Assembly (NCBI RefSeq): GCF_003390325.1
Contig: NZ_QUOK01000006.1
Span: forward strand, 186,001 to 250,000
Length of the DNA: 64,000 bases
Source: Rhodohalobacter sp. SW132
Lineage (GTDB): Bacteria > Bacteroidota > Rhodothermia > Balneolales > Balneolaceae
Direction: 5' to 3'
Below the pieces are notes generated by a model. That model searched no databases. It worked only from the letters and a program-made list of their open reading frames with translations, and was not told where the DNA came from. Positions 1 to 64,000 of the stretch are shown here, in pieces; position 1 is the stretch's first letter, and every line of letters begins with the position of its first letter. Both the position numbers and the translations under genes were made by a program.

Positions 1-1
1 G

Positions 2-1600
2 AGCAGCAGCATTTCGGATGAAACACGCGAATCGTACAGGGAGCTTCAGCAGCTGATGGAAGAGCTGGATGATCCGGATCTTCAAAATGCACTCCGCGAG
101 CTTCGGGAAGCGATGGAGAATATGAACCCCAACCAGATTGAACAGGCGCTGGAAAATGTAAGTTTCAACGAGGAACTCTACAAAGAGCGTCTTGAACGTA
201 CCAAGGAGCTGTTTAAACAGCTTAAAATGAACAGCGATTTGGATAAACTGGCTCAGCAATACCAGGATTTGTCTGAACGGATGCGTGAACAGCCTGAAGC
301 AACGCTTGAGCAGCTTAAATCGGAAATGGAAACTGCCCGCGACGATATGGATTCACTTTCAGATCAGCTGGAGCGGCTGGATGATAACCCTCCCAGACGT
401 TCTGAAGAGAAGCTCAAAGAACTGAAAGAGCAGGCCCAGGAGCGACTTCAGGAGATTCAGGAGCAGATGGAACAGCTCGGCCAGGAGATGGATGGCAAAA
501 TGGAGGATGGCGAAACGAGCCCCGACTCCCAGATGCAGCAGCAGCAACAGCAGATCAGTGAACAACTCCAGCAGGAGGCTGATAATATGCGGGAAATGCG
601 CCAGGAGATGGGCGGTCAGCAGTTACAGGTAAATATACTTGGCCTGCAGTGGGCTCTTTACACGCTGCTTGAACTTTCTGAAACGCAGGAGTTTCTCACA
701 AAAGATTCGCAGGAGACCGCCAACCGAAGTGCCGGCTTTGTGAATTTAGCCCGCCAGCAGAATTATGTCAGGGGTCAGTTTTCTGCAGTTGCGGATACCA
801 TATTTCAAATCTCATCGGAGATACCGGGTGTTCCCAACCGGATCAACCGGAAAAAAGCTGAAGTTGAACGCACACTCCAGCGGGCTGTAGATGAGATGTC
901 TGAACGCAACCAGCGAAGTGCTATGATCACATCGCGGGAATCTCTGGGCGGCATAAACGATCTCTCTTCCACGATTGCATCCCTGATTGAACAGCTTATG
1001 GATCAGGATGGAGATGGCGGCGGTGGCGGCGGGATGTCGATGCAGCAGATGATTGAACAGATGCAGCAAATGTCGGGCGACCAGGAGCAGCTAAATCAGC
1101 AGCTTCAGGAAATGGTGAATGATATGCAGGGGGATCGCCTTAGCCGTGAGCAATCAGAACGACTGGACGAGATGGCCCGTCAGCAAAATGAAATTCGGCG
1201 TCAGCTCCGAGAACTCCAGAGAAGCGGAGCTCTGCGTGAAGGCGACCAGGCACTGAGTGAACTCCAGCGGATGATTGACGAGATGGAAGACAGTATTAAC
1301 GACATGCGCGGCGGCGTGACCGACCGGATGATGATTGAACGCCAGCAAAACATACTCTCCCGGATGCTGAGCGCCGAAGAGGCGATGGAGCGGCGCGGTG
1401 AGGAGGAAGAACGCGAAGGCCAGCTTGCCGAACCGTTCGATAGTGAACTACCGCCTGACCTCACTCTCGAGGAACTCCAGCAGGAGATCCGCTCAAGATT
1501 ACAAGACCCTAACTACACCCGGTTCAGCGAAGAGCACCAGCGGCTGATTGAGCGCTATTTCGAGATGCTGCGCCGCATGGATGATGCCGCTATTCAATAA
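2..1600 (+). CDS. Coiled-coil DUF4175-like protein, C-terminal part (5' truncated by window edge)
   Basis: The frame is open from base 2, upstream of the first ATG at 56, so this is the 3' end of a longer gene. The visible 530 or so residues are almost entirely charged and glutamine-rich heptad sequence (long runs of E, Q, R, M, L), with a glycine-rich break (GDGGGGGG) near residue 350 of the visible part. Long coiled-coil proteins of this kind, with N-terminal membrane segments, are annotated as DUF4175 in Bacteroidota and Balneolota; I infer that family from composition and organisation. The membrane part is not in the window. Its function is unknown. The gene ends 191 bases before the next gene on the same strand. 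Confidence 0.55.
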   Translation, partial: SSSISDETRESYRELQQLMEELDDPDLQNALRELREAMENMNPNQIEQALENVSFNEELYKERLERTKELFKQLKMNSDLDKLAQQYQDLSERMREQPEATLEQLKSEMETARDDMDSLSDQLERLDDNPPRRSEEKLKELKEQAQERLQEIQEQMEQLGQEMDGKMEDGETSPDSQMQQQQQQISEQLQQEADNMREMRQEMGGQQLQVNILGLQWALYTLLELSETQEFLTKDSQETANRSAGFVNLARQQNYVRGQFSAVADTIFQISSEIPGVPNRINRKKAEVERTLQRAVDEMSERNQRSAMITSRESLGGINDLSSTIASLIEQLMDQDGDGGGGGGMSMQQMIEQMQQMSGDQEQLNQQLQEMVNDMQGDRLSREQSERLDEMARQQNEIRRQLRELQRSGALREGDQALSELQRMIDEMEDSINDMRGGVTDRMMIERQQNILSRMLSAEEAMERRGEEEEREGQLAEPFDSELPPDLTLEELQQEIRSRLQDPNYTRFSEEHQRLIERYFEMLRRMDDAAIQ

Positions 1601-1791
1601 ATTCCGGGGTTATGATGGGATAAAAAGAATTTCATCATACCCTCAAATACGCTGACAGCACGGTACCTCCTTTTTTCACTTTTCACTTTTCCCTTTTCAT
1701 CACTTTTCTCCCTTTTCCCACAGGCACGATTCTCTTCATTTTTGTATGTTTGGGTCAACCCGACAACCATCGCTAAAACCACATCTTTTTT

Positions 1792-3345
1792 ATGAAACGC
1801 ACTCTCCAATCCCTTCTCACCCTACTGTTTTTTCTCGCCTGGCAACCCGCAATTTTTGCCCAGGAAGCCGTTCCGGAAAATTTCGGCCAATGGGTTGAAG
1901 ATGGATTGGAAGAATGGGGAATTCCGGGAATCACAGTCGGTTTGGTGAAGGATGGAGAGGTGATTCTTACACAGGGTTACGGCATCAAAAAACTGAGCAG
2001 TGGTGAAGCGATTGATGAACACACCCAGTTTGGGATTGCATCCGTCAGCAAACATATGACCGCCACCGCGCTCGGAATTCTTGTGGATCGCGGCGAAATT
2101 GACTGGGATGACCGCGTGATCGACCATGTGCCCTGGTTTCAGCTCAGCGATGCGCACGCCACGGGCACCGTAACCATTCGTGATCTTCTCACCCACCAGG
2201 TGGGCGTAGGCCGGATGCTCGGAAACCGTCTTCAGTTCATGACCAAACGCGGAACAGAAGAGCTGCTTTACAGAATGCGCTACCATGAATTTGAGCAGCC
2301 GTTTCGCTCCCAGTACGTCTACAGCAATGTGATGTATACCCTCGCCGGACACATCATCAAAGAGGTTACCGGTTTAGAGTTTGGTGAATTTCTCGAAGAA
2401 GAGCTTTTCGGTCCGCTCGGTATGAGCCGGACCGTGAGTTCGATCAACGATCTGGATGAAGAAAATGCAGCCTGGCCGCATCAGGAAATCAAAGGAGAAG
2501 TCGTTGAAATCCCCCGCCGAAACTGGGATAACGCAGCACCCGCCGGCGGCGTCAACAGCACCGCTGCAGATATGACGAGGTGGATGAAATTTCAGCTCGG
2601 AACCCCCGGCAGCTATGGCGATACAGAACTGGTGAGTGCTGAAACCATGCAAGTGATTCAAACTCCAAAAGTATCGCAAAATATTGGCTCTGTGACTGCC
2701 CCGCAGCGATCGTACGGGTTCGGGCTCTCTATCACAGAATATAACGGGTACAGAGTACTATCACACGGCGGCGCAACCGATGGATTTAACACCGTATTTA
2801 TGATATTGCCGGAACTTGAACTCGGCGTGATTGTCATCACAAATACCTTCAGCTCGTTTCAGCAGGCCGTTGCCCGCACCCTGATCGATCACCACATCGA
2901 ATCGCCAGGTGACACCGACTGGAACAACCTCTACAGACAGAACTACCTGGCAAACTACGAGCGCAACATGGAGCGAAGAGAAGAGTTTGAAGCCAAACGG
3001 GAAAGCGGAACCTCCCCCACTAAACCGCTGAATGATTATGCCGGTGTTTATGAAGATCAGCTATATGACAATGCAGAAGTCTTTATGGAAAATGGCGAAC
3101 TTGCGATCCGGTTTTGGGACGATGAAGACCTGACCGCCGACCTTGAACACTGGCACCACGATACGTTCCGCGTGATATGGCGTAATCCGGCACTGCGCGA
3201 AGATTTGCTAACTTTCAGACTCGGATTTGATGGCGGCGTAGAATCGTTTGACAAACGGTACGCCCTCAGGCCGGCGATGCTTCAGGTTGGAACGTATCCA
3301 ACAAATTACTACCGGATCGTTAACTTCGAAAAAACAGAGCAGTAA
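1792..3345 (+). CDS. Secreted serine hydrolase, class C beta-lactamase / penicillin-binding family
   Basis: A signal peptide covers residues 1-24, ending in IFAQ. The catalytic tetrad S84-V-S-K87 (ASVSKHMTA) and the Tyr motif YSN (YVYSNVMYT) are intact, and an HGG motif (LSHGGATDG) takes the place of KTG. This is the pattern of the beta-lactamase-related serine hydrolases (PF00144), which include esterases, D-aminopeptidases and peptidases. After about residue 400 a further domain of roughly 110 residues looks like the C-terminal beta-barrel often found in this family (DUF3471-like). The substrate cannot be told; a true antibiotic-resistance role is not implied. It acts in the periplasm or outside the cell. 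It is followed 4 bases later by the uracil-DNA glycosylase gene, so the two may be co-transcribed. Confidence 0.88.
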   Translation: MKRTLQSLLTLLFFLAWQPAIFAQEAVPENFGQWVEDGLEEWGIPGITVGLVKDGEVILTQGYGIKKLSSGEAIDEHTQFGIASVSKHMTATALGILVDRGEIDWDDRVIDHVPWFQLSDAHATGTVTIRDLLTHQVGVGRMLGNRLQFMTKRGTEELLYRMRYHEFEQPFRSQYVYSNVMYTLAGHIIKEVTGLEFGEFLEEELFGPLGMSRTVSSINDLDEENAAWPHQEIKGEVVEIPRRNWDNAAPAGGVNSTAADMTRWMKFQLGTPGSYGDTELVSAETMQVIQTPKVSQNIGSVTAPQRSYGFGLSITEYNGYRVLSHGGATDGFNTVFMILPELELGVIVITNTFSSFQQAVARTLIDHHIESPGDTDWNNLYRQNYLANYERNMERREEFEAKRESGTSPTKPLNDYAGVYEDQLYDNAEVFMENGELAIRFWDDEDLTADLEHWHHDTFRVIWRNPALREDLLTFRLGFDGGVESFDKRYALRPAMLQVGTYPTNYYRIVNFEKTEQ

Positions 3346-3349
3346 CCCT

Positions 3350-4135
3350 ATGAGTGAGCATAAACCTGATCTTCTGGATGATATCATACAGTTTCTCGAA
3401 AACGAACAAGAGATGTACGGGCCGTTTTCCGTGAATGTGGGAGTTAAGAGTAAGCAAACGCTCTCTCCCCCGGATGATCAACCGGATGCAGAAGAAAAAA
3501 ATGAGCCCGCATCTCAAACCAACTCCGAATCTGAGACCGAACCGCTTACAATTGATCAAAAACTGGAACATTGCCGTTCGCTCGATGAACTGAAAAATCT
3601 TTGTGAGGAATCAGACCAGCTAAAAACGGACCTCGAAGGAACAAACCTTGTGTTTGGAGTGGGAAATCCGAACGCAGATTTAATGATCGTGGGTGAAGCA
3701 CCCGGCTTCAATGAAGATAAACAGGGCGAACCCTTTGTTGGGGCTGCCGGTCAGCTGTTGAACAAAATCCTTGCAGCAATAAATTTCAAGCGGGAGGATG
3801 TCTACATCGCAAACATACTAAAACATCGTCCGCCGGATAACCGGAATCCCACCGATGAAGAGCGCGGACGGAGTCTGCCCTTCCTCCTGAAACAGATTGA
3901 CCTGATCTCCCCCAAAGTAATTCTATGTGTAGGGAAAATATCCGGCACTACACTTCTTGATCGGGATGAGGCCCTCAAGAATATGCGCGGACAGTTTTAT
4001 CCGTTTCGCGGTGCGGAGCTTACCGTTACCTATCATCCGGCTGCTCTGCTCAGAAATCAGCAGTGGAAACGGCCAACCTGGGAAGATGTGCAGGCTGTGC
4101 GAAAAAAATATGATGAGCTCGGCGGTAAACCGTAG
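3350..4135 (+). CDS. Family 4-type uracil-DNA glycosylase without the Fe-S cysteines
   Basis: The 261-residue protein starts at the ATG directly after the hydrolase stop; the longer frame from 3248 would overlap that gene. Residues 1-70 are an acidic, probably disordered leader. The glycosylase core follows, with motif 1 GEAPG (115-119), the context [22 protein letters not shown] (160-168) and motif 2 HPAALLRN (229-236). It would remove uracil from DNA to start base-excision repair. Family 4 enzymes bind a 4Fe-4S cluster through four cysteines. Here the aligned positions read S88, L91, H159 and S175, so the cluster should be absent. The two cysteines C75 and C85 do not fall on ligand positions. 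Convergent with the MscS gene, 18 bases away. Confidence 0.85.
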
Positions 4136-4153
4136 TGGTATCTCAATGGTGAA

Positions 4154-5029
4154 CTATCCAAAGTCATCAGCTGAATCATTCATGTTCACACTGACCGGAC
4201 TTAAGTCTACAGCTGTTGACACATCAGCACTAAATGTAAAACCGGCTTCTATTAAAGCTTTACGGCAGGTGTTCATTAAAGCAGTACGAACAACCGGGAG
4301 AGTGGCCTCCTGGTCTCTTGCATTAATCCAGAAATAGACCTGCAGCTCAACAAAATCGGGATCAAATCCTCTGATACTGACGGATGCCGATGGTTTTTTT
4401 AAAACACCCCTCGCCCCTTTCAAAGTCTGTTGTAATAGTGTGATAGCTGCCTGGCTGTCATCACTGTAATCGATACCAACAGTAAAACCACCCCGCCGTA
4501 AGCCATCCAGCGTATAGTTATGAAGGGGTTTGGTGAATAACTGTGCGCTTGGAATAAATACATCACACCCCTCACTGGTGCGAACATGAGTATGCCGCAG
4601 CTGTATGCTTTTGACCCGCCCCATAATTCCTCCCGATTCAATTACGTCATCGGAATTAAATGGCCGGCTGAAGGCGAGAAAAAAACCGGCCAGAAAATTT
4701 TCCCCGATATCTTTAAAGGCAAAACCGAGCATCACAGCAGTCAATCCGCCGCCGGCTACGAGACTCGCAGCCAATGTGCTGTAACCAATCAAATTTAAAA
4801 AGACCACAATACCCACAAAAACCGCAATGGTACTGATTAGTTTTCTGAAAAAATCGTGATGAGCAGCAGGCATTGAACTACGGCTCAGGATCTTAACCAC
4901 AAGTTTTGCGATTCCTCTTCCTATAAAATAGATCAACAGGAAAATTGTGACTGCAATAATCAGCCGAGGAAGAAATCCAACAAATAGTTCTAATTCTGTA
5001 AAAAAAGATTCATAAAGAGTATCAGTCAT
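4154..5029 (-). CDS. MscS-family mechanosensitive ion channel
   Basis: At 291 residues the length matches small MscS channels. Three hydrophobic segments occupy the N-terminal 125 residues. The third is the pore-lining helix, recognisable from its Gly/Ala pattern (AASLVAGGGLTAVMLGFAFKD) followed by the loop IGENFLAGFFLAFSRPF that begins the beta domain. The beta domain then shows VKSIQLRHTHVRTSEG and a typical IPSAQLF segment. The channel sits in the inner membrane and opens under membrane tension to release solutes during hypo-osmotic shock. The single gene is transcribed against the glycosylase gene and has a 370-base upstream region of its own. Confidence 0.9.
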   Translation of the reverse strand: MTDTLYESFFTELELFVGFLPRLIIAVTIFLLIYFIGRGIAKLVVKILSRSSMPAAHHDFFRKLISTIAVFVGIVVFLNLIGYSTLAASLVAGGGLTAVMLGFAFKDIGENFLAGFFLAFSRPFNSDDVIESGGIMGRVKSIQLRHTHVRTSEGCDVFIPSAQLFTKPLHNYTLDGLRRGGFTVGIDYSDDSQAAITLLQQTLKGARGVLKKPSASVSIRGFDPDFVELQVYFWINARDQEATLPVVRTALMNTCRKALIEAGFTFSADVSTAVDLSPVSVNMNDSADDFG

Positions 5030-5399
5030 ATAAACAGAAATCTGGCTTCAGAGTTAGATGAAAGGAATGCATCTGAGAATTTTTGAATATAGTTCATTCG
5101 TTGCCAATCTGCCTATCACTTTTATGAATAAATGAACTGTGAAAATTCTGCCATTTCCTAAATAACATGGGCTGCATCCACACAGTTTTGTGGTTCTGCT
5201 ACAGAATTAAAACTTATTAATAAAAACCATATAAACCTTAATATTTCATACTATAGGAATGCTAATCAAAGATCATCCGGTTATTTATACGTATGGAGTG
5301 TATCGCATTTAGATGCCATAATTTACTGAAACTTCTCAGATTTAAAGAAGTTGAGCAAAGTATCTCAAACTGGCACGGTAAATTCAACCAGGTAACCAC
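5030..5399. other. Gene-free spacer between divergent genes
   Basis: This AT-rich region lies between the MscS gene (leftward) and the Ig-repeat lipoprotein (rightward), so it should carry both promoters. I see no ORF and no RNA gene. An 8-bp inverted repeat (AGTTCATT at 5091-5098, AATGAACT at 5131-5138) has a 32-base spacer and may be chance. Confidence 0.4.
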
Positions 5400-8000
5400 G
5401 TGAAAATAAATCGTTTACGATATCTGTTTTTCCTTTTCATCCTTTGCGGGGTACTTAGCTGCGACTCCGGGCAATCACCGTTTGAAGATACTATACCTAA
5501 ACACCGCCTCTCCACAACAGTTATCCCTGCTGAAAGTGGAACCATTCATCCCTCTGATGGTGAGTTTGAGTTTAATACCGGTATAGAAATTGAAGCCCGG
5601 CCCGCTGACGGTTTTATTTTTGACCGATGGGGTGGTAGTCTTTCTGGAAATTCCAACCCGGAATCTCTGGTTTTAAGTCAAGACAGATCCGTAACCGCTT
5701 ATTTCGTGGAAAGAGATTACCCACTCGAAATTGAGATTGAAGGAGCAGGTTCCATAACGGAAGAGATTATTGCACGGGCAGATACGTCCGAAGTATCTGA
5801 TTCTCTCGCTGTTCCGGCCACTACAGTGCGGCTGACGGCAGTTCCTGATGATGGCTGGTATTTTAGTCGCTGGGAGGGTGATCTCACCGGTTCAGATAAT
5901 CCCGAGACAATATTTGTAGACAGCGAAAAGCGTGTATCTGTAATTTTTGAAGAAGGTGAACCGGGGGATTATATAATTGATATTGATATTGAAGGAAACG
6001 GTACGATTCAGCTGGATCCTGAGAAATCCAAATACGATGAAGGGGAAGAAGTTATTATTACGGCAACAGCAGAGTCTGGATGGAGATTTACAGAGTGGCA
6101 GGGAGATCTTACAGGCACTTCAAACTCTCAGACTGTGGAAATGTTTGACGATATAGAAGCTACCGCTCTTTTTTCAGAACTTGAAGAGCCTGCACTTTCT
6201 ATTCGTCAGCAGCCGTCTGAAACTACAGCCGGTGAAGAGATGTTCCCTGCACCTTCCGTTGTGCTAACGGATGAGGTGGGCAATCCAGTTGAGGGAACAG
6301 AAGTCATAGTTTCTCTAAACAAAAATTCATTCAGTTCAGAATCTGAATTATCCGAAACAACGAACAGCGACGGTATCGCTGTGTTCAACCAGTTAATCCT
6401 CAACACAGCCGCTTCAGGATACGTTTTATCATTTGAAACAGACAGTGACGAAATTTCGGCCATTTCTTCCAGACCGTTTACTATTGTTGCCGCTGAAGGT
6501 GACGCAGCGAACAGCAGTGCAGACGTTCCTGACGGATCTGTGACATCCCCAACCGAAATTACCATCACCGTTCTTGACCGGTTTGAGAATAAGGTTTCCG
6601 GAGTTTCCAGTGATCTTGCGGTATCCATCAGCGGAGCAAACAACGCAAATGCGGAGATTACAGAAACTGAAAACGGCATCTATACTGCATTTTACACACC
6701 GATGCAGACCGGGACTGATGAAATTTCAGTAACGCTTTCCGGTGAATCAATCTCTGGCAGCCCGTTTAGCAGCGATGTAGCCGCAGGCCCGCCGGATGAA
6801 ATGCAGGTCACACAACAGCCTGAAAATACTGTTGCGGGAGATGCAATTTCTCCAGCTCCATCGGTTCTTGTAACGGATGAATTTGAGAATCCGGTTTCAG
6901 GAGTATCTGTGTCTGCTGAGTTGTCAGGAGCGTCATTTACATCAAATTCTGAAACCACTGCAGAGACCAACAGTGAAGGAGTTGCCCGTTTTGAATCGCT
7001 GATTATTCATACAGCCGGAAATGGGTATAGAATTGAATTCTCTGCAGAAAACCTGGTACAATCTTCCAACAGCTTTAATGTGACACCTGCACAACCAGAT
7101 CTCGCCTCTTCAACTGCAACAGTTCCGGATGGAGTTGCCGGTTCGGTTACTGAACTTAGAATCACCCTGGTTGATGCGTTTGATAACTCTGTTAGAGGGA
7201 TGTCAGAAAATCTATCTATAGAAATTACGGGTGCAAACAGCCGGTCACTAACGCCAACAGAAAGTAATGATCCTGTCGTATACCTGGCTGAATACAGGCC
7301 TGAGCAAGCCGGAACCGATCAAATTGAAATTCTGTTTAATGGTGACCCGGTGGCTGACAGCCCGTACACAAGCGAAATTTCTCCTGCAGATATCAGTCCA
7401 TCCGTTTCAACAGTAACAGCTGATCCTCTCGCTCTGTCCCCCGGAGAATACTCAACTGTAACCATAGAACTGCGGGATGAATTTGATAATCCGATTAGCG
7501 GTCTCGGGGATAGTGATTTCACAGTAAGTTTAGGAGAGGAAACGAACCGATCATCAATTGAAGAAACATCATCGGCCGGGGTATACGAATTTGAATTCAC
7601 AAGTGAAATAACCGAAACCGTCAATGTATCCATTTCTGCAAATGGAGTGAACCTTGAGGATGAGCCGGAAGTTGAATTTCATCCGCCCATTCCTCACGAA
7701 ATCATCATTGAGGTTCAGCCGCAAAATTCCAGGAGCGGAGAACCCATTGAAGGTCCACCGACCGTCCGGGTTGTTGATTCATCCGGGGACGGCATTCCTG
7801 ATATTACAGTAACGGTATCTACAGAACGGGGTCAGAGCTTTGACTCTGGCACTTTAGTTGTACAGACAAACAGCGATGGAATAGCTGTTTTTGATGACCT
7901 TGTGCTCGTAACAACCGTGCGATGGTTTAACCTTGTATTTTCAGTAGATGAAGTTAATGATGTTGTTTCAGACCGATTCAGAGTCTCTTTCCGTTTTTGA
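5400..8000 (+). CDS. Large surface lipoprotein with InlB-type and Ig-like repeats
   Basis: The start codon is GTG at 5400. The signal ends in a lipobox LCGVLSC with acylation at C21, so the product is an outer-membrane or surface lipoprotein. Residues 37-103, about 115-185 and about 190-260 are three divergent InlB B-repeat-like units, each with a turn such as DGFIFDRWGGSLSG, DGWYFSRWEGDLTG or SGWRFTEWQGDLTG. Next come two copies of a module of about 190 residues (267-460 and 471-662). Each pairs an Ig-like domain beginning QQP..T.AG....PAPSV with one beginning A..(S/D)VPDG. Further Ig-like domains follow at about 663-760 and 768-866. The Ig part resembles Big_1/filamin-type repeats of adhesins. 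No catalytic domain or sorting signal is visible. Role inferred: adhesion or cell-surface structure. Confidence 0.8.
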   Translation: MKINRLRYLFFLFILCGVLSCDSGQSPFEDTIPKHRLSTTVIPAESGTIHPSDGEFEFNTGIEIEARPADGFIFDRWGGSLSGNSNPESLVLSQDRSVTAYFVERDYPLEIEIEGAGSITEEIIARADTSEVSDSLAVPATTVRLTAVPDDGWYFSRWEGDLTGSDNPETIFVDSEKRVSVIFEEGEPGDYIIDIDIEGNGTIQLDPEKSKYDEGEEVIITATAESGWRFTEWQGDLTGTSNSQTVEMFDDIEATALFSELEEPALSIRQQPSETTAGEEMFPAPSVVLTDEVGNPVEGTEVIVSLNKNSFSSESELSETTNSDGIAVFNQLILNTAASGYVLSFETDSDEISAISSRPFTIVAAEGDAANSSADVPDGSVTSPTEITITVLDRFENKVSGVSSDLAVSISGANNANAEITETENGIYTAFYTPMQTGTDEISVTLSGESISGSPFSSDVAAGPPDEMQVTQQPENTVAGDAISPAPSVLVTDEFENPVSGVSVSAELSGASFTSNSETTAETNSEGVARFESLIIHTAGNGYRIEFSAENLVQSSNSFNVTPAQPDLASSTATVPDGVAGSVTELRITLVDAFDNSVRGMSENLSIEITGANSRSLTPTESNDPVVYLAEYRPEQAGTDQIEILFNGDPVADSPYTSEISPADISPSVSTVTADPLALSPGEYSTVTIELRDEFDNPISGLGDSDFTVSLGEETNRSSIEETSSAGVYEFEFTSEITETVNVSISANGVNLEDEPEVEFHPPIPHEIIIEVQPQNSRSGEPIEGPPTVRVVDSSGDGIPDITVTVSTERGQSFDSGTLVVQTNSDGIAVFDDLVLVTTVRWFNLVFSVDEVNDVVSDRFRVSFRF

Positions 8001-8102
8001 TTTACAGAAATACAGCACACATTAATCTGTCTCAAATTTGCCATTTATGTGATTATACTTCATTTTTAAGGCTTGTAGTTGCAGAAAAATCCATCACCAA
8101 AA

Positions 8103-9761
8103 ATGGAGTACATAAAAGTGGCTGAAGACTCATTTGCAGGAAAAAAAGCACCCTATTCCCTACTCGAAAATATTCCGCGGCTTGTCGCATCTTACTATAG
8201 CCGGGAGCCAGATCCCAACCAGATTGAACAAACTGTATCATTCGGTACATCCGGCCACCGCGGCACTTCGCTGAACAATACGTTTAATGAAGATCACATT
8301 CTATCAGTCAGCCAGGCCGTTGTCGACTATCGAAATAAAAACCGGATTACCGGTCCGCTTTATCTTGGGATGGATACTCATGCGCTATCGGAACCGGCAC
8401 TGATATCTGCCCTGGAGGTATTTGCCGCTAATAACGTTGAAGTCCGGTACCAGGAAGGTTTTGGGTACACACCAACCCCTGCCGTTTCACATGCAATACT
8501 GGCCTGGAATCGCAACAATCAAAATAATAAAGCCGATGGCGTGGTTATCACCCCGTCACATAACCCGCCTTCTGACGGAGGGTTTAAATACAATGCAGTT
8601 CACGGTGGCCCTGCCGGTTCCGACATCACCAAAGAGATTGAAAACCGCGCAAATGCATATCTTGAAGAACAACTCACGGGTGTTCGGCGAACTCCTCTTG
8701 AAAAAGCACTTCAAAAAAGCAGCACTAAACCGTTTGATTACGTTACGCCTTACATATCAGATTTAAAAAATGTGATTGATGTAGAGGCGATCAGCAAATC
8801 GGGACTTAAAATTGGCGCTGACCCAATGGGTGGATCAGGCCTTGCCTACTGGGAACCGATCGCCGAAATGTATAATCTCAATATCGATGTGGTGAATAAA
8901 GAGGTGGATCACACCTTCCGCTTTATGACGGTAGACAAAGATGGTAAAATCCGCATGGACTGCTCCTCCCCTTACGCCATGGCAAGCCTGATTGGGCTCA
9001 AGGATAAATACGACATCGCATTTGGCAATGATACCGATTTTGACCGGCATGGAATTGTAACCAAAAGCGGGCTGATGAACCCAAATCACTATCTTGCTGT
9101 TGCCATTCAGTACCTGTTTCAGAATCGTCCGGGCTGGAGCAGTGACGCAGCAATTGGCAAAACTCTTGTATCCAGCAGTATGATCGACCGGGTTGCAAAA
9201 TCAATGGACCGCAGACTCGCTGAAGTTCCCGTTGGATTTAAATGGTTTGTAGACGGTTTGCTCAACGGAGAATATGGTTTTGGAGGTGAAGAAAGCGCCG
9301 GTGCGTCTTTTCTGAAAAAAGACGGGACGGTATGGTCAACCGACAAAGACGGAATAATTTTAAATCTTCTCGCTGCTGAAATCACTGCAAAGACCGGGAA
9401 AAATCCATCTGAACATTACGAAGAGCTGGAAACTCGTTTTGGCAGCCCCGTTTATGAACGGCTCGATGCACCGGCAACTCTTGAGGAGAAAAAAGTACTT
9501 TCCAACTTATCACCTGACCAGGTTCAGGCGAATGAACTGGCAGGTGAACCGATTCTTAAAAAACTGACCCGTGCGCCCGGAAATGATGCTCCGATTGGCG
9601 GACTGAAAGTAGAAACCGAGAACGGCTGGTTTGCCGCCCGCCCCTCGGGGACGGAAGATATCTATAAAATTTATACCGAAAGTTTTAAAGGGAAAGATCA
9701 CCTGAAACAGATTCAGGATGAAGCCATCGCCATTGTAAACTCTGTTCTTGGTAAAACGTAA
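8103..9761 (+). CDS. pgm: Phosphoglucomutase (alpha-D-glucose phosphate-specific)
   Basis: It interconverts glucose 1-phosphate and glucose 6-phosphate, linking glycolysis to glycogen and nucleotide-sugar synthesis in the cytoplasm. The protein tracks E. coli Pgm from end to end: FGTSGHRG near the N-terminus, the phosphoserine loop [11 protein letters not shown], the metal loop [11 protein letters not shown], the sugar-binding loop [10 protein letters not shown], and the phosphate-binding [13 protein letters not shown] near the C-terminus. I chose the ATG at 8103, giving 552 residues, close to the usual 546. A TTG at 8079 in the same frame would add eight residues and cannot be excluded. Neither start has a clear Shine-Dalgarno. 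A strong terminator follows. Confidence 0.95.
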
Positions 9762-9795
9762 GAATCCGCCCTAACATTAATCTTCCAGCTGGAAC

Positions 9796-9831
9796 ATGAC
9801 CGGGTTTCATTATGTACCCGGTCATTTTTTT
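9796..9831 (+). terminator. Rho-independent terminator after pgm
   Basis: A perfect 10-bp stem, ATGACCGGGT (9796-9805) with ACCCGGTCAT (9816-9825), encloses a 10-base loop and is followed by a run of T to 9831. It lies between pgm and xseA. It also covers the upstream in-frame ATG at 9812, which argues that xseA starts later, at 9857. Confidence 0.9.
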
Positions 9832-9856
9832 ATCTTTTTCAATCCATAGTTTTTTC

Positions 9857-11053
9857 ATGGCAGACCAGATTCCTTTCTCATTTGATGTTGCTACAGTAAC
9901 TGATATCACGAACCAGATCAAACAGATCCTTGAATCAAATTTCAGGGATGTTTTGGTAGAAGGCGAAATCAGTAACGTAAGCCAAAGCCGCAACGGCCAT
10001 TACTATTTCACTGTGAAGGATGATCATGCCCAGCTTCCGTGTGTGGTGTGGCGCTCAACAGCGCAGCGAATGGATGTGGAACTCAGTGATGGCCAACAGG
10101 TGATCCTTGGAGGAGATATCCAGGTTTATGCCCCTCACGGGCGTTACCAGATGATTGTGCGCCTGGTTCAGCAGGCCGGAATGGGGCGGTTGCAGCAAAA
10201 ATTCGAGGAACTTAAAAACAAGTTACAGAAAGAAGGCCTTTTTGATGATGCACACAAAAAACCGCTGCCTCCATTTCCAAGTAATATCGGTGTGATTACC
10301 TCTTCAACAGGTGCTGCCTTTCACGATATCCGGTCCACGTTTGAACAGCGATGGCCGCTGGCTACTCTCTATCTCCATCACGCCAGCGTGCAAGGCTTAA
10401 ATGCCGCCGGGGAGCTGGCAGATGCTATTCAAACGCTATCTGAACATCCGGATATTGAACTTCTGATAATCGGACGTGGTGGCGGCTCTCTCGAAGATTT
10501 ATGGCCCTTCAATGAAGAAAAAGTTGCGAGAGCGATTTACAACTGCCCGATCCCGATCATAAGTGCTGTGGGCCATGAAGTTGACTTCAGCATCAGCGAT
10601 TTTGTTGCCGATGCTCGAGCCGCAACTCCAACCCAGGCAGCAATGATCGCTGCGCCGGATATCAACGACCTGCGAATGCAAATAGACGATTATGCTCATG
10701 GAATTGAGGTCCATCTGAAACAGAAAATTGATCGATATAAAGAGTATGTGCACCGGCTCGGACATTCACATGCCCTGCTAAAAGTACAAGACAGGATCGT
10801 ACACATGAAACGAACAGTCGATACGCATCAGCGTACACTTCATCACCTGCAGCAGAAAATACGGCTGAATAAACGTGCTAAACTACAAGAAATCCTTCAC
10901 CGCCTTGACAGAAAAAATCCAAATGAACCGATGGAGAGAGGGTTTTCCCGCGTGTGGCAAGGCGAAACCTGGATTCGTTCTCGGGAACAGTTTGATGATG
11001 GTTCTCCTCTGAAAGTAGAATGGCAGGACGGTGAAAAAACGATTACACCTTAA
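9857..11053 (+). CDS. xseA: Exodeoxyribonuclease VII large subunit
   Basis: This is the catalytic large subunit of exonuclease VII, which degrades single-stranded DNA in both directions and works with the small subunit XseB (not in this window). The N-terminal OB-fold carries VEGEISN and GHYYFTVKD. The central nuclease domain has IGVITSSTGAAFHDI, the motif GRGGGSLEDLWPFNEE, AVGHEVDFSISDFVADARAATPTQAA, and then a long coiled-coil arm. The C-terminus ends with ERGFSRVW. The 398-residue protein from the ATG at 9857 fits the family. The longer frame from 9812 would start inside the pgm terminator and add a hydrophobic leader foreign to XseA. Confidence 0.94.
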   Translation: MADQIPFSFDVATVTDITNQIKQILESNFRDVLVEGEISNVSQSRNGHYYFTVKDDHAQLPCVVWRSTAQRMDVELSDGQQVILGGDIQVYAPHGRYQMIVRLVQQAGMGRLQQKFEELKNKLQKEGLFDDAHKKPLPPFPSNIGVITSSTGAAFHDIRSTFEQRWPLATLYLHHASVQGLNAAGELADAIQTLSEHPDIELLIIGRGGGSLEDLWPFNEEKVARAIYNCPIPIISAVGHEVDFSISDFVADARAATPTQAAMIAAPDINDLRMQIDDYAHGIEVHLKQKIDRYKEYVHRLGHSHALLKVQDRIVHMKRTVDTHQRTLHHLQQKIRLNKRAKLQEILHRLDRKNPNEPMERGFSRVWQGETWIRSREQFDDGSPLKVEWQDGEKTITP

Positions 11054-11097
11054 TAAATCATGGAGCTGTTATGTGATGTGATTAACATCATTCCATT

Positions 11098-11646
11098 CTA
11101 CTGAACCTGGTGTTCGTTCAGTGCAGTTGTAAATGTGTTATGTCCAAGTGCGCTGCTCACACGATTCAACGCAACATCATGATCCAGTGTAACCATAATA
11201 TACACCTGGTGCACCGAATCGGATGTTTCGAAATGCTCTTCAGTAATTTCTATATCATCTATTAGTGAAAAATCCTGGACTGCATTTCTTAAATCAAGAA
11301 TAAAAGCAGCATTTTCAAATTCCGAAACACCTGCCTGTTCAGCCTGTTCCACTCTCACTTCCTCAACAAATTGATCGACGGCAAATCTCAGATTTGCAAT
11401 AGCTTGTTGAACTGCCTTTTCCCGTGCATTATCCCGGGATGTTGCTGCAGAAAGGCCAATACCGTTAAATCCGGCTGAGTCTGAATAGGATCTGTTGTTA
11501 AAGTCGTACCACTCTGGCCGGTTTATTTCTTCTGTTACTTCTACTTCGTCCGGAACGGTCTCTTCATCATCAATTGTAGTTTCAACCGTTGTACACGCGG
11601 AAAAAAGCAGCGCCAGCAGAGTAATATTAAGAAAGAGTGATTTCAT
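11098..11646 (-). CDS. LPP20-like lipoprotein
   Basis: The 182-residue product has a signal with lipobox LLFSAC (C18), so it should be a lipid-anchored envelope protein. After an acidic linker, the mature part begins RPEWY and continues with a domain typical of LPP20/LpoB-like lipoproteins: GIGLSAATSRDNAREKA, a helix rich in Ala and Glu, then a strand ending VYIMVTLDHDVALN. The precise role is unknown; related proteins have been linked to envelope assembly. The start codon overlaps the htrA stop by one base (TGATG on the minus strand), so it is the last gene of a recO-htrA-lipoprotein operon and is probably translated by coupling. Confidence 0.65.
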   Translation of the reverse strand: MKSLFLNITLLALLFSACTTVETTIDDEETVPDEVEVTEEINRPEWYDFNNRSYSDSAGFNGIGLSAATSRDNAREKAVQQAIANLRFAVDQFVEEVRVEQAEQAGVSEFENAAFILDLRNAVQDFSLIDDIEITEEHFETSDSVHQVYIMVTLDHDVALNRVSSALGHNTFTTALNEHQVQ

Positions 11647-13208
11647 CAGGGAGTGAGATTATAGTAGCCTACAGAGCCTTGTTCAGTTTTTATCTTTAGT
11701 TGTACGGATGTCTGATTACGAACTGCCCGGCTGAAAAGTTGTTCCATTTGATCGCTTCCGGTCAACTCCTCTCCGTTGATTTCCACAATTTGTGATCCAA
11801 CCGGCACTCCTCTTCTGTGTGCCGGGGAGTCCGGGCTGATCTCCTCGATATAAAAATCGAACTGATCAGGATCTTGCGGGGATGAGAGCCCCTGAACCGT
11901 TAAACCAAACGGTTCAAACAGATGAAAAGAGATCCCGGAGTTATCGCCGGGAGCCGGACGCTCTTCGTAATATGGTTCATCCCGGGGTTCAATTTGTTGT
12001 TGATTATTTTGTGAAAGCTCTTCAGGTTCGGGTTCGGGTCGTTCAAGTTCTTTAAGTTCTGCTTTGATCTCGATTGTTTCACCATTTCGCCAAACGGTGA
12101 GTGTTATAGAATCACCCGGACGAAACATTGCCACTTTTTCCTGGAGCTGATTGGATGCATTTACCTGCTGGTCGTTCACGCCAAGAATTACATCAGAAGC
12201 TCTGAGCCCCGCAATTCCCGCAGCACCAGAATTATCTACATCTGATACGTACACTCCACGAATTCGATCTAATCCGGTACTCCGGACAAGATTACTGTCA
12301 ACTGAACGAATCTGTACACCAAGCATTCCTCTGCGAACCGCTCCATGCTCTATAATATCCGTAGCGACTTTCATAGCAAGATTGCTGGGAACTGCAAAAC
12401 CGTACCCCTGGTAGCTTCCGCTTTGAGTGGCAATAGCGGTATTGATGCCAATCAGTTCACCGCTTGTATTCACAAGAGCCCCGCCACTATTACCACGGTT
12501 GATTGCAGCATCGGTTTGAATAAAGCTTTCAATTCTGAGAAGATCATTGATGATGTCCACTTCCCGTCCAAGTGCACTCACGATACCCGCAGTTACTGTT
12601 GATTGAAGTCGGAACGGATTTCCGATTGCCATCACCCATTCGCCCACTTCCAGGTAGTCGGAGTTACCAATAGTAGCATGTGGAAGCCCAGAACCATCTA
12701 TTTTGATCACGGCAAGATCCGTGCTTGGATCACGGCCAACAACTCTCGATTCAAAGCTTCGTTTATCTTCGAGTGTTACTGTAATCCCATCCCGGATTGC
12801 GTCTTCAACCACGTGATTGTTTGTGAGAATATATCCATCCGAAGAAATAAGCACACCGGAACCCACCGTTTGTGCTCTTGGCGGCATGAAACGACGCCAT
12901 ATGGAGCTATCTTCTTCCTCTTCACCCTCTCCCCGAAAATTCTGATTTCTTGTCGGTACGATGGTTTCGATGTAGACAACCGTAGGCGTTACATTCCTGG
13001 CCACAGAACGAAAAACAAATCGATCATCAATTTTTTCAAGATCTTCATTGGTCCAGACCGGTACATCGCTTCGGTTTACTTCTGTAAAACGAACCTCTGT
13101 GAGATCAACCGCAGACATATCCTGCCTGAGAAACATTACGATCATCCCGATGAGGATACCGATAAGAATCATGAGAATGCCGGATAGTAATCTGTTGCCT
13201 GAATTCAT
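11646..13208 (-). CDS. HtrA/DegP-type serine protease with two PDZ domains
   Basis: A membrane anchor at residues 8-27 tethers a periplasmic protease. The trypsin-fold triad is complete: H132 (TNNHVVED), D164 (DPSTDLAVIKI) and S241 (NRGNSGGAL). Two PDZ domains follow, at about 290-380 (RGMLGVQIRSVD ... GLRASDVILGV) and about 430-515 (GVPVGSQIVEINGEEL), separated by a Pro/Glu-rich linker. Such proteases degrade or refold damaged envelope proteins. At 520 residues with an uncleaved anchor it is closer to DegS/HtrA than to soluble DegP, though DegS has only one PDZ. Its start overlaps the recO stop by four bases (ATGA) and its stop overlaps the lipoprotein start, so all three are coupled. Confidence 0.93.
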   Translation of the reverse strand: MNSGNRLLSGILMILIGILIGMIVMFLRQDMSAVDLTEVRFTEVNRSDVPVWTNEDLEKIDDRFVFRSVARNVTPTVVYIETIVPTRNQNFRGEGEEEEDSSIWRRFMPPRAQTVGSGVLISSDGYILTNNHVVEDAIRDGITVTLEDKRSFESRVVGRDPSTDLAVIKIDGSGLPHATIGNSDYLEVGEWVMAIGNPFRLQSTVTAGIVSALGREVDIINDLLRIESFIQTDAAINRGNSGGALVNTSGELIGINTAIATQSGSYQGYGFAVPSNLAMKVATDIIEHGAVRRGMLGVQIRSVDSNLVRSTGLDRIRGVYVSDVDNSGAAGIAGLRASDVILGVNDQQVNASNQLQEKVAMFRPGDSITLTVWRNGETIEIKAELKELERPEPEPEELSQNNQQQIEPRDEPYYEERPAPGDNSGISFHLFEPFGLTVQGLSSPQDPDQFDFYIEEISPDSPAHRRGVPVGSQIVEINGEELTGSDQMEQLFSRAVRNQTSVQLKIKTEQGSVGYYNLTP

Positions 13209-13942
13209 TTCATCAAAAGTTGTTCGAAAATCTTATCTGATTTCCGAGGTTTGATACCTTCGATATGGAAGGTAAAGTAGCGATCTAATATTGCGATCAA
13301 TTTTTTTATTTCTCGTGAATCCATAACGATTCGCAACACGGATGCGTTTGTAGAATGCAGGGTTTTTTTAACAAACGCAAACTGGCCGGACGTCAATCTT
13401 TCCGAATGTTCATCCTCCGGCTCTTCGGAAACGGTTCCAGAGCGTATGTTGATAAATCCGCTGTCCCCGCCAGTGCTGTTCTCTGAAGGCTGAATTCCCA
13501 CGCCAATGTATTCTGCAAGGCGTAGTTGTAAATAAGGAAACAGCAGAGCAGGTATCTCCTTTTGTTTATCGGCCCAATTCAGAAAAGTTTCAAGAAATCG
13601 ATAAAGTTGTTCATTTACTTCATTTTCATGAAGAATTTGCCCGGTAAGCTCCATTGCAGACATAGTGAGAGCCATTTTCTCCATATCTACACGAAGTGAG
13701 TTCAGTTTGTGAGTATATGCAATATCTGAAAGTGTCTGAACAGAACGGCTCTGTTTGTAAAAAAACACGGTTTCCACAAGCTGTCCCGGAACCAGAAATG
13801 CGGCGAATTTACTTTTTGGTTTTCGGGCTCCCTTAGCAATTACAGCTACTTTCCCTTTTTCAAGTGTAAAAATCGTAGCGATAATGCTCGACTCGCTGTA
13901 GTCGACGGTTCTAAGTACAATTGCTTTGGTTTTAACCAGCAT
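13205..13942 (-). CDS. recO: DNA repair protein RecO
   Basis: RecO loads RecA at single-strand gaps together with RecR and anneals complementary strands. The N-terminal OB-fold is clear: KAIVLRTVDYSESSII, TLEKGKVAVIAKGARKPKSKF, followed by the helical domain. The 245-residue length fits. The protein contains no cysteine at all, so the C-terminal zinc-finger cysteines found in many RecO proteins are missing; the corresponding segment (SGFINIRSG) is present without them. It is the first gene of the operon with htrA and the lipoprotein. Co-location of recO with htrA is not a functional link I can explain. Confidence 0.88.
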   Translation of the reverse strand: MLVKTKAIVLRTVDYSESSIIATIFTLEKGKVAVIAKGARKPKSKFAAFLVPGQLVETVFFYKQSRSVQTLSDIAYTHKLNSLRVDMEKMALTMSAMELTGQILHENEVNEQLYRFLETFLNWADKQKEIPALLFPYLQLRLAEYIGVGIQPSENSTGGDSGFINIRSGTVSEEPEDEHSERLTSGQFAFVKKTLHSTNASVLRIVMDSREIKKLIAILDRYFTFHIEGIKPRKSDKIFEQLLMK

Positions 13943-13984
13943 ATCGCTTTGAATTAACCGGCCGGATAAAGGTTCGAAATTCCG

Positions 13985-16501
13985 TTAATCTTCGGACCGG
14001 TGATTGATCAGGTTTTTATCCTCCAGAAACTGAACCATCGCAGGCAGAAATGTTAATGCCGAAAGCAGCGTCATTCCAATCCCGATCACAGCCATAATTC
14101 CTATCGACTGCAGCCCCGGATGTACCGTAAAGAGAAGTCCGGCAAATCCAAGCATAGTCGTAAAAGATCCTATAGTGATATGCTGTCCCGTGCTTGAAAG
14201 AACATTCCACATACTTTTTGATCCCTCATCGCGGTACCGATGAGCAAGGTGAACGCCGTTATCGCAACCAATACCTAAAATAGCCGGAAGTACTACCAGA
14301 TTGTAAAAATTGAATTTTAACCCAAAAATCAGTTGTATGCCAAACAGCCAGAGTAAACCAATTACCAGCGGGATCAGGGCAATCAGTGTCCATCGAAGCG
14401 ACATAAACGAGAGTGATATACATATAAACACGATAATGAATGTAGCAATCACCATGTAAGGGCTCTCGGTTCTCATCAGGTCGAGCATTGTGGCTGCTAC
14501 TATCGAGGTGCTTCCTGCATGATAGGTTTTACCGCTTTCCAATGTTATATCTGAGAGCTCATCTTTGAAAGCGATTGACTTCAATCCATCTGAGAGTCCC
14601 TCATTCGGATATACAATCACAAAACGGCCTATCTCTCCATCCCTGGTGATAAAACGGTTCTTCAAAAAGTCAGGAATCTGCTCTTCGGTCAGCGGTTCTG
14701 TAGTTTGCGAAGACTGCCGGAGTATATCCAGGTTCTCGTCCTGCTGGTTTACGATGAACGGATCCTGCAAAAGCTGACGAATGGTTGAAATTTTTTGGAG
14801 TTTCCTCTCCTGCATATCCTCAAACGGCGGAAAACGTTCCTGCAGGGCTTCAACATCCAGGATCATGGTATCGGGGTTGGTCCGTTTTCTTTCCCGCAGA
14901 ATATCTACAATTTCAAACACGTCTTCATCGGTATCGGCCACAATAAATGCAGGATTCCGGCGATCACTTTCGTCTACTCCACGCGTAAACTCTCTGAATT
15001 CCCGGTATTCAGGAAACTCCGGTTCCAGGTTACCGAACTCATATTCAAACTCAAGGTTCGGTGAAAAGACGGTTACAATAACGGCTGTTAATATACCGAA
15101 GGCAACAATACTCCGTGCGTAAGGAAATCGCCTGAAGAGCGGTTTCATCACTACTTTTTCAGATCTGGGCGGGAGAAGAATCCAGTTCCATCGCTCAAAT
15201 AGCACGAGCAGTGACGGCAGAACAAACAACATGCAAAAAAGTGCCAAAAGGATTCCCACACCAGCAATAAAACCAAATTCAGAGAATCCTCTGAAATCGG
15301 CGAACATCAATACAAATAATGCAAGTGCTGTTGTAAGTGCACTTACAATAATGGCCGTACCCGTTCGCTCATACGCCTGCAGGATGCTGTTTTCCACATT
15401 CAATCCGTCGGCCCTGAATTCGATATACCGGGCATAGTAGTGAATGCCGTAATCGATTCCCAGCCCAAAGAGAATCACAAAAAGAACGGAGGTCATTGTG
15501 TTGAGAACCCCGAGGTTAAAATAGGTGATTCCAAATGTCCACATCAAACTGACCAGCAGTGGTATACCGATCACAAGTACAGGAATCGGGGCGCGAATAA
15601 TATGCTGAAACAGGGAGTGTTTTTGCAGGCGGGAATCTGTGCGCTTGTAATTGATATATTTTTTGATGGTAAAGTAGAGCAGCACCAGCAGGATAACGCT
15701 TGAAAAACCTGCCGCAAAACTGTTAATCACATCACTCATAATCGAGTCGAGTTCTGCAAGGTGGCGTTTCAGGCGGCCACCAAACTGCACTTCCATTTCC
15801 GGATGAAATGAAGCGGGGTCAAGCCGTTCAATCAGTTGATCGAATTCGGCAAACATATCTTCAAGGTAGGTGATATCACTTCGCGAGCCGCTTGGATACA
15901 TTGTAAGAATAGCCAACGTACTGTCGGCATTTACCGGGTATTCTGATGGAACAAGCTGATCGTAGCTATCCTTAAAACGATCGATATTCTGCTCATCTTC
16001 TTCCTCTTCATCATCAAAATCGTCGAAATCAACCAGAAACGGATTGGCTTCCTCTTTGGCAGCCTCAATCTCTTCACGTAGATACTCTATAATCTCATCC
16101 AGTTCGTTCTCTGTAGCCAGGTAGAGGGCGTTATCTTCAAGAAATTCGGTGTCTCTGCGAAACTGGGCGCCGGTAAAGAATGGTGCGTTGCGCCGTTCAT
16201 AGTGAAGCTGCATTGCTTCTTCGGCAAGACGCTCGGCAAACGCAACGTTAGCTTCAAAACTCGGAGATCGAACCGCCACCTCCATTTCGGTTTCTCCTCC
16301 GGAAGTCTCTTGTAACTTCTCCAGCGCCAAAACATTCGGATTTGTAGGCGGGAGAAGATTTGCAAGATCTGTATCCACCGTAAGCTTTGATGCGTAAAAA
16401 CCAGAAACTAACGCAACAAGGAGCGCAATCATAATCACCCAATACGGGTGCCTGATATTCAGCTTAACGAGTGGTTTAAAATACTGGGTAATTTTTAACA
16501 T
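13985..16501 (-). CDS. RND-superfamily (MMPL/HpnN-like) exporter
   Basis: The 838-residue polytopic inner-membrane protein has two internal halves. Each has one leading helix, a large periplasmic loop and a bundle of five helices. Loop 1 contains a long acidic stretch (residues about 155-175). The transmembrane motif GLGIDYGIHYYARY in the first half is mirrored by GIGCDNGVHLAHRY in the second, the position where proton-relay residues lie in MMPL-type RND proteins. Members export lipids or hopanoids and other hydrophobic molecules without needing a TolC-type tripartite partner. No adaptor gene is adjacent, which supports a lipid-export type, but the cargo is unknown. Upstream 245 bases hold no gene. 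Confidence 0.85.
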   Translation of the reverse strand: MLKITQYFKPLVKLNIRHPYWVIMIALLVALVSGFYASKLTVDTDLANLLPPTNPNVLALEKLQETSGGETEMEVAVRSPSFEANVAFAERLAEEAMQLHYERRNAPFFTGAQFRRDTEFLEDNALYLATENELDEIIEYLREEIEAAKEEANPFLVDFDDFDDEEEEDEQNIDRFKDSYDQLVPSEYPVNADSTLAILTMYPSGSRSDITYLEDMFAEFDQLIERLDPASFHPEMEVQFGGRLKRHLAELDSIMSDVINSFAAGFSSVILLVLLYFTIKKYINYKRTDSRLQKHSLFQHIIRAPIPVLVIGIPLLVSLMWTFGITYFNLGVLNTMTSVLFVILFGLGIDYGIHYYARYIEFRADGLNVENSILQAYERTGTAIIVSALTTALALFVLMFADFRGFSEFGFIAGVGILLALFCMLFVLPSLLVLFERWNWILLPPRSEKVVMKPLFRRFPYARSIVAFGILTAVIVTVFSPNLEFEYEFGNLEPEFPEYREFREFTRGVDESDRRNPAFIVADTDEDVFEIVDILRERKRTNPDTMILDVEALQERFPPFEDMQERKLQKISTIRQLLQDPFIVNQQDENLDILRQSSQTTEPLTEEQIPDFLKNRFITRDGEIGRFVIVYPNEGLSDGLKSIAFKDELSDITLESGKTYHAGSTSIVAATMLDLMRTESPYMVIATFIIVFICISLSFMSLRWTLIALIPLVIGLLWLFGIQLIFGLKFNFYNLVVLPAILGIGCDNGVHLAHRYRDEGSKSMWNVLSSTGQHITIGSFTTMLGFAGLLFTVHPGLQSIGIMAVIGIGMTLLSALTFLPAMVQFLEDKNLINHRSED

Positions 16502-16746
16502 AGTGTTGATCTGTCAGGCAGCTAAGTACAAAAAATCATACCTGCAAGGTATTGTCACAAAAGTTGTTAATTGAATAATGAGAGGCATTGATCCGCTTCG
16601 GAGTATATCCGTTGCAAGGGGTTAAGTTCTCGCAATTTTTAAGGTTGTTAGAGTCCAATACAACTTGCGGAAATGTGATTATTATGGAAGCCATCGGGTA
16701 GTTCAGAGGATTGCATCATATCATAAAACAAGCAATGAAATGTACT
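16502..16746. other. Gene-free spacer
   Basis: The region separates the DUF3047 gene's 3' end from the RND exporter's start, both on the minus strand. It has no ORF of note, no tRNA signature and no strong hairpin; it should contain the exporter's promoter. Confidence 0.35.
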
Positions 16747-17517
16747 TCAATTTCGGATAGGATGTAATTCAAAATTGTCATAATCCGCTTTTGTAAAGGA
16801 TCGGGTATCATCAGATGCGCTTAAGATCAGAAGAGCAATTGGCCGCCGCGGAGGTTTCTCACCAAAAAAGTGTTTGTAATCTTCCACCAGATTCCGCTCA
16901 AAAGTCTGCCACTCGCCCCTGTTCTCCAGTCCTGTACCTACCACCACAATACGCTGGTTGCCCCTCAATTTTGAGAATTCTGACCCAACGGGGTGTTTGG
17001 AACTCCAGGTATATCGAATTGTGATTGGTACGGTCCTGAAAAACAAGCGGCCGGTATCGAACACCACGTATACACTTGCGGCCACATCATTCCGGCTGCT
17101 GCTGTTCTCATCACCGCCTTCAGGAATATCAAAAATACGCCAATCCCACTTCAGAATCGGAGTCTCATGTATATCAAGCCCTTCTTTATCAATCAATGGG
17201 AAATTGAGATGTTTGGCTTCTATACCTTCAAACCTCAAAAATTTATTACTGTTTTCCTTTACAACACTGTACTTATATCCGCTTCTGTCGCGCTCACTGT
17301 AAGTCGCCGGTATGGCATCTCCGTCACGGTTATACCATTCGTCTGGAATAGTGCCAACTTCGTAGTGCTGAAAGTCCTCGAGATACACAACTCCGTTATC
17401 ACCAAAACGAATGTTATTAATCGCATCTCCGTCAAAATCCTGAGCAACCACCACACCGGTTATACCAAACGAAAGAAGTGCTGTGATGAATACTTTACTT
17501 ATTTCTTCTAAAAACAT
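16747..17517 (-). CDS. DUF3047 family exported protein
   Basis: The protein has 256 residues. The first 26 form a signal-peptide-like hydrophobic segment ending VVVAQ. The body matches what I know of DUF3047: LEDFQHYEVGTIPDEWYNRDGD, LKWDWRIFDIPEGGDE, DVAASVYVVFDTG, TIRYTWSS, RIVVVGTGLENRGEWQTFERN and an ending with SASDDTRSFTKADYDNFEL. The fold is probably a jelly-roll beta-sandwich; the function is not known. It lies in the periplasm or outer envelope. It is transcribed away from the HTTM-like module at 17714, with a 196-base shared upstream region. Confidence 0.78.
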   Translation of the reverse strand: MFLEEISKVFITALLSFGITGVVVAQDFDGDAINNIRFGDNGVVYLEDFQHYEVGTIPDEWYNRDGDAIPATYSERDRSGYKYSVVKENSNKFLRFEGIEAKHLNFPLIDKEGLDIHETPILKWDWRIFDIPEGGDENSSSRNDVAASVYVVFDTGRLFFRTVPITIRYTWSSKHPVGSEFSKLRGNQRIVVVGTGLENRGEWQTFERNLVEDYKHFFGEKPPRRPIALLILSASDDTRSFTKADYDNFELHPIRN

Positions 17518-17713
17518 TTCTGTAGATTTATATATCGGGAATATTTCTTATTTTCGCATCCACAACGGAAAAGCTGAGCGTAACGTATCTTTATATCTGT
17601 TTAAGTTTGCATGAGGTATTAAGTTCCCGTCATCAAACATACGCACAAATTCTGTTTTTGTTAAACCTGATCTGCACAGACTTCTATAAATTCCGTTAAA
17701 CAGCAAATTTATT

Positions 17714-18214
17714 ATGAATCAATCCTTTGCCAGGCGGGGCATCAAAGTAATTGGAGTTACCCTGCTGATCTATGCGCTCCTTGTTGCACCGCATGAAGGT
17801 GAATTCTGGCCATTTAGTATTTACCCGATGTTTTCCCAGGCCGGCAATCCGTGGACCCGCGCGATGGTTCTGGATGTCACCGATAAACCGGAAATGGATA
17901 TCTGGGAAGAGCACCTGCTGCAAAACCGAACTGCCGATGTGGTTCCTGTAGGAACCTATGGAGTAGACCAGATCGACTTCTCCAACTTCGTAACCAAAAC
18001 AGAACACTGGACCGAACAACGCCAGCGGGCGCTGATCCATATGTTTGGCAGCGAGGCCATTGCCGGCAGACGCTGGATGGTGACAAAAGTTCGGGGAGAA
18101 TTGATCGGGCGGGATTCGGTTGCCATTGAGATTAAGCCATTTATTCTGATTACCTCTGACAGTACCTTCACGAATCCCAACCTTCCGGCATCAGAGTATG
18201 GGAGGATTGAATAA
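17714..18214 (+). CDS. Small membrane-anchored partner of HTTM-like protein (copy 1)
   Basis: I do not recognise a named family. The 166-residue protein has one N-terminal membrane helix (residues about 9-24) followed by a soluble, probably periplasmic domain. Just after the helix it reads WPFSIYPMFS. The protein at 62591-63133 has YPFANWSMYS in the same place, so the shared motif is [WY]PFxx[YW]xM[FY]S. The stop codon overlaps the next start by one base (TAATG), as in the second copy, which suggests the two products are made in fixed ratio and act together in the membrane. No cysteine pairs or obvious catalytic residues are visible. Confidence 0.7.
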   Translation: MNQSFARRGIKVIGVTLLIYALLVAPHEGEFWPFSIYPMFSQAGNPWTRAMVLDVTDKPEMDIWEEHLLQNRTADVVPVGTYGVDQIDFSNFVTKTEHWTEQRQRALIHMFGSEAIAGRRWMVTKVRGELIGRDSVAIEIKPFILITSDSTFTNPNLPASEYGRIE

Positions 18215-19104
18215 TGAAGTGGACAGAAAAAATCTCGTATCAGCTTTTTGAGCCTGATCGTGATCAGTCACCCGGTGAAGTGATCTTCTTTAAGCTTTTC
18301 GAACTATTTGTCATCTACTATACCATACGCTTCGCCTGGGAATGGGGAATATACACCGAACTCAGAAATACAGAAGTTGTACTGGCGCTCGGAGTTGCCA
18401 ATTATTTTGATATTTCCATTTTCTTTGAGAACTATCTCGCAATTATCAACGCAGCTTTCATCACCATACTGTCGGTTGCATGCTATTTCAGGCTCGGGTA
18501 CAAATGGCAATATATGGTTGTGATGGTGCTGCTGCATGTTCAGTATGTTGCCCGCTTTTCACAGGGTGAAATTCCGCATAGCCAGAACCTGATCGGAATG
18601 TCGGTTTTATGCTTTGCGATTGGTGCCATCTGGTTTCCCGATAAGAAGCAGATGCCGCGTTTTGTGATGGGTTCAATCATCTTTTTTATAGGTTTGGGAT
18701 ATACATCAGCCTTCTTTGCAAAATTGATTGGAACCGGAATCAATTGGTATGATGGCCGTCATCTCTGGCTCTGGATTGGTGAGAAAAGCATTGATATACT
18801 CTCACGTGAAGGTGTTTACAACCCAAACTTTTTACAATCGATGGCGCTGCAAAGTACGGCTGTAGCATCAGTTATACTTCTCATTGGATGGTTCACGGAG
18901 TTTATCGGGTTTACGATGTGGTGGAAAAAGATCAGACCCTACACAACTGCCCTGCTGATCGGAATGCATTTTGGCATCACAATGACCATGAACATCCGGT
19001 TTGATGCATTCGTAATTCAACTGATCTTAGTCGGATTTCCGTGGTACATCCTCATCGATCGTTACGTAAAAACCACACCCCGGATGTTGCAAAAATGGCT
19101 CTAA
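18214..19104 (+). CDS. HTTM-like polytopic membrane protein (copy 1)
   Basis: The 296-residue protein has about eight hydrophobic segments. It resembles the HTTM domain, the horizontally transferred membrane domain seen in vitamin K-dependent gamma-carboxylase and in bacterial proteins often annotated DoxX/HTTM. Landmarks are a cytoplasmic start, FFAKLIGTGINWYDGRHLWLW in the middle, and HFGITMTMNIRF near the end. The second copy at 61641-62591 has HFSTLFTMNIFF, giving HF[GS]xxxTMNIxF. It is coupled to the preceding gene by a 1-nt overlap. The catalytic lysine and the luminal carboxylase domain of the eukaryotic enzyme are not apparent, so no reaction can be assigned. Confidence 0.68.
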   Translation: MKWTEKISYQLFEPDRDQSPGEVIFFKLFELFVIYYTIRFAWEWGIYTELRNTEVVLALGVANYFDISIFFENYLAIINAAFITILSVACYFRLGYKWQYMVVMVLLHVQYVARFSQGEIPHSQNLIGMSVLCFAIGAIWFPDKKQMPRFVMGSIIFFIGLGYTSAFFAKLIGTGINWYDGRHLWLWIGEKSIDILSREGVYNPNFLQSMALQSTAVASVILLIGWFTEFIGFTMWWKKIRPYTTALLIGMHFGITMTMNIRFDAFVIQLILVGFPWYILIDRYVKTTPRMLQKWL

Positions 19105-19292
19105 ATTACAGGTAATCATTTTTTTTGGTTTCAATCTACCTAACCGGGTTCTTCCTGTAAGCGTCAACTCACGTGAGCATCTGACCTGTTTTTTTGCTCC
19201 TACGTTATCAGAAACAGCACCTGGCCGATGTAACGATACTTCGAAAAGCAGTATAGCTGTAGATTCCACTCATTCCTTCGTATATTACACAG

Positions 19293-20408
19293 ATGGAAAA
19301 AGAACTGAACGTAGCAAAAAAAACTGATCTCAAGTCACTCACAACAGCGGAATTGAAGGAGTTTACCGATGATCTCGGTTTGATGGGCTATCGTGCCGAT
19401 CAGCTCACACAGTGGCTTTATCAAAAAGGAGCTTCTTCATTTGATGAAATGACGAATCTCTCCAAAGATCTCCGCTCAAAACTGAACGAAATAGCTGAAG
19501 TTCGCCGAATCCGCATTCACAGTAAGCAACAGTCGAAAGATGGCACCATCAAGTTCTTGTTTGCGCTCGACGGACCGGAAGAATACAAAGTTGAGGCTGT
19601 ACTCATTCCTGATTTTTATCCGGACGGTGCCGCAAACCGGCTGACAGTCTGTGTATCCTCACAGGTGGGCTGCATGTTTGGCTGCTCGTTTTGTGCTACG
19701 GGTAAAATGGGATTTTTCCGAAATCTCACACACGGCGAAATTGTTGACCAGGCGCAGATTATCAATGAAGTAGCTGAGGAGAAGTATGGAAAGAAAATTA
19801 CCAATATTGTCTATATGGGAATGGGCGAACCACTCCATAATTTCAAAGCAGTTACTGAATCTGCGCGAATGATCTCGAGTCCGTTAGGTATTGATCTCTC
19901 CCCAAAACGAATTACCGTATCTACTGTGGGGCTTACCAAACAGATCAAACAGCTTGCAGATCTTGACCTTGGCGTAAATCTTGCAATCTCTCTCCATGCG
20001 GCTGATGACGAAAAACGAAACGAAATCATGCCGATCAACAGCAGCCTGAATCTTGAAAAACTGGAAGAAGCAGTACGCTATTTCTTCGACCGAACCGGCC
20101 TTTCACTTACGTATGAATATCTGCTTTTTGATCATTTTAACGATGATTATGCAGATGCTAAAAAGCTCGCTTCCATAGCTCGCTGGGTTCCAGCAAAAGT
20201 AAACATCATCATGTACAACAATGTGGCCGGTGTTGAGCTGAAGCGCGTACGGGAAGAACGGCTCAACCGGTTTATGAAGGAGCTGGTGAAACAGCGTGTA
20301 ACGGCAACCGTCCGCCGCAGCCGCGGTGATGATATTGATGCCGGATGTGGTCAGCTTGCCATCCGGGAAGGTCAGAAAAAAGGAAAAAGCCTGGCAAAGG
20401 AGAATTGA
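19293..20408 (+). CDS. rlmN: 23S rRNA (adenine(2503)-C(2))-methyltransferase RlmN
   Basis: This radical-SAM enzyme methylates C2 of A2503 in 23S rRNA and, in E. coli, A37 of several tRNAs. The 4Fe-4S ligands C127, C131 and C134 are in GCMFGCSFCATG, and the second catalytic cysteine lies in the C-terminal DDIDAGCGQLA. The family marker YMGMGEPLHNF and the segment ISLHAADDEKRNEIMPIN are also present. The 371-residue length is normal. The N-terminal helical domain (residues about 15-90) that grips RNA is intact. It stands alone, with spacers of about 190 bases before and 235 bases after. Confidence 0.96.
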   Translation: MEKELNVAKKTDLKSLTTAELKEFTDDLGLMGYRADQLTQWLYQKGASSFDEMTNLSKDLRSKLNEIAEVRRIRIHSKQQSKDGTIKFLFALDGPEEYKVEAVLIPDFYPDGAANRLTVCVSSQVGCMFGCSFCATGKMGFFRNLTHGEIVDQAQIINEVAEEKYGKKITNIVYMGMGEPLHNFKAVTESARMISSPLGIDLSPKRITVSTVGLTKQIKQLADLDLGVNLAISLHAADDEKRNEIMPINSSLNLEKLEEAVRYFFDRTGLSLTYEYLLFDHFNDDYADAKKLASIARWVPAKVNIIMYNNVAGVELKRVREERLNRFMKELVKQRVTATVRRSRGDDIDAGCGQLAIREGQKKGKSLAKEN

Positions 20409-20643
20409 GAGATCAGAGAAACAGCCAGGGAACTGCTATAACTCTGCCGTAACTTGTTTTTTCACCTCCCTCCTTACCCGACAACTTCCCGCCATCGGTT
20501 CGGATGAGTGGGTAAACCCAAATTTCTTTAGAACCTCTTTTTAATAGAAGTCACCTTTCCATTTAGGTTCAATTCTAATCCTACCTGTTAGAATTCAAAT
20601 AACAATCCAAAGTTTGAAGAATCTATTCATACAGCCAGCCAGC

Positions 20644-21891
20644 TTATCCTACAAACAGTGGCTTGATATGACGCTGGTACAAATTGTCAGTTACGCGAGC
20701 TGAGATTCGGGACTGATTTTCCACCAACAGATTGATGAAGGATTCACCCTGCTCAGCCGCAATTTTATAGGAGCAATGAAAAAACTGCCTCAGCCCGGAA
20801 TGAAATTTTGGATGATCCGGATTATGCTCAACAGCATCTACGATCTGCTGACCGGTCCATTTAGAAAACTCAGAAGGTGTTGGCAGCTCTGATTTATTTA
20901 TATCAATCACAGGAAGATAGGGACCGGTTAACTCATCATACCGGTTGTAAGCCTCACTGTATATTTTATACACCATATTGAGACCTTCTTCGCCCGATTC
21001 TGCCAGGCCAATCAGTTCCTCGAGCCAGGTAGTTCCTGATGTTTTCAGATGAAGTCCTGTATCGTGATCTGTAATCAATTCCCGCATTTTAGGATACAAT
21101 GAGAATTTATCACTGCCTGAATGTACACTTAGTTTCAGATTATCCGGAAGGTTAAACTCTTTTATGGCATAGTCGATGACCCACAGATCTTCATCAAATT
21201 CCTTAACGAATTGGTCGATATCACCCACATAATCCACGCCTTTATAAAAATCACCCGTAAATTTGGGCGCAATGGTGTGTAGCTGAACATCATGATCTGC
21301 CAGGGCTTTCAGGATAAAAAACAGTTCTACGGGTGTTTGGGGAGTTTCAACCTCGTCCATTGAAATTTCAAAGACCGCTTCACCATTAGTTTTATTATTT
21401 TTGATGTATTGATACAGTTCAGCAGCTTCCTGGATTGCATGAAGATATTGATCACACCAATTTTGAAGAAAAGTTTCACTTACATTGAATGATTTTGAGA
21501 TGCCGGGAATCGATACCTCACCGGTTAGTGATTTATTGTTGTTGATAAATTCTTCTTTATCAGATTCATCTGCTGGTTTCCCAATGTAATCAGCCACGTC
21601 AATGGTGAAAAAATTTGATGACTGAATGTAGGGATCCACGATTTTTCTTGTGATGTGATCGGCATCCACAAAATAGGGTTTATCCCATTTTAATTTCTTT
21701 ATGGCGGAATCAGCCTCCTCCCTCACTTCATCATGATTTGTGCCTATGATTTGATGCTCTCGATGAGATTTATTCCACACGGGATAGATCGTAACACCAT
21801 CACCATTATTCGCATTTAAAACTGCTTTTAATTGTGCTTCGCCTTCTTGTCCAAATCTGTCACCGGTGCCAATTGAGTATTTTCCTAACAT
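20644..21891 (-). CDS. uxaE: Probable tagaturonate epimerase (UxaE)
   Basis: The 415-residue protein resembles the UxaE family first described in Thermotoga, which epimerises D-tagaturonate to D-fructuronate. Features I associate with the family are the opening GKYSIGTGDRFGQEGEAQL, FVDADHITR, FEISMDEVETPQTPVE, IAPKFTGDFYKGVDYVGD and LKLSVHSGSDKFSLYP, all in a TIM-barrel-like alternation, ending with HSGLRQFFHCSYKIAAE. Context supports this: uxaC lies 4.5 kb away and a mannonate-oxidoreductase-like SDR at 28150. The enzyme would send galacturonate carbon into the glucuronate branch, replacing UxaB and UxaA. It follows the rhamnogalacturonan acetylesterase on the same strand after 128 bases, so co-transcription is possible. 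Confidence 0.8.
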   Translation of the reverse strand: MLGKYSIGTGDRFGQEGEAQLKAVLNANNGDGVTIYPVWNKSHREHQIIGTNHDEVREEADSAIKKLKWDKPYFVDADHITRKIVDPYIQSSNFFTIDVADYIGKPADESDKEEFINNNKSLTGEVSIPGISKSFNVSETFLQNWCDQYLHAIQEAAELYQYIKNNKTNGEAVFEISMDEVETPQTPVELFFILKALADHDVQLHTIAPKFTGDFYKGVDYVGDIDQFVKEFDEDLWVIDYAIKEFNLPDNLKLSVHSGSDKFSLYPKMRELITDHDTGLHLKTSGTTWLEELIGLAESGEEGLNMVYKIYSEAYNRYDELTGPYLPVIDINKSELPTPSEFSKWTGQQIVDAVEHNPDHPKFHSGLRQFFHCSYKIAAEQGESFINLLVENQSRISARVTDNLYQRHIKPLFVG

Positions 21892-22019
21892 ATTCAGTTA
21901 TTTTTGATTTAATCGATGCTTTTTTTATCTGTGATGTCAATGGGGCAATAGTCTGTTCCTTTGATGCACTTTTCCCAGTGACCTTTATGGTTCGTTATTC
22001 AACTATATTTTTTATATCA

Positions 22020-22787
22020 CTACTGTACAATTTTTTGTTTAAGATCAAGGTTTAATTCCCTGATACTCTCTATTACAAGTTCCGCCATTTTTCTGGCTCC
22101 CAGTTCATTAAAGTGTGTATCATCTTCGAGTCCATTGGGATAATTCGGATTTTGACCGGGTTCAAGATGATTGTAAAAAAACCTGGATTTTTCGGGTCCC
22201 AGACTTTTTAAAAGCTCCTGGCTTTTTCTGTCCATATCAATCAGCGGTACATTTTCAGATTGTGCTACTTCACGCATCAGTTCGGAGTACAGCTCGTGAG
22301 TATCCACTAGGTCACCGTTTTGATCAAAATGCCGGCGCGCAATCGGGGTTAGCAATACAGGTTGCGCATTACGCGCCAAAGTTTCTGTGACGTATTTCAC
22401 CAGGTTCGTTTGATACTCTTCTTTAGTAGTGGATTGTGGTTTTGATTGAACTTCATCATTATGACCAAACTGAATAAATACGTAGTCCCCTTCATTCAGA
22501 TTCTCTTTTATGGGATCCCATCGGCCTTCTTCCAAAAACGTACGCGTGCTTCTTCCATTTCTGGCGTGATTCTCAACCACAACATCAGATTCGAAATAAT
22601 GTGCAAAGGGTGTACCCCAGCCAGTTTCGGGATAGGCGCGGACCTCCTTCTCCGACATTGTTGAATCCCCAATCATGTACACTGTTACTCCAGTAGTACT
22701 TGGATCAATAGATACTGCACTGATCAACCATAGACTAACAAGTAAAAGTAAAAACTGTTTGATATTCAAGAGCAAGTTGTTCTGCAT
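22020..22787 (-). CDS. Secreted rhamnogalacturonan acetylesterase (SGNH hydrolase)
   Basis: This SGNH/GDSL esterase removes acetyl groups from pectin rhamnogalacturonan so that lyases and hydrolases can reach the backbone. A hydrophobic signal spans residues about 8-26. Block I is MIGDSTMSEKE with nucleophile S42, then YPETGWGTPF; block III is FIQFGHNDE; the C-terminal block V is DDTHFNELGARKMAEL with the Asp/His pair. The 255-residue length matches CE12-type rhamnogalacturonan acetylesterases. It is exported to periplasm or outside and probably heads a minus-strand unit with uxaE. Two operator-like palindromes lie upstream (22812-22823 and 22989-23002). Confidence 0.88.
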   Translation of the reverse strand: MQNNLLLNIKQFLLLLVSLWLISAVSIDPSTTGVTVYMIGDSTMSEKEVRAYPETGWGTPFAHYFESDVVVENHARNGRSTRTFLEEGRWDPIKENLNEGDYVFIQFGHNDEVQSKPQSTTKEEYQTNLVKYVTETLARNAQPVLLTPIARRHFDQNGDLVDTHELYSELMREVAQSENVPLIDMDRKSQELLKSLGPEKSRFFYNHLEPGQNPNYPNGLEDDTHFNELGARKMAELVIESIRELNLDLKQKIVQ

Positions 22788-22811
22788 TTTGAAGAGTACA
22801 AATTCTATAGC

Positions 22812-22823
22812 TTTACCGGTTAA
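22812..22823. promoter_or_regulatory. Palindromic site near the acetylesterase start
   Basis: TTTACCGGTTAA lies 25-36 bases upstream of the acetylesterase start codon. Read on the minus strand (TTAACCGGTAAA), it shares TTAACCGGTAA with the site at 32369-32379 between the two pectinase genes. The ACCGGT core is a perfect palindrome. A regulator-binding site for pectin genes is an inference. Confidence 0.4.
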
Positions 22824-22988
22824 TTTAATTAACCAAAAAAAACTATTAATACGAAATCAGATTTTAGATTCTCTACAGGCCTTCATGGCGATCTATTAGA
22901 TATATCAGGATTATTTCCATATCAATGAGCGTAGAAATAGACCAAAAACGGGCCTAATTATGATATTAAGCTGACAGAAAATTTTTTG

Positions 22989-23002
22989 TGCAATCGGTTG
23001 TA
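22989..23002. promoter_or_regulatory. LacI-type operator-like palindrome
   Basis: TGCAATCGGTTGTA fits the general LacI-family operator pattern TGNAANCGNTTNCA with one mismatch. It is about 200 bases upstream of the acetylesterase gene and matches the site before kduI in its GCAATCG half. The LacI regulators encoded at 25367 and 29225 are candidate binders. Confidence 0.45.
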
Positions 23003-23064
23003 TGAGATCCATTAAACAGTTCCGGAATTGAGAGCAAATATTAATTCCCAGGTTAATCTTCTGA

Positions 23065-23469
23065 TCAATGGGAATGGTCGCCAGGTTTGAGCATTGGCAC
23101 CCCTCTTTTGCATAGCTGAATAGAAATTCCCCATGGATCTTTCAGCATGACTATATGGGATCCATCTTCCAGGTGGTCTTCGGATACAAGTGCAGCACCT
23201 GCATTTACAAGTCTTTTTTTATCACTATCCGGGTCATCTGACACAAATGCCAAATGCAGGTTTAATGGGTCCATTTGATGATAATCCGGAATATTGTCAG
23301 GCGGATTCTTATAAATCTCAAGCATCACATCCCCACTGTCATCTGCTAAAAATGATGTGAAAGGCGCTTTCTCTTTTCGACTGACAGCCTCCAAGCCAAC
23401 ATGTTCAATATACCAGTCAGCCATCTTTTCCGGCTCTTCTACATTTATAGCAAAGTGTTCAATTTTCAT
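23065..23469 (-). CDS. VOC (glyoxalase/bleomycin-resistance) family protein
   Basis: The 134-residue cytoplasmic protein has two beta-alpha-beta-beta-beta units. It opens with KIEHFAINVEEPEKMADWYIEHVGLEA, has MLEIYKN and LHLAFVSDDPD in the middle, and ends with MLKDPWGISIQLCKR. Candidate metal ligands are H5, the Glu in MLEIY, H in NLHLAF and Q in SIQLC, in the order H/E/H/Q expected for the fold. The substrate is unknown. It sits in the divergent region between the acetylesterase and kduI inside the pectin island, so a link to uronate metabolism is possible but not shown by sequence. Confidence 0.75.
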   Translation of the reverse strand: MKIEHFAINVEEPEKMADWYIEHVGLEAVSRKEKAPFTSFLADDSGDVMLEIYKNPPDNIPDYHQMDPLNLHLAFVSDDPDSDKKRLVNAGAALVSEDHLEDGSHIVMLKDPWGISIQLCKRGVPMLKPGDHSH

Positions 23470-23578
23470 ATCAATCTCTAAATTTAAGTGAATATAGAAT
23501 TCGTAACAATTGGCAATAAACTACAGACTACATCTTGTCGATTCATAAATATTGTGTGAAAATAAAGGAAAATATATA

Positions 23579-23599
23579 TATAATGCGCAATCGATTACA
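23579..23599 (+). promoter_or_regulatory. kduI promoter -10 and overlapping LacI-type operator
   Basis: A TATAAT hexamer (23579-23584) is followed at once by CGCAATCGATTACA (23586-23599), which fits TGNAANCGNTTNCA with one mismatch. A bound repressor would cover the start of transcription. The -35 region is unclear; a TTGTGT at 23552 is too far away for an ideal spacing. The site lies 23 bases before the kduI ATG at 23622. Confidence 0.55.
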
Positions 23600-23621
23600 T
23601 TATAAGTCAATCAACTATGCC

Positions 23622-24461
23622 ATGTCTATTAATTATACTGTTCGATTTGCTGCAAATCCAGATGACTTTGACACTTATGACAAGCAAAAGATCAGGGATG
23701 ATTTTTTGATCCAGGATCTTTTTACGGATGGTGACGTCAACCTGATCTATACCCATTACGATCGTTTTATCGTTGGTGGTGCCAAACCGGGGAGCACTCC
23801 GCTTAAGCTCGAATCAATTCCGCCCCTAAAAGCAGACCATTTTCTTGACAGGCGGGAACTTGGGATCATCAATGTGGGAGAAACCGGAATGGTTACTGTT
23901 GATGGTCAGAAGTATACACTTGATTATAAGGAAGCTCTGTATGTGGGCAAAGAATCAAGAAGTGTGCAATTCGATCAGTCGGATGGCAAACAGCCTCTGT
24001 TTTACCTCAATTCTGCACCTGCACATCACCTGTATCCCACAAAAAAAATTACGCAGGACGAAGCTGAAATTGTTGAATTGGGATCTCTTCAAACATCCAA
24101 TCACAGGGTCATCCGTAAATTAATTGTACACAGTATAGTAGAAACATGTCAGCTTCAGATGGGAATGACACAACTCGAGGAGGGCAGCGTATGGAACACC
24201 ATGCCGCCCCATGTACATGACCGGCGTATGGAAACCTATTTCTATTTTGAGCTTCCTGAAGACCAGGTTGTTTGTCATTTTCTTGGCGAACCCGACAATA
24301 CGCGGCATATCTGGATGAAAAACCAGCAGGCCGTTCTATCACCTCCCTGGTCTATCCACTGCGGCTCAGGTACAAGCAACTACACATTTATTTGGGGAAT
24401 GGCCGGCGAAAACCTGGATTATAGCGATATGGATAAATCTAAACCTACTGAACTGCGATAA
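23622..24461 (+). CDS. kduI: 5-dehydro-4-deoxy-D-glucuronate isomerase
   Basis: KduI converts 4-deoxy-L-threo-5-hexosulose uronate, from unsaturated oligogalacturonides cut by pectate lyases, into 3-deoxy-D-glycero-2,5-hexodiulosonate. The 279-residue protein matches E. coli KduI along its length: YDRFIVGG, DRRELGIINVGE, YVGKESRSVQFD, APAHHLYPTKKI, SLQTSNHRVIRK, WNTMPPHVHDRRMETYFYF and FIWGMAGENLDYSDMD. The metal ligands are the His and Glu residues in HVHDRRME and a later His. The ATG at 23622 is chosen because the upstream TTG (23535) would place the promoter and operator inside the coding region. It is the first gene of a rightward hexuronate operon. Confidence 0.95.
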   Translation: MSINYTVRFAANPDDFDTYDKQKIRDDFLIQDLFTDGDVNLIYTHYDRFIVGGAKPGSTPLKLESIPPLKADHFLDRRELGIINVGETGMVTVDGQKYTLDYKEALYVGKESRSVQFDQSDGKQPLFYLNSAPAHHLYPTKKITQDEAEIVELGSLQTSNHRVIRKLIVHSIVETCQLQMGMTQLEEGSVWNTMPPHVHDRRMETYFYFELPEDQVVCHFLGEPDNTRHIWMKNQQAVLSPPWSIHCGSGTSNYTFIWGMAGENLDYSDMDKSKPTELR

Positions 24462-24488
24462 CGACTTTACAATTTAAAAAGCAAAATC

Positions 24489-25277
24489 ATGAGTTCATTA
24501 TTCGATTTATCGGGCAAACGGGCACTCGTGACGGGTGCAACACATGGGCTCGGAATGGCGATGGCGAAGGGACTGGCTGAAGCGGGGGCTGAACTTATCA
24601 TAAACGGTACCACCCCTTCCCGAATGGAAAATGCTGTAGAAGAATATGAACGTGAAGGCTACGAGGTGCACAGTTTCTTATTTGATGTAACCGATGAGAA
24701 AAAAGCGGCAGAACATGTGGATCAAGTTGAAAAAGAGATTGGCCCCATCAACATTCTGGTTAATAATGCCGGTATTATAAAACGCATGCCGCTGAAGGAT
24801 ATGGATGTTCAAGAGTACCGGAAAGTGATTGACGTGGACCTGACAGGCCCATTTATTATGGCTAAGCAGGTCGTTCGGCACATGATTCCCCGCAATGAAG
24901 GAAAGATCATTAATATTTGTTCGATGATGACCGAACTCGGCCGTGATACGGTGGGAGCCTATGCGGCTGCAAAAGGCGGTTTGAAAATGCTGACGAAAAG
25001 TATGGCGACAGAATGGGCCCGGTACAATATTCAGGCAAACGGTATTGGCCCGGGATATTTCGCCACATCCCAAACTGAACCAATCCGAAAAGATGGACAC
25101 CCGTTCAACGATTTTATTATCAACCGGACGCCGGCCGGACGCTGGGGAGATCCATCTGATCTTGCAGGAACGGCTGTGTTTCTATCCTCAAAAGCCAGTG
25201 ATTTTGTAAATGGACAAATTATTTATGTGGATGGTGGAATTCTTGCCACCATCGGTAAACCTGCCAATGAAGACTAA
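24489..25277 (+). CDS. SDR oxidoreductase, KduD/gluconate 5-dehydrogenase-like
   Basis: The classical short-chain dehydrogenase has 262 residues. The Rossmann glycine motif is TGATHGLG, the family NNAG is VNNAGIIKR, and the catalytic residues are Ser in NICSM, then YAAAK (Y-x-x-x-K). By sequence the closest match I recall is gluconate 5-dehydrogenase (IdnO): KIINICSM.(T/S)ELGRDT and the ending RTPAGRWGDPSDL...VNGQIIYVDGG. Position right after kduI argues that it performs the KduD step, reducing 3-deoxy-D-glycero-2,5-hexodiulosonate to 2-keto-3-deoxygluconate with NAD(P)H. I therefore favour KduD function with IdnO-like sequence. The spacing to kduI is 27 bases, so the two are almost surely one operon. 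Confidence 0.82.
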   Translation: MSSLFDLSGKRALVTGATHGLGMAMAKGLAEAGAELIINGTTPSRMENAVEEYEREGYEVHSFLFDVTDEKKAAEHVDQVEKEIGPINILVNNAGIIKRMPLKDMDVQEYRKVIDVDLTGPFIMAKQVVRHMIPRNEGKIINICSMMTELGRDTVGAYAAAKGGLKMLTKSMATEWARYNIQANGIGPGYFATSQTEPIRKDGHPFNDFIINRTPAGRWGDPSDLAGTAVFLSSKASDFVNGQIIYVDGGILATIGKPANED

Positions 25278-25366
25278 TCATTCTGATGACCGATACGAAA
25301 CAGATCAAAACAATGATGAAAAATTGCAGCTACTGGCATAACTGTCTCTATACCATATTCTAATCC

Positions 25367-26404
25367 ATGAAAAGTAAAAAAACCACAATTCATGATATTG
25401 CCAAACATCTGAACATTACCGCATCTACGGTATCCAGAGCGTTAAAAAACAATTCACGTATCAGTGATGCCACCATTAAATCCGTTCGTGAAGCTGCAAA
25501 AGAACTGAACTATCAACCCAACAATATTGCCGCAGCTCTTCGCAAAGGAAAAAGTAATATCGTGGGAATTATCATTCCCATGGCCGACAGAAACTTCTTT
25601 GCGTCAATCATTCGGGGAATCGAAGAAATTGTAAATGATGCCGGTTATAACGTAATTATATGCCAATCAAACGATTCTCCGGAAAAGGAAAAAGCTAATA
25701 TTAGCACACTGCTTGAATCTCAAGTCGATTGTATTATCGCCTCGTATGCTAAAAAGACCACCGACTTTTCTCATTATAAGGAGATCGTTGAGCGTGATGT
25801 ACCGCTGATTTTATTTGATCGTCTTCACGAATCACTCGAATTACTTGATGTTGATGCTGTAGTGATAGACGACTACCTTGGATCTTATAAAGCTACGCAG
25901 CACCTTATTGAACAGGGTTGTCGAAAAATTGTCCATTTTTCCGGCCCGCAGCATGTAAGCATTTACAAGGAACGTACACGCGGTTATATGGAGGCGTTAA
26001 TCCAAAATGGAATCAGCTTAGATAAAAGCCTGGTACTTGAAAGCAATCTGAAATTAGATGCTGGCAAACAGTTAGCTAATGATCTGCTTACCTGGCAAGA
26101 ATTGCCTGATGCAATCTTTTCAGCCAGTGATTATGCGGCTATGGGAGCTATGGGAGTTTTGAAAAAGAACCAGGTTAAAATTCCGGAACAGATTGCCATT
26201 GTTGGATTTAGCAATGAACCCTTTACCTCATTTGTTGAGCCATCACTAAGTACAGTTGATCAGCACAGCAAAAAGATGGGAGAGTATGCTGCGCGTATAT
26301 TTCTGGATATAATGAATAACAATAATAAAACTCATACTCCCACTAAAACAGTACTGAAGCCGGAATTGATTATCAGAAATTCATCTCTGAAATCGAAAGA
26401 TTGA
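25367..26404 (+). CDS. LacI-family transcriptional regulator 1
   Basis: The 345-residue regulator has the N-terminal helix-turn-helix TIHDIAKHLNITASTVSRAL and hinge helix region NYQPNNIAAALRKGKS, followed by a periplasmic-binding-protein-like effector domain with the signature IIPMADRNFFASIIRGIEE. The hinge carries AAAL rather than ARSL. It is encoded 89 bases after the SDR gene in the same direction and just before uxaC, so it probably controls the hexuronate genes and itself. A LacI-type operator at 23586-23599 is the likely target. The effector is probably a uronate or KDG-type intermediate, by context only. Confidence 0.92.
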   Translation: MKSKKTTIHDIAKHLNITASTVSRALKNNSRISDATIKSVREAAKELNYQPNNIAAALRKGKSNIVGIIIPMADRNFFASIIRGIEEIVNDAGYNVIICQSNDSPEKEKANISTLLESQVDCIIASYAKKTTDFSHYKEIVERDVPLILFDRLHESLELLDVDAVVIDDYLGSYKATQHLIEQGCRKIVHFSGPQHVSIYKERTRGYMEALIQNGISLDKSLVLESNLKLDAGKQLANDLLTWQELPDAIFSASDYAAMGAMGVLKKNQVKIPEQIAIVGFSNEPFTSFVEPSLSTVDQHSKKMGEYAARIFLDIMNNNNKTHTPTKTVLKPELIIRNSSLKSKD

Positions 26405-26439
26405 ATAACCAAATAACATTATAAACAAGCTTATACCAT

Positions 26440-27840
26440 ATGAAACCATTCCTGAACGAACATTTCTTACTGGAAACAGATACGGCAAAATCACTCTATC
26501 ATGATTACGCCTCTCCACAACCTATTATTGATTACCACTGTCACCTTCCACCTGATGCTATCGATCATGACAAGAATTTTGATAATCTGACCAAGATATG
26601 GCTGGATGGTGACCATTATAAATGGCGGGCGATGAGAGCATTCGGCATTGATGAAAAATACATCACGGGTGATGCACCAGACAAAGAGAAATTCCTGAAA
26701 TGGGCAGAAACTGTCCCGTACACCGTCCGGAATCCACTCTATCACTGGACGCATATGGAACTCAAAAACTACTTTGGTATTGATAAATTGCTGAATCCGG
26801 AAACGGCTGAAGAGATCTATGATCAATGTACTAAGGATCTGCAAAAACCGGAATTTAGTACGCGGTCACTCCTGAAACGAATGAATGTAGAGATTGTATG
26901 TACAACTGATGACCCGGTTGACAATCTTAAGCATCATCAAAATATCAGTAAAAATCCTTTTGGTATAAAAGTTCTCCCGGCTTTTCGTCCGGATAAATCC
27001 TATGCGTTTGATGAACCGGGAACGTACAACAGCTATATTGACCAACTAAGTGATGTGAGCGGTATTGAGATAAAAACGCTGACTGACCTGTACGATGCAC
27101 TCCAAAGCCGGATTGACTACTTTCATGATAATGGATGTAAACTTTCGGATCATGGACTGGAAAAAATCGTTTATGCAAACCTTTCTCCTTCCGAATTGGA
27201 GGATGCATTTAAACAAGTTCGCAAAGGAAATAAACTGAGTATCGACCAAAAATATGGGCTAACCTATGCTATTCTGATTGAGCTTGGAAAAATGTATGAA
27301 AATATAAACTGGGTCCAGCAATACCATCTTGGGGCACTGCGAAATACCAATGACCGGATGCTAAACGAACTGGGTCCTGATACAGGATTCGATTCCATTG
27401 GTGATTTTTCCCAAAGCCGGAATTTATCCCGCTTCCTCAATCAGCTTGATTCAACCGATCAGCTTGCGAAAACCATTCTCTACAATCTGAATCCGGCTGA
27501 CAATGAAGTGATGGCGTCCATGATTGGCAATTACAACGACGGTTCGGTAAAAGGCAAGATGCAGTACGGCTCAGCCTGGTGGTTTTTGGATCAAAAAGAT
27601 GGCATGGAGAAACAAATGAATACTTTGTCAAACATAGGGCTTTTAAGCTGCTTTGTAGGTATGCTGACTGATTCGCGAAGCTTCCTTTCTTTTCCGCGGC
27701 ATGAGTATTTCCGCAGGATATTGTGCAACCTGATGGGCAGCGATGTGGAAAATGGAGAACTGCCAAATGATCTGGATCTATTAGGTGAAATCGTTTCAGA
27801 TATCTGCTATAACAACGCAAACGAGTATTTTGATTTTTAA
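26440..27840 (+). CDS. uxaC: Glucuronate (uronate) isomerase
   Basis: UxaC isomerises D-galacturonate to D-tagaturonate and D-glucuronate to D-fructuronate, the entry step of hexuronate breakdown. The 466-residue protein opens with NEHFLLETDTAKSLYHDYA and has the amidohydrolase-fold HxH in YHCHLPPDAI. It then shows the family segments WLDGDHYKWRAMRAFGI, VCTTDDP, VLPAFRPDK, QYHLGALRNTN and WWFLDQKDGMEKQM, closing with DSRSFLSFPRHEYFRRILCN. It follows the LacI gene by 35 bases. Its product is the substrate of the UxaE-like epimerase at 20644. Confidence 0.96.
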   Translation: MKPFLNEHFLLETDTAKSLYHDYASPQPIIDYHCHLPPDAIDHDKNFDNLTKIWLDGDHYKWRAMRAFGIDEKYITGDAPDKEKFLKWAETVPYTVRNPLYHWTHMELKNYFGIDKLLNPETAEEIYDQCTKDLQKPEFSTRSLLKRMNVEIVCTTDDPVDNLKHHQNISKNPFGIKVLPAFRPDKSYAFDEPGTYNSYIDQLSDVSGIEIKTLTDLYDALQSRIDYFHDNGCKLSDHGLEKIVYANLSPSELEDAFKQVRKGNKLSIDQKYGLTYAILIELGKMYENINWVQQYHLGALRNTNDRMLNELGPDTGFDSIGDFSQSRNLSRFLNQLDSTDQLAKTILYNLNPADNEVMASMIGNYNDGSVKGKMQYGSAWWFLDQKDGMEKQMNTLSNIGLLSCFVGMLTDSRSFLSFPRHEYFRRILCNLMGSDVENGELPNDLDLLGEIVSDICYNNANEYFDF

Positions 27841-28149
27841 AACGCAATCAACTATGAAATAAGTAAATGCTTTTGGCAAGATATTACATCACCATACTCA
27901 TTTTAGGGAATCTTTGTATACGCAAATAATTCCGTTTGATCTAATGTCCGGGGTGTAATAAACAGCATGGCAGTATCTTTAACTGCCATTGAAACTCTGC
28001 ATAAATTGGAACTCGTATCGCAGATAATTTCATTGATGAGTTTACAACCAAAACGTACTGAAGAAAACAATAGCTTTTTGTCAACTATCCAACACAATAT
28101 CATATCACCAAAATCTAATCCATTATTACCGTAACCACATCATTTTATC
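27841..28149. other. Spacer with one small hairpin
   Basis: Between uxaC and the next SDR gene on the same strand there is no ORF of note. A perfect 8-bp hairpin, ATGGCAGT (27967-27974) with ACTGCCAT (27982-27989), has a 7-base loop but no T run on either strand, so it is not a standard terminator. The distal part should contain a promoter for the SDR gene. Confidence 0.35.
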
Positions 28150-28965
28150 ATGAAAAATCTATTTGATCTGTCAGGCAAAATTGCAATTGTAACCGGTGGA
28201 AATGGTGTATTGGGAGGTGCAATGAGTGAAGGACTTGCCAATGCAGGTGCAAAAGTGGGAGTATTGGGCAGAACTGAAAAAACTGTTCAGGAACAGGTCG
28301 ATAAAATTAATCAATCTGGTGGTGAAGCTCTTTCATTAATTGCTGATGTACTGCAAAAAGATGATCTCAAAAAAGTACGTACACAAGTTGAAGAGAAATG
28401 GGGGCAGGTTGATATTCTTGTAAATGCTGCAGGTGGAAACATGCCCGGTGCAACCATCAACCCCGACCAATCTTTTCTTGATATGGACGATCAGGCACTC
28501 TCGAAGGTAGTGGATCTGAATTTTAAGGGAACCTATTTACCTTCTAAATTATTTGCCGAATCGATGATTGAGAATAAACGCGGTGTGATTGTCAATATCT
28601 CATCAATGGCCGCTCAACAGGCAATTACACGGGTAATGGGGTACTCTGCAGCCAAATCGGCGGTTGACAATTTTACCCGTTCACTCGCAATTGAAACAGC
28701 TCTTAAATATGGTGATGGAATTCGGGTTAATGCGATTGCACCGGGATTTTTTATTGGAGAGCAGAATCGTGATCTGTTACTGAATTCCGATGGAAGCCTT
28801 ACAGATCGTGGTCAAACCATTATCAACAATACACCGATGCAACGGTTCGGAGAAGCAGAAGAATTGATAGGTACTGTAGTTTGGTTATGCAGCGATGCTT
28901 CCTCGTTTGTTACCGGCACAGTGATTCCTGTTGATGGTGGATTCAGTGCCTACAGCGGAGTATAA
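28150..28965 (+). CDS. SDR oxidoreductase, probable D-mannonate oxidoreductase (fructuronate reductase)
   Basis: The 271-residue classical SDR has the cofactor motif TGGNGVLG, the AAGG variant VNAAGGNMPG in place of NNAG, and catalytic Ser (ISSMAAQ) and YSAAK. The insert with PDQSFLDMD and the C-terminal EQNRDLLLNSDGSLTDRGQ are features I associate with SDR-type mannonate oxidoreductases found next to uxuA in many Bacteroidota, which reduce D-fructuronate to D-mannonate. Here it would take the product of UxaE or of UxaC acting on glucuronate. UxuA, needed for the next step, is not in the window. Its sequence is clearly different from the other SDR at 24489, so it is not a recent duplicate. 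Confidence 0.78.
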   Translation: MKNLFDLSGKIAIVTGGNGVLGGAMSEGLANAGAKVGVLGRTEKTVQEQVDKINQSGGEALSLIADVLQKDDLKKVRTQVEEKWGQVDILVNAAGGNMPGATINPDQSFLDMDDQALSKVVDLNFKGTYLPSKLFAESMIENKRGVIVNISSMAAQQAITRVMGYSAAKSAVDNFTRSLAIETALKYGDGIRVNAIAPGFFIGEQNRDLLLNSDGSLTDRGQTIINNTPMQRFGEAEELIGTVVWLCSDASSFVTGTVIPVDGGFSAYSGV

Positions 28966-29010
28966 CAAGCTTCTAATTTGAACTGGCAGATCAAAAACCA
29001 TATATAATTA

Positions 29011-29150
29011 GAGGGCTTTGCAAAACCAGGGATTTTGTCATAGTTCAAGACCAGAGTGGAATCGGAACCGGAGCGTATGTACAATACGTGAGGATTTCGA
29101 TTCCACGATAACGCCGAAATTTGACGAAAGCACGGTTTTGCAAAGCCCTC
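29011..29150. mobile_element. 140-bp MITE (fold-back element)
   Basis: Perfect 17-bp terminal inverted repeats, GAGGGCTTTGCAAAACC (29011-29027) and its complement (29134-29150), are flanked by the direct repeat AATTA (29006-29010 and 29151-29155), the likely target-site duplication. Inside, GTGGAATCG (29056-29064) pairs with CGATTCCAC (29098-29106), and CGTAT (29074-29078) pairs with ATACG (29084-29088), so the whole element is an imperfect palindrome. It encodes nothing and would need a transposase supplied in trans. It lies between the SDR gene and the second LacI gene, which converge on it. Confidence 0.85.
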
Positions 29151-29224
29151 AATTAGATAAAAATACATTTTATATGATCCGGAAAACGATCTGCCTCTAT
29201 AATTTTATGCCTGATTATGCATTA

Positions 29225-30217
29225 TTATTCAGGTATGAGTGAAGGTAATTCGATAAGTTTTGGTTCTGAAGAATTCTCAGAATTGATTTCGTTCAATAAT
29301 TGCCCCATTGCTTTCTCACCCAAATGAAACGTTGGCTGATCAATGCATAGAAAAGGAGATGAGAGATAGTTGTTAAAATCACTTTTACCAAAAGAGAGAA
29401 ACTGGACCTCTTTTGGATCGATATTATGCTCTTTCATACTTTTAAGCACACCTAATCCAACCGGGTACGTGACGGTAAACAAAGCTTTTGGTACTCCATA
29501 ATTCTCGAGTAATGTTTCAAAACCTTTATATCCGTCATCTTCACTGAACCCACCTTCAACAATACCTTTTTGATTTATTTCAAGACCGGCTTCTTCCATT
29601 GCATCCATGTAACCTCTCTTACGATCTTTACCAATTTCCACGTAATCATACCCGGCAATGTGGGCAATATCGGTATAGCCTTTTTCAATAAGTTTTTTTA
29701 CTCCAAGTTTTGCACTTTCGCGATCACCCGCTTTTACGTAGCTGAATCCTGCATCTTTAATTCCACGATCAAAAAAGACCAGGTTGATACCCATCTTTTG
29801 TAATTCCTTAAACCTTTCAGGATCTTTCGTTTCCTCTGTTACAGAAATTAACAGACCATCAACACGCATCTCCATCATAGTTTCAAGTAACTTTTTCTCC
29901 TGTTCCTCATCTTCAAAAGAAACACCAAGAAATATTTCGTACCCGTTACTTTTGGCAGCTCTGTAAATTCCCTCCATCACAGAGGCAAAGAAAAAATGAG
30001 CAATCTTTGGAATGATAACTCCAATAGTTTTCGATTTGGAAGATGTGAGCGATCTGGCAACAAGATTAGGACGGTAGCCCAACTTATTTGCCATCTCCTT
30101 AACTTTTACTTTTGTGCCCTCCGAAATATCGGGATGATTACGTAAAGCTTTAGATACGCTGACTTTAGTAATATTCAGTTTTTCCGCAATATCAACTAAT
30201 CGAACATTTTTCATCAA
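29225..30217 (-). CDS. LacI-family transcriptional regulator 2
   Basis: The 330-residue regulator has the helix-turn-helix RLVDIAEKLNITKVSVSKAL, a hinge GYRPNLVARSLTSSKS, and an effector domain with GVIIPKIAHFFFASVMEGIY and the pocket region FFDRGIKDAGFSYV. Its closing segment reads FLSFGKSDFNNYLSSPFLCIDQP. It is distinct from regulator 1 in the recognition helix (VSVSKAL against STVSRAL). It is transcribed toward the MITE and away from the probable pectate lyase gene's 3' end, so it is likely a separate unit. By context it controls pectinase genes. The ARSL hinge fits minor-groove insertion at a central CG. Confidence 0.9.
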   Translation of the reverse strand: MMKNVRLVDIAEKLNITKVSVSKALRNHPDISEGTKVKVKEMANKLGYRPNLVARSLTSSKSKTIGVIIPKIAHFFFASVMEGIYRAAKSNGYEIFLGVSFEDEEQEKKLLETMMEMRVDGLLISVTEETKDPERFKELQKMGINLVFFDRGIKDAGFSYVKAGDRESAKLGVKKLIEKGYTDIAHIAGYDYVEIGKDRKRGYMDAMEEAGLEINQKGIVEGGFSEDDGYKGFETLLENYGVPKALFTVTYPVGLGVLKSMKEHNIDPKEVQFLSFGKSDFNNYLSSPFLCIDQPTFHLGEKAMGQLLNEINSENSSEPKLIELPSLIPE

Positions 30218-30496
30218 ATTTCCAGTTTAATTATTTATGTATTGATTCTGATATAGGATCAGTTTTCACCTCAGTAGTTGTTAAACGGCCTCCCAATTTC
30301 AGTCGGTAAATGGAGTTTAGTTTAAAATTAAACAATAACTATATATTCTTGCATTCCTTTTTTTAAAAAACAGCCCTTCAAGACAGAGACAATAAATCAG
30401 GGAATTTAATTACACGGTGTATGGATAAAAAATCTACTCGCTGATCCTGATCATTTTCCGGATTTTATTATCGGGTTCTATATTGAAGTATTTAAG
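30218..30496. other. Gene-free spacer
   Basis: The region between the second LacI gene's start and the probable pectate lyase's stop (both minus strand) is AT-rich without an ORF. A short palindrome CTGAT-N5-ATCAG (30248-30262) lies about 30 bases upstream of the LacI start and could be an autoregulatory site, but it is too short to call. Confidence 0.3.
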
Positions 30497-32254
30497 TTAG
30501 TCTATCGTTTGTTCATAGATCAGCCGATCCGTAGGCCTTCCATCAATTTCATCAACAAATTTTTCACCATCTGTACTTCCTGACCCTGTAAGGTAAGCGG
30601 GTATAAGGTCTGATTTGCCATATCGCGTTGCAACGAGGTGTAGTAAAGCCAAAGGTTCAAGAGCATCAAACCTTGCATACTTATGTTTAGCAGTCGGCAA
30701 AAAATATCCTTTATGAAATCTCTCTGCAACTATATTATTTCCAATTCTTTCTGCAAGCTGCAGGAATGGCTCTTCACCTGTTAACTGATAAATATCAAGT
30801 ACAGATATTAAAATATCAGGATCCGTAATGGAGGTTGCAAAATTTAAAGCTGGTGTATCAAAAGGAGTTGATCCCGGATCTCCCAGGCCTTCATCTATAA
30901 ACATATGCCTTAAAACGTTCCAGATTTTGCCGTCTCCATTGGTTAATCTCACTGCCCGGGCATACGAAATCATCATGGTTCCATCGGGTTTCACGGATCG
31001 AAATTCAGTACCTTTTTCCCCGTAATATCCGGTTCTTGGATAAGTTTCACCGGTTAAATCTCTTCCATCTGCCCACATAGGAAGAAATGAGTTGTCCTCA
31101 GGACTGTAAGCATAGTGAGCCAGTGCTTTCATACCATCGACAGTCCACTCAAGAAAATCCTGGCCGATTTCTGTGCCATGGAGTTGTTCAGCAATATGGA
31201 GTAAGATTACTGCGCTTTGCCCATAAATAGTGCGTACACGGCCGCCCCACAATACATTTCCCTCCAATGCAATATCTCCATACACACTGCCAAATTGATT
31301 TTTTGCCCGGTCACCATAATTTGAATAGGTAAGCTCCTCTTCAAGCGGCCCCTCTCCTGGTGGTATATTCCGCTGTTTGGGCTGGCTGTACTGATAAACG
31401 CCAAGTCCGGTCTCAGGGTGTCGCGCATTCACATATTGTTCGTAAAGTCTCGCAGCCCATGTTCTGGCTTTTTCATTGTCATCCAGGTGGTAGAGAGCCA
31501 TACCAACCTGTATCATATCCGATCCCGCATTTATAAACGTCAGCCCCAGCCCTTCAAAAAACGGATCTGGATGATCGAATTCATGATCCCAAAGTTTACC
31601 CATCTCCAGATCGTAATTTCCGTGACGGTTCAGATCCAGCAGATTCCAGTTTAGTATGTGTGCGTTCCAAATCGCCTCTAACATTTGTCGGGTTGATTTC
31701 GGGTCAACTTCCCACATAAACTTGTATAGCGGAAAGTGATTCTTTAATTCATGAGGCCTAGAATCAAACTGATTCTGCATCGATTCCAAATCTACAAACT
31801 GATGCCCGCCCCAGTACAACAGGCCATTCGAGCCGGTTTGATGATCAAACATATATTGCACGGCTTCGGCAGAAGCATTCTTATACTTCATATCACAGGT
31901 TACCTCTGATAGTCCGGTTAAAACCCGCATCAGGTTTTGCTGGCTGGCAAAATTCGATATAATCCATGATTCACCTTCATAAAAATCCCATCTGACAGGC
32001 TCTCCCGTTTCAACTGAAATTCCATCTGCAAACAATGGTGAATGAACCTCTCCATATCGATCCCTGCCATTTTCTAATACATTCTCGGCAAACTGTATCA
32101 CCACCTGTAATATTTCAGAGGATAGCTCAATGGATTCACAATTGAGATCCCAGATAGATGCTGCATTTAACTCCTTTCCGACCTGACTGTTGAACAGCAC
32201 AGCTATCGTAATAAAAAAAATCACCATCCGGTAACTGAGTTTTAATGCATTCAT
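30497..32254 (-). CDS. Secreted alpha/alpha-barrel enzyme, probable pectate lyase (PL2-like)
   Basis: The 585-residue protein has an N-terminal signal (hydrophobic residues about 10-24). It is helical throughout with Trp/Tyr/His-rich loops, which fits an (alpha/alpha) barrel. Segments such as RYGEVHSPLFADGISVETG, FASQQNLMRVLTGLSE, NGLLYWGGHQFVDL, HELKNHFPLYKFMWEVDP, NLLDLNRHGNYDLEMG and LTFINAGSDMIQVG look to me like the pectate lyase 2 family, but I recall that family incompletely. An unsaturated glycuronyl hydrolase-like enzyme is the main alternative. Context favours a pectin role: it is divergent from a GH28 gene, and KduI, which handles lyase products, is encoded nearby. Upstream lies the palindrome at 32368-32380. 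Confidence 0.55.
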   Translation of the reverse strand: MNALKLSYRMVIFFITIAVLFNSQVGKELNAASIWDLNCESIELSSEILQVVIQFAENVLENGRDRYGEVHSPLFADGISVETGEPVRWDFYEGESWIISNFASQQNLMRVLTGLSEVTCDMKYKNASAEAVQYMFDHQTGSNGLLYWGGHQFVDLESMQNQFDSRPHELKNHFPLYKFMWEVDPKSTRQMLEAIWNAHILNWNLLDLNRHGNYDLEMGKLWDHEFDHPDPFFEGLGLTFINAGSDMIQVGMALYHLDDNEKARTWAARLYEQYVNARHPETGLGVYQYSQPKQRNIPPGEGPLEEELTYSNYGDRAKNQFGSVYGDIALEGNVLWGGRVRTIYGQSAVILLHIAEQLHGTEIGQDFLEWTVDGMKALAHYAYSPEDNSFLPMWADGRDLTGETYPRTGYYGEKGTEFRSVKPDGTMMISYARAVRLTNGDGKIWNVLRHMFIDEGLGDPGSTPFDTPALNFATSITDPDILISVLDIYQLTGEEPFLQLAERIGNNIVAERFHKGYFLPTAKHKYARFDALEPLALLHLVATRYGKSDLIPAYLTGSGSTDGEKFVDEIDGRPTDRLIYEQTID

Positions 32255-32367
32255 TTCGATATATAAAAATTAAACAGACTCCTCAAGTATATTTCAAAGC
32301 ATTTTTATGAGAGTTATGGAGTCTAAAACGCTACAAACTTTGCATATACAGGAAATAATATATATAA

Positions 32368-32380
32368 TTTAACCGGTAAC
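32368..32380. promoter_or_regulatory. Palindromic site between divergent pectinase genes
   Basis: TTTAACCGGTAAC lies in the 260-base divergent spacer between the probable pectate lyase (starting at 32254) and the GH28 gene (starting at 32515). It shares TTAACCGGTAA with the site upstream of the acetylesterase (22812-22823, opposite strand). The surrounding spacer shows no ORF. Confidence 0.4.
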
Positions 32381-32514
32381 TTAAAGTGCCGAGGCTGTCA
32401 ATCATCATCTATTCAAAAAAGAGTACCATTAGATATCAGGCTACTATTCAAAGACAATAAGCAACTGTTTAATTTGAATTTAAACCCATAATACTGATAA
32501 AGAAATTAATCCCT

Positions 32515-34101
32515 ATGAAAAATTCACCTCCTCCAATCTGTAAATTTTTAATATCGATCGTCGTTCTCTTTATTTATACTTTTTCGAATTGTTTTGCTCA
32601 ACAAAGCGACGTTCCATTCGAGATTGCCCCGATGTCTCCCCCATTCGAGATGCCGGTTCTTGAAAGACCGGAATTCCCGGATCAAACATTTGACATCAGG
32701 GATTATGGAGCTGTGAAAATGGCTGAGGATGAGAGCCACAAAAATACAGATGCATTTCACAGAGCGATTGAAGCGGCTTATGATGCTGGCGGCGGCAAAG
32801 TATTGGTGCCGGAAGGTGACTGGCTGTCCGGACCCATTCATCTGATGAGTAATATAAATTTACATGTATCGGAAGGGGCAACGATCTATTTCAGTACAGA
32901 TAAGGAGGATTATCTGCCGGTAGTGAAACAACGCCATGAGGGTGTGGAGGCTTTTAACTACTCCCCAATGATTTATGCATACCAGCTCTCTAATGTAGCA
33001 ATTACAGGAAAAGGCGTTTTGGATGCACAGGGAGAACACTGGTGGGAATGGTACAGAGAACTTGGCGCACCTCCCAGAGCTATTGCATCGAAAGTTCCGC
33101 TCTCACGCCGCGATTTTGGAAAAGGTTCAGGCATGGAAGGTATGAGGCCAAACTTTGTCATTTTCTGGGAATCTGAAAACATTCTTGTTGAAGGCGTCAC
33201 CCTGAATGATTCCCCCATGTGGAACGTGCACCTGGTTTATAGTAATAAAATTATAGTACGGGACATCAGAATTAATAGCCTGATGGCTCCAAACGGTGAT
33301 GGTGTGGTGATTGATTCATCCAAAGATGTATTGATTGAGTACAATCATTTTGAAACCGGCGACGATGCCGTGGTATTAAAATCTGGCCTGAATGAGGATG
33401 GACTCAATATCAATATTCCCACCGAAAATGTTGTCGTTCGAAATTTTGAAGCAAGAGATGTCAGAACCGGCAGCGGCGGAGTTGTATTTGGAAGTGAAAC
33501 ATCAGGAGGAATAAAGAACGTTTATGTACACAACGCACTGTTTGATGGAAGTGATCGTGGTGTGCGGTTTAAAACCGAAAGAGGCCGTGGAAACGTTGTG
33601 GAAAACATCTACATTCACGACATCGAAATGAGGAATATTACCTATGAAGCAATCAACTTCAACACTTTTTATACCGGACCACAGGTAACCGGGCCTTCCC
33701 CCCAATTCCGTAATATTTACATCTCGGATATACATATTGATGGAGTGCCAAATGCCATTGTTATGACCGGTTTGCCTGAAAAATGGCTTGAAAATATCAA
33801 CCTGAAAAATATCGTTGTTGCCAGTTCAGAGGAAGGAGTTCGTTTAACAAGAGTGAAAGATGTTACTTTCGAAAATATTGAGATCCATTCAACTAAAAGG
33901 GCAATGATTGTAGAGGATGCTTTTGAGTTAACGATGAAGAATGTAACACTGGAGGATTCTTTCGACGGCACACCATTGCTTTTCAGGGGCCTCCACACAG
34001 GAGCTGTCTTTTTATCTGATTTCCCGCTTGATCAGATAGAATTTGAGGATGGTCTTTCCTCAGACATTCTATTGGAAGAACCCCAGGTTCAAGAATGGTA
34101 A
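32515..34101 (+). CDS. Secreted glycoside hydrolase family 28 (polygalacturonase-type)
   Basis: The 528-residue protein has a signal peptide ending CFAQ (residue 29). The family opening is FDIRDYGAV (59-67) with TDAFHRAIEAA, followed by a right-handed parallel beta-helix. GH28 landmarks are present in order: NGDG (260-263) in place of NTDG, GDD (282-284) holding the catalytic aspartates, TGSGGVVFGSE (318-328) in place of GHG, and RFKTERG (351-357) in place of RIK. It would cut galacturonic-acid chains by hydrolysis. The lost His in the GHG position is common in bacterial exo-acting or rhamnogalacturonan-specific members, so the exact substrate (homogalacturonan ends, xylogalacturonan or rhamnogalacturonan) is open. 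It acts in periplasm or outside. Confidence 0.88.
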   Translation: MKNSPPPICKFLISIVVLFIYTFSNCFAQQSDVPFEIAPMSPPFEMPVLERPEFPDQTFDIRDYGAVKMAEDESHKNTDAFHRAIEAAYDAGGGKVLVPEGDWLSGPIHLMSNINLHVSEGATIYFSTDKEDYLPVVKQRHEGVEAFNYSPMIYAYQLSNVAITGKGVLDAQGEHWWEWYRELGAPPRAIASKVPLSRRDFGKGSGMEGMRPNFVIFWESENILVEGVTLNDSPMWNVHLVYSNKIIVRDIRINSLMAPNGDGVVIDSSKDVLIEYNHFETGDDAVVLKSGLNEDGLNINIPTENVVVRNFEARDVRTGSGGVVFGSETSGGIKNVYVHNALFDGSDRGVRFKTERGRGNVVENIYIHDIEMRNITYEAINFNTFYTGPQVTGPSPQFRNIYISDIHIDGVPNAIVMTGLPEKWLENINLKNIVVASSEEGVRLTRVKDVTFENIEIHSTKRAMIVEDAFELTMKNVTLEDSFDGTPLLFRGLHTGAVFLSDFPLDQIEFEDGLSSDILLEEPQVQEW

Positions 34102-34295
34102 TCCCTAAAATTTCTATCCGTTGAGATGTTTGGGGGAATTTCGCTCCAACTGAAAATCTCGATGTGTTGATCCAGCACACTCATTATTGACCGGGCGGCA
34201 CCGGAAGCTTATGGCGTTCGCGGTGTTGCAGGTCTGGTGAGCTGCCCTTAACAAGACATCGTATTTCTGCACTGTCACCGTATTGCAAAATGAAC

Positions 34296-34321
34296 TACCT
34301 CGGGGCAGAGCCCGCGAGGTA
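34296..34321. repeat. Hairpin repeat unit (TACCTCG...CGAGGTA)
   Basis: TACCTCG (34296-34302) pairs with CGAGGTA (34315-34321), and inside it GGGC pairs with GCCC around an AGA loop, with one bulged G. The hairpin has no T run. It resembles REP-like intergenic units seen in Bacteroidota genomes, an impression from memory. Confidence 0.55.
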
Positions 34322-34371
34322 TCAAATAAGAACCCTTAACTTTTTGGTCAATACAAAGCTTATTTTGGAGT

Positions 34372-34505
34372 GTCCCCCTTCGAAGGGGGCAATGGGGGAT
34401 GACTTGTAGAGTTTTGAGCCCATAAAAATTGTTAATTTGCTTGAATCAACGCCTACTCGATCATCCCCCAGCTCACTCCGTTCGCTTCCCCCTTCAAAGG
34501 GGGAC
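34372..34505. repeat. 134-bp element with long interrupted inverted repeats
   Basis: The left arm (34372-34402) has GTCCCCCTT and AAGGGGG forming a local hairpin, then GGGGGATGA. The right arm (34461-34505) is the inverse, beginning TCATCCCCC and ending with CCCCCTT-CAAA-GGGGGAC, with an extra 10 or so bases between its parts. The 58-base centre is unrelated. There is no clear target duplication. It is a MITE-like or REP-type element without coding capacity. Confidence 0.6.
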
Positions 34506-34628
34506 TTTTATCTTTTTACGACCCAGAGGGTCGGGGAATTAAACCACTTATGATGAAACGCCAGGAAGTGGCTTCTCTCATTCAGAGAGGCTATCAGCCC
34601 TTAGAAATGCCATGGCTAAGATTCAGTT

Positions 34629-35453
34629 TTAAGCCTTTTTAGCCAACGCATAAATTCCATTCCCCTTCTCATTACGGGTATAGAGATCTGCGAAATTCAT
34701 CAACAAGCAGAACGGAAGCGTAATCGGATAGTAAAGCAGCAGAGGGAAAGCAGCAACGAGGCCCAGTTTATTGAATCCCATCATCGGCCACTTTACAGAA
34801 AGAATCCACGCTTTGTGGCCCCAGAATCCATAGGTGTAATGCACCTTTTCTACTTTAAAGCCTGCTGCTTTCAACTTTTCAGAAATATCTTCTTTCGAGT
34901 ATCCGGGACGAGCGTGTTCGCCTACAAACGTATCATCCTCATCGCCATCTTCTTCGGAGTAGTGTGATGGAGAGTGCATCAAAAAATATCCCCCCGGCTT
35001 TAAAGTACCGGCAATGTTTTCCATCACTTTCACATCTTCTTCGATATGCTCCAGCACATCGATACAGATCGCCATATCAAAGAGTTTATCTGATTTGAAC
35101 TCCAGCAGGTCGGCCGGATAAAAACGGATTCTTCCCTTTTCGATCTCCTTTTTGAAATAGTGGCGGCTATCTTCCAGGTAATCCTTTTTAACATCCACCG
35201 AATCAACCTTCACATTTTGGAAGCTCTTCAGAATAAACCGGTCGTACTGCCCAAATCCTGATCCTGCATCCAGGAGGTCCCATTCTCCCTGTTTATCAAG
35301 TTCGCTGCCTGTTTTTCTGATCAGCCGACGCAGATGCCAGCTTCGAAGGAAAAACAGATCGAGCAGAAAATAGAAGATGCGCCGTAAAAACCGGGAGTTT
35401 TTAATGATCGAAGAGAATTTATCTTTCACCGGATCATATTCGATTGTACTCAT
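34629..35453 (-). CDS. SAM-dependent methyltransferase (class I)
   Basis: The protein has 274 residues. The Rossmann-fold SAM site is LLDAGSGFGQYDRF (motif I), then VDSVDVKKDYL, IRFYPADLLEF and the post-motif CIDVLEHIEEDVKVMENIAGTLKPGGYFLM, a typical Methyltransf_11/25 pattern. The C-terminal 70 residues contain one or two hydrophobic segments (LGLVAAFPLLLYYPITLPFCLL), so it may sit on the membrane. Its start overlaps the end of the upstream GT2 gene by four bases (ATGA). Pairing with a polyprenyl-phosphate-type glycosyltransferase suggests modification of a lipid-linked or cell-surface sugar. The substrate is unknown. Confidence 0.82.
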   Translation of the reverse strand: MSTIEYDPVKDKFSSIIKNSRFLRRIFYFLLDLFFLRSWHLRRLIRKTGSELDKQGEWDLLDAGSGFGQYDRFILKSFQNVKVDSVDVKKDYLEDSRHYFKKEIEKGRIRFYPADLLEFKSDKLFDMAICIDVLEHIEEDVKVMENIAGTLKPGGYFLMHSPSHYSEEDGDEDDTFVGEHARPGYSKEDISEKLKAAGFKVEKVHYTYGFWGHKAWILSVKWPMMGFNKLGLVAAFPLLLYYPITLPFCLLMNFADLYTRNEKGNGIYALAKKA

Positions 35454-36430
35454 ACACCGGTTTTCTTCTCAATTCCGGGCATATATTTATGAACCCTGTT
35501 TTTGTTCACCATCTCCCCGAGGAATCCAATTGAAAAGAACTGCACGCCGATTACAACAAGAAGGATTCCTAAAAAGATTAACGGGCGATCACCTATTGGC
35601 TGACCCCAAAATATTTTGAGCGCGGCAATATATGTATTTATCACCATTCCTACTACGGTTAGCAGAACCCCGATAGTACCAAAAAAGTGCATCGGGCGCT
35701 GCATATAGCGATTCACAAAAAGAAGGGTCAACAGGTCAAGAAATCCATTCATAAACCGTGAAAGTCCAAATTTGGTCTTTCCGTATTTGCGCGGATGGTG
35801 TTTTACCTCCTGCTCTTCAATTTTATCGAAACCCTGCCATTTAGCGAGCAGAGGTACGTAGCGGTGTAGTTCGCCGTAGAGATGGATATGCTCGGTAACC
35901 TCCCGGCGATACGCTTTCAGCCCGCAATTGAAATCGTTTAGTTTGATGCCGGTGGTCCAGCTTGTTACCGTATTAAAAAACCGGGATGGAACGGTTTTAC
36001 TGATCGGATCGTGCCGCTTCTTTTTCCAGCCACTGACAAGATCAGCACCGTTTTCCAATTTCTCGATCATGGCTGGAATTTCAAAGGGATCATCCTGAAG
36101 ATCGGCATCCATCGTGATGATATAATCCCCAAGGGCCGAATGAAAACCAGCCTGCAGGGCAGAACTTTTGCCGTAATTTCTGCGCAACTTCACACCTTCC
36201 ACTTCCGGGATTTCGGAAGACAGCGACTCGATTATCTGCCAGGAACGGTCGTCCGATCCGTCATCAATCAGTAATACTTCAAATTTGAAGCCGGTCAGCG
36301 CCTTCTTAATTCTCTCCACAAGCTCAGTTAGTGATTCCTCTTCATTGAACAGTGGAATCACTACGCTAACTTGCGGTTTATGTGCAGAATGTATCACTTT
36401 ATCTTTATCTTCTTCAGCCAAGGCTTGCAT
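35450..36430 (-). CDS. Family 2 glycosyltransferase, polyprenyl-phosphate type, with two C-terminal helices
   Basis: The 326-residue protein has a GT-A domain with VSVVIPLFNEEESLTELVER, LLIDDGSDD, the metal-binding MDADLQDDP, and SGWKKKRHDP. Two hydrophobic helices follow near residues 237-258 and 275-297 (GTIGVLLTVVGMVINTY; FLGILLVVIGVQFFSIGFLG). This is the architecture of dolichol/undecaprenyl-phosphate glucosyl-, mannosyl- or aminoarabinose-phosphate synthases (DPM1/ArnC/GtrB group). It would charge undecaprenyl phosphate with one sugar at the inner membrane for transfer outside. Translationally coupled to the methyltransferase and divergent from the MerR gene with a 64-base spacer. Confidence 0.85.
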   Translation of the reverse strand: MQALAEEDKDKVIHSAHKPQVSVVIPLFNEEESLTELVERIKKALTGFKFEVLLIDDGSDDRSWQIIESLSSEIPEVEGVKLRRNYGKSSALQAGFHSALGDYIITMDADLQDDPFEIPAMIEKLENGADLVSGWKKKRHDPISKTVPSRFFNTVTSWTTGIKLNDFNCGLKAYRREVTEHIHLYGELHRYVPLLAKWQGFDKIEEQEVKHHPRKYGKTKFGLSRFMNGFLDLLTLLFVNRYMQRPMHFFGTIGVLLTVVGMVINTYIAALKIFWGQPIGDRPLIFLGILLVVIGVQFFSIGFLGEMVNKNRVHKYMPGIEKKTGV

Positions 36431-36494
36431 ATGCTTTAAAAACTTATCATTCTACCGAAATAAAATAAGACGCAAAATAACAGATTTCAGTGCT

Positions 36495-36827
36495 ATGAAG
36501 AAACTCTATTACTCAATTGGCGAAGTTAGTGAAATAACTTCGATAGAACCGCACGTATTGCGTTACTGGGAAACGATTTTTAACGACCTGACCCCCCGTA
36601 AGAATAAAGCCGGGAACCGTACTTATCGGGAAGAGGATATCTCTTTTGTTCTGCGCCTTAAAGATCTGATTCAAACTAAAAAATACAGTACTGCCGGTGC
36701 TAAAAAAATCATTGAAGAGGGAGCACCGGAAGATCAAAATCAGGATCAGCAGGCACTGCCCATTGACATGCAGAAAGACTTACGCGAGGTGAACCTGTTT
36801 CTAAACAAACTTTTGGAAAAGCTTTAG
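36495..36827 (+). CDS. MerR-family transcriptional regulator
   Basis: The 110-residue protein starts at the ATG at 36495; the frame is open further upstream but would run through the divergent GT2 gene. The winged helix-turn-helix reads YYSIGEVSEITSIEPHVLRYWET, then the wing region LTPRKNKAGNRTYREEDISFVLRLKDLI, as in the short MerR proteins of Bacteroidota. After a linker a C-terminal helix (LREVNLFLNKLLEKL) should dimerise. No effector-binding domain or metal-binding cysteines are present. The target could be the divergent GT2/methyltransferase pair, by position only. Confidence 0.88.
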   Translation: MKKLYYSIGEVSEITSIEPHVLRYWETIFNDLTPRKNKAGNRTYREEDISFVLRLKDLIQTKKYSTAGAKKIIEEGAPEDQNQDQQALPIDMQKDLREVNLFLNKLLEKL

Positions 36828-36881
36828 GGTCTTTTTTAGGGTCAAAATTTTTATATCGAATCATCGATGAAATGTCGGGTA

Positions 36882-36948
36882 AAACCTGCCAGGTTTATTC
36901 GGTTTTAACTTCATAACAACGCTTTTATTCCTCAAACCTATCAGGTTT
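36882..36948. repeat. Two similar hairpins (AAACCT-N3-AGGTTT)
   Basis: AAACCT-GCC-AGGTTT (36882-36896) and AAACCT-ATC-AGGTTT (36934-36948) lie in tandem in the convergent spacer between the MerR gene and ctaA. The unit resembles a palindrome common in Bacteroidota intergenic DNA, from memory. Neither copy has a T run, so termination is doubtful. Confidence 0.55.
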
Positions 36949-36958
36949 AGGTTGACTT

Positions 36959-37930
36959 TCACACGGTAACCTGATCGGCTTTCTTTTCTGAGATTTTCGG
37001 TATTTGCTCTTTTTTGTGTGAAAATCCCACCATCAGCATATACAGAAATTCTGCACAGATCAGTACCGCCACGCTCACAAGGTGAAGAAGCTGCAGTACT
37101 CCGGGGATATCAAGCCTCTCCATTCCAAACCCGATGAACATCTGCAGAATAATCAACCCGAAAATCACATATCCTGTAGTTATTAATTTCCGGGGAGCTT
37201 TCAGCACTTTGTTTTGATAGACCAGCAGACCGCCCAGAATAATAATCAGCCATGAGAAACTTCTGTGGATCGAGTAAAGCCATGTGGATGTATCGAGCCA
37301 GCTCTCCCGGGGCAAATCCAGTACATTTTTGGCAACATCCACCTGTTCGCGAACCTGGGTGCCGAGCACAAGTTGTATCAACGTGAGAAAAAGTACGGCT
37401 CCTGAAATCCAGAGAAGGCGCTTCTGGGTTGAGGGACTCAAAGTCATCGAGAGCCGGTCATTCATCGCCCGAAATGTTGCAAACAAAAGCGTGTTTACAA
37501 TCACCATCGCGAGTACCATATGGATGGTAATCATTCCTGCGCTGAGTCCGGATCGCACCACCTGTCCGCCCAGCCAGCCCTGCACAAGAACCAGGAAAAA
37601 TGCCAGCCCTGAAATCCAGGTGATGAGCGGATCCGTTTTTCTGTACCGAAATGAGAAAACAAATGTGAGGGTGATTAAAAACCCAATCAACACGCCAACC
37701 AATCGGTTAACATATTCCAGCCAGGTATGAACCGGGTTGAAGAGTGATGCATCATAGCCGGCCGGAAGGTCCGCAGCGCTTGTGGGCGGAATCCACATCC
37801 CGAAACATTGCGGCCAGTCGGGGCAGCCAAGCCCGGCACCTGCAGCACGGACCAGTCCTCCAACCAGAATAAGAACTAAAGTTGCAATTACAGTGGTGAG
37901 AGCCGTTTTTTGGTAGAGATTCAGTTTCAT
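36959..37930 (-). CDS. ctaA: Heme A synthase (CtaA/COX15)
   Basis: CtaA oxidises the C8 methyl of heme O to the formyl of heme A for aa3-type cytochrome oxidase. The 323-residue protein has eight membrane helices. The cysteine-pair motif GCPDWPQCFG lies after helix 1, and the conserved histidines that bind heme occur in HTWLEYVNR, MITIHMVLA, YSIHRSFSW and LLHLVSVAV. The LVRAAGAGLGC start is typical. With ctaB encoded 180 bases away in the other direction, the locus supplies heme A; the oxidase subunits are not in the window. Confidence 0.95.
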   Translation of the reverse strand: MKLNLYQKTALTTVIATLVLILVGGLVRAAGAGLGCPDWPQCFGMWIPPTSAADLPAGYDASLFNPVHTWLEYVNRLVGVLIGFLITLTFVFSFRYRKTDPLITWISGLAFFLVLVQGWLGGQVVRSGLSAGMITIHMVLAMVIVNTLLFATFRAMNDRLSMTLSPSTQKRLLWISGAVLFLTLIQLVLGTQVREQVDVAKNVLDLPRESWLDTSTWLYSIHRSFSWLIIILGGLLVYQNKVLKAPRKLITTGYVIFGLIILQMFIGFGMERLDIPGVLQLLHLVSVAVLICAEFLYMLMVGFSHKKEQIPKISEKKADQVTV

Positions 37931-38110
37931 TCAGTATTCACAAAAAAGTTAGATTTTCATATCTGATATCTGGTACGGCATTAATGTAATCAAACAACAG
38001 CTGCGTAGATATTCCGCTTGAATATAGCCTGATTTTTTGAAGGGGATATTAAGGTAACATCTCAATTCGAAAAAGGGTAAATTAAAGGCTGTCATATTTT
38101 AATCATCTGC

Positions 38111-39016
38111 ATGGATAATACACGCATAAAATCGGAATCTTTCAGTTTTTGGTTCGAAGCCGCCAAAGACTATTATGAACTGACCAAACCGGGCATTACC
38201 CTCAGTGTGGTTGCCAGTATGCTGATCGGTTTCATTATGGGTACTGCCGGTTCACTCAATTATGTGCTGATGTTTCATGCGCTGCTGGGAACCTACCTGA
38301 TCGCTGCAGGAACTTCGGCGCACAACATGTTTATAGAGCGCGGACTTGACGGTCTCATGCATCGCACCAGCAAGCGACCCCTTCCCGACGCCCGGATTAC
38401 TTCCCGTAACAGTTTGATCTTCTCCTCAGTTCTGATTTTTTCGGGACTTTTTTACCTGCTTGCAATGGTAAATATCGTTGCCGGAATTGTGTCACTTGTA
38501 ACCACGATCATCTACCTTTTTGCATACACTCCGCTGAAACGAATTTCAGCGCTGAATGTTTTTGTGGGGGCTATACCGGGCGCACTTCCCGTAGTTGGCG
38601 GATGGGCTGCAGCCACAGGCACTGTGTTTGAACACGGGATGTGGATTCTCTTCGGAATTGTCTTTTGCTGGCAGGTTCCGCATGTGATCGCAATTGCATG
38701 GGTTTGCAGAAAAGATTACGAACATGCCGGTTTTAAAATGCTGCCCAAAAACGACCCACACGGTATCAAAGCATCCATCTGGGTGATTCTCCCTATTTTG
38801 ATCCTTTTCCCCACCGTCTACAAACTTTTTGTAATGGACCTTGTTAGCTGGATCTACCTGGCAGGCGCGATGGTTACTACGGCAGGATTTCTATGGTATG
38901 GGATCAAATTCACCTTAAAACGGGATATCTCCACCGCTAAAGGTGTGATGTTCTACTCTTTCGCATATCTGCCCCTGGTGTGGATATTTATCTTTGCAGA
39001 CTGGATTATCCTTTAA
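38111..39016 (+). CDS. ctaB: Protoheme IX farnesyltransferase (heme O synthase)
   Basis: CtaB adds a farnesyl group to heme B to make heme O, the substrate of CtaA. The 301-residue UbiA-fold membrane protein has about nine helices. The polyprenyl-diphosphate motif reads NMFIERGLDGLMHRTSKRPL; the first Asp of the usual NxxxDxxxD is Glu here, while the second is kept. Further landmarks are YTPLKRISALNVFVGAIPGALP and FCWQVPHVIAIAWVCRKDY. It is divergent from ctaA. A hairpin terminator follows immediately. Confidence 0.95.
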   Translation: MDNTRIKSESFSFWFEAAKDYYELTKPGITLSVVASMLIGFIMGTAGSLNYVLMFHALLGTYLIAAGTSAHNMFIERGLDGLMHRTSKRPLPDARITSRNSLIFSSVLIFSGLFYLLAMVNIVAGIVSLVTTIIYLFAYTPLKRISALNVFVGAIPGALPVVGGWAAATGTVFEHGMWILFGIVFCWQVPHVIAIAWVCRKDYEHAGFKMLPKNDPHGIKASIWVILPILILFPTVYKLFVMDLVSWIYLAGAMVTTAGFLWYGIKFTLKRDISTAKGVMFYSFAYLPLVWIFIFADWIIL

Positions 39017-39021
39017 ATAGA

Positions 39022-39044
39022 AAAGCCGGAGTTTTTCCGGCTTT
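39022..39044. terminator. Hairpin terminator between convergent ctaB and the E1 gene
   Basis: AAAGCCGGA (39022-39030) pairs perfectly with TCCGGCTTT (39036-39044) around a 5-base loop. T-rich sequence follows on the minus strand (TTTTC), while the plus strand lacks a T run. It probably stops transcription of the E1 gene and may protect both ends. Confidence 0.6.
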
Positions 39045-39122
39045 GAAAGAAATGCGAAGTTGTGATATACACACCAGGAAGGTCATCCTTAAATGCCGCG
39101 TATATCCCTCCCCTCTCACTGA

Positions 39123-41540
39123 TCAGCTTTCGAGTGGCACCCATTTCGTTGGATTGCTTTCGCTCATGATACTATAAACCGTTTCAATTACATCTTCAGC
39201 ACTCGGTTTTGTGAAATAATCCCCATCGCTTGCGTACGCTGTACGATGCGCTTTTGCCGTGAGACATTTCGCTTCTGAATCGAGATAGTAATACCCTTTC
39301 TGCTTTTCCAGAACATGCTGCATCATAAATGCCGTTGCCCCACCGGGTACATCTTCATCAATAAAAAGAATCCTGTTCGTTTTTTTCAGCGAGTTCACAA
39401 TCTGGTGATCTCTGTCGAACGGAAGCAGGGTCCGAACGTCGATTAGTTCCGCTGAAATTCCGGCTTCTTCAAGTTCGGGCAGAACAGAATGTACCAGGTT
39501 CAGCGTTGAACCATAAGAGACAAGTGTGATGTGTTCGCCTTCCTGTACAATTTTCGGAATTCCAAGCGGCACGGTAAATTCTCCCAGGTTATCGGGCAGT
39601 TTCTCCTTTAGCCGGTAAGCGTTCAGCGGCTCAATTACCAATGCGGGATCATCACCCTGCAGCAGGGTGTTGTAAAAACCAGCGGCGTCAGTCAGATTGC
39701 TCGGCACGCATACATGCATACCCCGGATTCCGTTCAGTATCATACCCATAGGTGATCCGGCGTGCCAGATTCCTTCAAGCCGATGCCCGCGGGTGCGGAC
39801 AATCAAAGGTGCGGCCTGCCCTCCTTTTGTTCTGTACCGCAGAGTAGCCAGGTCATCGCTCATGCCCTGGAAACAGTACAGAAGATAATCCAGGTATTGA
39901 ATTTCGGCAATAGGCCTGAGCCCGCGAAGTGCCATCCCCATACCTTGCCCCAGAATGGTTGCTTCCCGGATTCCGGTGTCAGAAACTCTTGTTTCACCAT
40001 ATTTCTCCTGCATCCCTTCGAGGCCGAGGTTTACATCCCCAAGCTGACCTGCATCTTCTCCAAACACCAGTACTTCCGGATATTTATCAAAAAGCACATC
40101 AAAATTATCTCGCAGTACAACTCTGCCATCCACTTTAGCGGGAGATTCAGAGTATTCAGGTTTATTCTCTTCAATTAACAGTGGAGAGCTGGATGTTTCA
40201 CTTAAAAGGTGTGAATCGAAAATTTCAATATTCTCATGTATTCGTTTATCCAGCCACGACCTGAACTCAGTTAAGGTTTTGGAATTTTCACTTCGCAGAG
40301 CCATCGAAATTTTCCTGGCGATAGAGATGATATCCCTTCGGTACGGCCGAGTTTTTCTTCTCAGATCTTTCCGCAAGGTTTTGAGTCTGTGCAGATCACT
40401 ATGCGCTTTAATTAGCTTCCCCAGGTGAGTATCCAGCTCTTTTTTCTGAGCTTGAATCGGTTCCTGGAACTCCTCCCACGCTTTTTTCTGCTTCTTTTTT
40501 ACAGTTTCGAGAGCTTGCTGTTCAATGGCATCCAGTTCCTCTTCTGTGGCAATATCCCTGGAAAGTATCCATTCGCGGAACTGGTAGTTGCAGCAGTGCT
40601 CCTTTTCCCACTCAAGGCGCTCTTCGCTTTTGTATCGTTCATGCGATCCTGATGTGGAGTGTCCCTGAGGCTGTGTAACTTCTTCAACATGGACGAGAAC
40701 CGGAACGTGTTCGTCACGGGCTATCAGGGACGCCTCTTTGTATGCATCAATCAACCCTTCATAATCCCACGCTTTTACTGTGATAATTTCAAAGCCGGGC
40801 TGATGTTTTGTACGCTTAAATCCGCGCAGAGCTTTGGAGATGCTCTCTTTAATGGTTTGATATTTTTTTGAAACTGAAATTCCATAGCCATCATCCCACA
40901 CCGATACAATCATCGGAATTTGCAGAACCCCGGCGGCATTCATTGTCTCCCAAAAATGCCCTTCAGAGGTACTTGCATCACCAATGGTTCCCCACGCCAC
41001 TTCCCTCCCGTCTCGGGAAAAGTTTGTTCTGTCGTGAAGCAATTCATTGTCTCTGTATACTTTTGAAGCCTGGGCTAACCCTAACAGTTTTGGCATTTGA
41101 CCGGCTGTTGGAGAAAGATCGGCTGCGGTATTTTTCATTTCCGTCTGCGGTTTCCATGATCCGTCTTCATTCAAAAGTCGTGTGGCGAAATGCGCATTCA
41201 TCTGCCTGCCACCTGAATTGGGATCTTTCTCAATATCGGGATTAGCGTAAAGCTGGGAGAAAAATTGCTCTACCGTTACCCCGTCGATTGCGAGCATAAA
41301 TGTCTGGTCCCTGTAGTAACCGGCACGGAAATCCCCTTCGCGGAAAAATTTTGCCATCGCAATCTGCGGGAGCTCTTTTCCGTCACCAAATATTCCAAAT
41401 TTTGCCTTTCCGGTCAGAACTTCTTTTCTCCCGAGAATAGATATATGACGACTGATCCAGGCAAGCGTATAGTCATTTAATATTTCACTGACTTCTTTTT
41501 TCGAAAATGTACTCTGCGCTATTTCATTCGTTTTCGTCAT
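39123..41540 (-). CDS. 2-oxoacid dehydrogenase E1, alpha and beta subunits fused
   Basis: The 805-residue single chain carries a thiamine-diphosphate E1 alpha domain (about 15-350). Its TPP motif starts GDASTSEGHFWETMN and its partner position reads WDDGYGIS, with YYRDQTFMLA and HSTSGSHERY nearby. A charged helical linker (about 350-460) leads to the E1 beta domain (about 470-800), with VFGEDAGQLGDVNLGLEGM, ATILGQGMGMALRGLRPI, RTRGHRLEGIWHAGSPMG and the C-terminal LFIDEDVPGGATAFMM. The GDA/DD variant is usual in the Bacteroidota-type fused E1. It decarboxylates a branched-chain 2-oxoacid or pyruvate; E2 and E3 are not nearby. It lies downstream of fumC on the same strand (129-base gap). Confidence 0.88.
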   Translation of the reverse strand: MTKTNEIAQSTFSKKEVSEILNDYTLAWISRHISILGRKEVLTGKAKFGIFGDGKELPQIAMAKFFREGDFRAGYYRDQTFMLAIDGVTVEQFFSQLYANPDIEKDPNSGGRQMNAHFATRLLNEDGSWKPQTEMKNTAADLSPTAGQMPKLLGLAQASKVYRDNELLHDRTNFSRDGREVAWGTIGDASTSEGHFWETMNAAGVLQIPMIVSVWDDGYGISVSKKYQTIKESISKALRGFKRTKHQPGFEIITVKAWDYEGLIDAYKEASLIARDEHVPVLVHVEEVTQPQGHSTSGSHERYKSEERLEWEKEHCCNYQFREWILSRDIATEEELDAIEQQALETVKKKQKKAWEEFQEPIQAQKKELDTHLGKLIKAHSDLHRLKTLRKDLRRKTRPYRRDIISIARKISMALRSENSKTLTEFRSWLDKRIHENIEIFDSHLLSETSSSPLLIEENKPEYSESPAKVDGRVVLRDNFDVLFDKYPEVLVFGEDAGQLGDVNLGLEGMQEKYGETRVSDTGIREATILGQGMGMALRGLRPIAEIQYLDYLLYCFQGMSDDLATLRYRTKGGQAAPLIVRTRGHRLEGIWHAGSPMGMILNGIRGMHVCVPSNLTDAAGFYNTLLQGDDPALVIEPLNAYRLKEKLPDNLGEFTVPLGIPKIVQEGEHITLVSYGSTLNLVHSVLPELEEAGISAELIDVRTLLPFDRDHQIVNSLKKTNRILFIDEDVPGGATAFMMQHVLEKQKGYYYLDSEAKCLTAKAHRTAYASDGDYFTKPSAEDVIETVYSIMSESNPTKWVPLES

Positions 41541-41669
41541 AATGTCATTTAGATGATTCAGACAAATATAGTGTTCAGTTCAGCTGAAATTCAATGCCCA
41601 TATTTGCGGCGGAATAATAAGGTGTTACCGGGCATAAACCAAAGAGATTTTTTTAATAAAACCGCTTTT

Positions 41670-43061
41670 TTAATCCACAAACCCACCTTTTGTCATATTT
41701 AACGGATCAAGAGCCTTGCTTAGTTCTTCTTCACTTAAATCGGTTAATTCTTTTGCCACCTCCAGAACTGCCCGGTTTTCGGCATATGCTTTTTTAGCAA
41801 TTTTTGCGGCTTTATCGTATCCGATCAGCGGATTCAGTGCAGTTACCAGGATCGGGTTTTTTCCAACCATCTGATTGATCTGCTCTTCTTTTACAATAAA
41901 CCCTTTCACAGACTTATCCGCAAAATTTGCAGCTGCATTACCCAGAATTCGAATGGATTCGAGTAAGTTATGAGCGACGACAGGAAGCATCACATTCAAT
42001 TCAAAATTACCTGCCTGTCCGCCCACGGTAATTGCTGCGTCGTTTCCGATTACCTGTGCAGAAACCATTGTGAGTGATTCCTCAATAACAGGATTTACTT
42101 TGCCCGGCATAATCGAGGATCCTGGTTGCTGTGCTTCCAGCTGAATTTCGCCCAAACCACTATTTGGTCCGGAATTCATCCAGCGGAAATCATTTCCGAT
42201 TTTCATCAGTCCAACGGCTATTGTTTTTAGCTGACCACTCAGCTCCACTGGTGCATCAACCGTGGCCTGAGCCTCAAAATGGTTACTGGCTTCCGAAAAA
42301 TCGATCCCGGTTTGATCTGACATCTCCCTTGCGAATTCGGCTCCGAACTTGGGATCTGTATTAATTCCGGTACCAACAGCAGTACCACCCTGGGGTAGTT
42401 CCCTCATTCGTTTTAATGCAGATTCAAGCCGTTCTATTCCGAGCTCAATCTGCCGCGCATACCCGCTGAATTCCTGTTCGATGGTCACCGGCATAGCATC
42501 CATCAGGTGAGTTCGCCCGGTTTTTACAACGTGCTTGAGCTCACTGCCTTTTTTTGTAAGTGTTTTGTGCAGATGTTTCAGGGCGGGAATCAATTCTTCA
42601 TTCACGGCAAGTACGGCCGCCACACGGATAGAAGTGGGAATTACGTCGTTAGAACTTTGACCAAAATTTACGTGATCGTTGGGGTGCACGGGCCCTTCTG
42701 AGCCTGAGTAGAGTTCATTCGCCCGCCTTGCTATGATTTCGTTGGCATTCATGTTTGATGAAGTACCGGAACCGGTTTGAAAAATATCTACAATAAAGTC
42801 GTGATCGTATGCACCGTCAATGACTTCTTTTGCCGCTTTTTGTATCGCTTCTGAAATACCGGCATCAAGCAGGCCCAGTTCAGCATTCACTTTTGCTGCA
42901 ACCGATTTCACACGGCCGAGTGCAGAAATAAACTCCCTGCTGAATGTAAGATTACTGATTGGGAAATTATCAAATGCCCGCTGGGTTTGGGCTCCGTAGT
43001 ACGCTTTGGCAGGGACGCGAACTTCGCCCATGGAATCTTTTTCTACTCGGTATTCACTCAT
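41670..43061 (-). CDS. fumC: Fumarate hydratase, class II
   Basis: FumC interconverts fumarate and L-malate in the TCA cycle and needs no iron-sulfur cluster. The 463-residue sequence begins YRVEKDSMGEVRVPAKAYYGAQTQRA and keeps all family signatures: TGSGTSSNMNANEIIA, HPNDHVNFGQSSND, KTGRTHLMDAMPVT and the superfamily signature GSSIMPGKVNPV holding the catalytic serine. The length is as in E. coli. It lies between the Spt/GNAT genes upstream and the E1 gene downstream on the same strand, with gaps of about 80 and 130 bases. Confidence 0.97.
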   Translation of the reverse strand: MSEYRVEKDSMGEVRVPAKAYYGAQTQRAFDNFPISNLTFSREFISALGRVKSVAAKVNAELGLLDAGISEAIQKAAKEVIDGAYDHDFIVDIFQTGSGTSSNMNANEIIARRANELYSGSEGPVHPNDHVNFGQSSNDVIPTSIRVAAVLAVNEELIPALKHLHKTLTKKGSELKHVVKTGRTHLMDAMPVTIEQEFSGYARQIELGIERLESALKRMRELPQGGTAVGTGINTDPKFGAEFAREMSDQTGIDFSEASNHFEAQATVDAPVELSGQLKTIAVGLMKIGNDFRWMNSGPNSGLGEIQLEAQQPGSSIMPGKVNPVIEESLTMVSAQVIGNDAAITVGGQAGNFELNVMLPVVAHNLLESIRILGNAAANFADKSVKGFIVKEEQINQMVGKNPILVTALNPLIGYDKAAKIAKKAYAENRAVLEVAKELTDLSEEELSKALDPLNMTKGGFVD

Positions 43062-43139
43062 CAGATTGAATTATTTATTCAGGTTGTAGTCAGTACCTGA
43101 ATATATGATTTTTACCGTTCAATCAGAAAAATGAGGTCC

Positions 43140-44279
43140 TCAGGAAAGCAATGATTTGGTGTACATTCGGTAGGTTTTATCGTGTTCACCGCCAATTTTT
43201 TCCGCAACTCTGTTCATCTGAACATTATCTTCCAGAATCCATCCAATCTCTGATGCGTATCGGTTATCTATCAATCCATTTTCGATAGATTCCCGGTGCA
43301 GAAGTGCGTCAATCCCTTTCCCCTGGTATTCTGGTAAAACTCCCATCAGCGCCGTGCGAATTTTTGTAATCTTTCGGCGATTCCATAAAATTTTGAAGAT
43401 CCCTGTTGGGAACAGGGTACCGTCCATATCCCTGAATACCTGGTTGTAGTCGGGCAGAGCTACCGAAAAAGCAACTGGCCGCCCTTTAATTTCAGCTATA
43501 TGTGCGTAGTTTTCATCCACAATAGCTTTCAGATCTTTCGCCAGGTAATCAAACTCCTCTTCACTGAGCGGGATAAATCCCCAGTTATTTTTCCAGGCGG
43601 CATTGAAAATTTCCTGGATGATCTTTATCTCTTCCTTGATTTTTTTCAGTCGAATTTTACGAATCTTTATGTCGGGCAATCGTTTAGACACAATCTCAAC
43701 AGCCCTGTTCATCCGTTCACGATTGACATTATCCTGGTTCACATCGTATGTAAAAAGATCCTTCGCTTTTTCGAGGCCAACAGATTTCAAAAGCGGATCG
43801 TAATACTCTTTATGATAAGGCATCAGTATGGATGGATATTTTGCAAATCCTTTGACCAAAATCCCTATTTCATCCATCATACCGGGATTCGCTGGCCCCA
43901 GAATTTCTTCCATGCCACGAGATCTTAACCAGTCTTCCACGATTCTGAACATCAATGCAGCAGTCTGCTCCCTGTTGATGCACTCAAAAAATCCAAAAAA
44001 ACCGGTTTTAGAATTGTGATACCTATTGTACCTGTGATCAATAATTGCTGCAACCCTTCCAACAAGCTTGTCGTTGTGGTAGGCCAGGAAAAGCTCAATC
44101 TCCGCATTGTTGTAAAAAGGGTTTTTATCTGTATCGATCAGTTTTTTCTGTTCGATTTTCAGCGGAGGAACCCAGTATTGATCTTCTTTATAGTGTGAAT
44201 ATGGGAATTCTAGAAAACTGGACTTCTCACTTTTCGTTTCTACAACAGTTACGGCGTCTGTGCTTTTTTTACTTTCCAC
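43140..44279 (-). CDS. GNAT-like acyltransferase next to spt (candidate ceramide synthase)
   Basis: The 379-residue cytoplasmic protein has a double GNAT-like fold. The N-terminal half has IELFLAYHNDKLVGRVAAIID and the C-terminal half has an acetyl-CoA-type loop LPEYQGKGIDALLHRESI and EIGWILEDNVQMNRVAEKIG. Between them is a segment ILGPANPGMMDEIGILVKGF and a Trp-rich stretch. It starts only 5 bases after the stop of spt, so the two genes are almost certainly co-transcribed. In Caulobacter, as I recall, a GNAT-like protein encoded near spt acylates 3-ketosphinganine (bacterial ceramide synthase). I infer the same role here from position and fold; the sequence alone does not prove it. Confidence 0.65.
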   Translation of the reverse strand: MESKKSTDAVTVVETKSEKSSFLEFPYSHYKEDQYWVPPLKIEQKKLIDTDKNPFYNNAEIELFLAYHNDKLVGRVAAIIDHRYNRYHNSKTGFFGFFECINREQTAALMFRIVEDWLRSRGMEEILGPANPGMMDEIGILVKGFAKYPSILMPYHKEYYDPLLKSVGLEKAKDLFTYDVNQDNVNRERMNRAVEIVSKRLPDIKIRKIRLKKIKEEIKIIQEIFNAAWKNNWGFIPLSEEEFDYLAKDLKAIVDENYAHIAEIKGRPVAFSVALPDYNQVFRDMDGTLFPTGIFKILWNRRKITKIRTALMGVLPEYQGKGIDALLHRESIENGLIDNRYASEIGWILEDNVQMNRVAEKIGGEHDKTYRMYTKSLLS

Positions 44280-44284
44280 CGCGG

Positions 44285-45532
44285 TCAGGATTGTTCAATC
44301 AGTGAATGTCCGTTTTGATCAATGACTCCCCTGTCTATTCCCACTTTTCGGAATGCACTCAAAATCTGGTCGAGATGCTCGTCTGTGTGGGTGGCCATGT
44401 AGCTTGTTCGCAGAAGTGCCTGATTTTGTGGTACAGCAGGCGGAACGACTGCATTGGAATACACTCCTTCTTCAAACAGGGCTTTCCAGAATTTAAAGCA
44501 GTCGAACATATCACCAATCACAACCGGAATAATCGGGGTCTGGCTTGTCCAGACGTTAAAACCAAGGTTTCTGAGTTCGGTTCGCATATAGTTGGAGATT
44601 TCCTCCAGCCGTTCGAGGCGCCATGGTTCTTCCTGAAGAATTTCGAGTGATTTCAGCACGGTAGCTACATTTGCCGGTGGCATACTTGCGCTGAAAATGT
44701 GTGCAGGAGAGTGGTGACGTATATACTCAATCACTTCACGATCGCCCACAATAAAACCGCCAAGTGATGCAAACGATTTTGAGAATGTTCCGCTGATCAG
44801 ATCTACATCATCGATTAATCCAAATACGGAGGCAGAACCCCTTCCACCTTCTCCGATTACACCGATGGCGTGGGCATCATCGAGGTAGAGCCCTGCATTA
44901 AACTCCTTGGCAAGCGATACAAGTCCGGGTACATCAGCAATCACTCCAGACATCGAAAATACACCGTCCGTCACAATAATTTTTCCTGCCTGGGGATCCG
45001 CTTTTTCGAGCTGTGCCCGAAGATGATCCATATCATTGTGACGATATCGTACCGTTTTGGCATTTGATGCCTGTGTACCTACAACAATACAGGCGTGGTT
45101 ATCCCGGTCTGAAAAAATGATGTCATTTCTTCCGGCGATCGTTTGAATAGATCCTTCATTTGTTTGATAACCCGTACTGAAAAGCACGCAGGACTCTTTG
45201 CCGATAAATTCAGCCAGCTTCTCCTCAAGTTCAAGATGGAGATCGAGGGTACCATTCAGGTACCGGGAACCTGTGCATCCTGTACCATAAACAGAAAGTA
45301 CTTTCTTAGCTGCTTCAATCGTTCTTGGATCGTTGGTCAGACCGAGATAGTTATTTGATCCGGCCATAATAACTTCGCGGCCTTCAATTTGAACTGTTGT
45401 ACCATCTGTTGCCTGTAAAGGCTTAAAATAAGGGTACAAACCCATCTCTTTAATTTCGTCGGCTTTGGTAAAGTCGTACGCTTTTTTAAATATTTTTTGG
45501 TGCTGCTCTGTATCGGCTCCAGATTGACTCAT
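44285..45532 (-). CDS. spt: Serine palmitoyltransferase (alpha-oxoamine synthase family)
   Basis: The PLP enzyme condenses serine with a fatty acyl thioester to give 3-ketosphinganine, the first step of sphingolipid synthesis. The 415-residue sequence has MGLYPYFKPLQ, GSNNYLGLTNDP, YGTGCTGSRYLNGTLDLH, and catalytic residues H146 (RDNHACIV), D219/H221 (LDDAHAIG) and the Schiff-base lysine K252 (GTFSKSFASLGG). 8-amino-7-oxononanoate synthase (BioF) and 2-amino-3-ketobutyrate ligase (Kbl) are relatives; the ending with MATHTDEHLDQIL and the GLYPYF start fit bacterial Spt best. Genes for a GNAT-like protein, two GT4 transferases and an epimerase-like reductase lie around it, which supports a sphingolipid cluster. 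Confidence 0.82.
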   Translation of the reverse strand: MSQSGADTEQHQKIFKKAYDFTKADEIKEMGLYPYFKPLQATDGTTVQIEGREVIMAGSNNYLGLTNDPRTIEAAKKVLSVYGTGCTGSRYLNGTLDLHLELEEKLAEFIGKESCVLFSTGYQTNEGSIQTIAGRNDIIFSDRDNHACIVVGTQASNAKTVRYRHNDMDHLRAQLEKADPQAGKIIVTDGVFSMSGVIADVPGLVSLAKEFNAGLYLDDAHAIGVIGEGGRGSASVFGLIDDVDLISGTFSKSFASLGGFIVGDREVIEYIRHHSPAHIFSASMPPANVATVLKSLEILQEEPWRLERLEEISNYMRTELRNLGFNVWTSQTPIIPVVIGDMFDCFKFWKALFEEGVYSNAVVPPAVPQNQALLRTSYMATHTDEHLDQILSAFRKVGIDRGVIDQNGHSLIEQS

Positions 45533-45615
45533 TACATAATCTTATATTAAACTTTTGTAACCAACAAATATACCGACTATTAAGGTTCCATCAAATTAAC
45601 AACGAAGTAATATGA

Positions 45616-46731
45616 TTACCTCTTCCTTACACTATCTAAAAAATCTAAATATTTTGAAATAACAAAATCCCAGCTAAACTTTTCTGTCACATATTGTTTA
45701 GATCGTTCAGATAAAGCCGAAAGTTCATCATTCAGAACCTTATCGATCTTTAGGGCGAACTGATCATGATCTTCGGCAGGCACCCGGTACCCATTTACGC
45801 CCTGCTCAATTACATCTTTAATCCCTTCCAGGTTTGAAGCAACTGCCGGTACACCCGAGCTGTTGGCTTCAAGAAGTACAATTCCAAAACCTTCCATATC
45901 ACCTTCAACCGGAATGTTTGGCATAACGAAAAGATCAGCGGCTGCGTATGCGGCGTTTAAGATTTCATCAGGTTGCCGTCCGGCCACCACAATTTTAGCA
46001 TTATGCCGGCTCAATTCTTTCGCCTTCAAAATTTCTGCTGTTTCAGGTCCCTCTCCAATTAAAAGCAGTATAACATCACTTTTAATTTTATCCAGCACAT
46101 TTTCGATGAACCACTGGTGCCCCTTTCGTTTAACCTGCCGCCCAACATTCAGAAGCAGAAATCTGTCTGTAAGGTCCACTCCGAACTCCTGCTCAATTTT
46201 TTGCCGTGCTGTTGTCCTGTCTATTTCATCGCCTGAAGACTCCTTAATAAAACCATTGGGCAGAACGACTCCAATAGCGGGATCCATTCCCCTTTTTATA
46301 CACTCATGTCTTGTGGCAGAGGAGACCGATATTACCCCCTGAAGTTTTTTGAACACTTGCGGCAGGTAAATCTGATACGGTAAAATGGGGAGCGTTACAT
46401 CCTGGCCGTGATTAATGGTGACGCAAGGTGCTTCAGGTTTTTTTAGCATAAACGGCAGCACTCCGGCCGTCACCATAGAAGAAAACAGAATTACATCCGG
46501 TTTGAACTTTTTTGATACACCGGGAATCTTCCACAATAAACTCACAAGGAAAAAAAAAGTTTTCAACCCGATTCCTCTCCATGATGTTTTTAACAAGATG
46601 GTCTCAAGTTCAACATCTTCTCGCTCCATGAGAGTGTTCATCAGCTGAATGCTTACATTTTGCATCCCGCCGATACTTTCCATCGGGTCGCCATCCGGCG
46701 GGTGCAGATGTGAGATGTATAAAATTTTCAC
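45616..46731 (-). CDS. Family 4 glycosyltransferase (second of two)
   Basis: The 371-residue GT-B enzyme has an N-terminal acceptor domain starting KILYISHLHPPDGDPMESIGGMQ and a C-terminal nucleotide-sugar domain. Motifs there are LLNVGRQVKRKGHQWFIENV, LLIGEGPE, IVVAGRQPDEIL and the donor-binding E-x7-E in GFGIVLLEANSSGVPAVASN. It overlaps the other GT4 gene by four bases and precedes spt by 83 bases on the same strand. It transfers a sugar at the cytoplasmic membrane face. A lipid or polysaccharide acceptor is possible; a sphingolipid acceptor is inferred from the neighbours. Confidence 0.88.
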   Translation of the reverse strand: MKILYISHLHPPDGDPMESIGGMQNVSIQLMNTLMEREDVELETILLKTSWRGIGLKTFFFLVSLLWKIPGVSKKFKPDVILFSSMVTAGVLPFMLKKPEAPCVTINHGQDVTLPILPYQIYLPQVFKKLQGVISVSSATRHECIKRGMDPAIGVVLPNGFIKESSGDEIDRTTARQKIEQEFGVDLTDRFLLLNVGRQVKRKGHQWFIENVLDKIKSDVILLLIGEGPETAEILKAKELSRHNAKIVVAGRQPDEILNAAYAAADLFVMPNIPVEGDMEGFGIVLLEANSSGVPAVASNLEGIKDVIEQGVNGYRVPAEDHDQFALKIDKVLNDELSALSERSKQYVTEKFSWDFVISKYLDFLDSVRKR

Positions 46732-47879
46732 GAATTACCTTCTTCTGCTAAACTGTAATAATTTTCTAAAAGACTGCTGTTAATTTTCTCCCAGGTAAAC
46801 TCCTGTGATTTTTCCAGGGATCTCTCCCCCATCTGTTTTCGCAGTTCATCACTATTCACAAGTTTTCCGGCATACTCCAAAAACAGATCAATGTTTTCTA
46901 CCGGTACCAGAAAACCGTTTTCCTGATGCTGCACGAGGGTTCGGCTTCCGGCTGCATCGGCTACCAGGCAAGGCAATCCGCTTGCCATCGCTTCAAGAGT
47001 AACATTACCGAATGTTTCCGTATCAGATGGGAAAAAGAATATATCGCTGCTGGCATATGCCGTAGCGAGTTCATCACCGGTTAAAAAGCCTGTAAAAACG
47101 GTATCAGGCAGCATCTGCTGCATCTCTTCAAATGCAGGTCCGTTACCCACAACTACAGAACGTACGTTACTGTTGTCGAGTTCAAGACTGCGAACAACCT
47201 CAGCAAACAGCGCCGGGTTTTTTTCCCATACCAGTCGTGATACATAGGTTATCACAACATCATCATCGCTGAATCCGTGAGCTTTTCTCCAGTCGTCACT
47301 TCTCCGGCCCGGGTTAAACTGATTGGTATCAACACCCCTTGCCCAAATTTTTAGCTCATTTCCGTTTTGACCAATATTTTGCAGCTGCAGTTCATCGGCC
47401 ATTGACGGGGTGGGCACATAGATCTGGCTGCAGTGACTGTAAAACCATCGTAAATAGGACCAGCCCAATGACTCGGCAAACTGTAGGTTATAATACTTCA
47501 GATAACTTGTGAAATGGGTATGATAAGAGGAAACCAGAATTTTATTATGATCCCGCGCCCATTTCAGTGCTTTAAAGCCTAAAACATCCGGAGTTGCGAT
47601 ATGAACAATATCTGGATCAAACTCCTCAAGACGATTTTTCTCAAGCGAAGGAAACCCAATAGTTACCCGGTATTCCGGCCGGCCGGGGGCTTCAATTGAC
47701 GGGACAGGCACCAGTGTTCCGGCATGATCAAGCGCCGGCTCATCTATGGTAGGGCCAAATATTAATACCTCTACTCCCGACTGTATCAGATAGTCAACCC
47801 AACGATTTAATGTGAGGGATACCCCATCTCTGATGTGGTTGTAATTGCCGGTAAAAAGAGCAACCTTCAAATTACTCAT
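46728..47879 (-). CDS. Family 4 glycosyltransferase, alpha-mannosyltransferase-like (first of two)
   Basis: The 383-residue GT-B enzyme resembles GDP-mannose-dependent or sulfoquinovosyl-type GT4 enzymes that glycosylate lipids. It opens with KVALFTGNYNHIRDGVSLTLNRWVDYL, where the GVS loop is typical of the group, then FDPDIVHIATPDVLG, SSYHTHFTSYLKYY and WARGVDTNQFNPGRR. The donor domain has YVSRLVWEKNPALFAEVV, VVVGNGPAFEEM, and the final E-x7-E in TFGNVTLEAMASGLPCLVAD. It is the first gene of a leftward string with the second GT4, spt and the GNAT gene. It faces the epimerase gene across an 85-base divergent spacer. Confidence 0.88.
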   Translation of the reverse strand: MSNLKVALFTGNYNHIRDGVSLTLNRWVDYLIQSGVEVLIFGPTIDEPALDHAGTLVPVPSIEAPGRPEYRVTIGFPSLEKNRLEEFDPDIVHIATPDVLGFKALKWARDHNKILVSSYHTHFTSYLKYYNLQFAESLGWSYLRWFYSHCSQIYVPTPSMADELQLQNIGQNGNELKIWARGVDTNQFNPGRRSDDWRKAHGFSDDDVVITYVSRLVWEKNPALFAEVVRSLELDNSNVRSVVVGNGPAFEEMQQMLPDTVFTGFLTGDELATAYASSDIFFFPSDTETFGNVTLEAMASGLPCLVADAAGSRTLVQHQENGFLVPVENIDLFLEYAGKLVNSDELRKQMGERSLEKSQEFTWEKINSSLLENYYSLAEEGNS

Positions 47880-47964
47880 GCAGTTTTCTATGCAGTGTTC
47901 AACTTCGTATCTTCTTTATCTGTGATAAAAACAGATTTTCTATATCCACACAATATACAATTAA

Positions 47965-48936
47965 ATGAAAGCATTTGTTACCGGAGGCACAGGATTTATT
48001 GGAAGTCATCTGGCTGATCACCTGATCGCCTCCGATGAATATTCCGAGGTAAAATGCCTGGTCCGTTCGTCTGATAAATGGCTGGAAGGCAAATCATTCA
48101 CAAAAGTTAAAGGCGACCTCCACTCCATTCCGGCGATTTCCAATGCCCTTTCTGACGTTGATGTGATTTTTCACCTGGCAGGAGTTGTATCTGCGCCGAC
48201 TAAAAAAGATTTCTTTCATGCGAATGTGGATGCTACTGAAAATCTGATCCGCCTGGCTGCGCGTGAAGGCGTTCATAACATCGTAATTCTCTCTTCCCTT
48301 GCAGCAGTCGGTCCGAGTAACGGTACTCCAAGAACCGAATCAGACCCTATGCTTCCGGTGAGCATGTATGGTAAATCAAAAAAAGAGATGGAGGGTTTAA
48401 TTAAAGAGTGCATCACCCCCGACATGTCGGTAAAGGTATTGCGTCCGCCTGCAGTGTATGGCCCGCGAGAAGATCAGATTTATACTCTTTTTAAAATCAT
48501 GAAATATGGGGTCGCCCCGATCGTAGGTGACGGGACATCACCGGAACTCTCCATGGTTTATGTATCGGACATTGTACAGGGCATTGAAAAAGCCGCTGCA
48601 CGTGACGAAAAAGGAATCTCCACTTATTTCATCAGCGGACAAATCACCTGCTGGAATGAGATCAAGGAAATTTGTGATACTGTTATGGGTAAAAAAAGCA
48701 TGTCCCTGAAGCTAAATCCGGGCATAGTAAAAAAAGTTGCCGGATTTATAGAAACAACTGCATCATTATTTGGTTCATACCCCGTTGTAAACCGTGAAAA
48801 AGCTCGTGAAATGATCCTGGAGTGGACATGCAGCTACGAGAAAGCGGAACGTGAACTGGGCTATACCCCAAATGTATCTCTCGCAGAAGGGATTTCCCGC
48901 ACACTCCACTGGTATAAAAAAAATAACTGGCTCTGA
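47965..48936 (+). CDS. NAD-dependent epimerase/dehydratase family protein (extended SDR)
   Basis: The 323-residue protein has the N-terminal nucleotide-binding motif VTGGTGFIGSHL, FHLAGVVSAPTKKDF, the catalytic Ser region ILSSLAAVGPS and YGKSKKEME (Y-x-x-x-K), then RPPAVYGPREDQIYTLFK. It resembles the 3-beta-HSD/dihydroflavonol reductase-like branch more than sugar epimerases. In Caulobacter the ceramide reductase CerR is, as I recall, an NAD-dependent epimerase-like protein from the sphingolipid locus. Here the gene is divergent from the GT4-spt-GNAT string, so I suggest the same role, with moderate doubt. The next gene (48942) follows by 5 bases, forming a second operon. Confidence 0.75.
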   Translation: MKAFVTGGTGFIGSHLADHLIASDEYSEVKCLVRSSDKWLEGKSFTKVKGDLHSIPAISNALSDVDVIFHLAGVVSAPTKKDFFHANVDATENLIRLAAREGVHNIVILSSLAAVGPSNGTPRTESDPMLPVSMYGKSKKEMEGLIKECITPDMSVKVLRPPAVYGPREDQIYTLFKIMKYGVAPIVGDGTSPELSMVYVSDIVQGIEKAAARDEKGISTYFISGQITCWNEIKEICDTVMGKKSMSLKLNPGIVKKVAGFIETTASLFGSYPVVNREKAREMILEWTCSYEKAERELGYTPNVSLAEGISRTLHWYKKNNWL

Positions 48937-48941
48937 TTTTT

Positions 48942-50519
48942 ATGAAATATACATCCACGGTCCTGTTTCTACTTGTTACCCTGATCCTTATACCCGGTCT
49001 TTCAAATGCTCAATGGAACCACGATATAACAAACGAGCTTGAAATCCCTGGTATTCTCGATATTGAAAGCTCACCCACTCATCTGTACGTATTATCAGAA
49101 GATGAGGGCTTGGTGGTTTTCAGAACGTATGAAGACTCCCTGCAATATCTTTACTCTTCAACCGGCATGCAGCGGCGGGGTGATCAGCTCCATGCTGATA
49201 TCCGTTTTGCCTACCTTCATGGCAATGGCCGCAGGCTAACCGTAATTGAACCCACTTCCGTGCTGGGAGTTTACTCATCCACTGTACTGCCGGAAACCCC
49301 CGTCACAACACGCCGCGTAGGTAACAACCTTTATATTGTGATGGCAAACGGAACACTTGGTACATTAAGCCTTCAAACTCCGGAATCTGTCGACACTGAT
49401 CCCGAAAGAGTGGATCCGGACAGACTTGAAGGACGCAGCGTAAACGATCTTGCAACGGATGAAAACAGAGTTTTATACGTTTTGAGCGATAACTCCCGGG
49501 TGGATATATACCGCCACAGTTCAAGTGATGAATCCCTGATTCACGAGCAAAGCGTGGATCTTTCAAACCGGGCAAACCGAATTTTCTATACAGATAACGA
49601 ACTTATCGGAACTTCAGAAGACGGTGATATTTTTCTGATCAATTCTGATGGCCGAACAAGACATCAAAATAATGTGGAGTCGGGAGTTACAAATCTTGGA
49701 TTTTGGAATGATGAGGTTGTAGTACGGAATGAAAACAATCAACTCTGGATCGGTGAACTCGGGGGTGAATTAACGCGCTGGAAAGAGACCGGACGTGCCG
49801 GAAATCACTTTACTATTAGTAAAAACCGCCTGTATGTTTCCGAATACAGTTCACTGTTTCCGGTCATCCGTGCTGTAGAAACCGGCCGCGCCGCGCAGTC
49901 CAGCTCTGGTACTCAGGCTGACCGATTTATGATTTCTCAGATCGAAACCGTAACGATACCATTCCCTAAACCTCTGCTTCTGCCGCTTGAAGTAGAAGGA
50001 TACGACGGAAATGTATCTGATATCACCTTCAGCGTAGACAGCCGATTTAACAATATCCGGGTTCGCGGAAATTCTATCTATTGGCAGCCGGGAGCTTCTG
50101 ATACCGGCAGACATCCGCTCACGGTTACAGCAACGACACCAGCGGGGCAAAGCACCCAAATGGAATTCACCGTGGATGTGCGTCCGTTTAACTCACCTCC
50201 GCGATTTACCCCCACACGTCCGCAAACTCTGCCAGCTGATGAACAGTTCGAACAGAAAATCTCGGCGTTCGACCCCGACGGCACCCACCCCGACCTGATC
50301 CGCTATCTTGGCGTTGATCTTCCATCAGGTGCATCACTGGACGAGCAAACCGGCCTCTTCAGCTGGACACCCAACATTCGGCAGGTCGGATCACATACGT
50401 TTCGCGTGATTGCAACCGACCAGTTTGGAGCTGCAGCATCACAGGAATTCGAGCTGCGTGTGGTTGAAGTTGAAGAAACCGATGAAGTTGAAATCGAAAA
50501 TGTGATCGATTCTCAGTGA
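48942..50519 (+). CDS. Secreted protein with beta-propeller-like and Ig/cadherin-like domains
   Basis: The 525-residue protein has a signal peptide ending LSNAQ (residue 24). Residues about 30-320 form repeated short strand blocks (DITNELEIPGILDIESSPTH, LYVLSEDEGLVVF, NLYIVMANGTLGTL, RVLYVLSDNSRVDIY) suggesting a beta-propeller. Two Ig-like domains of the He_PIG/cadherin-like type follow: about 335-415, and about 417-505 with DPDGTHPDLIRY...GASLDEQTGLFSWTPNIRQVGSHTF. The C-terminus is short and acidic. No enzyme motif is visible. It shares an operon with the epimerase and mutY, overlapping the latter by four bases. Confidence 0.72.
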   Translation: MKYTSTVLFLLVTLILIPGLSNAQWNHDITNELEIPGILDIESSPTHLYVLSEDEGLVVFRTYEDSLQYLYSSTGMQRRGDQLHADIRFAYLHGNGRRLTVIEPTSVLGVYSSTVLPETPVTTRRVGNNLYIVMANGTLGTLSLQTPESVDTDPERVDPDRLEGRSVNDLATDENRVLYVLSDNSRVDIYRHSSSDESLIHEQSVDLSNRANRIFYTDNELIGTSEDGDIFLINSDGRTRHQNNVESGVTNLGFWNDEVVVRNENNQLWIGELGGELTRWKETGRAGNHFTISKNRLYVSEYSSLFPVIRAVETGRAAQSSSGTQADRFMISQIETVTIPFPKPLLLPLEVEGYDGNVSDITFSVDSRFNNIRVRGNSIYWQPGASDTGRHPLTVTATTPAGQSTQMEFTVDVRPFNSPPRFTPTRPQTLPADEQFEQKISAFDPDGTHPDLIRYLGVDLPSGASLDEQTGLFSWTPNIRQVGSHTFRVIATDQFGAAASQEFELRVVEVEETDEVEIENVIDSQ

Positions 50520-51613
50520 CAGAATTTCCCGCCGATCAGCTGCTTGACTGGTACTCTCTGGCCAAACGCGAAATGCCGTGGCGCAATACATCCGATCCAT
50601 ACCGGATCTGGATCTCGGAAATAATGCTGCAGCAGACCCGTGTGGATACGGTGATTCCCTATTACCGCCGATTTACCGATGCCTTCCCAACCGTTTACGA
50701 ACTCGCATCAGCAGATCAGCAAACCGTTTTGAAGCTATGGGAAGGTCTGGGCTATTATAGCCGTGCGCGAAATATGCATCACGCTGCAAAAGATGTAGTT
50801 AACCGGCTTGATGGAAACTTTCCCGACAACTATAACGACCTGCTTAAACTGAAAGGGATCGGCCCGTATACTGCGGCGGCTATCAGCAGTATTGCGTTTA
50901 ACGAACAACAAGCCGTTGTTGATGGGAACGTAATCCGCGTGATGAGCCGCTATTTTGGAATCCGGGACGATGTACGCCGATCTGCCGTTAAAAAGGAGAT
51001 CCAGGAACTTGCCGATCAAATTATTCCGAAAAATCAGCCCGGTGATTTTAATCAAGCGGTGATGGAACTTGGTGCTACGGTTTGCACACCAAAAAATCCG
51101 GCTTGTGATGCGTGCCCGCTTTCAACCGGCTGCGTTGCATACAACTCTGCTCAAACTGAATCCATACCGTATAAATCCCCGGCGAAGAAAGTGCCGCATC
51201 ACCAAATTGGAGTGGGCATTATCACCGATTCAAATCAAAATCTGCTCATCGCCCTGCGCCCTGATGATGCCATGCTTGGCGGACTCTGGGAGTTTCCCGG
51301 AGGAAAACAGAAAAACGGTGAATCCATCGAAAAAACTGTACAAAGAGAACTTAAAGAAGAACTTGGGGTTGAGGTTCGGGTCAACCGGAAGCTGATGAAG
51401 CTCAAACATGCCTACTCTCATTTTAAAATTACTTTGCACGCCTACTGGTGTACAATAGAAGATGGTGATCCGGCTCCCAATTCAAGTACTGAATTGAAGT
51501 GGGTATCACCGGATGAAATCAGCAAATATCCGTTTCCAAAAGCGAATACCGTTTTGATTGAAAAGCTGCAGTCCGATGAAGAAGGCATTCCTGAAGGCAA
51601 CCCAAGAGGATGA
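50516..51613 (+). CDS. mutY: A/G-specific adenine glycosylase MutY with intact Nudix box
   Basis: MutY removes adenine mispaired with 8-oxoguanine. The GTG start (50516) overlaps the previous stop as GTGA. The glycosylase domain has the catalytic E35 (SEIMLQQTRVDT), the helix-hairpin-helix LKGIGPYTAAAI (112-123), D136 (VVDGNVIRV) and the 4Fe-4S ligands C190, C197, C200 and C206 (C-x6-C-x2-C-x5-C). The C-terminal MutT-like domain normally only recognises 8-oxoG. Here its Nudix box is complete, G263-x5-E269-x7-R277-E-x2-E-E282-x-G284, so pyrophosphohydrolase activity on oxidised nucleotides is conceivable. The length of 365 residues is normal. Confidence 0.95.
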   Translation: MTEFPADQLLDWYSLAKREMPWRNTSDPYRIWISEIMLQQTRVDTVIPYYRRFTDAFPTVYELASADQQTVLKLWEGLGYYSRARNMHHAAKDVVNRLDGNFPDNYNDLLKLKGIGPYTAAAISSIAFNEQQAVVDGNVIRVMSRYFGIRDDVRRSAVKKEIQELADQIIPKNQPGDFNQAVMELGATVCTPKNPACDACPLSTGCVAYNSAQTESIPYKSPAKKVPHHQIGVGIITDSNQNLLIALRPDDAMLGGLWEFPGGKQKNGESIEKTVQRELKEELGVEVRVNRKLMKLKHAYSHFKITLHAYWCTIEDGDPAPNSSTELKWVSPDEISKYPFPKANTVLIEKLQSDEEGIPEGNPRG

Positions 51614-52449
51614 AACCCAAATCACCCCTGCGAAAACGTTCACGAAAGGCGCTGATTGAACTTAAACCGCTGCTGGACGAAATCAACGATCGAGTAGAAC
51701 AACCTGATTACATTCCACACGATCCTGTTCAGTTTATGCATGCGTTTGAGGAAAAAAAAGACCGCGAAATTGCCGGGTTTCTCGCGGCAACAATGGCTTG
51801 GGGAAGGCGTGATATCGTCGTCTCAAAAGTGGATCAGCTTTTACGGAGAATGGACTATCAGCCGTACGATTTTGTGATGCATTACAGCCAAAAAGATTTC
51901 AGCAGCTTCAGCTCGTTCAAACATCGAACGTTTAAGCCGATCGATATCCACGGACTGGTTCTGGCGCTCCGTGCCATCTACAGCCGGTATGATGACTTTG
52001 AATCGTTTTGGAGAGAGTGTTACGAAACGGGTAAATCACAAAACCGTCCATTTCTCGCGATATTCAATGAACGATTTTTCAGTTTCAGCTCTGATTTTGC
52101 AGAGAGAACGAGAAAACACATCTCAAACCCGGAAAAAGGCAGTCCCTGTAAACGTCTTTATATGTTTTTGAGATGGACGATCAGAAAAAACAGCCCGGTG
52201 GATACCGGTATCTGGTCATTTATGCCGGAATCTGAGCTGCTCATTCCACTGGATGTTCATGTGGCCCGGCAGGCAAGAAAATTCGGTTTGATAACCCGCC
52301 GATCAAACGATTGGCAAACTGTAAACCAGCTCACTGAAACTCTCGCAGTTTTAAACCCAAATGATCCCGCCCGGTACGATTACGCACTTTTTGGTATCGG
52401 CGCGCTGGATTATGAAATACCGCTGCGCTATCATCTGAACCGTGTGTGA
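51610..52449 (+). CDS. TIGR02757 (DUF2400) family protein
   Basis: The 279-residue protein begins with LKPLLDEINDRVEQPDYIPHDPVQF and has the family segments DREIAGFLAATMAWGRRDIV, YDFVMHY, KPIDIHGLVLALRAIYSRY, SPCKRLYMFLRWTIRKNSPVDTGIW and PLDVHVARQARKFGL, ending GALDYEIPLRY. The family is widespread in Bacteroidota and is helical, with a faint resemblance to helix-hairpin-helix DNA glycosylases. Its activity is unknown. Coupling to mutY (four-base overlap, ATGA) suggests a role in DNA repair; this is inference from position. Confidence 0.85.
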   Translation: MKPKSPLRKRSRKALIELKPLLDEINDRVEQPDYIPHDPVQFMHAFEEKKDREIAGFLAATMAWGRRDIVVSKVDQLLRRMDYQPYDFVMHYSQKDFSSFSSFKHRTFKPIDIHGLVLALRAIYSRYDDFESFWRECYETGKSQNRPFLAIFNERFFSFSSDFAERTRKHISNPEKGSPCKRLYMFLRWTIRKNSPVDTGIWSFMPESELLIPLDVHVARQARKFGLITRRSNDWQTVNQLTETLAVLNPNDPARYDYALFGIGALDYEIPLRYHLNRV

Positions 52450-52453
52450 TAGT

Positions 52454-53122
52454 TTAACCCGAGATTTCCGTCAGGCGCTCAACCGCAAAGAGCATGTAGC
52501 CCACAACCGCGGAGAGAAAACCAATCAATATCACGTAGATCACATATCCGGTGATATAGGCGGATAGAATTCGAATCCAGTCCATAAATGAATCTACGCT
52601 GAAATAATGGCGATAGATCCAGAGCATGATTCCGGCCGCCACCATCGCGGGAAGTGTGGAGTTCAGGAATGGATCGAGCAGAGACTGACCCGAGAAAATC
52701 CAGACCGGAATCAGCAGAGGTAACACAAAAAATGAAGCGCCAGCTGCATAGCTGTTAATGACGATATGATCATAAAACCCACCGGTCTTACCTTTAAGAA
52801 AAATAAGTCCGCCTACTGAAAGTGACAAAATCAGAACAAAAATCATTGAAACAGGCAAAAACTGGGTAGCTGCCCGAACGGATGCAATCTGGGTCCACTC
52901 CGTCAGGCGGAGCAAATTTTCATTATCCGCGACCGATTCATCCACCTGGGGATCAACACTGAAATCTACAAAAATGGTGTTCAGCAGTACCACAATCACG
53001 CCACCTATCAAACAAAAAAGAAACGGATGCATGAACGTGCCCCTGTTATCATTCAGAAAAGAGTCGATAACCTGTCGTGGTTCCGTGAGTAGAGATCGAA
53101 ATGTACTGATAAGCGTATTCAA
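52454..53122 (-). CDS. Polytopic membrane protein, Yip1/DUF3667-like
   Basis: The 222-residue protein has about five membrane helices (residues about 34-52, 85-110, 125-145, 155-170 and 180-210). The N-terminal line STFRSLLTEPRQVIDSFLNDNRGTFMHPF is like the lead-in of DUF3667 and Yip1-type proteins of Bacteroidota, in which a short amphipathic stretch with a conserved Pro precedes the first helix. The zinc-ribbon that opens many DUF3667 proteins is missing. The function is unknown. It converges with the TIGR02757 gene, with only 4 bases between the stops, and diverges from rpsU. Confidence 0.6.
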   Translation of the reverse strand: MNTLISTFRSLLTEPRQVIDSFLNDNRGTFMHPFLFCLIGGVIVVLLNTIFVDFSVDPQVDESVADNENLLRLTEWTQIASVRAATQFLPVSMIFVLILSLSVGGLIFLKGKTGGFYDHIVINSYAAGASFFVLPLLIPVWIFSGQSLLDPFLNSTLPAMVAAGIMLWIYRHYFSVDSFMDWIRILSAYITGYVIYVILIGFLSAVVGYMLFAVERLTEISG

Positions 53123-53264
53123 GCCTGCTTTTTTATTTAAATTCGAAATTTAAAAAATCGCGTTAAATGATGCATTCTAAGCGTTGGGAGGTATTGCAAA
53201 TCCGGCATGCAAAAGATACCGAATTTTTTATTCTTCAGGACTGTTATAAAGCTGAAATATTCTC

Positions 53265-53272
53265 TATATTTG
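53265..53272 (+). promoter_or_regulatory. Possible Bacteroidota-type -7 promoter element of rpsU
   Basis: TATATTTG fits the -7 consensus TAnnTTTG known from Bacteroides and Flavobacterium sigma factors. It lies 34 bases before the rpsU start. The matching -33 element (TTG) is not clear, and use of this consensus in this organism is an assumption. Confidence 0.35.
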
Positions 53273-53306
53273 GGATCTGTCAATAAATACAAACTATATA
53301 TAAGAT

Positions 53307-53501
53307 ATGATAGGAGTTAACGTAAAAGATAACGAAAGCATTGACCGCGCAATTAACCGCTTCAAAAAGATGGTTACACGCTCAAGGCTTTTGAACGAGT
53401 ATAAAGATCGCCAGCAGTACACCAAACCTTCCGAAGAGCGCCGTGAAGCGCTTAAGAAGAGTGTACGGGAAGAGCGTCGCCGTCAAAGAGAGAATTACTA
53501 A
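53307..53501 (+). CDS. rpsU: 30S ribosomal protein bS21
   Basis: The 64-residue basic protein has the standard bS21 start IGVNVKDNESIDRAINRFKK, followed by an Arg/Lys-rich helix ending RREALKKSVREERRRQREN. It helps the 30S subunit base-pair with mRNA near the anti-Shine-Dalgarno. No Shine-Dalgarno precedes the ATG; the upstream 20 bases are nearly all A and T. A free-standing gene, convergent with radA, 9 bases away. Confidence 0.95.
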   Translation: MIGVNVKDNESIDRAINRFKKMVTRSRLLNEYKDRQQYTKPSEERREALKKSVREERRRQRENY

Positions 53502-53510
53502 GGTCTTTTT

Positions 53511-54857
53511 TTACTTGTCGATCTGCGAGATATAGGCTCGTTCCACCAGCTCTATATTCGATTGAACCGACACTTGACCGGGAGGCGCAACAACTGATTT
53601 AATTCCCATTTTTTCAGCCTCCCGTATTCTCTGCTCTCTGAACCGCACGCTTCGAATCTCTCCTCCGAGTCCCACCTCACCGATAAATACTGCATTCTTC
53701 CGGATTGGATGATCCTTAATACTGGAAGAAAGTGCTGCTATAACGGCAAGGTCAGCCGCGGGATCTGAGATTTTCAGTCCGCCCGCAATATTCAGGTATA
53801 CGTCCTGCCCGGCAAATGAAATCCCTCCCCTTTTTTCCAGAACAGCAATCAAAAGTGAAAGCCGTCTTTGGTCAAATCCGTTTGCGGTTCGCTGCGGTGT
53901 GCTGTAATTACTGGCCGTTACCAGCGCCTGTACTTCAATCAAAATCGGCCGTGAACCCTCCATTACGCAGGTGATACAATTTCCACTGATCGTTGTATCC
54001 AAATCTGAAAGAAATAGCTCCGATGGATTCGGCACTTCTGCCAGCCCATCCTGTTTCATCTCAAAAACACCAACTTCCTGCGCCGGGCCAAACCGGTTTT
54101 TCACACTTCGAAGCAGCCGGTGAAACTGGCTCTGGTTTCCTTCAAAATAAAGAACCGTATCTACCATGTGTTCCAGGATTTTCGGTCCGGCTATCTCACC
54201 ATCTTTTGTAACGTGGCCAATCATCATCGTTGAAAATCCTTCGCGTTTCGCCAGCTGCTGAAGCATTGCTGAACATTCCCGTACCTGCTGCACCGATCCC
54301 GGCAGGGATGTCAGGTTGGAACTGTAAACGGTTTGAATGGAATCGATGACCAGTAACGCGGGTTTTAATTTTCGCGTTTGCGCGATGATGGAATCGATGT
54401 TTGAACTGGAGTAGATGTAGAGTTTATCTCCTGTTACCCCGAGGCGTTCAGCACGCTGCTTAATTTGTGACGGTGACTCCTCTCCGGCTACGTATAAAAT
54501 CGGCCAATCGGGACGTGCTTTTGCGAGCTGCAGCATCAATGTACTTTTCCCGATACCGGGATCGCCGCCCAGCAGCATAAACGAGCCGGCTACAATTCCG
54601 CCGCCCAGCACCCGGTCGAGTTCCTCGATACCTGTAGGCTGCCGGCTGTGCTCACTCTCCTCAACGGAGGTCAGCGGTACAGCTTCATCGCTTCCACTTT
54701 CACGGCTGATATCCGCTTTGTTTTTCTGTTGAGTCTTTTTCTCTTCCACTTTCTCTTCGAACGTATGCCATTCATTGCAGGATGGACATACACCAAGCCA
54801 TTTCGGAGACCGATACTCGCAATTGCTGCAAATGAACGTAACTTTTGCCTTCGCCAT
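53511..54857 (-). CDS. radA: DNA repair protein RadA (Sms)
   Basis: RadA is a RecA-like ATPase and helicase that drives branch migration in recombinational repair. The 448-residue sequence has the N-terminal four-cysteine zinc finger CSNCEYRSPKWLGVCPSC, the Walker A GGDPGIGKSTL, Walker B LLVIDSIQTV, the RadA-specific KNRFG motif (SVKNRFGPAQE), and the C-terminal Lon-protease-like domain with FAGQDVYLNIAGGLKISDPAAD. The linker after the zinc finger is longer and more charged than usual (residues 32-62). Its ATG lies immediately downstream of the stop of the UPF0104-type gene, so the two are co-transcribed. Confidence 0.96.
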   Translation of the reverse strand: MAKAKVTFICSNCEYRSPKWLGVCPSCNEWHTFEEKVEEKKTQQKNKADISRESGSDEAVPLTSVEESEHSRQPTGIEELDRVLGGGIVAGSFMLLGGDPGIGKSTLMLQLAKARPDWPILYVAGEESPSQIKQRAERLGVTGDKLYIYSSSNIDSIIAQTRKLKPALLVIDSIQTVYSSNLTSLPGSVQQVRECSAMLQQLAKREGFSTMMIGHVTKDGEIAGPKILEHMVDTVLYFEGNQSQFHRLLRSVKNRFGPAQEVGVFEMKQDGLAEVPNPSELFLSDLDTTISGNCITCVMEGSRPILIEVQALVTASNYSTPQRTANGFDQRRLSLLIAVLEKRGGISFAGQDVYLNIAGGLKISDPAADLAVIAALSSSIKDHPIRKNAVFIGEVGLGGEIRSVRFREQRIREAEKMGIKSVVAPPGQVSVQSNIELVERAYISQIDK

Positions 54858-55937
54858 CTATTGAGCCTCCCGTTCATTGCTGATTTCTTTGGACGCCCCT
54901 TTCGCCTCAGCCACTTTATGATTTACATACCAGGCTGTAGCAATAATTCCCAAACCAATACTTATATAATATGTGATGATTCTCCAGGCAAAAACAGCAA
55001 GTCCCACAAAGGAGGTACGGTCGATCAGCGGTCCGAGAAAAATTGCGAACAATCCTTCAACTCCGCCGGAACCGCCGGGGGTTGGAATGATGAGGAAGGC
55101 GAGGTTCATCGCCAGGCTGCGGAGCACCAGTAAAACCTCGGGACCGGGCAGCAGGCTTAGTATCACAATTACCGGCAGCGCAACGCGGCAAAGCCAGCTC
55201 ATGGTTGAAAAGAAAAACGCCTTCATAAAGAATTTCAGCGGTTTCTTCCGTAATTCGTAGGAGTAGCCCTCCAGGTTCTCGGCCTCTGCACTCATCCTGG
55301 TTGAATAGCGGTTCAGAAATGGCCATTTAAAAATCCAGTTAACGACCTTTTTCATCGACGAGGGATTGACCATCAAACCGTATGTTAGAAATCCGCCGTA
55401 GAGAAGCAGGCCGGTATAAATCAAAACCATAGTCAGATTTCCAACAAACCCGATTTCGGGCGGTAAAACCTGGTAATAGAAACCCGCAAGCAGCAAAATA
55501 GGAACCGCAAGTGCATACCAGAACTGATCAAGCAGTACCCCGTAGAGTACAATCGCTGATGATTTTCCCAGCCTGATCCCCTCACGGGTCATAGCGTACG
55601 TTGCAACCGGCGCCCCGCCGATTGTTGACGGAGTAACGGCTGATGCAAAATCCCATGTGAGTGCAACGCGAAAACATGCCATCCAACCGATCTCTTTATC
55701 CGCTAAATAGCGAAGCTTTGCGGCAGAGAAATAAACTTTCAAAAGCATCACGCCGATGGCGATAAACAGTCCCGGCAGGCGCTTCGGGGCAAGATGGTTG
55801 AGAACACCTGGAGTGTAGGTGATATAAATTACAATCCCCATACTGATGACACTCAGCGCAATGGAGATAGCAAGATATTTAAAAGATATCAGGCTGCCGC
55901 TTGACGCTCCTTCGTTATGTGTGTCTGTGGCTGACAA
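54858..55937 (-). CDS. Lysylphosphatidylglycerol synthase TM-like (UPF0104) membrane protein
   Basis: The 359-residue integral membrane protein has about eight helices. Family marks are LRYLADKEIGWMACFRVALTWDFASAVTPSTIGGAPVATYAMTREG, in which the conserved PS.IGG stretch sits, then IVLYGVLLDQFWYAL and FLIIPTPGGSGGVEGLFAIFLG near the end. The family is the membrane half of MprF-type proteins and includes stand-alone members thought to move or modify polar lipids. No aminoacyl-transferase domain is attached, so no lysyl-transfer activity is implied. It heads the operon with radA. Confidence 0.85.
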   Translation of the reverse strand: MSATDTHNEGASSGSLISFKYLAISIALSVISMGIVIYITYTPGVLNHLAPKRLPGLFIAIGVMLLKVYFSAAKLRYLADKEIGWMACFRVALTWDFASAVTPSTIGGAPVATYAMTREGIRLGKSSAIVLYGVLLDQFWYALAVPILLLAGFYYQVLPPEIGFVGNLTMVLIYTGLLLYGGFLTYGLMVNPSSMKKVVNWIFKWPFLNRYSTRMSAEAENLEGYSYELRKKPLKFFMKAFFFSTMSWLCRVALPVIVILSLLPGPEVLLVLRSLAMNLAFLIIPTPGGSGGVEGLFAIFLGPLIDRTSFVGLAVFAWRIITYYISIGLGIIATAWYVNHKVAEAKGASKEISNEREAQ

Positions 55938-56166
55938 ATACGTTTATTGTAGATTCACAACTTTTATTCAAACCCGAATATGAATGAACCGCCCTCAAAT
56001 TTATAGATGTAAAGATCGCAGGTCAGGCAGAGCAACCCTTAAGGTATGGCTAAATTACTACGAGTACCACATCTGAATAGATTATTTTACGACTGATCAG
56101 TGGTTCTTAGATATAAAAAAGCACCTTCCGGTATATTCCGAAAGGTGCTTCGATAGAGAATGGTTA
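55938..56166. other. Spacer containing the aldolase terminator
   Basis: The stretch between the UPF0104-type gene's start and the aldolase gene's stop has no ORF. The strong hairpin at 56115-56150 is its only marked structure; the rest should contain the promoter of the membrane protein-radA operon. Confidence 0.4.
56115..56150 (-). terminator. Rho-independent terminator of the aldolase gene
   Basis: On the minus strand AAGCACCTT (plus 56142-56150) pairs with AAGGTGCTT (plus 56119-56127), extended by an inner CGG/CCG stem after one mismatch. A six-T run follows, the complement of the A run at 56115-56120. It begins about 16 bases after the aldolase stop. Confidence 0.9.
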
Positions 56167-57243
56167 TCAGGCTATTGTAATCTCATCATTGAGATATACA
56201 TCCTGAATGAAATTGAGAAGTTTTACACCCTCATCCATTGGGCGCTGAAAAGCTTTACGGCCACTGATCAGCCCCATGCCGCCGGCACGTTTGTTGATTA
56301 CGGCAGTTTTTACAGCAGCTGCAAAATCGTCTTTACCGGATGCTCCACCCGAGTTAATGAGTCCTGCTCTGCCCATATAGCCATTTGCGACCTGGTACCG
56401 GGTGAGGTCAATCAGGTTATCGGATGTAAGCTCAGAATAAATCCGCTCATCCAGCTTTCCGTATGATGAGTCGCCGGTATTCAGTGCTTTGAATCCGCCG
56501 TTGTTAGCTGGCAATTTCTGCTTCACAATATCAGCGCCAATCGTAGCTCCTATGTGGTTTGCCTGGCCCGTAAGATCAGCAGATGAGTGATAATCAGTTC
56601 CGTTCACTTTAAATGCGGAGTTTCGAGTGTAGCACCAAAGTACGGTTGCCATACCCAGTTCATGAGCATATTCAAATGCACGGGCAACTTCCACAATCTG
56701 CCGGCTCGACTCTTCAGAACCGAAATAGATGGTTGCTCCCACAGCGGCAGCGCCCATATCGTACGCCTTATCAATCGAACCGAACATAATCTGATCGTAA
56801 GTATTCGGAAATGTGAGCAGTTCGTTATGGTTGATTTTTACAAGAAATGGAATTTTATGAGCATACTTTCTCGATACGGATGCAAGAACGCCAAAGGTTG
56901 AAGCAACAGCGTTACAACCGCCCTCAATAGCCAGCTCCACAATATTTTCGGGATCAAAGTATGCGGGATTTTTGGCAAACGAAGCGCCGGCACTATGTTC
57001 AATTCCCTGGTCTACGGGCAGAATGGAGAGATATCCTGTACCGGATAGTCTTCCGTGATTAAACAATCGCTGAAGGTTTCCCAGAACACGGTTATTTCTG
57101 TCGGAGTGATACCACACGCTGTCTACGTATGAGTCGGTTGGAAGATGAAGGTCATCTTTTGAAATGGTTTTACAAACGTGGCTCAGAAGTGAGTCAGCGT
57201 CTTTTCCTAAAAGTTCTTCAATTCCGGATATCGCAAGTGCCAT
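56167..57243 (-). CDS. fbaB: Class I fructose-bisphosphate aldolase (FbaB/DhnA type)
   Basis: It splits fructose 1,6-bisphosphate into glyceraldehyde 3-phosphate and dihydroxyacetone phosphate through a Schiff-base lysine, without metal. The 358-residue TIM-barrel protein has [60 protein letters not shown], and the C-terminal phosphate site [14 protein letters not shown] then [15 protein letters not shown]. The length matches E. coli FbaB (about 350). Pgm and FumC elsewhere in the window are other central-metabolism genes but not in the same operon. A single transcription unit ended by a strong terminator. Confidence 0.93.
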
Positions 57244-57607
57244 AAATTAGCTCCCGTACTTAAGTTAGAATTTTATCAATAGACTATGAATATACGTGTT
57301 CAAAAACCAAATGGCTATCGGATGAGGTTATCGAACCGCTTCCAACTCTATATTCTGCCTGCAAAGGTGAAAAAAGATGGTTAGATGTGAAAAAAAAACC
57401 TTATTTTTAGACCATCATTCATCAATCTCTTGTTATGAAACTGGTGTAATGGTATGAATCATCAGATGAGTTTTATCGTAATTGAGCTTTTTCTCATTAG
57501 AAAGAATGCCACTTCAGGATGACTGATGTGATGCTATGACTTAGATTTATATAATTTATCATAATACCAGACTTTTTATCCCAATTAAATACGAATTTAG
57601 CGATCGC
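57244..57607. other. Gene-free divergent spacer
   Basis: The 364 bases between the aldolase gene (leftward) and dusB (rightward) are AT-rich. I found no ORF, tRNA signature or strong hairpin. Both promoters should be here. Confidence 0.4.
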
Positions 57608-58597
57608 ATGAAGATCAACGATATCATACTACCAGATAACGCATTATTCCTGGCCCCTATGGAGGATGTTACCGATTCTCCCTTCCGGCAGATTTGCAAA
57701 GAGAAAGGTGCGGATATGGTGTATACGGAGTTCATTAGCTCCGAAGCGATCATCCGTGATTCAGATATTGCGATGCATAAAATGTCGTTCGAAGAGGCAG
57801 AACGCCCGTTTGGAATCCAGATTTTTGGCGGACGTGAAGAAGCGATGGAGGGCGCCACAAAAGTGGCAAAAGCTAACGGGCCCGACCTGATCGACATAAA
57901 CTTCGGATGTCCTGTTTATAAGATCGTAAAAAAAGGCGCCGGGTCAGCCTGTCTGAAAGATTTGGATATGATGGAGCGAATGGCCGGTACAGTTGTGGAT
58001 GCTGCCGGAGATACGCCGGTTACGGTAAAAACACGCCTGGGCTGGGACGATTCAACGATTCGAATTCGTGAAGTCGGACTGATGCTTCAAAGTGTTGGCG
58101 TGAAAGCTCTTACAGTTCACGCCCGAACCCGCTGCCAGAAATACAAAGGTGATGCCCGCTGGGAATACCTGAAACATCTGAAAGATACGCCAGGGCTCGA
58201 TATTCCGATTATCGGTAATGGAGATGCCGATTCCCCGCTGGCTGTTAAACGAATGCTGGACGAAACCGGTGTTGATGGTGTGATGATCGGTCGCGGTGCG
58301 ATCGGAAATCCGTGGATTTTTGAACAGAGCAAACACTATCTCGCAACTGGCGAACTTCTGCCGGAACCCACAATTGATGAACGTATAGAGTTGTGTGCTC
58401 ATCAGCTCCGACTCTCCGTTGACCACCACGGCGAACAGTACGGCGTAATTATCATGAAAAAACACTACGGAAAATACCTCAAGGGAATCCGTAACGGGAA
58501 AAAATTGCGCGCTGCGATCATGGATGAAAAAGAGATGCAAACGATCCTTGAAAAGCTTTACAACTTTAGTAAAGAAGAGCTTTACGCGATAGCTTAG
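57608..58597 (+). CDS. dusB: tRNA-dihydrouridine synthase (DusB family)
   Basis: This flavoenzyme reduces uridine to dihydrouridine in the D-loop of tRNAs. The 329-residue protein has the FMN-binding opening LFLAPMEDVTDSPFR, YTEFISSEAI, FGIQIFGG, the catalytic cysteine in DINFGCPVYKIVKKGAGSA, VKTRLGWDD, TVHARTRCQKYKGDARW and IIGNGDADSP with MIGRGAIGNPWIF at the end of the TIM barrel. A helical C-terminal domain follows. The position of the Cys and the KIVKKGAGSA pattern is that of DusB/NifR3. It stands alone; a GC-rich repeat begins 8 bases after its stop. Confidence 0.93.
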   Translation: MKINDIILPDNALFLAPMEDVTDSPFRQICKEKGADMVYTEFISSEAIIRDSDIAMHKMSFEEAERPFGIQIFGGREEAMEGATKVAKANGPDLIDINFGCPVYKIVKKGAGSACLKDLDMMERMAGTVVDAAGDTPVTVKTRLGWDDSTIRIREVGLMLQSVGVKALTVHARTRCQKYKGDARWEYLKHLKDTPGLDIPIIGNGDADSPLAVKRMLDETGVDGVMIGRGAIGNPWIFEQSKHYLATGELLPEPTIDERIELCAHQLRLSVDHHGEQYGVIIMKKHYGKYLKGIRNGKKLRAAIMDEKEMQTILEKLYNFSKEELYAIA

Positions 58598-58605
58598 GGG
58601 AGGGA

Positions 58606-58629
58606 GGGCTCGCGACGGCGCGGCGCAAC
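58606..58629 (+). repeat. GC-rich direct repeat, copy A
   Basis: A 24-base unit beginning GGGCTCGCGACGGCGCGG and ending GCGCAAC lies 8 bases after the dusB stop. It recurs at 60955-60981 with one extra GGC. Its composition contrasts sharply with the AT-rich surroundings. The remaining bases up to 58889 show no gene. Confidence 0.75.
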
Positions 58630-58889
58630 GTTTTAGGGATATCTCATTTTACAAACTACCAAATCCACACCACGCTTTTACGGCTCTACGTGTATTCCTG
58701 TATCTCACTACAGCGCAAAGGTTTTGAGCTATTCCCTTCCACCACCCTCTAAACCTCTTTTATCTGATATTTAACTTTAAAATAGTTTAACAAAAGCTCA
58801 TTCTCTGTCGAAAATACATATACCGCGCTATGGACACCCGGTTTGCAAAATAAGCGGAACCGTGTTATTAATATTAAAACAGACAGAGT

Positions 58890-60311
58890 ATGATTCCTTT
58901 CAAAAAAATTCTCTTTTTAATACTTGTTGTATTTTTATCTTTTGTGCTGCTGCAATCATGTGATACTACTTCATCATCATCAGATTACGAACCGATTACT
59001 GTGACTGGAATTGTATCTGATTCTCAGCATGAGCCTATCGAAGATGCTATTGTACGCATTATTAATCCCGCACCTGAAAAGGTAACTACCACCAACGAAT
59101 TCGGGAAATACTCTTTTGAATTGAAGGTTGATTCCACTACGGCTTATACTATTGAAGTTCGTAAGGAAGGTTATATTATTGAAAATAATGAATTTATAGC
59201 TATTGTTGAACGTAATGTGGAACTCCCAGCCTTTCGACTTTCTACTGTCAATGAAGGTGGTGATAATGATGGAGAAGGCGATCCGCCTCCTGAAGTTGTA
59301 GGCGAAGCAGCTTCAATTTTTCTCGAATCTGTATCAGCAACTGATATAGGTGTTATGTCGACAGGTCAAAGAGAAGACGCTCAACTTGTATTTCAGGTTG
59401 TTGATGAATTTGGCAATCCACTCGTTAATAGCAATTCAGTGGATGTTTCCTTCAGGGTGGGAGATCATCCTGATGAAGATTTAAACTTAAGTTCAGAAAC
59501 TGTAAGAACAAATGAGAACGGTCAAGCATCTGTAACTGTAACCAGTGGTAAAATTTCTGGCACCGTTCAGATTATTGCAGAATTCGAAAGAGAAGATGGT
59601 ACAGTTAGAGATTCCCAACCGGTTCGAATAGTTATACACGCTGGTCTACCTAGTCAGGATCATTTTACAATTGTATTAGATGAACGAAACAAAACAAGCA
59701 ACAGAGCTGATGAAGTTACCGTAGAAGTTCTGGTTGGAGACAAATATGGAAATGCTGTGGCTGACGAAACGGCCATATATTTCACAACAAATGGCGGTTT
59801 CATATACGGATCATCCTTTACTAACGGTGGTCGTGCTGCATCGCCGTTAACGATTGGTAATCCAATACCTTTAAATGGAATAGCTACAATTACTGCATCA
59901 ACAACAGGAGAAAATGAACAGTCGGTTTCTGCTTCAACAAATATGATTTTTTCCGGTTCGCCCAATATTTCAGTTACCCCGGAAACATTTAACATCGCAA
60001 ATGCTGAAGATCAGCAGTTTGATTATTCAGTAACTGATTCAAACGGCAATCCTATGGAACCAGGAACAAATATTTCTGTAACTGTTGAGGGGAATGAAAT
60101 CGATGTACTTGGTGATGTAGATATTTCAGTAGGAACACCAAACGCCATCTTCAGTAACCTATCTGAGCTAACAGAATACTCATTTATCATTGATGATGCA
60201 GAACCGGATGAGATAAATGATACTCCTGTCTATATAACAATTGAAGTGGACGGTCCTAATGGATCTGCCCGAAAAACAATCACTGGCCGTAAAGCAAAAA
60301 TACAGCCTTAA
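58890..60311 (+). CDS. Lipoprotein with carboxypeptidase-regulatory-like and Ig-like (Big_1) domains
   Basis: The 473-residue protein has a signal and lipobox LLQSC (C24). Residues about 36-115 form a carboxypeptidase-regulatory-like beta-sandwich (VTGIVSDSQHEPIEDAIVRIIN ... NEFGKYSFELKVD). After a Gly/Asp-rich linker, Ig-like domains of the bacterial group 1 type follow: about 140-255 with LVFQVVDEFGNPLVNSNSVDV, about 260-365 with VEVLVGDKYGNAVADETAIYF, and about 370-465. The DEFGNP strands also occur in the 866-residue lipoprotein at 5400, so the two share domain types. It is a probable surface or outer-membrane protein of unknown binding role. It sits inside the segment bounded by the two GC-rich repeats. 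Confidence 0.8.
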   Translation: MIPFKKILFLILVVFLSFVLLQSCDTTSSSSDYEPITVTGIVSDSQHEPIEDAIVRIINPAPEKVTTTNEFGKYSFELKVDSTTAYTIEVRKEGYIIENNEFIAIVERNVELPAFRLSTVNEGGDNDGEGDPPPEVVGEAASIFLESVSATDIGVMSTGQREDAQLVFQVVDEFGNPLVNSNSVDVSFRVGDHPDEDLNLSSETVRTNENGQASVTVTSGKISGTVQIIAEFEREDGTVRDSQPVRIVIHAGLPSQDHFTIVLDERNKTSNRADEVTVEVLVGDKYGNAVADETAIYFTTNGGFIYGSSFTNGGRAASPLTIGNPIPLNGIATITASTTGENEQSVSASTNMIFSGSPNISVTPETFNIANAEDQQFDYSVTDSNGNPMEPGTNISVTVEGNEIDVLGDVDISVGTPNAIFSNLSELTEYSFIIDDAEPDEINDTPVYITIEVDGPNGSARKTITGRKAKIQP

Positions 60312-60446
60312 ACAGAAAATGCTCGGAACGACGCAAAGGAGTGTATTTTATCACATTTTAACTTAATGAAGGGTATTTTAACTGCTAACAAAAGTGAGTA
60401 CTCAAATTTATTGATGTTATCATAACCTAAACAAAGAAATAACGTA

Positions 60447-60473
60447 GTGCCTTTGCGCCGTTGCGAGTGAAAC
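60447..60473 (+). repeat. Repeat next to the GxxExxY gene, copy 1
   Basis: GTGCCTTTGCGCC-N3-GCG-N2-TGA-N-AC lies just beyond the GxxExxY stop. A similar unit (GCGCCTTTGCGCC ... GTGAGAAC) is at 61026-61052 in the same orientation. Such CTTTGCGCC strings accompany GxxExxY genes in other genomes, from memory. Confidence 0.5.
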
Positions 60474-60479
60474 TTCCAT

Positions 60480-60857
60480 TTAAAGTCTGTTAACGATTCG
60501 TTTGATTCCTGTTTTTAACAGTTCTTCGTTGAAGTTAATTAAAAGACCAAGTTTCAGATTGGTCAGCTTCAAATATGTCAACAACTGTTTGTAGTGTACG
60601 GGTGCCAATAGCTGAACTGATTTTAATTCGATTATCAATTTATTTTCAATAATTACATCAGCAACAAACCCAACACCCATTTTTTTATCTTTCCAGTATA
60701 CGGGTATCGGATTTTGCCGTTGATATTCAAACCCGGAACACTCCAGTTCGTGACACAGTACTTCTTCATAAACAGACTCAAACAAACCAGGCCCCAAACC
60801 ACGGTGTATATTAAAACAGATATCAAGTACGTGTTTTGAAAGTTCATTCTCGATCAT
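60480..60857 (-). CDS. GxxExxY protein
   Basis: The 125-residue protein carries the family signature G24-L-F-E27-S-V-Y30 and HRGLGPG just before it. It then has FVADVIIENKLIIELKS, where D67 and E77-L-K79 fit a PD-(D/E)xK nuclease-like core, and closes with LKLGLLINFNEELLKTGIKRI. The family (TIGR04256) is common as isolated genes in intergenic repeats of Bacteroidota and environmental bacteria, and its function is not established. Here it is bracketed by short repeats (60447-60473 and 60955-61052), in line with that habit and with possible mobility. Alone on the minus strand. Confidence 0.9.
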   Translation of the reverse strand: MIENELSKHVLDICFNIHRGLGPGLFESVYEEVLCHELECSGFEYQRQNPIPVYWKDKKMGVGFVADVIIENKLIIELKSVQLLAPVHYKQLLTYLKLTNLKLGLLINFNEELLKTGIKRIVNRL

Positions 60858-60954
60858 GATGATTCATTTGGAGGATTTATGAAATTGCAATTCCTCCAGT
60901 ATGATCATTAAATGAGTAACACCTTACAGAAAAATTTTAAATTTAGTGGGTGGG

Positions 60955-60981
60955 GGGCTCGCGACGGCGCGGCGGCGCAAC
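60955..60981 (+). repeat. GC-rich direct repeat, copy B
   Basis: The same unit as at 58606-58629 with one extra GGC triplet, preceded by a G run (60952-60957). Copies A and B lie in the same orientation 2.35 kb apart and enclose the Ig-like lipoprotein and GxxExxY genes. Confidence 0.75.
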
Positions 60982-61025
60982 TTTTTATTTATGCCCTTCC
61001 ATCATCATTAATCACCGTATACCTT

Positions 61026-61052
61026 CTGCGCCTTTGCGCCTCCGTGAGAACC
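61026..61052 (+). repeat. Repeat next to the GxxExxY gene, copy 2
   Basis: GCGCCTTTGCGCC and GTGAGAAC match the unit at 60447-60473 in the same orientation. It ends 5 bases before the stop of the pilin-like gene on the minus strand. Confidence 0.5.
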
Positions 61053-61057
61053 TTTTC

Positions 61058-61498
61058 TTACATACAAGCCGGAGGCTCAGGTGCCGCTTCGTACCCGATT
61101 GTCCCTAACCTGAACCCATTCGGACAAACCCGAGCCGATACCATGGTATTTCTGCTATCCTGAATAGAGCCGGTAACGATGAACTCGCCCGGCTGTATGG
61201 CCGATATAATATAAACGCCATTCTCATTTGAAGCTTCCAAAACATTGCCATCCACCACGCGTCCGCTGAAATTGAATTTTGTGAAATCTATATCCTGGAA
61301 TGTTCGTCCGCCTCCACCCAGCATAGCGGGACGAAAATAATATCCCTGGGCAGAAGACGCGACAAGGGCAAGATCAAGCTGCAGGGCATCGCGTGAGGCA
61401 GCATCTGCAGCGGCTGAAAAGGTATTGAGAGCTACAACTGCGGCAATTCCCACAATTATGGTAACCAATATAACGAGAAGTAACTGTTGCTGACCCAT
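61058..61498 (-). CDS. Pilin-like protein with LGGGG motif (paralogue 1)
   Basis: The 146-residue protein opens with MGQQQ followed by an uninterrupted hydrophobic stretch LLLVILVTIIVGIAAVVAL (6-24), like the N-terminal helix of type IV pilins and pseudopilins but with a very short leader and no F/E at the usual places. After the helix come SSAQGYYFRPAMLGGGGRTF and a beta-rich tail with VPNGF/CPNGF and a final Cys. The paralogue at 63217 is the same through the helix and shares YY(F/M)RP.MLGGGGRTF. I have seen the YY.RP..LGGGG.SF pattern in uncharacterised Bacteroidota proteins. A Shine-Dalgarno GGAGG precedes the start, unusual for this window. Two cysteines could form a disulfide outside the cell. 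Confidence 0.7.
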   Translation of the reverse strand: MGQQQLLLVILVTIIVGIAAVVALNTFSAAADAASRDALQLDLALVASSAQGYYFRPAMLGGGGRTFQDIDFTKFNFSGRVVDGNVLEASNENGVYIISAIQPGEFIVTGSIQDSRNTMVSARVCPNGFRLGTIGYEAAPEPPACM

Positions 61499-61640
61499 GG
61501 CAGCCTCCGGTGAGATAAAGGGTTGATGAAAATGTTAAATCCCCCCCCTCTAACTGCTGGAATAGCGGGCAGTTAAAAAGAAAGCATGCTTTTTTAAAAC
61601 TAACGAATTTTTAAATAATTACGCTATTTAAAAGAGAATT
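61499..61640. other. Spacer with two short palindromes
   Basis: Between the pilin-like gene's start and the HTTM-like gene's stop lie TAACTGC (61551-61557) paired with GCAGTTA (61569-61575) and the palindrome AAAGCATGCTTT (61581-61592). Neither is a clear terminator. An eight-C run sits at 61541-61548. Confidence 0.4.
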
Positions 61641-62591
61641 TCATCTCGTAAATGTTACATTAGAAATGACTCTGATCGATTTATTTGCAGCAGTCATAAC
61701 TCTTGTGGTGATGGTTTTATTGACTTTCAAAAACCGGTAATGAACACCCTGCCAATTCACGTAGAGTACAAGTATTAATAAGATATTTTCCCAGAAAAAA
61801 ATATTCATTGTAAAAAGTGTCGAAAAGTGAAACGGAATCATAACTACGAGCCACGAATATCTCAAATATCGATTAAACAGAATATAAGGCGTTAAAACCT
61901 CCATCATAGTAACTATAAAAAAACCAGTTTTTAACAAAACAATGACTAAATCAAACTCAATTAATACCAGGCCTAGTTCAAATCCATAATTAGAATAATT
62001 AAGGCTATTACGTACTGTATAGATTAGCAACGCATCATTTGTAAAAATCTCCATCCCACCTCTCACAAACCTTCGTATTCCAATAAATGCATAAACAAAT
62101 GAAAAAGTGGTTGCGGTCAGTATAATCGGAAATGAGTATTTATTGGGACTCTGATTCATTTCGTCTTTACCGAAAAGAGACCACCTGTTTGACGCTGCTG
62201 AAAAGCACAGGAAAATTGCAGCAAAATAGATAACAATCTGCCCATGATTTATATATCCATTGAAACCTCTTATAACGAAATCGAGGAGAAATATAAAGAT
62301 CACTGTTACAATGGCAACGGTTCTGAATGGACGGACACCAGCTATAAGTAAGCTGCAGCCAATGATTGTGCCGATTTTCAGGAATAACAAGAACGGGGCT
62401 GATAGAATAATGTGAAGGGTTTCTGGCTGCAGGAAGTTTATCACCGCGTGAAAACCCCATGGTTCAAAAATCTCTATCGGGAGTTGTGCATAATTTGAGG
62501 CAGAAAATAGTATTGCTATAATCAACCAGCACCCAAATACAGTGACCCGAAGGAATGCCAGAGTTTCCTGGCTTTTATATGCGGCGAGCAT
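61641..62591 (-). CDS. HTTM-like polytopic membrane protein (copy 2)
   Basis: The 316-residue protein has about eight or nine hydrophobic helices. The motif HFSTLFTMNIFF near the end matches HFGITMTMNIRF in copy 1, and the segments GFHAVINFLQPE, RGFNGYINHGQIVIYFAAIF and the helix-loop pattern fit the HTTM/DoxX-like fold. Overall identity with copy 1 is low by eye, so the duplication is old or the two were acquired separately. The start overlaps the stop of the small partner gene by one base, exactly as in copy 1. Its reaction or cargo is not known. Confidence 0.65.
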   Translation of the reverse strand: MLAAYKSQETLAFLRVTVFGCWLIIAILFSASNYAQLPIEIFEPWGFHAVINFLQPETLHIILSAPFLLFLKIGTIIGCSLLIAGVRPFRTVAIVTVIFIFLLDFVIRGFNGYINHGQIVIYFAAIFLCFSAASNRWSLFGKDEMNQSPNKYSFPIILTATTFSFVYAFIGIRRFVRGGMEIFTNDALLIYTVRNSLNYSNYGFELGLVLIEFDLVIVLLKTGFFIVTMMEVLTPYILFNRYLRYSWLVVMIPFHFSTLFTMNIFFWENILLILVLYVNWQGVHYRFLKVNKTITTRVMTAANKSIRVISNVTFTR

Positions 62592-63133
62592 TAGTTCGTG
62601 TGGTAGGTATAATAGTTATACTTTACGATGCTTTTATCGTCCAGTGAATTCTCTTCATATAATACCCCATTGATCCTTAAAAATACGATTTTAACTTCTG
62701 GGTTCTCTTCACTGTAGATGTCTACCAGGCTGGCAATTAATTTTTCAAACGGATGATTTGAATGTTCAGGTTTTACTCTCTTTTTCTCTCTTAAATTGTC
62801 AGCCAGATCTGATTCGAGGTCCGCAATTTTCTTCATAAAAGCTCTCGGACTCGTTTTGGAAATAATAGAAAAAGGGTAATGAAAACGTTCACCCTCATCC
62901 GTTTCAAGTATGAATTCAACATAATTCAATCCCGGGTTAGCAGAGCTATACATTGACCAATTGGCGAATGGATAGGTTTTTTTATCATCCGAAATTAACT
63001 GCCCGGCAACACCCCCCCCTAAAACCAAAGCTGTTATTACAATATTTGAAATTGTCCTTTGACTATCAGGAAGCTTTTTAAATAGCAGCCACACAAAGGT
63101 GATGACTACCACAAGAATTATTGAGAATTCCAT
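62591..63133 (-). CDS. Small membrane-anchored partner of HTTM-like protein (copy 2)
   Basis: The 180-residue protein has two hydrophobic segments (about 3-17 and 31-47), then YPFANWSMYSSANPG, which matches WPFSIYPMFSQAGNP of the protein at 17714. The rest is a charged, helical and beta-rich soluble domain with YPFSIISKTSPRAFMKKI and a region VKIVFLRINGVLYEEN. It is not a named family that I recognise. The 1-nt stop/start overlap with the HTTM-like gene suggests fixed-ratio production of a membrane complex. It is preceded by the terminator of the pilin-like gene, so this pair has its own promoter between 63134 and about 63170, or is read through. Confidence 0.65.
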   Translation of the reverse strand: MEFSIILVVVITFVWLLFKKLPDSQRTISNIVITALVLGGGVAGQLISDDKKTYPFANWSMYSSANPGLNYVEFILETDEGERFHYPFSIISKTSPRAFMKKIADLESDLADNLREKKRVKPEHSNHPFEKLIASLVDIYSEENPEVKIVFLRINGVLYEENSLDDKSIVKYNYYTYHTN

Positions 63134-63167
63134 TTGAAAAATTTTTTAGCACATCTAAACTTCAAAC

Positions 63168-63197
63168 AAAAAAGGCTCCCGAAGGAGCCTTTTTTTT
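63168..63197. terminator. Bidirectional rho-independent terminator after pilin-like gene
   Basis: AAAGGCTCC (63171-63179) pairs perfectly with GGAGCCTTT (63184-63192) around a CGAA tetraloop, with an A run before and a T run after. It begins about 24 bases after the stop of the pilin-like gene at 63217 on the minus strand, so that gene is a single unit. Confidence 0.92.
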
Positions 63198-63216
63198 ACT
63201 TAAGCTGAGAAATTAA

Positions 63217-63717
63217 TTAATCAGCAGTTGTAGTTTCAGGTTCCCCGGTTGCACCAAGTTCGAAATTATTCGGACCAACTGCTGCTGTTATTTGATCATT
63301 AGCATCTGTACAACCCGAACCATCAATTCCTGGTGTAAAACCTTCGCAGCTTGCTGGATCAGCACGTATAGTAAAACTTTGTGGAGTGACATCCTCAATT
63401 ACGTATCTGCCATTCTCATTTACTGCGGTTCGACTTTCTGTACCACCGACTTCAGTAGCTGGAAATGCCATCCCATCAAAAGAAATACCACCACTTTGAG
63501 GTGTTCCAGTACCATCAAATGTGCGGCCACCGCCACCCAGCATACCAGGTCTCATGTAATAACCCTGTGCTGCAGATGCAAGAGCTGCGATATCATTATT
63601 TACAGCGTCGATGTTTGCCTGATCAGCTGCTGAGCCGAAGGTGTTAATTGCTACTACCGTGGCGATTCCCACGATGATTGTTACCAAGATTACGAGTAAG
63701 AGTTGTTGTTGTCCCAT
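63217..63717 (-). CDS. Pilin-like protein with LGGGG motif (paralogue 2)
   Basis: The 166-residue protein starts MGQQQ then LLLVILVTIIVGIATVVAI, the same first 19 residues as the paralogue at 61058. It continues NTFGSAADQANIDAVNNDIAALASAAQGYYMRPGMLGGGGRTF, in order helix, loop and glycine motif, and ends in a beta-rich domain with two cysteines (ASCEGFTPGIDGSGC) that may form a disulfide. The identical opening implies one processing or export route for both. The strong terminator and isolated promoter region suggest it is well expressed, as pilins usually are. No pilin-assembly ATPase, prepilin peptidase or platform gene is in the window. Confidence 0.7.
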   Translation of the reverse strand: MGQQQLLLVILVTIIVGIATVVAINTFGSAADQANIDAVNNDIAALASAAQGYYMRPGMLGGGGRTFDGTGTPQSGGISFDGMAFPATEVGGTESRTAVNENGRYVIEDVTPQSFTIRADPASCEGFTPGIDGSGCTDANDQITAAVGPNNFELGATGEPETTTAD

Positions 63718-64000
63718 GGTGTACTCCGAGTATGATTATTTTGTATTGGTTGTTTGTAAAACAATATAGATTGCTACTGTCTACAAGAGTGAACGATGAT
63801 TCATTTGTTACAGATTTTATTAAAATTTTTTAATTCTAATGTTTTCACATTCCATAATCGAATTAAAAATATTCCCGTCCTGATGCTTCATCCGGGGCTC
63901 TGTCACATTTCAAATACATATATAAACATAATGTTTACAATGCCTTTTGCTTTACTGACAAGCATCTGTATCAAATATCGCACTATGTAAATGAACGTTT
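63718..64000. other. Upstream region of the pilin-like gene
   Basis: AT-rich sequence to the window edge. It should carry the leftward promoter of the pilin-like gene, whose start is preceded by a GGAG-type Shine-Dalgarno. A small frame at 63796-63990 on the plus strand has no family features and I do not call it. Confidence 0.4.

What the first reader, a model, noticed from the sequence alone, without database searches (positions are those of the whole stretch)
61641..63133. Recurring two-gene membrane module: [WY]PFxx[YW]xM[FY]S protein coupled to an HTTM-like protein
The pair occurs twice in 64 kb (17714-19104 and 61641-63133). In both the small gene comes first, its stop overlaps the next start by one base, the small protein has WPFSIYPMFS or YPFANWSMYS right after its membrane segment, and the large protein has HF[GS]xxxTMNIxF. 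Shared order, coupling and motifs despite low overall similarity argue for a conserved functional unit, perhaps a membrane enzyme and its partner. I know of no described function for it.
Basis: partly seen in the sequence, partly recalled or inferred. Interest (0 to 1): 0.6.

Follow-up and report, generated by a model that had tools for sequence, protein, structure and literature searches.

The report
Split two-gene vitamin-K-carboxylase-like membrane module
Two neighbouring genes, found twice in this stretch of a bacterial genome, encode the two halves of a membrane protein built like the human vitamin-K-dependent carboxylase, with the part that should complete the active site made as a separate small protein; I found no description of this family, and one copy sits between genes for surface filaments that it may modify.

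Summary
Both pairs are real (17714-19104 and 61641-63133). The large proteins belong to the HTTM/vitamin K-dependent carboxylase (VKGC) fold although no Pfam or NCBIfam model reaches them. The AlphaFold model of the first large protein (pLDDT 93.8) credibly matches only human GGCX in the PDB (top 8 hits, probability 0.95-1.00; all others 0.12 or less). All three large-protein families (A = first pair, C = second pair, B = a third pair found in relatives) align with single-chain HTTM fusion proteins that match VKGC. The small gene accompanies the A large gene in 41 of 41 genomes; 57 others have neither pair (p = 1e-28). Four natural fusions carry the HTTM part and a WP[FV]AVYPTFA motif in one chain. 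GGCX's glutamate-pocket residue H160 has a His counterpart in A, B and C; the catalytic base K218 is Lys in A and B but Arg in C. In GGCX the position just after the last membrane helix (Y395-M402, 'YGYSWDMM') lines the vitamin K/Glu pocket. I infer that the small subunit completes the active site in trans. Pair C lies between two type IV pilin-like genes. Activity and substrate are inferred, not shown. New variant of a known kind.

The parts
62591..63133 (-). pair C small subunit (P0003, 180 aa): N-terminal membrane segment(s), motif, extracytoplasmic domain
   Evidence: homologue L002 in G056
62945..62974 (-). motif YPFANWSMYS (residues 54-63), proposed counterpart of the GGCX TMD-PBD linker Y395-M402
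   Evidence: sequence
61641..62591 (-). pair C large subunit (P0004, 316 aa), HTTM/VKGC-like membrane protein; H116 (codon 62244-62246) aligns with GGCX H160, R174 (codon 62070-62072) with K218, H255 (codon 61827-61829) with the conserved FH
17714..18214 (+). pair A small subunit (P0001, 166 aa)
17807..17836 (+). motif WPFSIYPMFS (residues 32-41); contains the only low-confidence stretch (36-39) of the model of the lone subunit
18214..19104 (+). pair A large subunit (P0002, 296 aa); H122 (codon 18577-18579) aligns with GGCX H160, K170 (codon 18721-18723) with K218, H252 (codon 18967-18969) with the conserved FH; all three invariant in 60 sequences
61058..61498 (-). pilin-like protein MGQQQLLLVILVTIIVGIA..., downstream of pair C on the same strand
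63217..63717 (-). second pilin-like protein, upstream of pair C on the same strand
63167..63195 (-). strong hairpin with UUCG loop and U-tract between the upstream pilin gene and pair C (terminator-like; about 34 bp before the small gene's start codon)
   Evidence: z -2.95; one search lists no sigma-70-like site on this strand in the gap
13985..17517 (-). MMPL-family transporter (13985-16501) and DUF3047 protein (16747-17517), divergent to pair A, conserved neighbours of pair A

Best explanation
Each pair is a two-subunit, split version of a VKGC-type HTTM protein. The large subunit is the membrane domain with the reduced-quinone pocket. The small subunit is anchored by its own membrane helix and carries, just outside the membrane, the aromatic-x-Met motif that in single-chain GGCX follows the last helix and closes the quinone/glutamate pocket, plus a small extracytoplasmic domain that would recognise the substrate. 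The two assemble so that the active site is completed in trans. The complex most likely uses reduced menaquinone to modify an extracytoplasmic substrate; for pair C the best candidate is the neighbouring type IV pilin-like proteins. Shown here: fold of the A large subunit, family relations of the large subunits, obligate pairing of A, natural fusions, conserved active-site positions. Inferred: assembly geometry, enzymatic activity, cofactor, substrate. My separate estimates: VKGC/HTTM fold of the large subunits 0.95; small subunit equals the C-terminal part of single-chain HTTM proteins 0.85; quinone-using enzyme on an extracytoplasmic substrate 0.5; pilin as the substrate of pair C 0.35.
For: GGCX structures are the only credible PDB matches of the A large model. 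hhalign: the fused HTTM family F2 matches VKGC 97.2%, A 96.3%, B 99.7%, C 98.2%; B vs VKGC 95.7%, B vs C 94.0%. The A profile finds P0004 in the own genome (E 9.5e-5), the C profile finds A and B members, and B members pass the Pfam HTTM cut-off. A small and A large: 41 genomes with both, 57 with no A pair; the one divergent large-only hit is the fused protein in G035. Four fusions carry [ST]WP[FV]AVYPTFA right after the last helix, and their C-terminal part matches the A small profile (86.8%, E 4e-6). The H160 position is His in A, B, C and VKGC but varies (H, N, Q or L) in the other HTTM proteins aligned; K218 is Lys in A, B and VKGC. GGCX Y395, S398, M401 and M402 line or brace the pocket (PMC12589487; numbering checked). 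Pair C or another HTTM protein sits at a pilin locus in 4 of about 44 pilin loci looked at, where 8 genomes hold a Wzy_C (O-antigen-ligase-like) gene.
Against: The pair C large subunit has Arg at the K218 position, so classical epoxidation chemistry is doubtful there. The small proteins show no profile link to the VKGC lumenal domain, Pfam VKGC_lumenal_dom did not appear, and the A small model matches nothing in the PDB. The window genome and nearly all genomes of its family lack a VKOR homologue, so no standard vitamin K cycle is evident. TM-scores to GGCX are modest (0.51-0.56). The C small protein is tied to the rest only by motif, position and gene order. The pilin link rests on four loci and was noticed after the fact.
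Confidence: 0.6

Rival explanations
1. SdpAB-like maturation pair: like SdpA/SdpB of Bacillus, the two proteins process or help release a secreted peptide or protein rather than modify a side chain.
For: SdpA and SdpB are both needed to process SdpC (PMC6818787), the operon order is sdpABC, and SdpB-family scores (below the curated cut-off) appear for other HTTM proteins with small partners (L165, L229, L168). Small-gene-first order is the same.
Against: Neither P0002, P0004 nor other A members score against TIGR04033 or an SdpA model; the VKGC-like His is kept in A, B and C but not in the SdpB-like proteins.
Confidence: 0.2
2. Glycan or lipid modifying enzyme: the HTTM pair acts on a polyprenyl-linked or secreted polysaccharide.
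For: Pairs A and B and two of the fused proteins lie among glycosyltransferases, Wzx-like flippases and an MMPL transporter in many genomes.
Against: Pair A in the window lies between recO/MMPL/DUF3047 and rlmN without glycan genes at its side; pair C lies at pilins.
Confidence: 0.15
3. Quinone-linked thiol-disulfide unit: the HTTM protein couples quinone to disulfide chemistry of exported proteins.
For: An HTTM-like protein with a small partner is fused to a DCC1-like thiol-disulfide domain (L168); the three pilins next to pair C have two or four Cys (3/3 against 13/63 elsewhere, p 0.012).
Against: The small proteins looked at have no Cys, and the two Cys of the A large protein are not among its invariant residues.
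Confidence: 0.05

Closest known systems
Vitamin K-dependent gamma-carboxylase (GGCX/VKGC; Pfam HTTM PF05090 + VKGC_lumenal_dom PF22777)
   Same: Fold of the membrane domain, His at the H160 position, Lys at the K218 position (A, B), conserved FH of TM7, aromatic-x-Met motif after a membrane helix
   Different: Two genes instead of one; the small protein's outer domain is not recognisably VKGC_lumenal_dom; Arg instead of the catalytic Lys in C; no VKOR in the genome
SdpA/SdpB of the SDP cannibalism toxin system (NCBIfam TIGR04033 for SdpB)
   Same: Small gene followed by HTTM-type gene, both required for one function
   Different: No sequence score to the Sdp models; different residue at the H160 position in SdpB-like proteins; no SdpC-like gene noticed
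DUF5819 (PF19136) + HTTM pairs
   Same: Small membrane-anchored protein with a QQWSMFAPYPP motif, start of the large gene overlapping the small gene by 4 bases (L229)
   Different: Different motif; A and C small proteins do not match PF19136

Membership tests
Pfam HTTM (PF05090) | score above the curated cut-off | tested here: not met
   No hit for P0002, P0004 or any of 33 large proteins; met by pair B large proteins and by the full VKGC of the same genome
Pfam HTTM (PF05090) | VKGC-type membrane fold | tested here: met
   A large model: the top 8 PDB hits are GGCX, prob 0.95-1.00
VKGC enzymes | catalytic base Lys218 and Glu-pocket His160 | tested here: inconclusive
   Both present in A and B; in C His present, Lys replaced by Arg
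VKGC enzymes | VKGC lumenal domain in the same chain | tested here: not met
   Separate small protein; no PF22777 match, no profile link, no PDB match
VKGC enzymes | vitamin K-dependent carboxylation of Glu | not testable with these tools
   needs biochemistry; VKOR absent from the genome
SdpA/SdpB | match to the NCBIfam SdpA/SdpB models | tested here: not met
SdpA/SdpB | SdpC-like peptide gene in the operon | not tested
   none noticed in neighbourhood listings but no SdpC model was searched for specifically
DUF5819-HTTM pair | small protein matches PF19136 | tested here: not met

The most novel reading that the evidence does not exclude
A previously undescribed class of obligate two-subunit VKGC-type enzymes, in which the pocket-closing linker and substrate domain are supplied in trans, carries out a quinone-driven modification of bacterial surface proteins, including type IV pilins; GGCX would be the single-chain form of a wider family of split enzymes.
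Probability: 0.3. Interest if true: 0.85.

Novelty: new variant of a known kind. Interest (0 to 1): 0.6.

Why it matters
Bacterial HTTM proteins are widespread and, apart from SdpAB and VKGC itself, I know of no assigned functions for them (my own knowledge). Showing that two unannotated protein families are halves of a VKGC-like module gives a concrete structural hypothesis (active site completed in trans), named residues to mutate (H122, K170, small M39), and a candidate substrate (pilins next to pair C). It would also bear on how the vitamin K carboxylase arose.

Tried and rejected
Direct family assignment (Pfam, NCBIfam, 66 proteins): nothing significant. Sequence search of the PDB with P0004 and with the two A profiles: nothing convincing. 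Profile link of the small proteins to the VKGC lumenal domain: none. Profile link of the C small protein to the A and B small proteins and to the fused proteins: none; a pairwise shuffle test of P0003 against L228 was also negative. A fusion suspected in L068 is a frame artefact. Glu content of pilins near HTTM genes is not raised. VKOR does not co-occur. The literature search found no paper naming DUF5819 or 'HTTM domain-containing' (the library holds open papers only).

Full report
Observation. Within 64 kb a relaxed form of the small-protein motif occurs only in these two genes. None of the four window proteins, nor the other members of the two 33-row alignments, matches a Pfam or NCBIfam model convincingly. 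The window appears to come from a Balneolaceae genome: the closest named records with the same gene order are Balneolaceae.

Naming. I call the first pair (17714-19104) A, the pair in the finding (61641-63133) C, and a third pair found in relatives B.

Strict pairing. Searching 98 related genomes with profiles of the A small and A large proteins separately gives the same 41 genomes for both, and no A pair in the 57 others; one of those has a divergent large hit (G035), which turns out to be a fused protein (Fisher p = 1.4e-28). The genome-collection scan found A pairs beyond Balneolaceae, in records labelled Salinivenus, Salinibacter, KSB1, Gemmatimonadaceae, Polyangia, Saprospiraceae and Reichenbachiella (one Saprospiraceae match is partial). 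The two genes overlap in 44 of 67 loci measured. Pair C is rare: only the window genome and G056 of 245 class members have it, again as a pair, with YPFVQWDMYS.

What the large protein is. AlphaFold2 with a 60-sequence alignment gives pLDDT 93.8 for P0002. Against 350,542 PDB chains its first eight hits are all human vitamin K-dependent gamma-carboxylase, probability 0.95-1.00, over the full length; every other listed hit is at 0.12 or below. The Foldseek E-values (0.04-0.3) and TM-scores (0.51-0.56) are modest, so the fold is related but divergent. For C the evidence is by profile: C to B 94.0% over 253 columns, B to the VKGC proteins of Balneolaceae 95.7%, and C to a family of fused proteins 98.2% over 262 columns; those fused proteins match VKGC at 97.2%, A at 96.3% and B at 99.7%. 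The A profile also finds P0004 in the own genome (E 9.5e-5). Pair B large proteins pass the Pfam HTTM cut-off. In a tree, A, B, C and the fused F2 family each form a supported group; the split between them and VKGC plus SdpB-like proteins has moderate support (85/82, midpoint root only).

Active site. The genome's own single-chain VKGC aligns with human GGCX, which fixes the numbering: H160, K218, W223, Y395, S398, W399, M401, M402. In the mixed alignment the H160 position is His in all A, B, C and VKGC proteins and is H, N, Q or L in the other HTTM proteins; the K218 position is Lys in A, B, VKGC and the other HTTM proteins, and Arg in both C proteins. In A, H122, K170 and H252 are invariant in 60 sequences. 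In GGCX, K218 deprotonates reduced vitamin K; N159, H160 and Y395 hold the glutamate side chain; M401/M402 in the linker after the last membrane helix help to separate the two pockets (PMC12589487; reviewed in PMC9146348).

What the small protein is. Its most conserved element, WPFSIYPMFS (A), YPFANWSMYS or YPFVQWDMYS (C), PWPAFVFPGF (B), follows directly after its membrane helix. Four proteins of 539-571 aa (L228, L137, L142, L153) carry an HTTM domain and then, right after the last helix, WPFAVYPTFAS or WPVAVYPTFAG. Their C-terminal part matches the A small profile at 86.8%, E 4e-6, over 116 columns. In a class-level relative (G096) a B-type large protein is fused to an A small protein and followed by the A large gene. 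So the A small protein corresponds to the C-terminal part of a single-chain HTTM protein. The position of the motif equals that of the GGCX linker 'YGYSWDMM'; L002 even has W-D-M. Homology of the outer domain to the VKGC lumenal domain is not shown. In the model of the lone A small protein only residues 36-39, inside the motif, form a stretch below pLDDT 50, which fits a segment that needs its partner. The C small protein is tied to the others only by motif, position, order and coupling.

Context. Pair A is conserved near an MMPL transporter gene (47 of 78 loci), often DUF3047 (26), and in many genomes near glycosyltransferase and Wzx-like genes. Pair C lies on one strand between two genes for MGQQQLLLVILVTIIVGIA pilin-like proteins. 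In other Balneolaceae such genes lie beside T2SSF, T2SSE and PilO genes of a type IV pilus; the 'pilin' label rests on this and on the N-terminal segment, not on a Pfam match. In G056 pair C sits between the PilC-like gene and the pilin; in G027 an HTTM relic sits there; in G031 a fused HTTM protein follows two pilins. In eight genomes (G056 among them) a Wzy_C protein sits at this place; by my own knowledge that family includes pilin-glycosylating ligases. A strong hairpin with a U-tract separates the upstream pilin from pair C, leaving about 34 bases before the start codon and no sigma-70-like site on that strand, so read-through from the pilin promoter is plausible; promoter types of this phylum are not covered by that scan.

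Mechanism: what is shown and what is inferred. Shown: fold (A), relation of the large subunits, obligate pairing (A), natural fusions, conserved pocket positions. Inferred: the small subunit completes the pocket in trans; reduced menaquinone is the cofactor; the substrate is extracytoplasmic, for C possibly a pilin. Against a full vitamin K cycle: no VKOR homologue in the window genome, and Arg at the base position in C.

Novelty. Two-gene HTTM systems are known (SdpA/SdpB) and single-chain VKGC is known; these families have no model in Pfam or NCBIfam and no paper on them was found. I file it as a new variant of a known kind, not as a VKGC or an Sdp system, because defining features of both were tested and not met.

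Noticed in passing
L043:8068-9683, L063:102-1732, L144:805-2382 and others: A third, divergent pair (B: small with SEPWP[AS]F..P[AG]F, large about 370 aa, Pfam HTTM) lies convergent to pair A in many Balneolaceae.
   Followed up: yes
L230:5146-7613 (G096): B-type large protein fused to an A-type small protein, followed by the A large gene: the A and B modules may act together.
   Followed up: partly
L228, L137, L142, L153: Single-chain HTTM proteins of 539-571 aa with WP[FV]AVYPTFA after the last helix; L228 and L137 lie among glycosyltransferase genes.
   Followed up: partly
L229:5920-7385; L165:1435-2876; L168:1025-2694: Other small-first HTTM pairs: DUF5819 + HTTM, a small protein with DWSFGFFSQ + SdpB-like protein, and a small protein + HTTM-DCC1 fusion.
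   Followed up: partly
L151:8762-10228 (G000:C6, about 36 kb before the window): The genome also has a full-length VKGC-like protein (HTTM + VKGC lumenal domain), but no VKOR homologue was found.
   Followed up: partly
L148, L193, L194, L196, L200, L205, L211, L218: A Wzy_C (O-antigen-ligase-like) gene sits beside the pilin gene of the type IV pilus locus in eight genomes, suggesting a slot for pilin-modifying enzymes.
   Followed up: partly
window 61058-61498 and 63217-63717; L148:12558-13022: The three pilins next to pair C have two or four cysteines, most other Balneolaceae pilins of this type have none (3/3 against 13/63, p 0.012).
   Followed up: partly
L074 (Polyangia record); L085/L086: Tandem A pairs in one locus, and two copies with the same neighbours about 92 kb apart on one contig.
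   Followed up: no
window 60480-60857: PDDEXK_3-family protein next to the pilin/pair C island.
   Followed up: no
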